From IMG/VR virus record IMGVR_UViG_3300018416_002166, positions 1 through 30,496 of that record: a stretch of 30,496 bases of DNA, one strand, 5' to 3'. Numbering within the stretch: position 1 is the stretch's first letter; each line of letters starts with the position of its first letter. Positions 1 through 30,496 of the stretch are shown here, piece after piece. Made by a program: the position numbers and the translations under genes. The notes under the pieces were generated by a model, which was not told the DNA's origin, made no database searches, and was given only the letters and a program-made list of their open reading frames with translations. The DNA is from a virus.

Positions 1-648
1 GCCGAGATCCAGGAACCTAAATACGTCTGCTCCAGACCTGTGACTAGCGATTCGTTTTTCAGTTGCTGTCGTTAACAGTACTTCTCCTGTCTGCACACTA
101 ACTATTCGCATTGCCACTGTTACCTGATCTACACGGTATTGCATATTGGCACCAATACCAAAATAACGAGCTCCTACACCCCCACTTTCGATATTGCTTT
201 CGTAACCAACTACTCCACCTTCTATCATTAGACCAGCAAACAATAATGGTTTTAATTTTAATGCCTCTTTGCCTTCATATACTTCCCTTGTGCTTTTAAT
301 AAGTTGCCTTTCCTTGACGAGGTTATCAAGACCAATCCTCTCCACGACAGTGAACCACGTACTGCCGCCTACTTCTTTTAGTGCCTGTACTACCCATACT
401 TCTGAGCCTTGCGTAATCGCAGAACTTAACTGCGAGAAATTTTGATTAGGTTTTCTTTGCCCTGTTTTATCTGTAAATGCGTAAACTGCAATAGTAATTT
501 TAGGACCGTCTAAATGCGGAACTGTGTCTAGCGTACTTTGAATAGGCGAACGACTTACTTCAGGTGGTGTCCAATTCGCTTGATTCATAGATGTGGCACA
601 CCCTGAGAGTGCTATCGCCATAACTAACACTAGTATTATGCTACGCAA
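1..648 (-). CDS. csgG: CsgG curli secretion pore, partial (C-terminus beyond window)
   Basis: CsgG forms the nonameric outer-membrane lipoprotein channel that exports curli subunits. The first 216 codons are in the window, about three quarters of the family length. The translation starts with a short hydrophobic stretch and a lipobox LSGC, with the lipidated Cys at residue 17. It then shows family signatures: WFTVVERIGLDNL, ERQLI, LLFAGLMIEGGVVGY, and GARYFGIG followed by YRVDQVTVAMRIV. The start is a TTG at 646-648, chosen because it has a strong GGAGG six bases upstream and because the next in-frame ATG (codon 10) would delete the signal peptide. The Shine-Dalgarno overlaps the csgF stop, so the two genes are coupled. 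No CsgA/CsgB-like subunit is visible in the window. The family assignment is firm; the role in a phage is unknown. Confidence 0.93.
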   Translation of the reverse strand, partial: MRSIILVLVMAIALSGCATSMNQANWTPPEVSRSPIQSTLDTVPHLDGPKITIAVYAFTDKTGQRKPNQNFSQLSSAITQGSEVWVVQALKEVGGSTWFTVVERIGLDNLVKERQLIKSTREVYEGKEALKLKPLLFAGLMIEGGVVGYESNIESGGVGARYFGIGANMQYRVDQVTVAMRIVSVQTGEVLLTTATEKRIASHRSGADVFRFLDLG

Positions 649-658
649 TGTCCGCCTC

Positions 659-1111
659 CTAAAAGCCAAACCCGGTTAACGGAACAACTAATTCTGTAAA
701 CGTTCCGTCTTCTTCCGTAATTTGCACAGTAATAGTACCTGCTGTTTCGTCCTTAATCCAGTATATTGTTGCGCCTTCGATTTCTGCCGTGCCTGTTAAT
801 GCACCATTTTCCTCGAACATACCATCGACTAGGTTCTTAGAAATATTAGCATAAATTCTTGATTCCACGTTGTTAAGAAACTTAGCAAGAGTAGTGTTAG
901 CCGCTTCTCTAGCCGCTTCTCTTTCTGCTGCTTCTGCTTCTTCCTTTAGTGCTTGTTTTCTATTTGCTTGAAGTTGCTCTATTGCAAGTACGTGGTTGCT
1001 ATAGCCTTGACCTGAGAAAGACGGATTTTTAAATTGAAAGGTCATAGAATCAGCAGATGCAGCGCCTGCAAATGCGATTGTGGCTAATATTGTTACAATA
1101 ATTTTGTTCAT
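659..1111 (-). CDS. csgF: CsgF-like curli assembly factor
   Basis: CsgF binds the CsgG pore at the cell surface and helps curli nucleation. The 150-residue product has a signal peptide (hydrophobic residues 4-19, cleavage near ASA-DS). Directly after it comes the family hallmark MTFQFKNPSFSG, the segment that in E. coli CsgF inserts into the CsgG channel. Residues about 50-75 form a charged, Ala/Glu-rich helix, and the C-terminus is beta-rich (TITVQITEEDGTFTELVVPL). The length is close to E. coli CsgF (138). It lies directly upstream of csgG, with the stop codon inside the csgG ribosome-binding site. A late-type promoter element sits 34 bases upstream of the start. The pairing with csgG makes the call secure; whether the phage protein works with host or phage pores is not known. 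Confidence 0.9.
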   Translation of the reverse strand: MNKIIVTILATIAFAGAASADSMTFQFKNPSFSGQGYSNHVLAIEQLQANRKQALKEEAEAAEREAAREAANTTLAKFLNNVESRIYANISKNLVDGMFEENGALTGTAEIEGATIYWIKDETAGTITVQITEEDGTFTELVVPLTGFGF

Positions 1112-1144
1112 CCGATTCGCTCCCGGAAATGGTTTTCCTCACAA

Positions 1145-1153
1145 GTATTTATC
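1145..1153 (-). promoter_or_regulatory. T4-type late promoter element upstream of csgF
   Basis: The minus strand reads GATAAATAC, the same nonamer found upstream of hsp20, the tail-fibre gene and the 133-residue gene. T4-like phages use TATAAATA as the late -10 element, recognised by gp55. By T4 spacing the start site would lie about 6 bases downstream. Confidence 0.6.
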
Positions 1154-1206
1154 GTAAACGTTAATACTTTAGTATGAGTAGTTTATTATGTGCGTAGTTA
1201 AGTATA

Positions 1207-2145
1207 TTATTTGATAAGAATTTGCGGAGCCATATCTCTCGGCTGCTTGTTGCCTTTTCTGTAGAGTGTGCCTTGATTGGCTTTAGGCATATTTTTAGCA
1301 AAGTCATCGCCTGATTCAATGTACATATATGTTGTTAAACCAACTGCTAACAAACCTTGCCAACCAGACAGTTCTTTGTATTTGTCAAATACTGCTGCTT
1401 GCCACAAGTCTTTGAATGCATCTGTTCCAAACGCTTTAATAATATCTCCACGTTCTTCTCTGAACCAAGCATTACAGGCTGCTTTCATAAATTCTTCTGT
1501 AGGAAAGTTTTCATCTGGTTGCTTGGAAGCGGACATTACTGTAACACTAGTTACGCCTATAGGATCAAGTATTTCTTCCATAGGTTGAATGTGTACAGGA
1601 TGGTCCCAAATACGTCCTGATTTGCCTGCTGCTGTTGTGCTTGCCTTTACTTCTACTTTGCTGCTTCCCACAGTAATATCGCCTGGTGAAGCATATGTTA
1701 TATTAGGACTTAGAACTGCAAGTGCTGCTTCGCCTGGACCAGCATCTCCTTTACCTTTAAAATCAAGGTGCAGTTTATCAAATAATTTTTTTACAAATGG
1801 GTCATTTACAATTTCTGCTAAAGGAGCAGGTTCGCTCATAGGTGTTGTAAGTGATTTAACATTTATAGGATCGTATGCAGGGTCACTGAATTTTTGCATA
1901 AATTCTTTTACTTCACTTGCTGGTCCTAATTTAGGAATTGTTTTAAGCAAGTAACTTACAGCATCAATAGCATCTTGGTCACCTCTAGCAGCAATAAACT
2001 TTTCAATACGACCACCTAGTGGCTTATTAATAAGGTCTTTGTAAATATCTGCAAAGATTGGTGCTTCAGAATCTAACTTATTAAGTTGTCTGATTACGAT
2101 GGATTTCTGTTTTTGGTCTTCTAATAAAAATTCAAATGCTCGCAT
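1207..2145 (-). CDS. Putative PD-(D/E)XK-type protein with capsid-targeting-like N-terminus
   Basis: This is a 312-residue protein of no confidently recognised family. Around residues 137-167 it carries a pattern resembling restriction-like nucleases: GPGEAALAVL with E139, then PGDITVG with D156, then KVEVKAS with E165 and K167. This is the E...D...ExK spacing of PD-(D/E)XK enzymes. Its N-terminus, MRAFEFLLED, resembles the capsid-targeting peptides of T4 internal head proteins and contains an LxE that a T4 gp21-like prohead protease could cleave. A late element (2153-2161) lies 8 bases before the ATG, with no Shine-Dalgarno, so a late, near-leaderless mRNA is likely. Inference: a late protein packaged in the head, perhaps nuclease-related. 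The nuclease call rests only on motif spacing. Confidence 0.55.
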   Translation of the reverse strand: MRAFEFLLEDQKQKSIVIRQLNKLDSEAPIFADIYKDLINKPLGGRIEKFIAARGDQDAIDAVSYLLKTIPKLGPASEVKEFMQKFSDPAYDPINVKSLTTPMSEPAPLAEIVNDPFVKKLFDKLHLDFKGKGDAGPGEAALAVLSPNITYASPGDITVGSSKVEVKASTTAAGKSGRIWDHPVHIQPMEEILDPIGVTSVTVMSASKQPDENFPTEEFMKAACNAWFREERGDIIKAFGTDAFKDLWQAAVFDKYKELSGWQGLLAVGLTTYMYIESGDDFAKNMPKANQGTLYRKGNKQPRDMAPQILIK

Positions 2146-2152
2146 AACACTT

Positions 2153-2161
2153 GTATTTATG
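2153..2161 (-). promoter_or_regulatory. Late promoter element overlapping the bilin reductase stop
   Basis: The minus strand reads CATAAATAC, ending 7 bases before the ATG at 2145. By T4 geometry the start site would fall about 3 bases before that ATG. No Shine-Dalgarno is visible. Confidence 0.55.
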
Positions 2162-2855
2162 TTAGTTTGGGGAATAGCATATCAGTGCAGAACTTGTCTA
2201 CATCTGCTTCATCAAGTCCTAGACTTTTCATTACGTTAGGTGTATGTGGATTTTGTTGCTGATTATGGCAGTAATAATCTTGTGCCGCAGAAACTAATGC
2301 TATATCGCCTTCGCCTTTACTAGCACCTACTTCACTAAAATAAGCACGTAAATTAGATGTTGCAATACGTATAATTTCATCTGCCTCTTCGTCTGTACGC
2401 ACATTGCCTGCTGCTAACATTTTATCAGTAAAAATGTTCTGTGCCCATTCAGGTAATTCACGTTGCTTTTTAGGAACAAAGTGTTCTACACTTTCTCTAT
2501 ATCCGTCAATCATAGGATGGTCTGGATCTGCACTTGCACTAAAATCGTGAAAGGCTCCTGTCATCTTATTTTTGCCTGCAATAACATCAAAGCCGTATAT
2601 GGGTGCAGGATTATCTAATGTTGGGAATAAGCATACGTGCATCATCCATAAGCCTTTAGATGCACGAGCATCTACTACATCAATATGAGCTCTTCGTACA
2701 TAATCATTAGCCCAAACACGGTTAATCCAACCACCATCGGGCCTATTAAAATAATCAAGTCCGGGTTCAGATATTTCTTTAGCATTCTCTTCGAAGATAT
2801 CGATAATTTCATCTTTACAGGCTATTAGTTTGTCCCATAAACTACTCTGTGACAT
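2157..2855 (-). CDS. pcyX: Ferredoxin-dependent bilin reductase (PcyA/PcyX type)
   Basis: HY2-family enzymes reduce biliverdin to phycobilins with electrons from ferredoxin. The 232-residue product aligns by eye along the length of cyanobacterial PcyA. AHIDVVDA (57-64) matches MHLELAK, GLWMMHVCLFP matches the segment holding PcyA His88 (here H73), and YGFDVIAG holds the catalytic Asp (PcyA D105, here D90). YYCHNQQQ near 194-201 matches the conserved C-terminal motif. The residue equal to PcyA Glu76 is Asp59 here. It overlaps the heme oxygenase gene by 14 bases, so heme to biliverdin to bilin forms one unit. From memory, PcyX of non-cyanobacterial marine phages makes phycoerythrobilin; this gene fits that group by neighbourhood and likeness to PcyA. 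The exact product cannot be read from sequence. Confidence 0.85.
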   Translation of the reverse strand: MSQSSLWDKLIACKDEIIDIFEENAKEISEPGLDYFNRPDGGWINRVWANDYVRRAHIDVVDARASKGLWMMHVCLFPTLDNPAPIYGFDVIAGKNKMTGAFHDFSASADPDHPMIDGYRESVEHFVPKKQRELPEWAQNIFTDKMLAAGNVRTDEEADEIIRIATSNLRAYFSEVGASKGEGDIALVSAAQDYYCHNQQQNPHTPNVMKSLGLDEADVDKFCTDMLFPKLT

Positions 2856-3387
2856 ATTCCATCATTTCCTTGAATAACTCTGTAGCATAATCAAAACAAA
2901 TCTTTGCTTCTTCTGCCATATCATCATTACATTTTGCTCTAATCTTTTCTTTGTATTCATTTACATCACAATCAAAAGAATAATAACGTCCTTCTCCTGG
3001 AATACGTTTTTTAATCATTTGACCTCCACTAAGGTCGCCCATATGTCTTACGTAGATATGCGCCATAAGTTTTTGTGGATCATCCATAATACTTTTTAAG
3101 TGTATCAGATATTTTTGTGTGCTTTCACATACCTTAGGTGGCTCTGCATCTTTAGGCCATAAGTCGATATAGTCGCTTAGGATTGCACTGCGTCTTTTGA
3201 TATTAGGAATATCAGCAAGTAGTCCGTGCTGATCTGCGAACAGTTCTAATACTTCGTATGCAGGAAATTGATTGTATAGATATCTAGCATATAATAGTGG
3301 GTCAATCTTGCCGCCCATTAATTGTTTTACAAATGCTTGACGTTCAGCATTAGTGTGATTTTCTTTTGTTAATTCTTTTAGATTCAT
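2842..3387 (-). CDS. ho1: Heme oxygenase
   Basis: Heme oxygenase cleaves heme to biliverdin, carbon monoxide and iron using ferredoxin-type electrons. The 181-residue protein has the proximal heme-ligand region LTKENHTNAE with His11. The distal-helix signature YVRHMGDLSGGQ (about 112-123) is nearly invariant in the family. I chose the ATG at 3385-3387. An upstream in-frame ATG at 3438 would add 17 residues lying inside the preceding gene and not fitting the family. The chosen start is one base after the upstream stop, with a GGGAAG Shine-Dalgarno. The downstream bilin reductase start overlaps this gene. In cyanophages and in some phages of other hosts heme oxygenase is likewise next to a bilin reductase. 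Freed heme iron could also matter in iron-poor seawater (inference). Confidence 0.93.
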   Translation of the reverse strand: MNLKELTKENHTNAERQAFVKQLMGGKIDPLLYARYLYNQFPAYEVLELFADQHGLLADIPNIKRRSAILSDYIDLWPKDAEPPKVCESTQKYLIHLKSIMDDPQKLMAHIYVRHMGDLSGGQMIKKRIPGEGRYYSFDCDVNEYKEKIRAKCNDDMAEEAKICFDYATELFKEMMEYVTE

Positions 3388-3388
3388 T

Positions 3389-3613
3389 TTACACTTCCCA
3401 TTTATTTTTGTTTTCAATAGCAAAACGACATCCTTCAATGTAGTCTGTATCTTCTTCTTGCATTACTCCACAAAATTTAGTAATAGTGTCTATGTGTTCT
3501 AACACTACTTCTGGACGTTGTAGATGATAATTAGACTCCATCCAGCCTTGCAATATATCCATACGCTGTTTTACTTTAGCCTGTATGGGATTGCTAAGAT
3601 CGTAATCTGTCAT
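3389..3613 (-). CDS. Unknown 74-residue protein between clpS and heme oxygenase
   Basis: I do not recognise this family. The product is soluble, acidic and mostly helical in character (MTDYDLSNPIQAKVKQRMDI at the start, ending NKNKWEV), with no signal peptide or membrane segment. Its start overlaps the clpS stop by four bases (ATGA) and its stop is one base before the heme oxygenase start, so it is translated as part of the clpS to bilin-reductase operon. It is probably an accessory of this operon, but nothing in the sequence shows a function. Confidence 0.75.
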   Translation of the reverse strand: MTDYDLSNPIQAKVKQRMDILQGWMESNYHLQRPEVVLEHIDTITKFCGVMQEEDTDYIEGCRFAIENKNKWEV

Positions 3614-3912
3614 TCTTCAACTACTTGTATTTTTAACGGAGAGCCATTTGCTCTTGCGACTGAAGTTGCTTCTAGTGCTAATTGTTCTGCTACTTCATAG
3701 GAATATATGCCAACGGCTACTTGGCCTTTGTTGTGTATTTCTAATGTAAGTTGTTCAGCAGTTTGGACTTCGTGATGGAAAACACTTACTAGTATATGTG
3801 TAACTAAATCCATTGGCGTAACATTATCGTTTAGAAAAATGACTTTGAACATCTTGGGATATGTTACGTCCACATTTATTTTTTCTTCAATTGCAATATC
3901 GTCTTTAGACAT
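3610..3912 (-). CDS. clpS: ClpS, N-degron adaptor of ClpAP protease
   Basis: ClpS binds the ClpA N-domain, delivers proteins with N-end-rule residues, and in E. coli inhibits ClpAP degradation of ssrA-tagged proteins. The 100-residue product is a full-length ClpS core. It has FKVIFLNDNVTPMDLV (22-37), VFHHEVQTAEQLTLEIHNKG (44-63) and a C-terminal PLKIQVVEE strand. Pocket residues equal to E. coli N34, D35, M40 and H66 are present as N28, D29, M34 and H60. E. coli D36 is replaced by N30. The start has a GGTTAGGA ribosome-binding site. It heads a tightly overlapping operon that continues into the bilin genes. Transcription probably comes from the hsp20 side through the hairpin at 3925-3952. Confidence 0.93.
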   Translation of the reverse strand: MSKDDIAIEEKINVDVTYPKMFKVIFLNDNVTPMDLVTHILVSVFHHEVQTAEQLTLEIHNKGQVAVGIYSYEVAEQLALEATSVARANGSPLKIQVVEE

Positions 3913-3924
3913 TTTCCTAACCTT

Positions 3925-3952
3925 TAAAACTGTGGGGGTTGCCCCCCACAGT
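3925..3952 (-). terminator. Hairpin terminator after hsp20
   Basis: A 10-bp perfect stem (ACTGTGGGGG / CCCCCACAGT) with a 4-base loop lies 7 bases after the hsp20 stop and is followed on the minus strand by TTTT. The U-tract is short, so partial read-through into clpS is plausible. Confidence 0.7.
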
Positions 3953-3959
3953 AATGTTA

Positions 3960-4406
3960 TTACTTAACCTCGATAGTTCTTGGTTTCTTGCTTTCTGGAA
4001 TAATTCTTTCCAGTGCAATTTTCAATAAACCATCTTTAAGTTCAGCACCTTGCACTTCTACATCATCTGCAATAGTAAATGATTTTGTAAAGTGTCTTTT
4101 GCTGATACCTCTGTAAAGTACACCGTCATCAGTGTCTTCTGCTTTAGTTTCGTGGATAGACTTGATAGTAATTACGCTATCTTTAACTTCTACGTCAATA
4201 TCCTTTTTGTTAAAGCCAGCCAGTGCTACTTCAATATCATAAGTATATTCACCTGTCTTATTGATATTGTAAGGCGGGTAATTGCCGCTTGAACTGTTCA
4301 TAAAGAACTCGTCATTCAGCATTGCTTCGAAACGATCAAACATCGGATCGAACCCAATAGTTACTGGTCTTAGTTGATTTAAAATAGATAGATTTTTGCT
4401 TGTCAT
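3960..4406 (-). CDS. hsp20: Small heat-shock protein (Hsp20/IbpA type)
   Basis: This is an ATP-independent holdase chaperone with an alpha-crystallin domain. The 148 residues have a variable N-terminus (LRPVTIGFDPMFDRFEAML is typical of the IbpA class). The crystallin domain spans about residues 45-138: YDIEVALAGFNKKDIDVEV, then ITIKSIHE, then ISKRHFTKSFTI and ELKDGLLKIALER. A short C-terminal tail follows. The IbpA-type IxI tail motif is weak (RTIEVK). The start has a perfect AAGGAGG Shine-Dalgarno. The gene has its own late promoter element, a 5'-terminal hairpin and a hairpin terminator, so it is a self-contained late unit, presumably strongly expressed. Hsp20 is common in T4-like marine phages, where it is thought to help virion protein folding. 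Confidence 0.95.
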   Translation of the reverse strand: MTSKNLSILNQLRPVTIGFDPMFDRFEAMLNDEFFMNSSSGNYPPYNINKTGEYTYDIEVALAGFNKKDIDVEVKDSVITIKSIHETKAEDTDDGVLYRGISKRHFTKSFTIADDVEVQGAELKDGLLKIALERIIPESKKPRTIEVK

Positions 4407-4438
4407 AGTATTTCCTCCTTATTAAGCAAGTTATTACC

Positions 4439-4461
4439 TTGTAACCCTTTCGGCGTTACAA
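4439..4461 (-). promoter_or_regulatory. 5'-terminal hairpin of hsp20 mRNA
   Basis: On the minus strand TTGTAAC pairs with GTTACAA. Inside, CC-GAAA-GG closes a GNRA tetraloop, with one G bulged. The hairpin begins at the start site predicted from the late element, so it would cap the transcript, a position where hairpins commonly protect mRNA. Confidence 0.5.
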
Positions 4462-4463
4462 AA

Positions 4464-4472
4464 GTATTTATC
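4464..4472 (-). promoter_or_regulatory. T4-type late promoter element for hsp20
   Basis: The minus strand reads GATAAATAC, identical to the elements at 1145, 22392 and 26754. It lies in the short gap after guaC and before hsp20. Confidence 0.65.
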
Positions 4473-4475
4473 ACA

Positions 4476-5636
4476 CTAGTTTCCGATAGTAGAATTTTCA
4501 TATACCGAATTGTGTGTTTGTGTACAACGCACAAACGTTGTACATCTACTAAGATGTTTAAGCCTAATAGCACCTGCATACGTGCAACTACTACGGACCC
4601 CTCCTAGTATGTTTTGGATAGTATTAGCAACTGGTCCTCTATATGGCACCATTACTGTCCTACCCTCACTTGATCGATAATCTTTCAATCCATCAAAGTG
4701 TTTGTCGTTCGCGGATTTACTACTCATTCCGTAGAACTGTACAAACTGTTGTTTTTCTGTAACCACGATGCCTTCGTGATCTACTTCATTTGTATTATAA
4801 AGTTTTGTAATAATATCGCCGCCACCTTCATCGTGTCCTGCTAACATTCCGCCAAGCATTACATAATCTGCGCCGCCTGCAAATGCTTTAGCAATATCTC
4901 CTGGTGTAGTACAACCGCCATCAGCAATTACGTGTCCACCAAGACCGTGAGCAGCATCTGCGCATTCAATAACTGCACTAAGTTGTGGATACCCTACTCC
5001 TGTTTGAATACGTGTAGTACAAACACTACCCGGCCCAATACCAACCTTTACGATATCTGCGCCTGCAAGAATAAGTTCTTCAGTCATTTCGCCTGTAACA
5101 ACATTACCTGCAATAATAACAATGTTAGGATAGTTTTGTCTAAAGCCACGTACAAATGTTGCAAATCTTTCTGAGTATCCATTAGCAACATCAATGCAAA
5201 CATACTTTAGTTGACTACCTACTTGTTCGTATACACTACGGAACTTGCTGTGATCTCTGTCAGTAATACCAATACTCATTGCTACATACTGAGTACGGTC
5301 AATGTTGTCACTGTCAAAGTAACTTACTAAATCGTTAACAGCATATGTCTTAACAAGACAAGTCATAATTTTTTGTTCAGCAAGTTTATCTGCTATTTCA
5401 AATGTTCCAACACCGTCCATATTACTTGCCATAATAGGAATACCCCTATAATGTCTATGTGGTGTAAATGTAGGATAGCCTGGCTCACCTGTTGGTTCAG
5501 GAATAATTTCTGGCTGATAGTTTCTAAAAGTAAAACCTCTTTCTAGATCTACTTCTTTACGACTACCTAGTGTGCTACGCTTAGGACGAATTAATACATC
5601 CTTATAGTCTAATTTCATATCTTCTTCAATACGCAT
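4476..5636 (-). CDS. guaC: GMP reductase
   Basis: GMP reductase converts GMP to IMP with NADPH and ammonia release, feeding the purine interconversion pool. The 386-residue product matches E. coli GuaC almost end to end. It starts [20 protein letters not shown] and carries the catalytic loop [11 protein letters not shown] with Cys206. [26 protein letters not shown] and FYGMSS then appear in the right order. The shared MRIEED start fixes the initiation codon. Compared with E. coli (347 residues) there is an extra segment of about 19 residues near 39-63, rich in Pro and Gly, and a slightly longer C-terminus. The stop of the exonuclease gene lies two bases upstream. With nrdAB it supports nucleotide recycling for phage DNA synthesis. 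IMP dehydrogenase is excluded because no CBS domains are present and GuaC-specific segments match. Confidence 0.95.
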
Positions 5637-5638
5637 TG

Positions 5639-6220
5639 TTACCTCTGATTTGCATACGGCCTAATCATTTCGCCATTGAGTCTTGTACTTGTTCTTAATG
5701 TTCTTAGTACATTTTGTACACCAACTGCTTGGTTCCAAGCATCTTCAAGTGCGTGGTGTGCCAACACCGGAGGTCTTTCTGGGTCAATACCTATATCAAA
5801 TAATGTTCTTGTATCTCTTACTTCCCAGAAACTCCAAGGAACTTTTTTGTTTAATTTTGCAAAAACGTGTTCTAAAATAATAATATCAAATCCTGCTCCG
5901 TGGGACCATACACGTTTTGCTCCCCAACAGAATTTGTATAATTTATTAACTGCTTCGTGTATAGGAATTCTATCTTCTGTACTAAATGCTTCATTTTGTG
6001 CTGCTTCAGTTTGTTGTGACCACCAATTAATTGTATCAGCACTTGTAGTAAGTCCTAGTCTATCACAACTATCAATGTCTACTTTAACGTAAAATTTTTC
6101 GCAATTCTTTTCACGCATATCATCACCAAATGGGTCAAACTTTACTGCACCTATCGTCAAAATAGTTGCACTAGGTAACACATCTAGTGTCTCAAGATCT
6201 ATCATTACATCTGTATTCAT
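5639..6220 (-). CDS. dexA: DnaQ/DexA-like 3'-5' exonuclease
   Basis: This is a DEDD-superfamily exonuclease resembling T4 DexA. The 193 residues show Exo I MIDLETLD (D8, E10), an Exo II region [15 protein letters not shown] (D112) and Exo [14 protein letters not shown] (H156, D160), in the expected order. No polymerase or other domain is present. Length is a little under T4 DexA (227). The predicted role is degradation of DNA or RNA ends during host DNA breakdown or repair. It is the first gene after a consensus sigma70 promoter (6253-6281), so it is probably expressed early together with guaC, which starts two bases after its stop. Confidence 0.85.
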
Positions 6221-6252
6221 AAACAGTCTACTTTCTTTAATTTGATAATGCT

Positions 6253-6281
6253 ATTATAGCAAAACCGTTTGGGTTTGTCAA
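6253..6281 (-). promoter_or_regulatory. Consensus sigma70 promoter for dexA-guaC
   Basis: The minus strand reads TTGACA, 17 bases, TATAAT: a perfect consensus. The -10 ends 32 bases before the exonuclease ATG. Confidence 0.85.
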
Positions 6282-6285
6282 GTGA

Positions 6286-6588
6286 TTATCTGCTAAGTTC
6301 ATTTTCACGTTGCTTCTTTTTCCAACGTGCAATACCTGCTTTCTTTGCTTTGCGTCTTTTTTCGCTCGGTTTTTGGTAGAACTGGCGTTCTCTGATTTCT
6401 TGTAGGATGTTTGCTCTTTCCATTTTCTTTTTAAGTTTTCTAAGAGCTTTGTTGATATCTTCACCTTCCCTCACAAACACTTGGAGTCCTTGTGGTTGTG
6501 GTCTAGGTTCTCTATCGAATTTCTTTTTTGGATATTCTCCTTTTGCCTTCCAATTCTGGTTGCCTCTGTTTCTGTTGTAATTTTTCAT
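6286..6588 (-). CDS. rpsU: Ribosomal protein bS21 with N-terminal extension
   Basis: bS21 sits on the 30S platform near the anti-Shine-Dalgarno and aids initiation. The 100-residue product has a basic, disordered extension (about 1-32, rich in Asn, Arg, Lys, Pro). A normal bS21 core follows: LQVFVREGEDINKALRKLKK, then MERANILQEIRERQFYQKPS and EKRRKAKKAGIARWKK. The extension is longer than in ordinary bacterial bS21, which is about 60-70 residues. Phage-encoded bS21 is known from marine phages including SAR11 phages, and is thought to exchange into host ribosomes. A sigma70-like promoter inside the upstream gene (6752-6779) may drive it. A second frame over 6237-6464 is an artefact of this gene. 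Confidence 0.93.
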   Translation of the reverse strand: MKNYNRNRGNQNWKAKGEYPKKKFDREPRPQPQGLQVFVREGEDINKALRKLKKKMERANILQEIRERQFYQKPSEKRRKAKKAGIARWKKKQRENELSR

Positions 6589-6597
6589 ATAAGTAGT

Positions 6598-6957
6598 CTA
6601 TTCCTCCATTAGTTGTTTGATAGATTCAATGCTAGTCAGTTCACGTGTATTTACATCTTTCAATGATTTAAGGTTGCCCAAGTAGTAACTGTTAGGTTGT
6701 GCTGCCAAGTAACCTACCATTGTTTGATTTTCACTTTCTGCATTTAATATTAGTATACTACATTTTTGTTTTTTGTCAAGTGTCCATTGTACCGTATCAG
6801 TTGCTTTGGCGATATAAACAATTATATCTTTTTGGACATCTCTTATTGCTTGTGAAACTATATCATTTTGAGCAGAGTTCAAATCATATGTTAATACACG
6901 AACTCCGTCTTGTAGTATATCATCTGGAGGTGTAACTATTGTTACTTTATTCATCAA
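6598..6957 (-). CDS. Unknown 119-residue protein upstream of bS21
   Basis: I do not recognise a family. The product is soluble, with alternating strands and helices: VTIVTPPDDIL at the start, a central DIIVYIAKATDTVQWTLDKK, then SILILNAESENQTMVGYL. It ends in a helix SIESIKQLMEE. This alpha/beta pattern and the short length are consistent with a small binding domain. The stop is 9 bases before the bS21 start, so the two are probably co-transcribed. Codons 59-68 also contain a promoter-like sequence read in the same direction. Confidence 0.7.
   Translation of the reverse strand: MMNKVTIVTPPDDILQDGVRVLTYDLNSAQNDIVSQAIRDVQKDIIVYIAKATDTVQWTLDKKQKCSILILNAESENQTMVGYLAAQPNSYYLGNLKSLKDVNTRELTSIESIKQLMEE
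6752..6779 (-). promoter_or_regulatory. Sigma70-like promoter inside the 119-residue gene
   Basis: The minus strand reads TTGACA, 16 bases, TATACT, within coding sequence. It points at bS21, whose ATG lies about 165 bases downstream, and could give bS21 separate expression. Confidence 0.5.
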
Positions 6958-7023
6958 TTGCCTGTCTTTCTTTTAGTCTTTTCCAAACTGTGCTTTCGCC
7001 TTGTTCTTCATTTTGTATATAGC

Positions 7024-8853
7024 CTATTCTTCCTTCTCTATTGATTTTTTTATCTGTTGTTTGCCGTCTTTCTCTATCCAATTTGTAACGGTCATCCTTT
7101 TTTTTTGATCTTCTACAATTTCTGTGTATTGTGGCTTGCCTTTTAGTTCTTCTTCTAATTCAGGCATAATTTTATACTTTGATTCGTCTTGGTAATCTGC
7201 TTGTGGCTTTAAGTACTTCATCCAAGGAAGTTCTTCTATTTTACCTTGCTGATGTAACTTACGTTGATACTTTACACTATTGCGATTATCTTCTGCTTTC
7301 CATTTTGTAATAGCAGCCTGCTCTTGTTCGCTTAGTCCTTGTACAAATTCTTCGTCATCTTCAGGATTTTCTACAGCAGCCTTGTTCGCAGCCTCTACCC
7401 AGTTGTTCCATTTATCTAAATCGTCACCTGGAACTTCAACTTCTTTATCGAAATCAAGTTCCATTTGATCTTCATTTTCTTCTAGTGACTTTTCATATTC
7501 AAAGCCTTCCTGAAGCATTTCAGAAAGACTTTGTTCTTTATTGTTATCTGGGTCTACGTCTGACCAAAGTAAGTATTGGTTAGAGTTTTTTTTTGAAAGG
7601 ACCGGCGGAACGTTTTCAGCAATTTTCTTTGCTCTATCAAACTCATTGTTTAGTCGATGTGCTTCGTTCCATTGTTCTTCTGTGTATGGTGGTTCAGGGT
7701 CGTTAGGATCTTCTGGATCCGGATCTGGCTTTCCCGGCAAACTACCGCCTTTACCTTCTCTTGCATACTGAAAACTATACTGCGATGCAATAAGCAATAA
7801 TACTGCTAAAGGATCAAACACAAAGATAATAATAATGATTACCCAACGCACTGCGGCTTCTAGTAAATCATTATCAGCATTTTCACCGTAAATAAATTCA
7901 GCAATATATTTAATTGGTCCTACTTCTGCTTCTAATTTACGATACTCTTTTTCGTAACCAAACTTTTCTTCATTGACAGCATCAATTTTTGTTTGTTCTG
8001 TTTCAATAAATGTTTCTAGTTCAGTAATACGTCCATCGATATCTTCTGTCTTATTATTTGCTTGATTACGCAAATCATTAATACGTTGATTGATAGAAGC
8101 AATGTCAGCACTATATTTGTCATCAATTGCTTTTAGATCTTTATCTAATTGCGTGTTGATAGCAAGTATTTCTTTTTGTGCTCTTGAAGCAACACTTAGT
8201 TCGTTATTCTTTGCTTTAGTAACGGCTGCTTCATATTCTTTAGATCCGCCGAAAGACCCTTCAAATTTTTTCTCAGCGGCAGCAATTTCTGCATCACGTC
8301 TGTCTTGTGCTTGTTTGATACGTGTTTGTTGCTGTTCTACTTTAAACTTTGCATCTGCTCTTAATGCATCTTTTTCTTTGTTAATACGAGCATAAATTTT
8401 GTCTAAGCCTTCTTGTTCTTTATCGATAAGTCCGTCAACTCTAACGTCCTCACCTTTCATTAGTCGATCAAGTTCGCCGCGCCATCTTTCAATTTTTGCT
8501 TGGCTACGTGTTTCCTTATCATTAAGTGTATCGATAAGAGCAACTTGTTCTTGTGATAGGCTAGTCTGTTCAATGTGTGCTTTAGATAAGAATCCAAAGA
8601 TACCCATTGATGTAATAAACATAAGAACTAGTACTGCTACTGCTAGGTAACTTTTAAGCCACCATACAGCACGACTCCAATGTCTGTGAAGCCAAACTGC
8701 TGTAACTAGTTTTCCTACTTCTAATGCTACACCCATTACTATGATGGGAATAACAGCGGCTGCGAAGATCGCGGCAAGTCCTGCGACTGAGTAGTATATC
8801 GCAATTGCACTAATAGTTAGTGCGCATATAAATGTTAATATTCCTAGTACCAT
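7024..8853 (-). CDS. Large coiled-coil membrane protein (DUF4407-like layout)
   Basis: This 609-residue protein is of unknown function. Three membrane segments lie near residues 4-24, 26-47 and 66-88. A long charged coiled coil follows (about 95-315), with repeats of the kind KAKNNELSVASRAQKEI. A fourth membrane segment at about 337-356 reads WVIIIIIFVFDPLAVLLLIA. The C-terminal 240 residues are acidic and low in hydrophobics, with many Pro/Asp/Glu (GKPDPDPEDPNDPEPPY). The arrangement recalls DUF4407 proteins, and similar membrane coiled-coil proteins occur in T4-like marine phages. No Shine-Dalgarno is seen: AATAAATA lies 7 bases before the ATG, suggesting a near-leaderless late transcript. 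It may act on the inner membrane during infection (inference). Confidence 0.75.
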   Translation of the reverse strand: MVLGILTFICALTISAIAIYYSVAGLAAIFAAAVIPIIVMGVALEVGKLVTAVWLHRHWSRAVWWLKSYLAVAVLVLMFITSMGIFGFLSKAHIEQTSLSQEQVALIDTLNDKETRSQAKIERWRGELDRLMKGEDVRVDGLIDKEQEGLDKIYARINKEKDALRADAKFKVEQQQTRIKQAQDRRDAEIAAAEKKFEGSFGGSKEYEAAVTKAKNNELSVASRAQKEILAINTQLDKDLKAIDDKYSADIASINQRINDLRNQANNKTEDIDGRITELETFIETEQTKIDAVNEEKFGYEKEYRKLEAEVGPIKYIAEFIYGENADNDLLEAAVRWVIIIIIFVFDPLAVLLLIASQYSFQYAREGKGGSLPGKPDPDPEDPNDPEPPYTEEQWNEAHRLNNEFDRAKKIAENVPPVLSKKNSNQYLLWSDVDPDNNKEQSLSEMLQEGFEYEKSLEENEDQMELDFDKEVEVPGDDLDKWNNWVEAANKAAVENPEDDEEFVQGLSEQEQAAITKWKAEDNRNSVKYQRKLHQQGKIEELPWMKYLKPQADYQDESKYKIMPELEEELKGKPQYTEIVEDQKKRMTVTNWIEKDGKQQIKKSIEKEE

Positions 8854-8863
8854 TGTTAATTAT

Positions 8864-9301
8864 TTATTTTCCATACCAATGCCAATTACTGGCTATATTA
8901 TCATAACAAGCGGTAACACTCATTGTTTTCCGCTTGCCGTAAGCGATTGCTTGTAAATGTAGTTGTCTACAATAACCATTGCTTTTTGGCCAGGTCATTA
9001 CAGGCACACTAAACCCACTTGCATCGTCCATATACCACTTTACTTTATCACCATTTTCTGCGTATTCTACTGCGTGAATAATGCTTTGATAATAAGCGGA
9101 TTTTTGTCTATCGCTTAGTTTCTTGTTCCAACCAAAAGAAAAGTCTACAACCCGGCTGGATAGGTTATTACCACTGTATTCAAAGAACTTAGGTTCCCAA
9201 ATGTTTTCTGCTATTGCTGAAGTACTAATAAGAAATGCCAGTGTTAACGATTTCCCAAGTACCATCAGGCTTTTGACAACTGACGCCTTTACGTTGAACA
9301 T
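8864..9301 (-). CDS. Exported protein resembling bacterial surface-antigen domains
   Basis: The 145-residue product has a signal peptide (hydrophobic 13-29, cleavage near AIA-EN). Its mature part resembles the C-terminal domain of rickettsial 17-kDa/RT0821-type surface antigens: LSDRQKSAYYQSIIHAVEYA, then KVKWYMDDASGFSVPV, GYCRQLH and SVTACYD. The family pairs W-x-(D/N)-x-x-(S/T)-G with CR and AC motifs. The likeness is by pattern only. The start at 9299-9301 has a strong AGGAGGT Shine-Dalgarno, so the 77-base overlap with the upstream lipoprotein gene looks real. Probably periplasmic or outer-membrane associated. It lies among other exported phage proteins; function unknown. Confidence 0.7.
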   Translation of the reverse strand: MFNVKASVVKSLMVLGKSLTLAFLISTSAIAENIWEPKFFEYSGNNLSSRVVDFSFGWNKKLSDRQKSAYYQSIIHAVEYAENGDKVKWYMDDASGFSVPVMTWPKSNGYCRQLHLQAIAYGKRKTMSVTACYDNIASNWHWYGK

Positions 9302-9557
9302 CGTGACCTCCTATCTTCATCCAATAATCAAATTCTCCACAGTTTGGTGCCATTCCGCTTTTAGGATAAAAATGTTTCTTTATCATATCGTCAGTACACT
9401 CAACTCTAGTTTTACTTGTAACTGTGGCCCCATTTTCAACTACAATATCTTCCGTAGTATGACAGTATTGTGGCTTCTCAGCAGATACAAACTCTTGCTT
9501 TGTAGCACATCCACCAAGCAATGCTAAGCCGGCCAATAGTATGGCGAGCCTATACAT
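9225..9557 (-). CDS. Lipoprotein with surface-antigen-like C-terminus
   Basis: The 110-residue product begins MYRLAILLAGLALLGGCATK, a textbook lipoprotein signal with lipobox LGGC (Cys17). The C-terminal GVSCQKPDGTWEIVNTG resembles the end of 17-kDa surface-antigen-type domains (C-x-x-x-DGxW). Four further Cys residues lie in the mature part and could pair. The ATG overlaps the stop of the preceding lipoprotein gene (TAATG), and the next exported-protein gene starts inside this one. The three are therefore one coupled envelope operon behind the promoter at 10084-10112. Localisation is well supported; function is unknown. Confidence 0.75.
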   Translation of the reverse strand: MYRLAILLAGLALLGGCATKQEFVSAEKPQYCHTTEDIVVENGATVTSKTRVECTDDMIKKHFYPKSGMAPNCGEFDYWMKIGGHDVQRKGVSCQKPDGTWEIVNTGISY

Positions 9558-10048
9558 TATTGCACCTGCTTGGCTTCTTGGATTAACCTATCGAATACAT
9601 CGAGCGGCATCTTAATTCGTACATAAGTGTGTACTCGGCCTGTACTAGCCAATTGATATGAGTACTTTTTAACTTCAAGATGTTCTCTAATAGTTGTATT
9701 CTTTACGAGATGTTCTACCTTAGTACGATCAGTTCTTTTGTCGTTCTGAATGTCGACGGTAGTTGAACTGTTTACAGTACCATTTATTCTTTCTGCAAAG
9801 CCTTTTACAGCAAATGCATAAGCCTGAGATTCACTTGCTTGTTCATAGATACTTTCACCCATACCACAAGCATAAGCATAATCGTCTTTCCAAAATAGGA
9901 AGCCTTCTGAACCAATTTGTTCACAGTCAACATACCAATTTGGATTAGCCTTTGTTTCACGTATTTCGATTGTCTTCATTGACGTACAAGCACCAAGCAT
10001 ACTCAGTGTTACTACAGCCAACATTGCCTTTGTCATTGCCTTTTTCAT
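9557..10048 (-). CDS. LPP20-like outer-membrane lipoprotein
   Basis: The 163-residue product has a lipoprotein signal with lipobox LGAC (Cys21). The mature part follows the LPP20/FlgP pattern: PNWYVDC near the start, then ACGMGESIYEQASESQAYAF and VKGFAERINGTVNSSTT. A later stretch LVKNTTIREHLEVKKYSYQ and a closing beta segment THTYVRIKMP-type (VHTYVRIKMPLDVF) complete it. In bacteria, LPP20-family lipoproteins accompany CsgG-like FlgO/FlgT proteins in outer-membrane assemblies, which is interesting given csgG in this window. It is the first gene after a sigma70 promoter and is coupled to the next lipoprotein gene. The family call is moderate; export is firm. Confidence 0.7.
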   Translation of the reverse strand: MKKAMTKAMLAVVTLSMLGACTSMKTIEIRETKANPNWYVDCEQIGSEGFLFWKDDYAYACGMGESIYEQASESQAYAFAVKGFAERINGTVNSSTTVDIQNDKRTDRTKVEHLVKNTTIREHLEVKKYSYQLASTGRVHTYVRIKMPLDVFDRLIQEAKQVQ

Positions 10049-10083
10049 AGTTTTACCTTTCCGGTTTTGTATTTAACAAGTAT

Positions 10084-10112
10084 ATAATACTACAAATAAA
10101 CATACTTGTCAA
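10084..10112 (-). promoter_or_regulatory. Sigma70 promoter for the lipoprotein operon
   Basis: The minus strand reads TTGACA, 17 bases, TATTAT. The ATG of the LPP20-like gene is about 36 bases past the -10. Confidence 0.75.
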
Positions 10113-10132
10113 TAGTTAATTTTCCAAAATGA

Positions 10133-10708
10133 TTATCTGGAAACATAAAATATATGCAATCCAATCCTTCCAATTAGATGCATACTCCTATTCCAACTAG
10201 GATCAACATAAGTTGCGTGGTAGTGTGTTGAACCATCTGAAATGCCTCTAAGATAATCAAAGTTGTACATCTTGTAAGCAATTTCTTGTGCAACTAACCA
10301 CTTGTCGCCACTTGGCTGATCGTCGGGTTTGCCATCACAGTACCAACTGAACTGGCATCGGTTTCGGATAGGAACTTCTTTTCCTTTTTCTTCCTTCCAC
10401 CATTTTGAAATCGGGCCTTGTTTTACTACACTACAAACATCGTTTGGATAACGTGTGTCATATACTCTGTTTAATACTACATCGGCAACTGCTGCCATTC
10501 CAGCAAGATTGTCCGTACGTGATTCATAATAAATGTTTTGTGCTAAACAAAACTCCTGCGGATTAGATTCAGCAGTATAATATTGAGTTGTCGTAGCGTC
10601 CGTTTTGTCCATCAATGTCTCGGTTCGTGCATCTAGAGCAAATACGGTAGACACAGTCGCGATAACAATCATAATTGTTAATGATGAATATTTCATAATA
10701 TTGTACAT
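10133..10708 (-). CDS. SleB-type cell wall hydrolase
   Basis: Hydrolase_2 (SleB) enzymes are lytic transglycosylases or amidase-like hydrolases of peptidoglycan. The 191 residues have an N-terminal signal segment (about 6-25, cleavage near VFA-LD). The family core is LAQNIYYESRTDNLAGMAAVADVVLNRV with the predicted catalytic Glu62. It continues with YPNDVCSVVKQ, CQFSWYCDGKPDD and the closing HYHATYVDPSW. The start may be the ATG at 10708 or the in-frame ATG at codon 5, which has the better-placed AGGA; both keep the signal. Because it has its own signal peptide it would reach the periplasm without a holin. It may serve in host lysis or envelope remodelling. Confidence 0.88.
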   Translation of the reverse strand: MYNIMKYSSLTIMIVIATVSTVFALDARTETLMDKTDATTTQYYTAESNPQEFCLAQNIYYESRTDNLAGMAAVADVVLNRVYDTRYPNDVCSVVKQGPISKWWKEEKGKEVPIRNRCQFSWYCDGKPDDQPSGDKWLVAQEIAYKMYNFDYLRGISDGSTHYHATYVDPSWNRSMHLIGRIGLHIFYVSR

Positions 10709-10749
10709 CCTATATTTAAAAGTGTAAATTTTATAGAAAACATAGCAGT

Positions 10750-11214
10750 TTAGTTACGTCTCATCTGTGAGATTTCAGTAGCCTGTTTTCTACCCGTCTT
10801 GTCATCGTCATCTGCAAACACAGGAACAAGATTACTTTTGTGCATCATTGCAATACCAACAAGTTTTCGTTCTCCTGTATATTCCATACGTTCTTTCTTA
10901 GTACAAGGAGCAAAGGTATGCTCACTCTTAAGACTAGGAATGTTTTCTGTTTCTCTTCGTGGAGGCCCACTGTAATTCCAAGGTGTACTCACCACTGTTT
11001 CTGTCTTACGTTTAGGTTTGAATTCTCCTCGCATATACTTTACAAAGTCATCTAGTTTCTCAAACTGAAAACTGTGCAGGTTTTTCTTACGCATACTTTT
11101 ATTATGCTGTCGCCATTGTACTTCATACTTTTTAAGTTGTGATTCAGTCACTGGCTTTTTCTTACGTTTCTTTGTGTTGATGGTTGTAAGACCACGTGCA
11201 AGATGCATTGTCAT
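10750..11214 (-). CDS. Conserved phage protein, basic, function unknown
   Basis: The product is 154 residues, strongly basic in the N-terminal half (INTKKRKKKPVTESQLKKYE). The C-terminal part, ERKLVGIAMMHKSNLVPVF, ends with EISQMRRN, a pattern I associate with a conserved hypothetical protein of T4-like marine phages. No signal or membrane segment is seen. Nucleic-acid binding is possible from its charge but not shown. It lies directly after the SWIM mini-protein gene (the SWIM stop is one base upstream of this ATG), so the two are translated together. Confidence 0.75.
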   Translation of the reverse strand: MTMHLARGLTTINTKKRKKKPVTESQLKKYEVQWRQHNKSMRKKNLHSFQFEKLDDFVKYMRGEFKPKRKTETVVSTPWNYSGPPRRETENIPSLKSEHTFAPCTKKERMEYTGERKLVGIAMMHKSNLVPVFADDDDKTGRKQATEISQMRRN

Positions 11215-11215
11215 A

Positions 11216-11476
11216 TTAGGCTCCTAGTGCGTAATCGTGAATGTTAAAGTCATCGGCACAAACTGCTTGCCAACGTTCTGCAATAGCTCTAGTGTGTTTA
11301 CACTTACCGTGCATTGTCATACCCATACAATCGCAAGTAAAACCTTTTTTAGTAAATTCAACTGTGTATGAATTACCACGACTGCCTTCTACAGGATATT
11401 GTGTATCCACTGCCCAGTGTTTACTCATATCCATAAAATCTACTTTGAGATATCTTGGTCCGTATTTTGATTTCAT
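11216..11476 (-). CDS. SWIM-type zinc-finger mini-protein
   Basis: The 86-residue product carries a SWIM motif C-x-C-x8-C-x-H (C48, C50, C59, H61) in FTCDCMGMTMHGKCKH, preceded by a short beta segment YTVEFTKKG as in SWIM domains, which bind DNA or proteins. I take the ATG at 11474-11476. A longer in-frame start at 11569 would run into the hydrolase gene, and a promoter sits immediately before the shorter start. There is no Shine-Dalgarno: a TATACT -10 ends only 6 bases before the ATG, so the mRNA is probably leaderless. It may be an early regulator or host-protein binder (inference). Confidence 0.78.
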   Translation of the reverse strand: MKSKYGPRYLKVDFMDMSKHWAVDTQYPVEGSRGNSYTVEFTKKGFTCDCMGMTMHGKCKHTRAIAERWQAVCADDFNIHDYALGA

Positions 11477-11482
11477 AATATT

Positions 11483-11511
11483 AGTATACCTTCTTTTATG
11501 GAAGTTGTCTA
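11483..11511 (-). promoter_or_regulatory. Sigma70-like promoter for the SWIM gene
   Basis: The minus strand reads TAGACA, 17 bases, TATACT, followed by 6 bases and then the ATG at 11476. The predicted start site falls at or next to the ATG. Confidence 0.65.
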
Positions 11512-12155
11512 GCGTTAATTGTGTCCAATATGATTGCACTATATTTCTCATTAGTACTCCAAGGAGCAATATGAGGAACTAGCAATTCATAATTCCAACT
11601 TTCAACCCAATCACTTTGTCTTGCTCTTTCTGCTCGAAAGTCTGCATATGCAGGATGCCTATTTAGAATATCAATAGCATCTTGTACACTTTGACACTTT
11701 GTTGGATAAGTTCTTACACCAAACCTAGCATCGGGTAGATCTAAGGGTTTGAGTTGTGGGACTTTAGGATCCCAGGTTCTAATACCAAAAAGATTATTAC
11801 CTTCTTTACTAAATCTACTTGTACCCCAACCACTTTCAATACCTGCCATTGCAATAATCAAACCTTTTGGAATACGTTCATCGTGATGTACTGTAAAGTT
11901 AAGATAATCAACACAATCGCTAACTGCTTGTGTAAATGTTTCGGGTGAGTTGTATTTGAAATCTGGTTCGTGCAATCCAAGATTTTTTGCACGGTCTAAT
12001 AGTATGCTTTCAACTTTATATACTAATTTGTCTACTGTGTAGTAATTTGGATAGAATGTTCCTGTTCCAAAAGAACCTGCTACACATAATATTGCAACCA
12101 ATCCAATTACTATTTTGCCTTTGATACTGCCTAAAAACCGTTTAAACTTAGCCAT
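11496..12155 (-). CDS. Bax-like glucosaminidase (peptidoglycan hydrolase)
   Basis: Glucosaminidase-family enzymes cut between N-acetylglucosamine and N-acetylmuramic acid. The 219 residues start with a positively charged N-terminus and one membrane or uncleaved signal segment (about 14-32). The catalytic domain has GLIIAMAGIESGWGTSRF (predicted catalytic Glu107) and GNNLFGIRTW, both characteristic of E. coli Bax. It continues with YPTKCQSVQDAIDILNRHPAYADFR. It would be anchored in or exported across the inner membrane. It is the first gene after the promoter at 12188-12216, and its last codons overlap the promoter of the SWIM gene. Together with the SleB-type and TIGR02594-type enzymes it is the third wall-cutting domain in this window. 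Confidence 0.88.
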   Translation of the reverse strand: MAKFKRFLGSIKGKIVIGLVAILCVAGSFGTGTFYPNYYTVDKLVYKVESILLDRAKNLGLHEPDFKYNSPETFTQAVSDCVDYLNFTVHHDERIPKGLIIAMAGIESGWGTSRFSKEGNNLFGIRTWDPKVPQLKPLDLPDARFGVRTYPTKCQSVQDAIDILNRHPAYADFRAERARQSDWVESWNYELLVPHIAPWSTNEKYSAIILDTINARQLP

Positions 12156-12187
12156 AGTTTGCCTTTCATTTAATTGTTTATAGTTAC

Positions 12188-12216
12188 ACTATACACTAAT
12201 AAAATAACGTTGTCAA
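12188..12216 (-). promoter_or_regulatory. Sigma70 promoter for the Bax-like gene
   Basis: The minus strand reads TTGACA, 17 bases, TATAGT, about 32 bases before the ATG at 12155. Confidence 0.75.
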
Positions 12217-12229
12217 GTAATTTTTATCC

Positions 12230-12257
12230 AAAAAAAAGGCACCCGAAGGTGCCTTTT
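12230..12257 (-). terminator. Rho-independent terminator after the YhhQ gene
   Basis: The stem GGCACC / GGTGCC (extended by A-T pairs) has a 4-base loop and is followed on the minus strand by eight T. It separates the transporter/peroxiredoxin unit from the Bax-like gene. Confidence 0.85.
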
Positions 12258-12276
12258 GGAAGATTATGTTCTTACT

Positions 12277-12921
12277 CTAGTTTTTCATTTTCCCTTGTAA
12301 GTATTTTAACAAGAGTCCATATGCTGGTAGGAATACAATTAAGCCAACTACAATTTTGGTTAGTGTATTGTTCTGTGCAACAATATGCCAGTTCTCACCA
12401 ATCCAAGTTAAGTTGCCTTCTGCATCTGTTGAACCTGCAAATGCGACATAAAAGAATGAGTATGTATCAATGATGTTTGCGGCAATAGTAGAAATTGCTG
12501 GAGCAGCCCACCACGCACTTGATCGTTCTCTAATTGCTTGGAATACATACACGTCAAGCATTGTACCAATTGCATATGCAGTACCTGATGCAAAGCCTAC
12601 TCTGTATGCGTGTTCGTCACCTAGTGCTAATAGCACAAGTACCGAAGCAATAATTGCAGGAATAATTGCCATTGCAACAACGGCTCTACCTGCTTCTTTA
12701 CCAACCATCCTTACTGTAAGGTCAGTTGCTACAACAACGATCGGAAACGTAAACGCTGCCGCCGCTAGTGGAAATGATCCAAACAAGGGCAATTCTGCAC
12801 CTGGAAATAAATCAAATCTAATAGTTACTAGATAATTTGACACAGCAATAACCAGCGTGTGTAAAATAACTAGATTTCTAACTAGTGCCTTATCGACACC
12901 ATTTAGTAATGTTGTGAACAT
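12277..12921 (-). CDS. yhhQ: YhhQ/VUT-family queuosine-precursor transporter
   Basis: YhhQ proteins import the queuosine precursors preQ0/preQ1 across the inner membrane for tRNA or DNA modification. The 214-residue product has about six hydrophobic helices. It carries the family signature FPIVVVATDLTVRMVGKEAGRAVV (about residues 59-82) and later IRERSSAWWAAPAISTIAANIIDT. The length is normal for the family (E. coli about 220). The start has AAAAGGAG six bases upstream. It follows the peroxiredoxin gene by 21 bases and ends at a strong terminator. No queuosine biosynthesis gene is seen in the window. In phages such transporters may feed tRNA modification or 7-deazaguanine DNA modification; which applies here cannot be told. 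Confidence 0.88.
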   Translation of the reverse strand: MFTTLLNGVDKALVRNLVILHTLVIAVSNYLVTIRFDLFPGAELPLFGSFPLAAAAFTFPIVVVATDLTVRMVGKEAGRAVVAMAIIPAIIASVLVLLALGDEHAYRVGFASGTAYAIGTMLDVYVFQAIRERSSAWWAAPAISTIAANIIDTYSFFYVAFAGSTDAEGNLTWIGENWHIVAQNNTLTKIVVGLIVFLPAYGLLLKYLQGKMKN

Positions 12922-12942
12922 ATGTTCTCCTTTTTATTTTTA

Positions 12943-13500
12943 TTATGCTGCCGCAGTGTTATCGTTGGCAGTTAGGTAGTTCATTACATTTTCTGGTGAT
13001 GTTTCACCATATGGATCGTCATTTTCTAATGACGCTTCAGGCTCCACAAAACCCTTTTCAACTACGCCGTCGTTGATTACAACAGCGAAACGTCTTGAAC
13101 GCATACCAAATCCTTTATGCTTAAAGTCAATAAGCATACCTAATGATTCTGCAAGTTCTCCGTTACCATCTGGAATAACTTTTACGTTCTGAATACCAAG
13201 GTGTTGTGCCCAAGCATTCATTACGAAACTATCATTAACACTTGACACATAAATTTCGTCAATGCCTAAACGTGATGTGATAGTTTGGTAATTCTCTTCG
13301 AACCCTGGAAGTTGATAAGTGCTGCAAGTTGGTGTAAATGCTCCTGGCAAAGAAAATACAATTACTCTTTTACCTGCAAATAGATCATCAGTAGTCTTAC
13401 CTACAAATTCTCCACCAATTGGACAGCCGCCTTCTTCTGGTTCTTCATCGCCTACTCTACACTGAAAGGTAATAGTAGGAATCTTTATTTCTTCGATCAT
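12943..13500 (-). CDS. Peroxiredoxin (Prx5 type)
   Basis: Peroxiredoxins of the Prx5/hybrid class reduce hydrogen peroxide and organic peroxides using glutaredoxin or glutathione. The 185-residue product has the active-site motif FSLPGAFTPTCS with the peroxidatic Cys59. Typical downstream elements are present: ELPGFEENYQ-like QLPGFEENY, then VNDSFVMNAWAQHLG and GFGMRSRRFAVVINDGVVE. The end is a low-complexity tail (TANDNTAAA). Two further Cys (14 and 26) lie in an N-terminal segment. It lies behind a near-consensus promoter and upstream of the YhhQ gene. A glutaredoxin encoded at 16671-16922 could be a reductant. It presumably protects the infected cell from oxidative stress. Confidence 0.93.
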   Translation of the reverse strand: MIEEIKIPTITFQCRVGDEEPEEGGCPIGGEFVGKTTDDLFAGKRVIVFSLPGAFTPTCSTYQLPGFEENYQTITSRLGIDEIYVSSVNDSFVMNAWAQHLGIQNVKVIPDGNGELAESLGMLIDFKHKGFGMRSRRFAVVINDGVVEKGFVEPEASLENDDPYGETSPENVMNYLTANDNTAAA

Positions 13501-13553
13501 AATATTTTTTAGTCCTGTAGTTATGTGCTTTAAAAGTCTTTAAAGTCTCTTGC

Positions 13554-13582
13554 ATTATAACTTATCTAACTGGCAAAGTCAA
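13554..13582 (-). promoter_or_regulatory. Sigma70 promoter for peroxiredoxin-yhhQ
   Basis: The minus strand reads TTGACT, 17 bases, TATAAT, about 54 bases before the peroxiredoxin ATG. Confidence 0.8.
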
Positions 13583-13586
13583 GTAA

Positions 13587-14012
13587 TTATTTCTGAAACT
13601 GTAAAGTGTAACTACGTCCATTATGTAAGAAACTAACTGTGCTGTGACTGTATACTTCTTTTGAAGATTCATTAAAGCGTTGTTCTCTGCGACATTGTGT
13701 CTCTACTCGGCTCTTTGCTTTGGAATTATTATGTCCAATAATGCCTCCTAGTAAAGCACCAACTGCACCACCATTGTCTACATTTTTGGTAACATTATTT
13801 CCAATGACACCACCGATAATTGCACCAGTTAGTGCATCACCTGTCTTGTCACCGCCTACTACTACGTCTTGGCATACTTCTACATAGTAAGGTGTCTTTT
13901 GTATCACAGTCTTATAATGATCCTTAACAACTTCAGCGTGTGCTGTTCCTGCAAATAAGCCTACACCTATACAGATGGCGATGACGTGAAAATAAAATTC
14001 TTTAAACTGCAT
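13587..14012 (-). CDS. Glycine-zipper exported protein (17-kDa antigen type)
   Basis: The 141 residues carry a signal peptide (hydrophobic 9-24, cleavage after AHA-EVV). A glycine-zipper two-helix domain follows at about 56-95: GDALTGAIIGGVIGNNV, then GGAVGALLGGIIGHN. This matches the Rick_17kDa_Anti / glycine-zipper 2TM pattern of bacterial outer-membrane proteins. Two Cys (48 and 107) flank the zipper. The C-terminal part, STVSFLHNGRSYTLQFQK, is a beta hairpin also seen at the end of such bacterial proteins. The gene follows ssrA directly with an AGAAGGAAC ribosome-binding site and may be transcribed with it. It probably inserts in the host envelope; its role is unknown. Confidence 0.8.
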   Translation of the reverse strand: MQFKEFYFHVIAICIGVGLFAGTAHAEVVKDHYKTVIQKTPYYVEVCQDVVVGGDKTGDALTGAIIGGVIGNNVTKNVDNGGAVGALLGGIIGHNNSKAKSRVETQCRREQRFNESSKEVYSHSTVSFLHNGRSYTLQFQK

Positions 14013-14043
14013 TTGATTGTTCCTTCTCTTGAATAAGATTAGT

Positions 14044-14345
14044 GCAACTTTTCTGTTGCCAGGTAAGTTGCCAACCCCGTCACCTAGTTAGACTAGGCAG
14101 CAAGAGCAAAGTTTTCGTTTGCGTCTATAGTTTTGGACAAATAGCGTGAGTCTCCCCACATATGCTCGGTCGTTCCTTACCGGTAATCTCTTTCACCCTT
14201 AACAAGTCAGTCGATCCCATTTCGCCCCCATCAAAAACACATTGGGATCATATTGTACCTTATAGGCCTTGATACGAACATAGGCCAATGTGTTTTTGGT
14301 GGAGGCGCCGGGTATCGAACCCGGGTCCTGCCCTTGCGACATACG
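14044..14345 (-). ncRNA. ssrA: Circularly permuted two-piece tmRNA
   Basis: tmRNA rescues stalled ribosomes and adds a degradation tag. Reading the minus strand, the acceptor piece comes first. It has a T-arm CCGGG-TTCGATA-CCCGG, then acceptor strand CGCCTCC, A and encoded CCA (14297-14299). A 67-base spacer (14230-14296) follows, and then the coding piece beginning GGGGGCGAAATGG at 14229. GGGGGCG pairs with CGCCTCC over 7 bp (one G-U), so the acceptor stem joins the two pieces. The tag frame starts at GCA (14120-14122) and reads A-N-E-N-F-A-L-A-A then TAG (14093-14095). A 7-bp hairpin, GCAACTT/AAGTTGC, ends the coding piece. This order is the form found in alphaproteobacteria and some cyanobacteria. 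The outer ends are approximate. Confidence 0.95.
14233..14297 (-). repeat. 13-bp inverted repeat bracketing the tmRNA spacer
   Basis: AAAAACACATTGG (14233-14245) and CCAATGTGTTTTT (14285-14297) are perfect complements. In the precursor RNA they fold the intervening segment into a long hairpin that brings the two pieces together, presumably for trimming by host RNases. Confidence 0.85.
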
Positions 14346-14368
14346 ATGACGTCAACAATTACTCTTTA

Positions 14369-14397
14369 TTTATAGCATAGGATTCTTGGACTGTCAA
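14369..14397 (-). promoter_or_regulatory. Sigma70 promoter for ssrA
   Basis: The minus strand reads TTGACA, 17 bases, TATAAA. The predicted start is near 14362, leaving only about 20 bases before the acceptor piece, so there is no room for a leader riboswitch. Confidence 0.8.
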
Positions 14398-14416
14398 CTT
14401 ATTTTTTAATCCAAGT

Positions 14417-14510
14417 TGGTAGTCCTGGCGGGAGTCGAACCCACATCGCTCTCTAATCTGGAGACTGTGCCGAGTATAAGCCGGGTGTTTTACCATTAAA
14501 CTACAGGACC
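14417..14510 (-). tRNA. tRNA with long variable arm, anticodon loop reads UAU (Ile?)
   Basis: The 94-base gene folds as a cloverleaf. The acceptor is GGTCCTG/CAGGACT (one terminal G-U) with discriminator A and encoded CCA (14417-14419). The D arm is GTTT-AATGGTA-AAAC. The anticodon stem is CCCGG with TCGGC (one mismatch, one G-U) and the loop is CTTATAC. The T arm is GTGGG-TTCGACT-CCCGC. The loop gives anticodon UAU, which would read the isoleucine codon AUA. Between anticodon and T arms lie about 24 bases that can form a TCTC/GAGA hairpin, a class-II-sized variable arm not expected for tRNA-Ile. Identity is therefore uncertain, though a tRNA or tRNA-like gene is well supported. It lies just upstream of ssrA on the same strand. 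Confidence 0.8.
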
Positions 14511-14528
14511 TTCCTAACTTGTGTCTTT

Positions 14529-14558
14529 AATATACTACAATGATGTGAAATGGGTCAA
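14529..14558 (-). promoter_or_regulatory. Sigma70-like promoter for the tRNA
   Basis: The minus strand reads TTGACC, 18 bases, TATATT. The tRNA 5' end is 18 bases past the -10. Confidence 0.6.
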
Positions 14559-14567
14559 CCTGAAAAA

Positions 14568-14879
14568 TTAGGCTGCCACACTTTTTGGAAATTTTACAAC
14601 TTTAGATTTAGATGCTTTGCCTGCATCTGGACGTAATGGTTCAAGCCAACTATCTGCAATATATGCTTTAGGCGTATCACCATACATATTGTTAAGACCT
14701 TCACCTTTAATCCACCAGTAATGATCTGTAACAGGTAGCATACAGGCAACTCCCCGGAAGTCAAACTTATCACCTCTATCGAACTTGCCTATATACGATT
14801 CTACAAGGACTACCTTCCCAATGTTGTTGGGATTCACACTGTAAATAATTTTTGCTAGGTCTCCTTGTTCACACTTCAT
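14568..14879 (-). CDS. Conserved small phage protein, function unknown
   Basis: The product is 103 residues, beginning MKCEQGDLAKIIYSVNPNNIGKV. Its second half, HYWWIKGEGLNNMYG, is followed by YIADSWLEPLRP, and the tail is basic (KASKSKVVKFPKS). This pattern (GDLAxI...GK.V.V, then a late W-L-x-P-L) occurs in short beta-barrel-like proteins of phages and proteobacteria that I know only as hypothetical. No signal or membrane segment is seen. The ATG lies one base after the stop of the YbaN-like gene, so the two are coupled. Confidence 0.75.
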   Translation of the reverse strand: MKCEQGDLAKIIYSVNPNNIGKVVLVESYIGKFDRGDKFDFRGVACMLPVTDHYWWIKGEGLNNMYGDTPKAYIADSWLEPLRPDAGKASKSKVVKFPKSVAA

Positions 14880-14880
14880 T

Positions 14881-15300
14881 TTATTTTATCCAACCAATCT
14901 TCTTGCCGGCTTTAATTCTTTCTTTATGTTCTTCTACTGTACCTGGAAAACGCCAAGCCCATATAGCAACTAATGCCATAAAGCCTCCACTCCATAGTAA
15001 TGCTTTAATGTTTTCTGTAGTAAACCACAAAAACACAAGTGAGGATGCCATAACGGCAACCATTAGATATTTTCCTTTTGTTGGAAATACTTTCTTCTGT
15101 ACCCAATTTGTTAAAAACGGTCCAAAGTATTTGTGATTGTATAACCAATCGTGCATTCTCTTACTGCTTTTAGCAAAACAATATGCCGCGAACACTAAGA
15201 ATATCGAGAACGGAATACCAGGAACTACCACTCCAACGTATGCCATACCGAGTGATAGAAATCCAATTCCCATCCAGATATATTTTTTGATTTTATTCAT
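14881..15300 (-). CDS. YbaN-like (DUF454) inner-membrane protein
   Basis: The 139-residue product has about three to four membrane segments (13-30, 31-45, 79-97, 100-116). The DUF454 hallmark reads VVVPGIPFSIFLVFAAYCFA, then SSKRMHDWLYNHKYFGPFL, matching YbaN-type proteins (LPLLPTTPFLLLAAFCFARSS, then a His-Phe-Gly-Pro segment). The function of YbaN is not established. The start carries an AGAGGT ribosome-binding site. The presence of a host-like inner-membrane protein in a phage suggests acquisition from a bacterium. Confidence 0.82.
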   Translation of the reverse strand: MNKIKKYIWMGIGFLSLGMAYVGVVVPGIPFSIFLVFAAYCFAKSSKRMHDWLYNHKYFGPFLTNWVQKKVFPTKGKYLMVAVMASSLVFLWFTTENIKALLWSGGFMALVAIWAWRFPGTVEEHKERIKAGKKIGWIK

Positions 15301-15339
15301 TGATACCTCTATATGTATAAAGTTTATATAGTAGTTATC

Positions 15340-16386
15340 TTATGCTCTTACTGGTCTGAATATTCCTGATATTCTTCCGTTGCTACTAGTCCAACCGCCT
15401 TTCCAACTATTAGTAATTGTTCCGCCACTTGGGTTGTTGTTTGTAGCACTTGCTTTATCACTTTGGTTACCACCTACAAATGTATATACTCCTGGACTAG
15501 GTGATGTGTATATAAAGTTTACGTGGCTGTAATTCCACACAACTATGTCTCCAGGCTGTCCGTCTGATAAGGGTACAGGAACTCCGCCATATAAACTTGT
15601 TTTATCTCTAAAGTCATATGCTCTAGCACTTTGCATATATTTGTAACCTGTACGTTTTAACACCCAGTTTGCAAAACCTGCACACCAAGGTGTTTGATCA
15701 GTCTGCCAATAAGATGAATCAGGAAATCCTAGTTCTTTCCATATACCAATAATGTTTCCATTACTAGTTGGACCTTTGTCTCCAGTTTCGTCCCATTGCT
15801 CGTTATTTGCTTCTGCTAGTACTTGTGATAAAAATCCTGGAATACCATCAGCGGCTGCTGTTGAATTAGCAGCACTTGCATCTACTAATGCTTCTGTTGT
15901 TCCTAGTGTATCAACACCAGTTGCATCAGGTGTTTGTTCATACAGTTCAGGAACTTGTCCACTTTCAACTTGTCCGTTTGCCATTGCACCGCCGGTGCTT
16001 CCAACAGGAGCAGGTTCTGCAATTGCACTTGCAATACTTGCATTGACTGCTGCTGCTACTTCCGGTGATAAGATGATAGGTGGTACATAGCCTTCGTTAG
16101 CCCAAACATTATTGGAACCAGTTTCTGCTGCGTTAGGAACCCAACTGTCGTGTCCGTCGGTTGCATCGCCCTTTCTATGTACGGGAATATTATTTGCAAA
16201 AACATTAGGTGATCCTATACTTGCTGGATCTCCACAACTTGTCGTATCGCCTACTCTTACTGTTTTTTCGTCGTTAGTATAAACATCGCCTGAACCTTGA
16301 CTATAAGCCGTTTGGTGGAAAGGGTTTGGAGTAGGACTTGCGTGACCTACGTGGCTGTCCTTATTGGTTCTCACCACTCCTGGCAT
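15340..16386 (-). CDS. PAAR-like spike tip fused to TIGR02594-type peptidase
   Basis: The 348-residue protein has two parts. Residues about 1-100 are PAAR-like: RTNKDSHVGHASPTPNPF, VRVGDTTSCGDPASIGSPNV, NNIPVHRKGDATDGH and ETGSNNVWANEG. PAAR proteins cap the tail-tube spike in T4-like phages (gp5.4). After an Ala/Thr/Ser-rich linker (about 105-182), residues 183-348 form an NlpC/P60-superfamily domain of the TIGR02594 type. It has TPWCAGFANWVLKRTG (predicted catalytic Cys235), GDIVVWNYSHVNFIY (His288) and GGNQSDK. The protein would sit at the tip of the spike and cut peptidoglycan peptides during DNA entry. The ATG directly follows the TAG of the preceding Sm-like gene. Confidence 0.87.
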   Translation of the reverse strand: MPGVVRTNKDSHVGHASPTPNPFHQTAYSQGSGDVYTNDEKTVRVGDTTSCGDPASIGSPNVFANNIPVHRKGDATDGHDSWVPNAAETGSNNVWANEGYVPPIILSPEVAAAVNASIASAIAEPAPVGSTGGAMANGQVESGQVPELYEQTPDATGVDTLGTTEALVDASAANSTAAADGIPGFLSQVLAEANNEQWDETGDKGPTSNGNIIGIWKELGFPDSSYWQTDQTPWCAGFANWVLKRTGYKYMQSARAYDFRDKTSLYGGVPVPLSDGQPGDIVVWNYSHVNFIYTSPSPGVYTFVGGNQSDKASATNNNPSGGTITNSWKGGWTSSNGRISGIFRPVRA

Positions 16387-16674
16387 CTATGTTGCTATTC
16401 CTGTTGTGCTTTGAATATATTGTTTAGACATATCGTCTTGTGTTTTAACAACACAAACTACTTTACTATTATTAATAGTTACTGTAGCATCAGGACCAAT
16501 AGTAAACATAAAAGGTGCTAGACCTAAACCTTTTTGTGTAGCAGTAACCATTAAAGGTTTGACTAGTACCATTGAATCATTCTTGTCTTCCTTATATCTT
16601 GCGACAACTTCTTCGCCTGATGTAAGTTTAATTGATACAGTGTCTCCTGCTTTGTAAGGTGTTTCAATTATCAT
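16387..16674 (-). CDS. Sm-like small protein, function unknown
   Basis: The 95-residue product opens with a pattern like an Sm/LSm fold: GDTVSIKLTSGEEVVARY, then DSMVLVKPLMVTATQ. That is a beta-hairpin with a conserved G-x-E followed by a strand ending in Pro. The rest (GLGLAPFMFTIGPDATVTIN) is beta-rich. It is of a type I associate with conserved hypothetical proteins of T4-like marine phages. It overlaps glutaredoxin by four bases (ATGA) and precedes the spike gene directly, so it is part of the nrdAB-glutaredoxin-spike transcript. RNA or protein binding is only a guess. Confidence 0.72.
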   Translation of the reverse strand: MIIETPYKAGDTVSIKLTSGEEVVARYKEDKNDSMVLVKPLMVTATQKGLGLAPFMFTIGPDATVTINNSKVVCVVKTQDDMSKQYIQSTTGIAT

Positions 16675-16922
16675 AATGTGTGTCCTGTTCCGTTGTATCC
16701 TGTGTCATCCAGATACTTTTCTAATTCGTTGTAGCCGCCAATTGATTTGCCACCAATTTTAATTTGCGGTACAGTCCTTGCACCAGGAAACCATTCAAGT
16801 AATTCTTCTCTTGTATAGTCTGTTCCTAGTGATTTGTATGTATGTTCAAGTTGACGTGTCTTGCACAAATTCACTGCTTTCACACAAAATGGGCAACTTG
16901 GCTTTCCGTATATTTCAATCAT
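16671..16922 (-). CDS. Glutaredoxin
   Basis: Glutaredoxins pass electrons from glutathione to ribonucleotide reductase and other thiol enzymes. The 83 residues show the redox motif C-P-F-C (Cys10, Cys13) in GKPSCPFCVKA. The cis-Pro motif follows as ARTVPQIKI, then IGGYNELEKYL, in normal positions and length. It lies in the same operon as nrdB and nrdA, which it probably serves, as in T4 where nrdC is the electron donor. The peroxiredoxin at 12943-13500 is another possible client. Confidence 0.95.
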   Translation of the reverse strand: MIEIYGKPSCPFCVKAVNLCKTRQLEHTYKSLGTDYTREELLEWFPGARTVPQIKIGGKSIGGYNELEKYLDDTGYNGTGHTL

Positions 16923-16928
16923 ATTTTT

Positions 16929-17096
16929 TTATCCTGAGTAAACTGTTGAACCTTTTTTATCAATAACTCTTACAAGTATAGCACCTGCATTCTTTTTGGA
17001 CAGTGCCGCACTAACTGCTTGTGGCTCTGTGCCGTAAGTTCCATATGTGGTCCAACTTTCATATGGTGAATGTCTCTTAAACTGTGCTTTAAACAT
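16929..17096 (-). CDS. Unknown 55-residue protein between nrdB and glutaredoxin
   Basis: This short gene starts at ATG 17094-17096 with a clear AGGAGTG ribosome-binding site and ends in TAA at 16929. The product begins MFKAQFKRHSPYESWTTYGT and ends GSTVYSG, with a middle of SKKNAGAILVRVIDKKG. It reads as a small alpha/beta protein: an aromatic-rich start, a helix with EPQAVSAALSKKN, and a strand AILVRVID. It fills the gap between nrdB (9 bases upstream) and glutaredoxin (6 bases downstream). A longer frame over 16970-17209 overlaps nrdB and is less likely. Confidence 0.8.
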   Translation of the reverse strand: MFKAQFKRHSPYESWTTYGTYGTEPQAVSAALSKKNAGAILVRVIDKKGSTVYSG

Positions 17097-17105
17097 AATT
17101 CACTC

Positions 17106-18236
17106 CTATAACGTAAAGCCTTTGAAAGTGTCCTTTTCAACATCTTGTTTGACACCGCCAACGATATAAGACTCAACTTCTGTTTCCTGTGGAGCAACTT
17201 GTAAGCCACTGCTACTTAACCAATGCTCTGTCCACGGTAGTGGATTCTGAGTCACTGGACGGTCATAGATAGGTTTGAGTCCTAATGCTTTACAACGTTT
17301 GTTTGCAATAAATTCTACATAAGCGTGTAACAGATTAGCGTTAAGTCCTACAAGCGAACCTTGAGTAAACAAATAGTCTGCCCAACGTTTTTCTTCTTCA
17401 ACGCACTGTTTCCACATTTCAATAACTTCTGGTTCACATTCTTTTGCAATTTTAATGAAATCTGGATCATCGTCACCTTTCATCCAATGCTTTAGAATGT
17501 GTGTTGACAAGTTAAGATGTGTTGCTTCATCACGTGCAATAAGAGAAATAATTTTTGCTGAACCTTCCATAAGTTTAAGTTCACCAAATGCAAATGTACA
17601 AGCAAATGATACATAGAAACGTAAACCTTCAAGAATGTTTACAGTCATCATTGCTTTATAAAGTTGTTTCTTAACTTCATACATATTGCCTTTCTTGTGA
17701 TGGAACCAATTATCTGCAATCTCATTAAACTTGTCGTATTCTTTAGTTACACTTTCTGCTCTTGCAAGAATTTCTTTGTCTTCCAAGATAGTGTCAAATA
17801 CTTCTGCAGGATCTGGATACACATTTTTAACAATGTGTGTATAAGAACGACTGTGAATAGTTTCTTGGAAGTCCCAAGCCACAATACAACTTTCAAGTTC
17901 TGGATTAGAACAATATGGTAGGAAAGCCAAACAAGGTCCGCGTCCCTGCACACTATCTAATAGCGTTTGATATTTTAAATTACTAGTAAAGATGTGTTTC
18001 TGTTCATCACGAAAGTCTTGATAGTCTGCTCTATCTTTCTGCAATGAGACTTCTTCAGGACGCCAAAAGTATCCTAACATAGTCTGATTAAGTTTATCGT
18101 ATTCCGGATAACGGAATACGTCATAACGTTGTGTGTTACCATCTTCACCAAAGAACATAAACTCTTTAGTAAAGTCTACTTTGTTTTTATTGAATACTGT
18201 TTTTGACAATTTTTTCTTCTCTCTCTTTCCTGGCAT
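17106..18236 (-). CDS. nrdB: Ribonucleotide reductase class Ia, small subunit
   Basis: NrdB carries the di-iron site and tyrosyl radical used by NrdA to make deoxynucleotides. The 376 residues match E. coli NrdB closely. RADYQDF gives metal ligand D71, FQETIHSRSYTH gives E125, H128 and the radical Tyr132, and LRFYVSFACTFAFGE and ARDEATHLNLS supply the remaining ligands. The C-terminal peptide FKGFTL is the usual docking tail for NrdA. The N-terminus has a basic extension (MPGKREKKKLSK). It lies six bases after the nrdA stop and is co-transcribed from the promoter at 20739-20767. Confidence 0.97.
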   Translation of the reverse strand: MPGKREKKKLSKTVFNKNKVDFTKEFMFFGEDGNTQRYDVFRYPEYDKLNQTMLGYFWRPEEVSLQKDRADYQDFRDEQKHIFTSNLKYQTLLDSVQGRGPCLAFLPYCSNPELESCIVAWDFQETIHSRSYTHIVKNVYPDPAEVFDTILEDKEILARAESVTKEYDKFNEIADNWFHHKKGNMYEVKKQLYKAMMTVNILEGLRFYVSFACTFAFGELKLMEGSAKIISLIARDEATHLNLSTHILKHWMKGDDDPDFIKIAKECEPEVIEMWKQCVEEEKRWADYLFTQGSLVGLNANLLHAYVEFIANKRCKALGLKPIYDRPVTQNPLPWTEHWLSSSGLQVAPQETEVESYIVGGVKQDVEKDTFKGFTL

Positions 18237-18242
18237 AAATCT

Positions 18243-20615
18243 CTAGATATTGCAGGCCTCACATTCGTCACCATCTTCGATTACAGTTTCTGGAACTGCC
18301 ATATGATGACCGTTTGCGTGACCATTCACTCCGTTTACATTTTGTATACTAACACCATTTGCTTGTGTGTCAATACCGTTTGCTTCCAAATCTTCAACTT
18401 CTTCACCTTTAAAGTCAAAAGTGTTTTGATAGTAAGAAGTTTTCCAACCCATCTTATATGTTGTTAACATATCTTTCATCATAACACTTAGTGGTACTTC
18501 GTTGTTATCAAAGTGCTTAGGATTGTAACTCCAGTTGCCACTAATTGCTTGATCATAAAACTTTTGCATCGCGGCTACAATATTAATGTAACCTTCGTTG
18601 CTTGGCATATCCCAAAGCAAAGTATAAAAATTCTTCAGCGTATGATACTGCGGAACAACTTGTTTAAGAGGCCCTTTCTTTGACTTCTTAATGGACAAGT
18701 ATGCTCTAGGAGGCTCAATTCCATTTGTTGCGTTCGACACAACGGAACTGCTCTCCGAAGGCATCTGTGCGGACAATGTGCTGTGCCGTAAGCCGTGCTG
18801 TTTAATGTCCTTCCTAAGATCTGCCCAATCATACTGTAACTTCGCTTTAATTACATCGTCAACATCTTTCTTGTATGTGTCGATGGGTAATATACCGTCA
18901 GCATATTTAGTACGGTTGAAGTATTCACAAGCACCACGTTCTTTAGCAAGTTCGTTACTTGCAACAAGTAGATAGTATTGGAATGCTTCTGATAATTCGT
19001 GTACTAATTTCCACGCTTCTTTATCACTGTATTTTACTTTGTGTTTTGCAAGATAGTGTGCAAGTCCGATATAACCAATACCAAGGGAACGTCTTGCTTT
19101 TGTGCTTACCTCAGCAGCCTTAACAGGATATCCTTGATAATCAATAATTTCTTCTAATGCTCTTACTGCAAGATCACATAGGTTTTCTAATTCATCTAAG
19201 TTGTTAAGTAGTCCAACGTTAATTGCACTAAGAATACATAATGCAATTTCACCTTCTTCATCATCAATGTGTTGAATAGGTTTTGTTGGCAGTGTAATCT
19301 CTTGACACAAGTTACTCATAAAGATTGGATCTTTAAATGAACTGTGTGAATTACAATGGTCAATGTTCATAATATAGATACGGCCTGTTTCTGCACGTTC
19401 TTTCAACAAGTCGCCAAACAAGTCCATAGCCTTAATTTTCTTTTTACGGATTGAAGTCTTACGTTCTGCTGCTTCATAAAGTTCTTTGAATGTGTCTGTG
19501 TCTCCACTATAAAATGCATCAGTAAGTTCTGGCACTTCGTGTGGCGAGAAAAGAGTTATATCTTCGCCGGCCAATAACCTCTCATAAAAAACTTTGTTAA
19601 GTTGAATTGAATAATCTAACTTACGTACACGATTGTCTTCTGTACCTTTGTTATTTTTAAGTACAAGAATATCTTCAATCTCTAAATGCCAAATAGGGAA
19701 ATGGGTAGTTGCACTACCACCACGTACACCATTTTGTGTACAACTTCTTACTGTGCTTTCGTAAACTTTTAGAAATGGGACAACGCCTGTATGGGCTACT
19801 TCTCCACCTCGTATTTTTGAGTTGATTGCTCTAATTCTTCCTGCGTTAATCCCAATTCCTGCCCTTTGAGCAATGTAGTAACCGATTGCGCTATTACTGC
19901 TAAAGATACTAGGAAGAGTATCATCCACATCAACAAGAACACAACTGGCAAACTGACGAATAGGAGTACGTACTCCTGCCATAACAGGGGTTGGGATGTT
20001 GATCTTAAAAAGACTGGTCGCGTCATAATACTTCTTAACGTAAGTTAAACGTGTCTCCTGAGGATAGTTTGCAAACAAAGTAGCAGCAATCATCATATAC
20101 ATATGTTGAGGCGTTTCAAAAATATCGCCGTTACTTCTATCCTGACACAAATACTTATCCGCAACTTGTCTTAAACCTGCATAGGTAAAGTCTTCGTTAC
20201 GATCGTGTTTGATCCAACTGTTCATCTTTTTAAGATCAGTTGCACTATAATGTTCTAAAATTTGTGCATCGTACACACCACGTTCAATGTTAGCCGTAAT
20301 CACTTCAGATAGAGTAAGGTGTTGGTACTTGCCATAAACTTTTTTATGCAGACTGTAAAGCAATAGTCTTGCTGCTGCAAATTGATAATTAGGTGATTCT
20401 AATGAAATAAGGTCATTAGCACTCTTAATTAAAATATCTTGAATCTCTTCCGATGACATACCGTCGTAAAACTGTAAGTCAGCGTTCATTTCTATTTGTG
20501 ATGCACTCACACCAGTTAGACCTTTACAAGCCTCCTCGACTACAAAATGCATTTTATCTAAATCTAATTTTTCCTTGGAGCCGGAACGCTTTGTAATGTA
20601 TATTTCTTTGGTCAT
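18243..20615 (-). CDS. nrdA: Ribonucleotide reductase class Ia, large subunit
   Basis: NrdA reduces ribonucleoside diphosphates. The 790-residue product is full length. It starts with an ATP-cone (YITKRSGSKEKLDLDKMHFV), the allosteric activity domain. Active-site residues are all present: ASCVLVDVDD (C225), SNLCQEI (N435, C437, E439) and IALCILSAINVG (C460). The C-terminal tail CEACNI has the shuttle CxxC pair (785, 788). NATNGIEPPRAYLSIKK is typical of class Ia. A poorly conserved linker (about 740-780, rich in Asn/Gly/Val) precedes the tail. It heads the nrdA-nrdB-glutaredoxin-spike transcript and is preceded by a GAGAGG ribosome-binding site. Confidence 0.98.
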   Translation of the reverse strand: MTKEIYITKRSGSKEKLDLDKMHFVVEEACKGLTGVSASQIEMNADLQFYDGMSSEEIQDILIKSANDLISLESPNYQFAAARLLLYSLHKKVYGKYQHLTLSEVITANIERGVYDAQILEHYSATDLKKMNSWIKHDRNEDFTYAGLRQVADKYLCQDRSNGDIFETPQHMYMMIAATLFANYPQETRLTYVKKYYDATSLFKINIPTPVMAGVRTPIRQFASCVLVDVDDTLPSIFSSNSAIGYYIAQRAGIGINAGRIRAINSKIRGGEVAHTGVVPFLKVYESTVRSCTQNGVRGGSATTHFPIWHLEIEDILVLKNNKGTEDNRVRKLDYSIQLNKVFYERLLAGEDITLFSPHEVPELTDAFYSGDTDTFKELYEAAERKTSIRKKKIKAMDLFGDLLKERAETGRIYIMNIDHCNSHSSFKDPIFMSNLCQEITLPTKPIQHIDDEEGEIALCILSAINVGLLNNLDELENLCDLAVRALEEIIDYQGYPVKAAEVSTKARRSLGIGYIGLAHYLAKHKVKYSDKEAWKLVHELSEAFQYYLLVASNELAKERGACEYFNRTKYADGILPIDTYKKDVDDVIKAKLQYDWADLRKDIKQHGLRHSTLSAQMPSESSSVVSNATNGIEPPRAYLSIKKSKKGPLKQVVPQYHTLKNFYTLLWDMPSNEGYINIVAAMQKFYDQAISGNWSYNPKHFDNNEVPLSVMMKDMLTTYKMGWKTSYYQNTFDFKGEEVEDLEANGIDTQANGVSIQNVNGVNGHANGHHMAVPETVIEDGDECEACNI

Positions 20616-20738
20616 CTGCCTCTCTATCCTATGTTTGTGATGTACAGGTATTTAGTTGCTCTCATTAATACTCCCGTGATAATAGGAGATAAAGAATAAC
20701 TGCAACCTGTAGTTACTTTACGGCTTATATTGTTTTAT

Positions 20739-20767
20739 AGCATACACTAAATTTATGTTTAGAGCAA
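20739..20767 (-). promoter_or_regulatory. Sigma70-like promoter for nrdA
   Basis: The minus strand reads TTGCTC, 17 bases, TATGCT, giving a leader of about 115 bases before the nrdA ATG. No riboswitch is recognised in that leader. Confidence 0.55.
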
Positions 20768-20794
20768 GAGAAAAAATATAATTTTTACTCTTTT

Positions 20795-22366
20795 TTAAAC
20801 ACCATACTCAATGTCGTAGGAGATATTCCCAAGAGCACCTGAGACAATTGGATTCTTGTAGAATAGTACTACAGTTTCAATGCCACTGTCGGTATCGTTA
20901 TCTCTAAGTTCTGCCTTAAACTCAAAACCAGTCATAATTTTACCGCCCTGTGATGTCAAAGAAATATCAGAAAATTCATATTGGTCTGACAAAGAAATAG
21001 TCGACATATCATCGCCGATGGTAATCTTTGCTTTGCCAATTCTTGTATGACTTCCTAAGCGTAAGGTATAGTTGATAGCCATATGATTATTAGATGCTGC
21101 AAAAACACTTATTGGACGGAAACTATCTGTTAGATAAATTAGTCCACTGTTTCTGTTAATCAATGTTGTCTTATCGCTGTTTGCTACTTCTGCTATTGCT
21201 GAAATAGTTTCATCTGATACTACGCCTGCATTCTGTTGTCTATTGCTTGTGCAATCAAGAACGATGTTATTTTGGTATTCACCAAAAGTCACTACCGGAC
21301 TTAATGGAGTAGCGGCAGTGTTAGTTCCATTACCACAATTCGTAAATGCACATCTTTGTATCTTTGTGCCATATCCGTGTGTACTGTTAAACACTTGCGT
21401 TGCTATCTCATTAAATTCGGAATCTTTCACAGTCCAATCATTTCCTTGTTCTGTGACGCCTTCAATGTAAACAGAAGTATCACCAACGTCAAACTTACAA
21501 TTAATAATATCTACTTTAGTTGTAAGTGCGGATGTCTGTATACATTTAATTCCTACACTGTTATTGTCAAACTGACAATTAACAAATTCAATATCAGTTG
21601 TCTTAATACCTTCAATAGTATTACTCCAACTTACCGCGGCAGGTTCTGCTGTCAAACTTGTAATTGTTTGTCCTAGCACATACTCGCCTTTAAATTTTAC
21701 GCCATCAAATTTAACATTGGCTGTACCTGTTAAGTCAATTGATCCTGAAGAACGTAAAACTGTTAGGTTACCAATTTCAATGTTACTTGGTCTATTAGAA
21801 CTTGTAAAGTCTGCAAGTCCTAAGCCTTCTGATGTTTGGAAGTTTGCACTTACTGTGTCAAACTTAAGAATAGATCCATCACGTGTTTCTCCTCTTATAA
21901 TAGCATTGCTAGGAATAGTAACGTTACCTAAGAACAAAAACTCTCCGTTAGGAACACGTAAAACTTTTTTATAATCTGGATCTGTATTTCTAAATAATTC
22001 TGTTAATGCATTCTCAAAGAATGTTGTGTTATCTGTTGAACCATCACCAACTGCACCAAAGTCAGCAACACTAACTTCGATCTCATCAATCTTATCTAGT
22101 AGTGGACGCTTTGTGCTTAATGTAATAGATGGATCATCTGAAGCAAACTGATAACTTGATGCTAGTTCAAGAATATTATCATTGTTAGTTAAAATCTTTG
22201 TATTACCAACTTGTGGTGCGCCTTCTTCTACGCTACCATTACCAATGAATAGTTCTTGTGTATCGACTGCCCAAGCAAGTTCTGCTGAACTTAACTGTGG
22301 TACGCCAGAATCACTGTTCTTTTTACCACGTCTAATTTGTATTTTGCTTATTTGTACGACAGCCAC
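20795..22366 (-). CDS. Tail fibre/spike protein with beta-helix (pectate-lyase-like)
   Basis: The 523-residue product begins with a short attachment module, IQIRRGKKNSDSGVPQLSSAELAWAVDTQELFIGNG. This resembles the N-terminal module of Mtd-type and other phage receptor-binding proteins. At about residues 95-115 comes VADFGAVGDGSTDNTTFFENAL, the start of the Pectate_lyase_3 fold. Many repeated strands follow (NIEIGNLTV, VKFDGVKF, IEFVNCQFDNNSVGI, VDIINCKFD), typical of a right-handed beta-helix. The C-terminus is beta-rich. The start is a GTG at 22364-22366 with TAGGAG upstream. A GATAAATAC late element stands 25 bases before it. Predicted to be a tail appendage contacting the host surface; enzymatic activity is not evident. 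Confidence 0.87.
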   Translation of the reverse strand: MAVVQISKIQIRRGKKNSDSGVPQLSSAELAWAVDTQELFIGNGSVEEGAPQVGNTKILTNNDNILELASSYQFASDDPSITLSTKRPLLDKIDEIEVSVADFGAVGDGSTDNTTFFENALTELFRNTDPDYKKVLRVPNGEFLFLGNVTIPSNAIIRGETRDGSILKFDTVSANFQTSEGLGLADFTSSNRPSNIEIGNLTVLRSSGSIDLTGTANVKFDGVKFKGEYVLGQTITSLTAEPAAVSWSNTIEGIKTTDIEFVNCQFDNNSVGIKCIQTSALTTKVDIINCKFDVGDTSVYIEGVTEQGNDWTVKDSEFNEIATQVFNSTHGYGTKIQRCAFTNCGNGTNTAATPLSPVVTFGEYQNNIVLDCTSNRQQNAGVVSDETISAIAEVANSDKTTLINRNSGLIYLTDSFRPISVFAASNNHMAINYTLRLGSHTRIGKAKITIGDDMSTISLSDQYEFSDISLTSQGGKIMTGFEFKAELRDNDTDSGIETVVLFYKNPIVSGALGNISYDIEYGV

Positions 22367-22391
22367 TATCTGCTCCTATTTAATCTTACAA

Positions 22392-22400
22392 GTATTTATC
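22392..22400 (-). promoter_or_regulatory. T4-type late promoter element for the tail fibre gene
   Basis: The minus strand reads GATAAATAC. A 6-bp inverted repeat (GACAAA/TTTGTC) lies just upstream, between it and the stop of the nuclease gene. Confidence 0.65.
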
Positions 22401-22427
22401 AGACAAATGGAGTTTTGTCAGACTGTA

Positions 22428-23126
22428 CTATAAAGAGTTGTAATACTCTTCTACTTTATTAAGCCACATATCTTGATATTTTGCAAAAGTGTCTTCTGTT
22501 ACCTCAAATTGCTGGTATTGTAGGTCTCTGCTGCACATAAAAATAACGCCTGTTTTAATGTCTGTGCCGTATACTTCGTTATGTGCCATTGCATATGCTA
22601 CAAGTTGCAAATAGTAATCTTCAACCCATTCTGCTTTCTTAGGCTTATTAGTTTGTTTGTGGTCCATAATAGCAGGCTTGCCCTTATAAACACCACATAA
22701 GTCTGTTGTACCTGAATATAGCCCTGGGAAATATAAACTTTGTTCCATAGCCCATACTTCATTTACATCTTTAAGTCCATTCTCAATTATAACTGATGCC
22801 ATATCATTTGCTTTGACGTGTACTTGATTATTACCTGGCTTTCTTTCTAATCCACATAAAAATCTTTCAAGGTTGGCGTGCATTGCTGTACCAACACCTG
22901 CTGCCTCTGTAGTAATTTGTCTTGCTTTCTCTTCGCCGACACGCTTACGCCATTCTATAAGGTGTGTCATATCTTTTGTAGAACTTAGAATAGTTGTAAC
23001 ACTTGGAAGTTTATCTCCGTCAGGTGTAACATATACTCTTTTTTTACGTACAGGATCATTTACCTGTTTGAGCGAATGATATTCGTATCTTTCAACGAAT
23101 GGAGGTGGGGTATATTTCTCAGTCAT
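22428..23126 (-). CDS. PD-(D/E)XK nuclease (RecB/Cas4-like)
   Basis: The 232-residue product has the ordered motifs of RecB-family nucleases. GVGTAMHANLERFL supplies His83. YSGTTDLCGVYKGKPAIMDHKQTNK supplies D142 and the D155-x-K157 catalytic core. EDYYLQLVAYAMA supplies the motif with Gln174. No Cys cluster of the Cas4/AddB iron-sulfur type is seen. Single-domain nucleases of this kind are common in T4-like marine phages and probably act in DNA processing or recombination. It has a consensus-like promoter whose -10 ends 7 bases before the ATG, with no Shine-Dalgarno, so a leaderless early mRNA is likely. Confidence 0.88.
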   Translation of the reverse strand: MTEKYTPPPFVERYEYHSLKQVNDPVRKKRVYVTPDGDKLPSVTTILSSTKDMTHLIEWRKRVGEEKARQITTEAAGVGTAMHANLERFLCGLERKPGNNQVHVKANDMASVIIENGLKDVNEVWAMEQSLYFPGLYSGTTDLCGVYKGKPAIMDHKQTNKPKKAEWVEDYYLQLVAYAMAHNEVYGTDIKTGVIFMCSRDLQYQQFEVTEDTFAKYQDMWLNKVEEYYNSL

Positions 23127-23133
23127 ACTGTAT

Positions 23134-23162
23134 ATAGTACTACCTTATTGTGTGTTTGTCAA
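23134..23162 (-). promoter_or_regulatory. Sigma70-like promoter for the nuclease gene
   Basis: The minus strand reads TTGACA, 17 bases, TACTAT, then 7 bases and the ATG. The predicted start lies at or next to the initiation codon. Confidence 0.7.
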
Positions 23163-23168
23163 GAGTGA

Positions 23169-23534
23169 TTAAGCAGTTTGTTGTGCCAATTGCTGTGGTG
23201 CTGCTGCGGCTGCTGCTTTATCAACTGCTGCTTGGCTATCAGTGCCGTCCTCTGGCTTTTCATCTGCATCCGGTGCTCCCGGAACATTTAATTCTACACC
23301 TTTAGCATCAAAGTTTTTTACCAAACCTTGTATTGCAGGTGATTGATCATACACTGCTTTGAATGTTTCATAGTCTGCAACCAAACTAGCATCATTGCTT
23401 TTTAGGATTTTATTAAGTGCTATCCAATTTAGTTTGCTAGGAACTTTTTTAGCAGATGCACGACCGATAAGATTTTTTAACGTAATTACGTATCTGTCAA
23501 TCATCATATCTGGTGCAAATTCTCTAAATCTCAT
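23169..23534 (-). CDS. Unknown 121-residue protein, MRFREF N-terminus
   Basis: I do not recognise the family. The product has a helical N-terminal half (MRFREFAPDMMIDRYVITLK, then RASAKKVPSKLNWIALNKIL) and a low-complexity acidic and Ala/Gln-rich tail (QAAVDKAAAAAAPQQLAQQ). The MRFREF start resembles the MRxxxF starts of other late genes in this window that look like capsid-targeting peptides. It forms a tight block with the next two upstream genes (1- and 3-base gaps), all with Ala/Gln-rich tails, suggesting structural or scaffold-type proteins. This is inference from composition and order. Confidence 0.72.
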   Translation of the reverse strand: MRFREFAPDMMIDRYVITLKNLIGRASAKKVPSKLNWIALNKILKSNDASLVADYETFKAVYDQSPAIQGLVKNFDAKGVELNVPGAPDADEKPEDGTDSQAAVDKAAAAAAPQQLAQQTA

Positions 23535-23535
23535 T

Positions 23536-23832
23536 TTACATTTTTTGAAGTTCGGCCATCTTATTTCTAAGATCCATTAACTCTTGTTCCTTTGCTTTGA
23601 TTGCTTCTTGTGTGTCTTTAATCTGATCTTGCTTTTGTTTTGCTGCCGCTGCCTGTGCTGCTTTTGCATCGGCTGCTGCTTTCATAGGATCAGTTGGCAT
23701 TTGTCCTTTGACAGGCTCAGCAGTTTGTGTTGCACCTGGTTGAGGTTCAGCACCACCTGGTTGAGTTGCTGTGCTTAAAGCAGGAACAATCTCATCAAGT
23801 TCTTTATCTTTATAGAACTCGTTAAGTTTCAT
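23536..23832 (-). CDS. Unknown 98-residue Ala/Gln-rich helical protein
   Basis: The family is unknown. The N-terminus is MKLNEFYKDKELDEIVP. The middle is Pro/Gly/Gln-rich (TQPGGAEPQPGATQTAEPVK). The C-terminal half is a single charged helix with coiled-coil character, AAQAAAAKQKQDQIKDTQEA, then KEQELMDLRNKMAELQ. No signal or membrane segment is seen. It sits between the 273-residue and 121-residue genes with 1-3 base gaps, so the three are one translation block. A prohead or tail-assembly role is possible by position, not shown. Confidence 0.72.
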   Translation of the reverse strand: MKLNEFYKDKELDEIVPALSTATQPGGAEPQPGATQTAEPVKGQMPTDPMKAAADAKAAQAAAAKQKQDQIKDTQEAIKAKEQELMDLRNKMAELQKM

Positions 23833-23835
23833 TTG

Positions 23836-24654
23836 TTAACCTGCTAATGTTTTTAATAAGCGATTTTCAAAGTCAATTGATTCACGTTTTTCACGGCCTG
23901 CTGCTTCAATGCCACCTGCTGCTGGTTCTGCTGTTGCAAAATCATCTGTTGCTGCTGGTTCCATTGTGTCCGCTGCTGCATCTGCTCCTGCGTCTGCCGG
24001 CTCAGCCATATCAGTCGGTTCACCTGCAGGTTCTGCACCAAGCATATCGCCGCCTGTTTCTTCACCTGTAAGTTGTCTTGTAGCAGATGAAAGTGTATCA
24101 CGTGTAGTTTTTAATGCTTCAATAGCAGCCTGGATTGCAGGTGCACTTGATTCAATAAATGTTTTTGATTGTTCGTTGCCAAACTCGTCTCTAATTGAAT
24201 CACCTAACTGTAGAAGTGTTTCGTTTTCCATACCGGAAAGTTCTTCAATGTAACGACCAACTTTGTCAACCATTGTTTTGGAAGTAACAATAGCACTAGC
24301 CTGTTGAACTTCACCTTCTGTAACTTTATTCATTTCTTCTCCGTTGGTGTCTGTTTCTTGTTGCTCTGGGGATTCATCAAGTTCAAGACCATCAATTGCA
24401 GATTCTTCACGTTCTGCTAGTTCTTTGTTAATTGCATCTAACATAAACTGTGCTTTATAAAATGCATCATTTTCAACGTTTTCGTTAAACTCAGCATTAC
24501 TTCTTGCATCGTGTAATTGTGTGCGCAATTTGTTTCTTGCGTCTTCTAATTTAGCAATATCAAATGATGCTAAATCAATTTGTTGACCGAAAGTCTTAAG
24601 CATAGACTCATTGATCTTTTCTGCATTAATTTTAAATAGGTCTTGTGTTTTCAT
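23836..24654 (-). CDS. Conserved T4-like marine phage protein, possibly head assembly
   Basis: The 272-residue product is helical at the N-terminus (MKTQDLFKINAEKINESMLK, then KLEDARNKLRTQLHDARSNA and FYKAQFMLDAINKELAERE). It has an acidic middle and an Ala/Glu/Pro-rich region (about 205-255), ending SIDFENRLLKTLAG. I associate the MKTQ-LFKINA start with a conserved hypothetical of T4-like marine phages. I chose the ATG at 24652-24654. A frame start 12 codons earlier would overlap the upstream gene, and AGAGGA precedes the chosen ATG. A late-type element ATAAATAT stands about 24 bases upstream. Function is not known; composition suits a scaffold-like or structural protein. Confidence 0.75.
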   Translation of the reverse strand: MKTQDLFKINAEKINESMLKTFGQQIDLASFDIAKLEDARNKLRTQLHDARSNAEFNENVENDAFYKAQFMLDAINKELAEREESAIDGLELDESPEQQETDTNGEEMNKVTEGEVQQASAIVTSKTMVDKVGRYIEELSGMENETLLQLGDSIRDEFGNEQSKTFIESSAPAIQAAIEALKTTRDTLSSATRQLTGEETGGDMLGAEPAGEPTDMAEPADAGADAAADTMEPAATDDFATAEPAAGGIEAAGREKRESIDFENRLLKTLAG

Positions 24655-24678
24655 TGTCCTCTTCCCAGATGTTATATT

Positions 24679-24686
24679 ATATTTAT
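24679..24686 (-). promoter_or_regulatory. Probable late promoter element
   Basis: The minus strand reads ATAAATAT at the junction with the upstream gene, a weaker match to the GATAAATAC elements elsewhere. Confidence 0.4.
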
Positions 24687-25127
24687 TCAAAACCGTGCTA
24701 AATCCTCTGCTTGGTCTTTCAAAATAATAGCCCTTTCTTTGGCATCTTGATATCTAATCCACAGTATTTCTGCTCTGATATCGTCGTTGTTATTTACTGC
24801 TCTATGATAGTTATCTAAAAATATCTTACTATCAACAAAGTATTTACTATATTTTTGGTCTAATGCAAATATTTCTTTCTGCAATGCGTGATCTGCGTCC
24901 CAGGCTACAAGATTTGCTAGTCTAATAGCAACAGCATTTAAAGATACTGTAGCCCATACTAGTTTGTCTTTTCTAAGTATATCCTTGTATGGACCGTCTG
25001 ATCTGATTAGAGCATCTCCTACTTTAATGCCTTTTTCTGTACGTTCGGGTAGGATAGTTCCTTGATCAAGGAACTTACGATAAGTTGTCTTAACTATCTG
25101 TTCAAAACGCTTTGATACTTCATTCAT
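24687..25127 (-). CDS. Conserved phage protein of unknown function (146 residues)
   Basis: I do not recognise a named family. The product is soluble and mostly helical: MNEVSKRFEQIVKTTYRKFL, then KLVWATVSLNAVAIRLANLV and ending RAIILKDQAEDLARF. No signal, membrane segment or metal site is visible. The only in-frame ATG follows directly after a T-tract of a weak GC hairpin (25128-25146) and has no Shine-Dalgarno, so initiation is unusual. By its neighbours it is likely a late structural or assembly gene. Confidence 0.72.
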   Translation of the reverse strand: MNEVSKRFEQIVKTTYRKFLDQGTILPERTEKGIKVGDALIRSDGPYKDILRKDKLVWATVSLNAVAIRLANLVAWDADHALQKEIFALDQKYSKYFVDSKIFLDNYHRAVNNNDDIRAEILWIRYQDAKERAIILKDQAEDLARF

Positions 25128-25146
25128 AAAAAAAGGCCCTTAGGCC
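25128..25146 (-). terminator. Weak terminator-like hairpin abutting a start codon
   Basis: The minus strand reads GGCC-TAAG-GGCC followed by seven T and then directly ATG. The stem is only 4 bp, so it may be a weak terminator for the holin-like gene or a translation-control element. Confidence 0.4.
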
Positions 25147-25175
25147 AGTATTTAAACAATCTATAAATGTGATGC

Positions 25176-25415
25176 TTACATCTTGAGCATAATAGTAACA
25201 ACTACCGAAAGGACTGCTGCAATTACAGTACCTGTTGTACCAATAATTACTTTTGTTAATCCTTTTTGGCCTTCTGTAATATCCCTATGGATGTTATCAA
25301 CTTTCTGTTCTAAGTTGTCCATACGGTTATCTAGTTGCTCATAGCGAAGTGCGCACAGATCAACGTGTGCTTCTAAACTTTCTCTTTCTAAACTTGTTGT
25401 TTGGCTCTTAGCCAT
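25176..25415 (-). CDS. Coiled-coil protein with C-terminal membrane anchor (XhlA-like)
   Basis: The 79-residue product has a coiled coil (LCALRYEQLDNRMDNLEQKV, then DNIHRDITEG) followed by a single C-terminal membrane helix, VIIGTTGTVIAAVLSVVVTIML. This is the layout of XhlA-type hemolysin/holin-associated proteins. I use the ATG at 25413-25415, which has GGAG six bases upstream. A TTG four codons earlier lacks one. A role in lysis or membrane attachment is plausible; it is not next to a lysin, so the assignment is by architecture only. Confidence 0.72.
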   Translation of the reverse strand: MAKSQTTSLERESLEAHVDLCALRYEQLDNRMDNLEQKVDNIHRDITEGQKGLTKVIIGTTGTVIAAVLSVVVTIMLKM

Positions 25416-25516
25416 CTTGTTCTCCAAAACAATATCCCTACTCTAGGGACAATTAGTAAACTTGTTAGTTGGCCTAATGTGTTTTTAAGATAGCCTAAAT
25501 GTAATTGCCTATATGT

Positions 25517-25807
25517 TTATTTATCATCGTTGCGTTCAAACAGTTTTCTAATAAGCCCTTTTATGCCTCCTAATTCAACTTTAACTTCAACCATTTTGTC
25601 TGCTGCCTTTTCAACCCTGTCAAACATATCCTTAATTACAAACATAACCCAAAACCACCATACAGCACACACGCCTGCCATAATGGTAACACCCACATAA
25701 ACTATATTATGTGCTTCGATGTGTAATCCATACAATGATAGTAGGAAGCCAAACACCATAAAAAAGATAGTGCTTAACATAATGATATTGTAATATAACC
25801 TGTTCAT
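25517..25807 (-). CDS. Small two-helix membrane protein
   Basis: The 96 residues contain two membrane helices (about 6-28 and 33-60: IIMLSTIFFMVFGFLLSLYG, and VYVGVTIMAGVCAVWWFWVM). A charged amphipathic C-terminal tail follows (DRVEKAADKMVEVKVELGG, then RKLFERNDDK). The family is unknown; similar small membrane proteins occur in the late region of T4-like marine phages. There is no clear Shine-Dalgarno. TTAAATA lies 5 bases before the ATG. A holin-like role is possible given the charged tail but is not shown. Confidence 0.7.
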   Translation of the reverse strand: MNRLYYNIIMLSTIFFMVFGFLLSLYGLHIEAHNIVYVGVTIMAGVCAVWWFWVMFVIKDMFDRVEKAADKMVEVKVELGGIKGLIRKLFERNDDK

Positions 25808-25833
25808 ACTATTATTTAATGATTATCGTAAAC

Positions 25834-26211
25834 TTAAAATATGGCCACTGAAAGCCAAATATTCTGTTGTTCACCTTTGGTACAGAACACGGCAGGCTTT
25901 ATGTCCAACGTATTTGTAAGTGTACCTATGATAGGTATGCCATCTAAGTCACTCTTAAGAAGTGCAAGTGGATCGTCACCAATTTGCCATATGCCTTGTT
26001 GTTCAACTTTAAATGCCCACATCCAATATTTTTTTCCGTTTTCTTGTTTTGTCATCGGATTGAACTCGTAGTATATATTTGCTCTCATACCTATGCCTTG
26101 GATAAGACTATTAAAGTTTCCTTGTTGTGCTATAAGAATAGGATCTGTTTCATCACGACTAGGATTTGTAACAGTTATATCAACAAGTGTTTGAATGGTA
26201 AATGTTTGCAT
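25834..26211 (-). CDS. Conserved phage protein of unknown function (125 residues)
   Basis: The product is beta-rich (MQTFTIQTLVDITVTNPSRD, then GMRANIYYEFNPMTKQENG and YWMWAFKVEQQGIWQIGDD). It reads like a small structural or binding domain and resembles hypothetical proteins of T4-like marine phages. There is no signal peptide. The ATG is immediately preceded by an 8-bp inverted repeat and has no Shine-Dalgarno. Within the repeat GATAAGTA, one base off the late-promoter core, lies 8 bases before the ATG, so this may be another near-leaderless late gene. Confidence 0.72.
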   Translation of the reverse strand: MQTFTIQTLVDITVTNPSRDETDPILIAQQGNFNSLIQGIGMRANIYYEFNPMTKQENGKKYWMWAFKVEQQGIWQIGDDPLALLKSDLDGIPIIGTLTNTLDIKPAVFCTKGEQQNIWLSVAIF

Positions 26212-26230
26212 ACTGATAATACTTATCAGT
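26212..26230. repeat. 8-bp inverted repeat abutting an ATG
   Basis: ACTGATAA-TAC-TTATCAGT is a perfect palindrome with a 3-base centre, touching the ATG of the 125-residue gene. It includes a degenerate late-promoter core on the minus strand. It could be an operator or an initiation hairpin. Confidence 0.6.
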
Positions 26231-26233
26231 CAT

Positions 26234-26265
26234 AAAAAAAGGGTGCCAACGAATTGACACCCTTT
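26234..26265 (-). terminator. Rho-independent terminator after the 133-residue gene
   Basis: AAAGGGTG pairs with CACCCTTT, with an inner CAA/TTG, and is followed on the minus strand by seven T. It lies about 27 bases after the gene's stop. Confidence 0.85.
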
Positions 26266-26292
26266 CCTTTAAGTAAAGTTAAAAACTTACTA

Positions 26293-26694
26293 TTAGCCTG
26301 AAATTCCAGAGAACTCAGCAAGTAATGAACTTGTTACGCCAGTTGAACCAACACCAAAGTCTGCAGCAGCAGTAAATGCGCCTGTTCCTTGGATAGCAAC
26401 TTGTACGTTATCAGTAGTTCCACTTGTGAATACACCTGATTCAGTTAAAGGTTGTACACCAACGATTGTGTGTGCATCGTCAGTACCTGCAGTTCCACCT
26501 TGTGCCAAAAATTCTAAAGCAGCATCTAATTCTGCTTGAGTCATATTTGTTTTAGCAAGGTTAATGATTCTAGTACGACCAGCAATACCATTTCCTGGTG
26601 TTAGTGCTTTTTTGTTGTCACCTAGTTCAGCAACACCTGTTCCAGCGTTGTTGTAAGTTTGGAAGACTGAACTTCCGTTTGATAAATCAGCCAT
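26293..26694 (-). CDS. Probable abundant late structural protein (133 residues)
   Basis: The product begins MADLSNGSSVFQTYNNAGTG and is rich in Gly, Ala, Thr and Ser with few charges, a composition typical of virion proteins. Segments include KALTPGNGIAGRTRIINLAK, MTQAELDAALEFLAQGGTAG and VQVAIQGTGAFTAAADFGVG. The gene stands alone between a GATAAATAC late element (26754-26762) and a strong terminator (26234-26265), with an AGAGGAGA ribosome-binding site. That is the layout expected for a highly expressed late gene. No named family is recognised; a capsid decoration or tail/fibre-associated protein is a reasonable guess. Confidence 0.75.
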   Translation of the reverse strand: MADLSNGSSVFQTYNNAGTGVAELGDNKKALTPGNGIAGRTRIINLAKTNMTQAELDAALEFLAQGGTAGTDDAHTIVGVQPLTESGVFTSGTTDNVQVAIQGTGAFTAAADFGVGSTGVTSSLLAEFSGISG

Positions 26695-26753
26695 TATATT
26701 TTCTCCTCTGATAATGTTAACCCTTCTCCAGGGCCGCTATTTTTCTAGCAATT

Positions 26754-26762
26754 GTATTTATC
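26754..26762 (-). promoter_or_regulatory. T4-type late promoter element for the 133-residue gene
   Basis: The minus strand reads GATAAATAC. A leader of about 55 bases precedes the ATG and contains a small CCCT/AGGG hairpin. Confidence 0.65.
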
Positions 26763-26815
26763 CAAAATAGGTTTTTATAAGGGTAATGGCGTGTTTTAAG
26801 GGGATTTTGGCGGTT

Positions 26816-27919
26816 TTAGTCGGCTCTAAACGGTGTCCAACGGTCTCTTGGTACAAGTTTAACCTTGTCGCCAGTTTTAACATAACCTTCGCCGCCTGGC
26901 TTGCCACCTGTTGATGACATTACATCGCCTTCTGCTTTATCTAGTTCATCAATTACTTCGTTCTTGGCTTTCATAAGTTCAGTTACCAAGTAAAAGATGT
27001 CCGATGCTGTTCTCGGCTCTGTGTTAATAATATTTATAATCTTCTCTTGTTTATTGCGTGATACCTTTGAATTTTGAAGCCAATTGCTAAAGCTCTTGGT
27101 GTTAAGGTCATTTAATTTTTTAGCACGGCTCATTTGGTTAAAGAATGTGTAAAATATATCTTGTAAATCAGATAGTCCTGGCTTTGGTTCAAAGAAGTTT
27201 GCAATACCTTGTTGCGCTCTGTTTGCAATCTTTTCTATGTTATCTAAATTATCAGCATTAACCGCAGGTGCTTTGCTTACATATTGTTGTCCTACAACTA
27301 CTAAGTCTGGTGTACCATTAAACTGTTCTACATCTTTAATTGGTGTTCCGCTTTTATCTCCAAAGTACTGATAAGCATTATGTGCCGCAACTGCTATTTT
27401 ACTTTTAGCAATACGTCTACCAATAGGACTATCTACTTTAACATTGTAGGTAACCTGGTTAGGAGTAAAACTAATGTATCCATCACTGCCTGCATAAGGC
27501 TTTCCAGGATGATATAATAAGTCTCCGTACAAATAACCTTTAAAGTCTGCTGGTGTGGCCTTTTCAAATATAGGCCAAAGTCCTGCCATATCTTTTGCAA
27601 ACTTTTCACGCCAGTCTTCGCCTTTGCCTCTACTATTAATAAATCTTTCTAGTTCATCAGGACTGCTTGACTTGCCTTCTTCTCTACCCCAGTTGTTCTT
27701 ACCAACTAGTCTAAATGTTCCGTCATCATCACGTCCCCAATATACTGTTGGGTTACCGTCCCATTTAATTGCAACGTCTGATGCATCTTGTTCCATACCT
27801 TTTAGAAGTTGCACTGCTTTCTTTGCACCGTCAGCAGGATCTGTAAACACAAGGTCTTCCAAGTGATTAAACTCTCTACCTACTTTCTTTGCTTCTGTTA
27901 TAAATTGGTATGCTCTCAT
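26816..27919 (-). CDS. KxDG-motif phage protein (DUF6267-like)
   Basis: This 367-residue protein is of a type common in T4-like marine phages. It has VAIKWDGNPTVYWGRDDDG with K52-x-D54-G55, the pattern of the nucleotide-binding motif I of ligases and capping enzymes. A later segment, FKGYLYGDLLYHPGKPY, recalls a downstream ligase-like motif. This suggests an ATP-grasp/ligase-like nucleotidyltransferase fold, which is inference. The N-terminus MRAYQFITEA looks like a T4 capsid-targeting peptide with an IxE cleavage site. The start overlaps the upstream 53-residue gene (ATGA), which in turn overlaps a nucleotidyltransferase gene, so the three are coupled. The C-terminus is Gly/Lys-rich and ends TPFRAD. 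Confidence 0.78.
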   Translation of the reverse strand: MRAYQFITEAKKVGREFNHLEDLVFTDPADGAKKAVQLLKGMEQDASDVAIKWDGNPTVYWGRDDDGTFRLVGKNNWGREEGKSSSPDELERFINSRGKGEDWREKFAKDMAGLWPIFEKATPADFKGYLYGDLLYHPGKPYAGSDGYISFTPNQVTYNVKVDSPIGRRIAKSKIAVAAHNAYQYFGDKSGTPIKDVEQFNGTPDLVVVGQQYVSKAPAVNADNLDNIEKIANRAQQGIANFFEPKPGLSDLQDIFYTFFNQMSRAKKLNDLNTKSFSNWLQNSKVSRNKQEKIINIINTEPRTASDIFYLVTELMKAKNEVIDELDKAEGDVMSSTGGKPGGEGYVKTGDKVKLVPRDRWTPFRAD

Positions 27920-28077
27920 TTTTTAAGTAACTTCTTTTGTCTATTTGTTTTGTCCACGTACTTTGCGTGTGGCACTTTTAAATTTTTCTTCTTGTCGTAC
28001 ACTCCGCCTATCACGTGCATCTTACCTGGCTTTTCAAATGCACTATATCTTATGTCGACTACTTCAACTATTCTCAT
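27916..28077 (-). CDS. Unknown 53-residue basic protein linking two enzyme-like genes
   Basis: The product begins MRIVEVVDIRYSAFEKPGKM, continues HVIGGVYDKKKNLKVPHAKY, and ends in a basic tail (KTNRQKKLLKK). It overlaps the nucleotidyltransferase stop by ATGA at 28074-28077 and its own stop overlaps the next start by ATGA at 27916-27919, strong evidence for a translated gene. The family is unknown; the charge suggests nucleic acid or protein contact. Confidence 0.82.
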   Translation of the reverse strand: MRIVEVVDIRYSAFEKPGKMHVIGGVYDKKKNLKVPHAKYVDKTNRQKKLLKK

Positions 28078-28931
28078 TTAACTATATCAATCATTGAACG
28101 CATCCAACCAATTGATCCTGGTTGGTAACTTTCAATAGCCTCTTTCTTAGGAAGTTCTATATCGTAACGTGCAAGTGTTTCTCTTGCACTAGAAATTAGT
28201 TCTTCGTAGTTAGGAAGTTTTTTGATGTAGTTTATAATAGCATCTACGCTCTTAACATCTGCCACTGTTGCACTTTGTCCTAGCAACTGTTTAGCAATGC
28301 TGTTCCAGTCATCGCCATTAGGTAAAGGTTCGTTAGTCTCTGGATCAACTAAACCAAACTTAGGACTATACTTTATACCTCTTGCTCTAGCAATACTTGA
28401 TAGAACAATGTGTCGGTGCTCTCCTCTGTACTGTCCTGAACCACCTATCATTGATCCTCGCTGAAAGTTTACGTTCTTTGAAAACATAAAGTCTGTTTGT
28501 ACAAATCCATTTTCTTTTGAACCATTAATAGGAGCTCTAAAGTGTACTTGGTCTCCAGCATCTTTAATCCAACCGTCGGTTTTCTTTCTACCAACGTTCA
28601 TAATATCTTCGTCTTTGATACCTTGTGATTTGCACCACTTAGTAAGTTTAGCAATTACTTCGTCTTTTGATACTTTGTTAAGGTCAACACTAAGATCTAA
28701 ATCGCCTGAACTATTTTCTTCAAATGTTCCATCTGGCTTTTCTTTTCTACCTGTAGTTCCTAGCCTTGCTGAAGGTTTGCCCTCATCATCTTTCTCGCTA
28801 GTAAAGTCTAGGTCTGTAATTTTTTCAATAAAGTCAACAGTGCTATCTACGTCTGCTGTCGCTATACGTTGAGTAAGAGCGTCAGTCTCATTCTTAAATA
28901 CGTTGCCACCTTCGCTTAAATTAGTCTTCAT
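28074..28931 (-). CDS. Nucleotidyltransferase-like protein
   Basis: The 285 residues contain a polymerase-beta-type nucleotidyltransferase pattern: SSGDLDLSVD with D77 and D79, and later NGFVQTDFMFSKN as a candidate for the third acidic strand. Around it, LGTTGRKEKPDG and VHFRAPINGS fit conserved protein families of T4-like marine phages annotated as nucleotidyltransferases. The N-terminus MKTNLSEGGNVFKN and the C-terminal YQPGSIGWMRSMIDIVK are characteristic. It overlaps the 90-residue gene upstream by 11 bases and the 53-residue gene downstream by 4. Substrate unknown. Confidence 0.8.
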   Translation of the reverse strand: MKTNLSEGGNVFKNETDALTQRIATADVDSTVDFIEKITDLDFTSEKDDEGKPSARLGTTGRKEKPDGTFEENSSGDLDLSVDLNKVSKDEVIAKLTKWCKSQGIKDEDIMNVGRKKTDGWIKDAGDQVHFRAPINGSKENGFVQTDFMFSKNVNFQRGSMIGGSGQYRGEHRHIVLSSIARARGIKYSPKFGLVDPETNEPLPNGDDWNSIAKQLLGQSATVADVKSVDAIINYIKKLPNYEELISSARETLARYDIELPKKEAIESYQPGSIGWMRSMIDIVK

Positions 28932-29193
28932 TCTTTTTATCCGCTCTCTTACTTTCTACTATCTTTTTGATGCCTCTAGTAAATTTACTGCTGTCAGCAC
29001 CTTTAATACTATTAATAAAACGTCTTTCTAATTCTAACGCAACGTCTTCTGGGTAAGCCTTATACATACTTTCAATAAGATTAACTGCACTATCAATAAT
29101 ATTAGTAGCTCTGCTTTGAATCAGAGACTCTGTGTCTCTTTTTTCTGCAATTTCATTAAGTTCTTGTAAGATTGATCTAGTTTTAAATTTCAT
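28921..29193 (-). CDS. Unknown 90-residue helical protein, first gene of the leftward block
   Basis: The product is charged and helical: MKFKTRSILQELNEIAEKRD, then TNIIDSAVNLIESMYKAY, ending in KKIVESKRADKKNED. No signal or membrane segment is present. I associate the MKFKTRSILQELNEI start with hypothetical proteins of T4-like marine phages. It is the first gene after the consensus promoter at 29244-29272 and its end overlaps the nucleotidyltransferase gene by 11 bases. It has no clear Shine-Dalgarno (TTATATATT precedes the ATG). Confidence 0.75.
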   Translation of the reverse strand: MKFKTRSILQELNEIAEKRDTESLIQSRATNIIDSAVNLIESMYKAYPEDVALELERRFINSIKGADSSKFTRGIKKIVESKRADKKNED

Positions 29194-29243
29194 AATATAT
29201 AAAGCCCAACTTGTATGTTACTATTTACCCTTTTTACTGCTAA

Positions 29244-29272
29244 AGTATACACGCACTGAAACGCTTTGTCAA
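29244..29272 (-). promoter_or_regulatory. Consensus sigma70 promoter, leftward
   Basis: The minus strand reads TTGACA, 17 bases, TATACT, with a leader of about 45 bases before the ATG at 29193. Confidence 0.8.
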
Positions 29273-29275
29273 CCA

Positions 29276-29290
29276 TCAACTTTAAGTTGA
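29276..29290. promoter_or_regulatory. 15-bp palindrome, operator-like
   Basis: TCAACTT-T-AAGTTGA is a perfect palindrome placed 3 bases upstream of the leftward -35 box and about 55 bases upstream of the rightward promoter. It suits a dimeric regulator. Confidence 0.55.
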
Positions 29291-29344
29291 CAGAGGTATG
29301 CAAATTTAGCACTGACGTTATGCACAAAAGTAATAGGAAAATGC

Positions 29345-29373
29345 TTGACTTTTTATGCATAGTTTATTATATT
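29345..29373 (+). promoter_or_regulatory. Sigma70 promoter for the rightward micro-gene operon
   Basis: The plus strand reads TTGACT, 17 bases, TATATT. It gives a structured leader of about 185 bases. Confidence 0.7.
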
Positions 29374-29375
29374 AG

Positions 29376-29383
29376 TATAAATA
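29376..29383 (+). promoter_or_regulatory. Exact T4 late -10 sequence on the rightward strand
   Basis: TATAAATA, the T4 late consensus, lies directly after the sigma70 -10, so this operon may be used both early and late. Confidence 0.5.
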
Positions 29384-29389
29384 AAGGTG

Positions 29390-29414
29390 AATAGTACAGT
29401 GATGCTGTACTATT
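29390..29414 (+). repeat. 10-bp perfect inverted repeat at the start of the rightward leader
   Basis: AATAGTACAG-TGATG-CTGTACTATT would form a stable hairpin near the 5' end of the transcript, or serve as a DNA operator just downstream of the promoter. It has no U-tract, so it is not a terminator. Confidence 0.75.
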
Positions 29415-29467
29415 TGACACACAGACACTGGGATAGACCAGGGCGTTATCCACGCCTTACAAGCGAT

Positions 29468-29524
29468 TGACGGTGGAAAAGACCACTGACGGTAGCAAAG
29501 ACTACTGACGCCGGCAAAGACCGG
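29468..29524 (+). repeat. Three tandem 19-base mini-hairpin repeats in the leader
   Basis: Three head-to-tail units share the plan TGACG, 4-base stem, AAAGA-type hexaloop, 4-base stem: TGACGGTGGAAAAGACCAC, TGACGGTAGCAAAGACTAC and TGACGCCGGCAAAGACCGG. The stems are GTGG/CCAC, GTAG/CTAC and CCGG/CCGG. Bases differ on both sides so that pairing is kept, while linker and loop are constant. This covariation points to selection on RNA structure. A further hairpin, GGCGT-tatcc-ACGCC, lies at 29442-29456. Confidence 0.85.
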
Positions 29525-29567
29525 GGTATTGCTTTCCTTAAGCATCCATACATCGAAGGAGAAAAAA

Positions 29568-29774
29568 ATGGCACACTTAATGTTAAGTGGTCTGATGTCT
29601 TGGATGAAACGCGGTATGACCGACAGTCACCGCAATCAACTATTGACTTGGGCCAAAACTGAATACGGCAACGATTGGAAATATGCATACGACTTTATGC
29701 TAAAACACAATGGCCGTGCACCTACAAGTACAGAATTACACGGACCTAGAATTTACCGTAAGGAGGTGGCTTAA
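29568..29774 (+). CDS. Unknown 68-residue protein, first gene of rightward operon
   Basis: The product begins MAHLMLSGLMSWMKRGMTDS and continues with LLTWAKTEYGNDWKYAYDFM and LKHNGRAPTSTELHGPRIYR, a helical basic small protein. I do not recognise the family. The start at 29568 has AAGGAG at the right distance; upstream in-frame codons lack one and lie in the structured leader. It ends in TAA followed at once by the next ATG, and its last codons hold the next gene's AAGGAGGTG Shine-Dalgarno. Base composition in this part is richer in G+C than the leftward genes, a hint of separate origin. Confidence 0.82.
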   Translation: MAHLMLSGLMSWMKRGMTDSHRNQLLTWAKTEYGNDWKYAYDFMLKHNGRAPTSTELHGPRIYRKEVA

Positions 29775-29951
29775 ATGCGAACCTTACTTAAATTCATCAA
29801 GCAACTATTTCAAAGCGAAAAGGATTGGGTTGAGAGTTATCTCGGTCAGTCTACTGATCACGCTGACTTGGAACGCAGGATCAGGCAATTGGATAGGGGC
29901 GAGATCAAAGTCGGGCCTTTCGGCACTTACACGCAACGTTTTAGACATTAA
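29775..29951 (+). CDS. DUF3563-family small protein
   Basis: The 58-residue product reads MRTLLKFIKQLFQSEKDWVE, then SYLGQSTDHADLERRIRQLD and RGEIKVGPF. The stretch YLxQSxDHADLERRxRxLDRG is the signature of DUF3563, a family of short proteobacterial proteins of unknown function. The length is normal. It starts directly after the upstream stop (TAA-ATG), with an AAGGAGGTG ribosome-binding site inside the upstream gene. The DNA is noticeably richer in G+C than neighbouring phage genes. This family is usually met in bacterial chromosomes, so capture from a host is likely. Confidence 0.85.
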   Translation: MRTLLKFIKQLFQSEKDWVESYLGQSTDHADLERRIRQLDRGEIKVGPFGTYTQRFRH

Positions 29952-29981
29952 CACATACACACTTATAGAGAGGAGAATCTA

Positions 29982-30233
29982 ATGTTAATCTGGCAAAGAG
30001 TAAAAAACACATTTGAAGCAGTTGGATATTCAAGAGCAGCATCACAACTAGCATCACAAGGATATCACGAACAAGCAAGACACCTGTTGTTAGAAAGATC
30101 AAAACTAGCAGGTAAAAAACTTGACGCGATACGCAGACTTGAGAAAGTAAAGAAAGCAAAGGCTGAATACGAGCCAGGCGATCATTACTTGAGAGGTCAT
30201 AAGGTAGCATTTTGGAAAGGGAAAGCAGCATAA
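29982..30233 (+). CDS. Unknown 83-residue basic helical protein
   Basis: The product begins MLIWQRVKNTFEAVGYSRAA, continues SQLASQGYHEQARHLLLERS and then KLDAIRRLEKVKKAKAEYEP, ending FWKGKAA. The GYSRAASQLASQGYHEQARHL stretch resembles small bacterial proteins of the kind that carry short amphipathic helices, but no named family is recognised. The start has AGAGGAGA upstream. It is separated from the DUF3563 gene by 30 bases and overlaps the next gene (TAATG). Its composition returns to AT-rich. Confidence 0.8.
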   Translation: MLIWQRVKNTFEAVGYSRAASQLASQGYHEQARHLLLERSKLAGKKLDAIRRLEKVKKAKAEYEPGDHYLRGHKVAFWKGKAA

Positions 30234-30337
30234 TGATTATTAAATTTTTTCAAGCAGCAATACCAGTAACTATTATGTTTGGTGTATTAATTTGTTTAAT
30301 GACACTGAACGGAATGTTTTGGGGAGGTGCATTATAA
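30233..30337 (+). CDS. 34-residue membrane microprotein
   Basis: This tiny gene overlaps the stop of the preceding gene (TAATG) and its own stop overlaps the next start (TAATG). The product starts MIIKFFQAAIPVTIMFGVLI and ends in CLMTLNGMFWGGAL, a single membrane helix with one or two positive charges at the N-terminus. Overlap on both sides supports translation. Function unknown. Confidence 0.72.
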   Translation: MIIKFFQAAIPVTIMFGVLICLMTLNGMFWGGAL

Positions 30338-30402
30338 TGTGGCCTTATACAGATGAAGAAAACGATTTCTTAACAAGTCCTAAACCTAAGAAACAAATCT
30401 AA
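30337..30402 (+). CDS. 21-residue WPYT-type microprotein
   Basis: The ATG overlaps the preceding stop and has a GGGGAGGTG ribosome-binding site, one of the strongest in the window. The product starts MWPYTDEENDFLTSPKPKK and ends in QI. A WPYT-x-E-E start recalls short conserved alphaproteobacterial peptides, a recollection that needs a search. It is the last gene before the terminator hairpin. Confidence 0.65.
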   Translation: MWPYTDEENDFLTSPKPKKQI

Positions 30403-30439
30403 AAAAATAGGGGAGCCGCCCGCCAAGATGACTCCCCTA
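30401..30439. terminator. Strong hairpin terminator at the operon end
   Basis: TAGGGGAG pairs with CTCCCCTA over 8 bp with a 16-base loop. On the minus strand it is followed directly by seven T, on the plus strand by ACAACTTTTT. It probably stops leftward transcription entering from the right and may also end the rightward operon. Confidence 0.75.
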
Positions 30440-30496
30440 CAACTTTTTCAAGTTGAGTCTATATATTATTTACGATTGTAGATTGAATATAAAACC

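Follow-up and report, generated by a model that had tools for sequence, protein, structure and literature searches.

The permuted tmRNA gene and its neighbours

The window, by which is meant the whole stretch of 30,496 nucleotides analysed here, contained a complete circularly permuted, two-piece tmRNA gene on its minus strand at approximately 14362–14041, and ARAGORN and two Rfam models concurred on this identity. ARAGORN called a tmRNA* at 14389–14002 (minus strand) with the tag ANENFALAA; the alpha_tmRNA model (RF01849) matched positions 14401–14041 with 114.6 bits (E = 7e-31; gathering cut-off 50 bits); and the tmRNA_permuted model (RF04321), which describes the general permuted form, matched 14362–14093 with 114.9 bits (cut-off 47 bits). 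The original prediction, that a phage-encoded permuted tmRNA with its acceptor piece first would be found and would match the alpha_tmRNA model, was therefore borne out. The span given for it (14044–14345) was at the right locus, although slightly short, as the gene reaches approximately 14362 upstream, and the strand (minus) had not been given.

The acceptor half is encoded 5' of the coding half, and the same order was seen in nearly all tag-bearing viral contigs. It occupies 14297–14362 (minus strand) and was delimited from Rfam and the sequence as the 3' tRNA-like piece, consisting of the T arm, the 3' strand of the acceptor stem, a discriminator A and an encoded CCA that closes the half at 14297. 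The 3' acceptor strand, CGCCTCC (14301–14307, minus strand), pairs with GGGGGCG at 14229–14223, such that the predicted 7-bp stem does form between separately encoded ends; it includes G3.U70, the alanine identity element. Between the halves lies an intervening spacer of 67 nt (14230–14296, minus strand), and both folding and comparison with relatives placed a closing helix beneath the acceptor stem (approximately 14298–14285 with 14245–14232). In the minimum-energy fold (z = -3.9), the acceptor stem and this long spacer helix made one continuous stack.

The coding half (14041–14229, minus strand; ARAGORN and Rfam) comprises the 5' acceptor strand, the 5' tRNA-like domain, a pseudoknot-like element, the tag and the 3' domain. 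A resume frame is present, and the tag frame at 14093–14122 (minus strand), GCA AAC GAA AAC TTT GCT CTT GCT GCC TAG, translates as the predicted ANENFALAA, with its codons at 14122–14096 and the stop codon at 14095–14093; the tag ends in ALAA, an ALAA-type degron. The 3' terminal hairpin, GCAACTT-ACCTGGCAACAGAA-AAGTTGC (14044–14071, minus strand; Rfam and fold), has a loop sequence that also occurs in the alpha_tmRNA consensus. An extra hairpin, GTGGGGAGACTCAC (14146–14159, minus strand), follows the pseudoknot-like element and precedes the tag as part of a lineage-specific insert of approximately 22 nt. This hairpin, with a GGGAGACT-type loop, belongs to the subclade of the window, as judged from L016, L029, L341, L345–L349 and L354, and compensatory changes in it were seen in L016, L029 and L345–L349.

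The gene is preceded by a composite promoter, TTGACA-N17-TATAAATA (14367–14397, minus strand), recognized by a pattern count in relatives, in which a sigma70-like -35 box is combined with a -10 box equal to the T4 late-promoter consensus. A sigma70 promoter followed by a leader of about 20 bases had been anticipated here. The promoter was indeed present at 14397–14367, but most of the supposed leader belongs to the acceptor RNA as its 5' arm, because the RF04321 match starts at 14362, some 7 nt past the -10 box.

A tRNA-Ile(UAU) gene with a long, class-II-type variable arm (14417–14510, minus strand; ARAGORN and Rfam) immediately precedes the tmRNA. Its isoleucine identity is questionable; the same tRNA adjoins the tmRNA in six relatives (L016, L029, L074, L077, L133 and L138). 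Elsewhere on the minus strand, the window encodes a ClpS adaptor with an adjacent Hsp20 gene (3610–3912), a phage bilin-synthesis cassette, in which heme oxygenase stands beside a ferredoxin-dependent bilin reductase (2157–3438), and a Vut_1 (PF02592) transporter-like membrane protein (12277–12921), which we take to be possibly involved in queuosine-precursor transport. The window's NrdA was approximately 70% identical to those of Mosig and HTVC008M; this relatedness and the heme oxygenase/bilin reductase pair fit a marine T4-like phage. An Rfam match to mir-3167 at 7532–7501 was below the cut-off and was dismissed as chance.

Conservation among relatives and the composite promoter

A degenerate scan for the tag identified 85 IMG/VR viral stretches that encode ANENFALAA, and in nearly all of these a CCA lay 100–340 nt upstream of the tag, as the permuted layout requires; chance is excluded because so many stretches encode the tag and nearly all are permuted. 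Nearly all tag-bearing stretches also had a 7/7 acceptor stem in a scan that accepted 6/7. Across 102 distinct loci the stem was fully paired without exception, a figure that is partly by construction since the extraction demanded a fully paired stem; the separate 7/7 result and the two-sided changes are free of this selection. Two-sided covariation affected three of the seven acceptor pairs (4:69, 5:68 and 6:67), at which pairing fell to 44–76% when partners were shuffled. Both G3.U70 and ACCA were invariant (102/102). The equivalent spacer helix was 97% paired among 89 relatives, again with covariation.

Taken as a comparison of sequences, this pattern is that expected of a functional, phage-encoded permuted ssrA gene, and a probability of roughly 0.85 was assigned to this reading. 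The window tmRNA is a further member of a kind already published, namely the phage permuted tmRNAs of Melnitz and Mosig. It might otherwise be supposed that the gene came in with host DNA and persists passively, unused by the phage, given that ssrA often serves as an integration site and that prophages hold host-derived fragments (discussed in PMC9004378). This is very improbable, however, when identity elements are invariant and the stem covaries over 102 distinct loci, when the tag is lineage-specific and the promoter dedicated and conserved, and when the flanking genes are those of a phage (NrdA/B, peroxiredoxin, a glycine-zipper protein and a CHAP lysozyme).

The promoter was found in its strict form at 46 of 54 distinct tag-bearing phage loci and in a relaxed form at 53, and its distance from the CCA was fixed at 73–79 nt. 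In 1.0 Mb of the same phage DNA (both strands) there were 47 matches to the strict form, of which 46 were the scored tmRNA promoters; the 47th was in L016, a contig with two tmRNAs. The composite promoter is thus nearly exclusive to the tmRNA, and this near-exclusivity is new here. A near-consensus scanner missed it, as this required T at position 6 of the -10 box and the window's box is without that usual final T of sigma70 sites; the direct pattern count settled its presence. By itself, TATAAATA was no more frequent in the window than expected (3 occurrences versus 3.0). As a motif, the T4-type late sequence is both present and conserved at the tmRNA loci, and in cyanomyoviruses, where the late motif is NATAAATA/TATAAATA, early and late promoters overlap (PMC2984593). 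Since a sigma70 -35 box is joined to a T4-late -10 box, the promoter is probably usable both early, by host sigma70, and late, by a gp55-type factor.

In L073, L109, L119 and others, the sequence between the -35 and -10 boxes of the tmRNA promoter looked palindromic, as with ACATCTTAGCCTAAAGATGT in L073, and ran into the 3' end of the gene before it; these palindromes may be operators. The corresponding sequence in the window was not palindromic.

Melnitz EXVC044M, a Methylophilales phage, offers the closest comparison for transcriptional control. Like the window, it is a T4-like marine phage with a permuted alpha-type tmRNA (PMC9004378); its ssrA is preceded by the same TTGACA-N17-TATAAATA promoter, and its spacer arms (TAAACAC.../GTGTTTATGAT) are likewise alike. 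It differs in its tag (ANDNYVPVDYALAA), in a spacer of 142 nt that holds a 54-aa open reading frame, in its genome neighbourhood, and in having a glutamine riboswitch right downstream. The Melnitz ssrA has been described as 'controlled by' that riboswitch (PMC9004378). However, in the Melnitz record (L367) the alpha_tmRNA match covers 4182–4599 and the riboswitch (RF01739) 4607–4655, starting 8 nt downstream, between ssrA and the gene for the late-transcription coactivator (4912). The published account is accordingly corrected, in that coordinates put the element downstream of the gene and not upstream.

As predicted, the window itself had no glutamine riboswitch (Rfam search, E up to 1), nor was one found in 13 related virus records, and from this absence a control mode distinct from that of Melnitz, with separate regulatory evolution, had been proposed. 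That proposal did not survive the comparison and is highly unlikely, because the two genes share the composite promoter and the Melnitz riboswitch is 3' of ssrA. In Mosig the riboswitch is approximately 19 kb away from the tmRNA.

Tag distribution and the host

Among genomes of 84,980 species, ANENFALAA was found on no permuted tmRNA. There were 16 matches to the tag in this set; 12 belonged to one-piece tmRNAs of Clostridia, spirochaetes and others, while the remainder gave no tmRNA call with ANENFALAA. Alphaproteobacterial genomes, examined as a sample and with coordinates for part of the genome-search matches, mostly had ANDN...LAA tags, and some small, AT-rich genomes had ANDNEMALAA or similar. 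Comparison with bacterial tmRNAs by blastn gave at most approximately 98 summed bits. The phage tag is its own tag lineage, rather than a copy from any sampled host.

The cultured Pelagibacter phages Mosig and HTVC008M, like the window, have permuted tmRNAs with short tags ending in ALAA that match alpha_tmRNA above the cut-off, but their tags differ (GEDNFALAA and ANFNEYALAA, respectively) and no composite promoter was found in their leaders. Alphaproteobacterial ssrA (RF01849; Caulobacter-type) shares the acceptor-first order, the tRNA-like domain, the pseudoknot-like element and the ACCTGGCAACAGAA 3' motif with the window. In contrast to the window, these copies score 150–310 bits and most of their tags are of the form ANDN....LAA, with 10–15 aa; bacterial spacers are mostly 12–61 nt, against 67 nt in the window.

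The original prediction had also held that the host lineage could be read from the permuted ssrA, and this the results did not support. Permuted tmRNA occurs in betaproteobacteria and cyanobacteria and not in alphaproteobacteria alone. The window scored 114.6 bits with the alpha model versus 71.5 bits with beta_tmRNA; its nearest relative, L103, had the opposite preference, with 118.2 bits for beta_tmRNA and 111.8 bits for alpha. Melnitz infects OM43 yet carries an alpha-type tmRNA, which is a host mismatch (PMC9004378). L103 prefers the beta model, Melnitz mismatches its host, and the 84,980 species gave no permuted tmRNA with the tag; the tmRNA is thus a better marker of phage lineage than of host.

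Three viral contigs (L100, L086 and L146) had one-piece tmRNAs with the same ANENFALAA tag, which suggests convergence or exchange of the tag. Two permuted tmRNA genes were found in L016 (8159–8493 and 9090–9481); they differ in their tags (ANDNFASEDYALAA and ANENFALAA) and are separated by two tRNA genes, and this contig has the strict composite promoter twice.

Probable nested spacer genes and the proposed role of the tmRNA

The spacer varied from 12 to 245 nt within this phage tmRNA lineage, and its content was related to its length. Where it was at least 110 nt, 17 of 22 distinct loci had an open reading frame led by a Shine-Dalgarno (SD) site that filled at least 75% of the spacer, as against none of 107 distinct loci with spacers below 110 nt; spacers of 100–109 nt (L092, L090, L269, L271 and others) had no SD-led frame. 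Dinucleotide shuffles matched the observed coverage in 0–3% of trials for most such clusters. Nested frames were recorded at L136, L138, L242, L281, L302, L307, L326, L087, L091, L265 and L089, and also at L286, L133, L245, L145, L150, L108, L128, L341, L354 and L363; for these 21 loci plus Melnitz, most of the nested genes had an SD site. The Melnitz frame (54 aa, behind GGAG) is at 46096–46257 of MZ577097.1, where it stands unannotated under 'SsrA'.

One family of 62 aa recurred in six spacers whose tmRNAs differ in tag. Judged by its dN/dS of 0.12–0.20, with synonymous difference of up to 62%, this family is under purifying selection. Its homologue in Melnitz is gp85, a free-standing gene directly upstream of ssrA that ends over the -35 box. 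For the family of the L354 frame, L270/L287 had a diverged copy within the spacer, and many further copies lay at other places on these contigs; the 68-aa spacer frame of L136 resembled DUF2061 (E = 2e-4, just under the cut-off). For the 41-aa MYYV and the 68-aa DUF2061-like nested proteins, there was no match in isolate phages.

These comparisons make it likely that the spacer, a stretch ordinarily discarded, serves as a nesting site for small translated protein genes within one rescue-RNA transcript. At some loci, the SD site and stop codon fall within the closing helix of the spacer, where ribosomes might conceivably compete with processing. The window belongs to this lineage, and its own 67-nt spacer has no convincing open reading frame; a frame of 16 codons (ATG TTC GTA ... 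TGA) was rejected as a gene, being without a ribosome-binding site and without counterpart in L103, L016 and L029. Although they lie outside the window, the spacer genes of its relatives are a surprising lead. In the part of the source available, the 2025 tmRNA database lists 79 phage tmRNAs and describes one tRNA gene and one repeat in permuted spacers, with no protein gene mentioned (PMC11915505). The nested frames would be protein genes of an unannotated class, hidden within the gene for a non-coding RNA, a stretch that automatic annotation skips once it is labelled tmRNA.

With respect to function, the sequence specifies a single precursor from the promoter at 14397–14367, held together by the long spacer helix, with its halves joined by the covarying 7-bp acceptor stem. 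Host RNase P, together with the nucleases that process tRNA 3' ends, would excise the spacer, and the mature two-piece RNA, in which G3.U70, A73 and CCA are kept as required by alanyl-tRNA synthetase and EF-Tu, would be charged with alanine. With host SmpB, it would release ribosomes that stall on broken mRNA in the course of infection; AANENFALAA would be added to nascent chains, and host ClpXP-type proteases would degrade the tagged products. Early and late transcription would keep rescue capacity up through infection. Two-piece processing, alanine charging and SmpB-dependent tagging are in this case inferred from the sequence; no SmpB was identified among the scanned open reading frames of the window, a 30-kb fragment.

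It has also been proposed that such a tmRNA is mainly a degradation device, with which the phage marks host proteins for recycling or adjusts proteolysis early in infection, with rescue being secondary (PMC9004378). The phage-specific tag is consistent with this, as is the ClpS adaptor encoded in the window, since E. coli ClpS lowers the affinity of ClpAP for ssrA-tagged proteins (PMC8138137). With tmRNA and ClpS in one phage, the phage may influence the pathway at either end, although a functional link between the two is speculation. Yet the only chains that a tmRNA tags are those on stalled ribosomes, so it makes no selection of host proteins, and with a late-type -10 box its expression need not be early only; degradation as the main role is therefore rather unlikely. 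Under the preferred reading, i.e., ribosome rescue by a functional permuted tmRNA, a large group of marine phages maintains a ribosome-rescue RNA that has a tag and a promoter of its own, which makes phage control of trans-translation testable in culture, with Melnitz and its host OM43.
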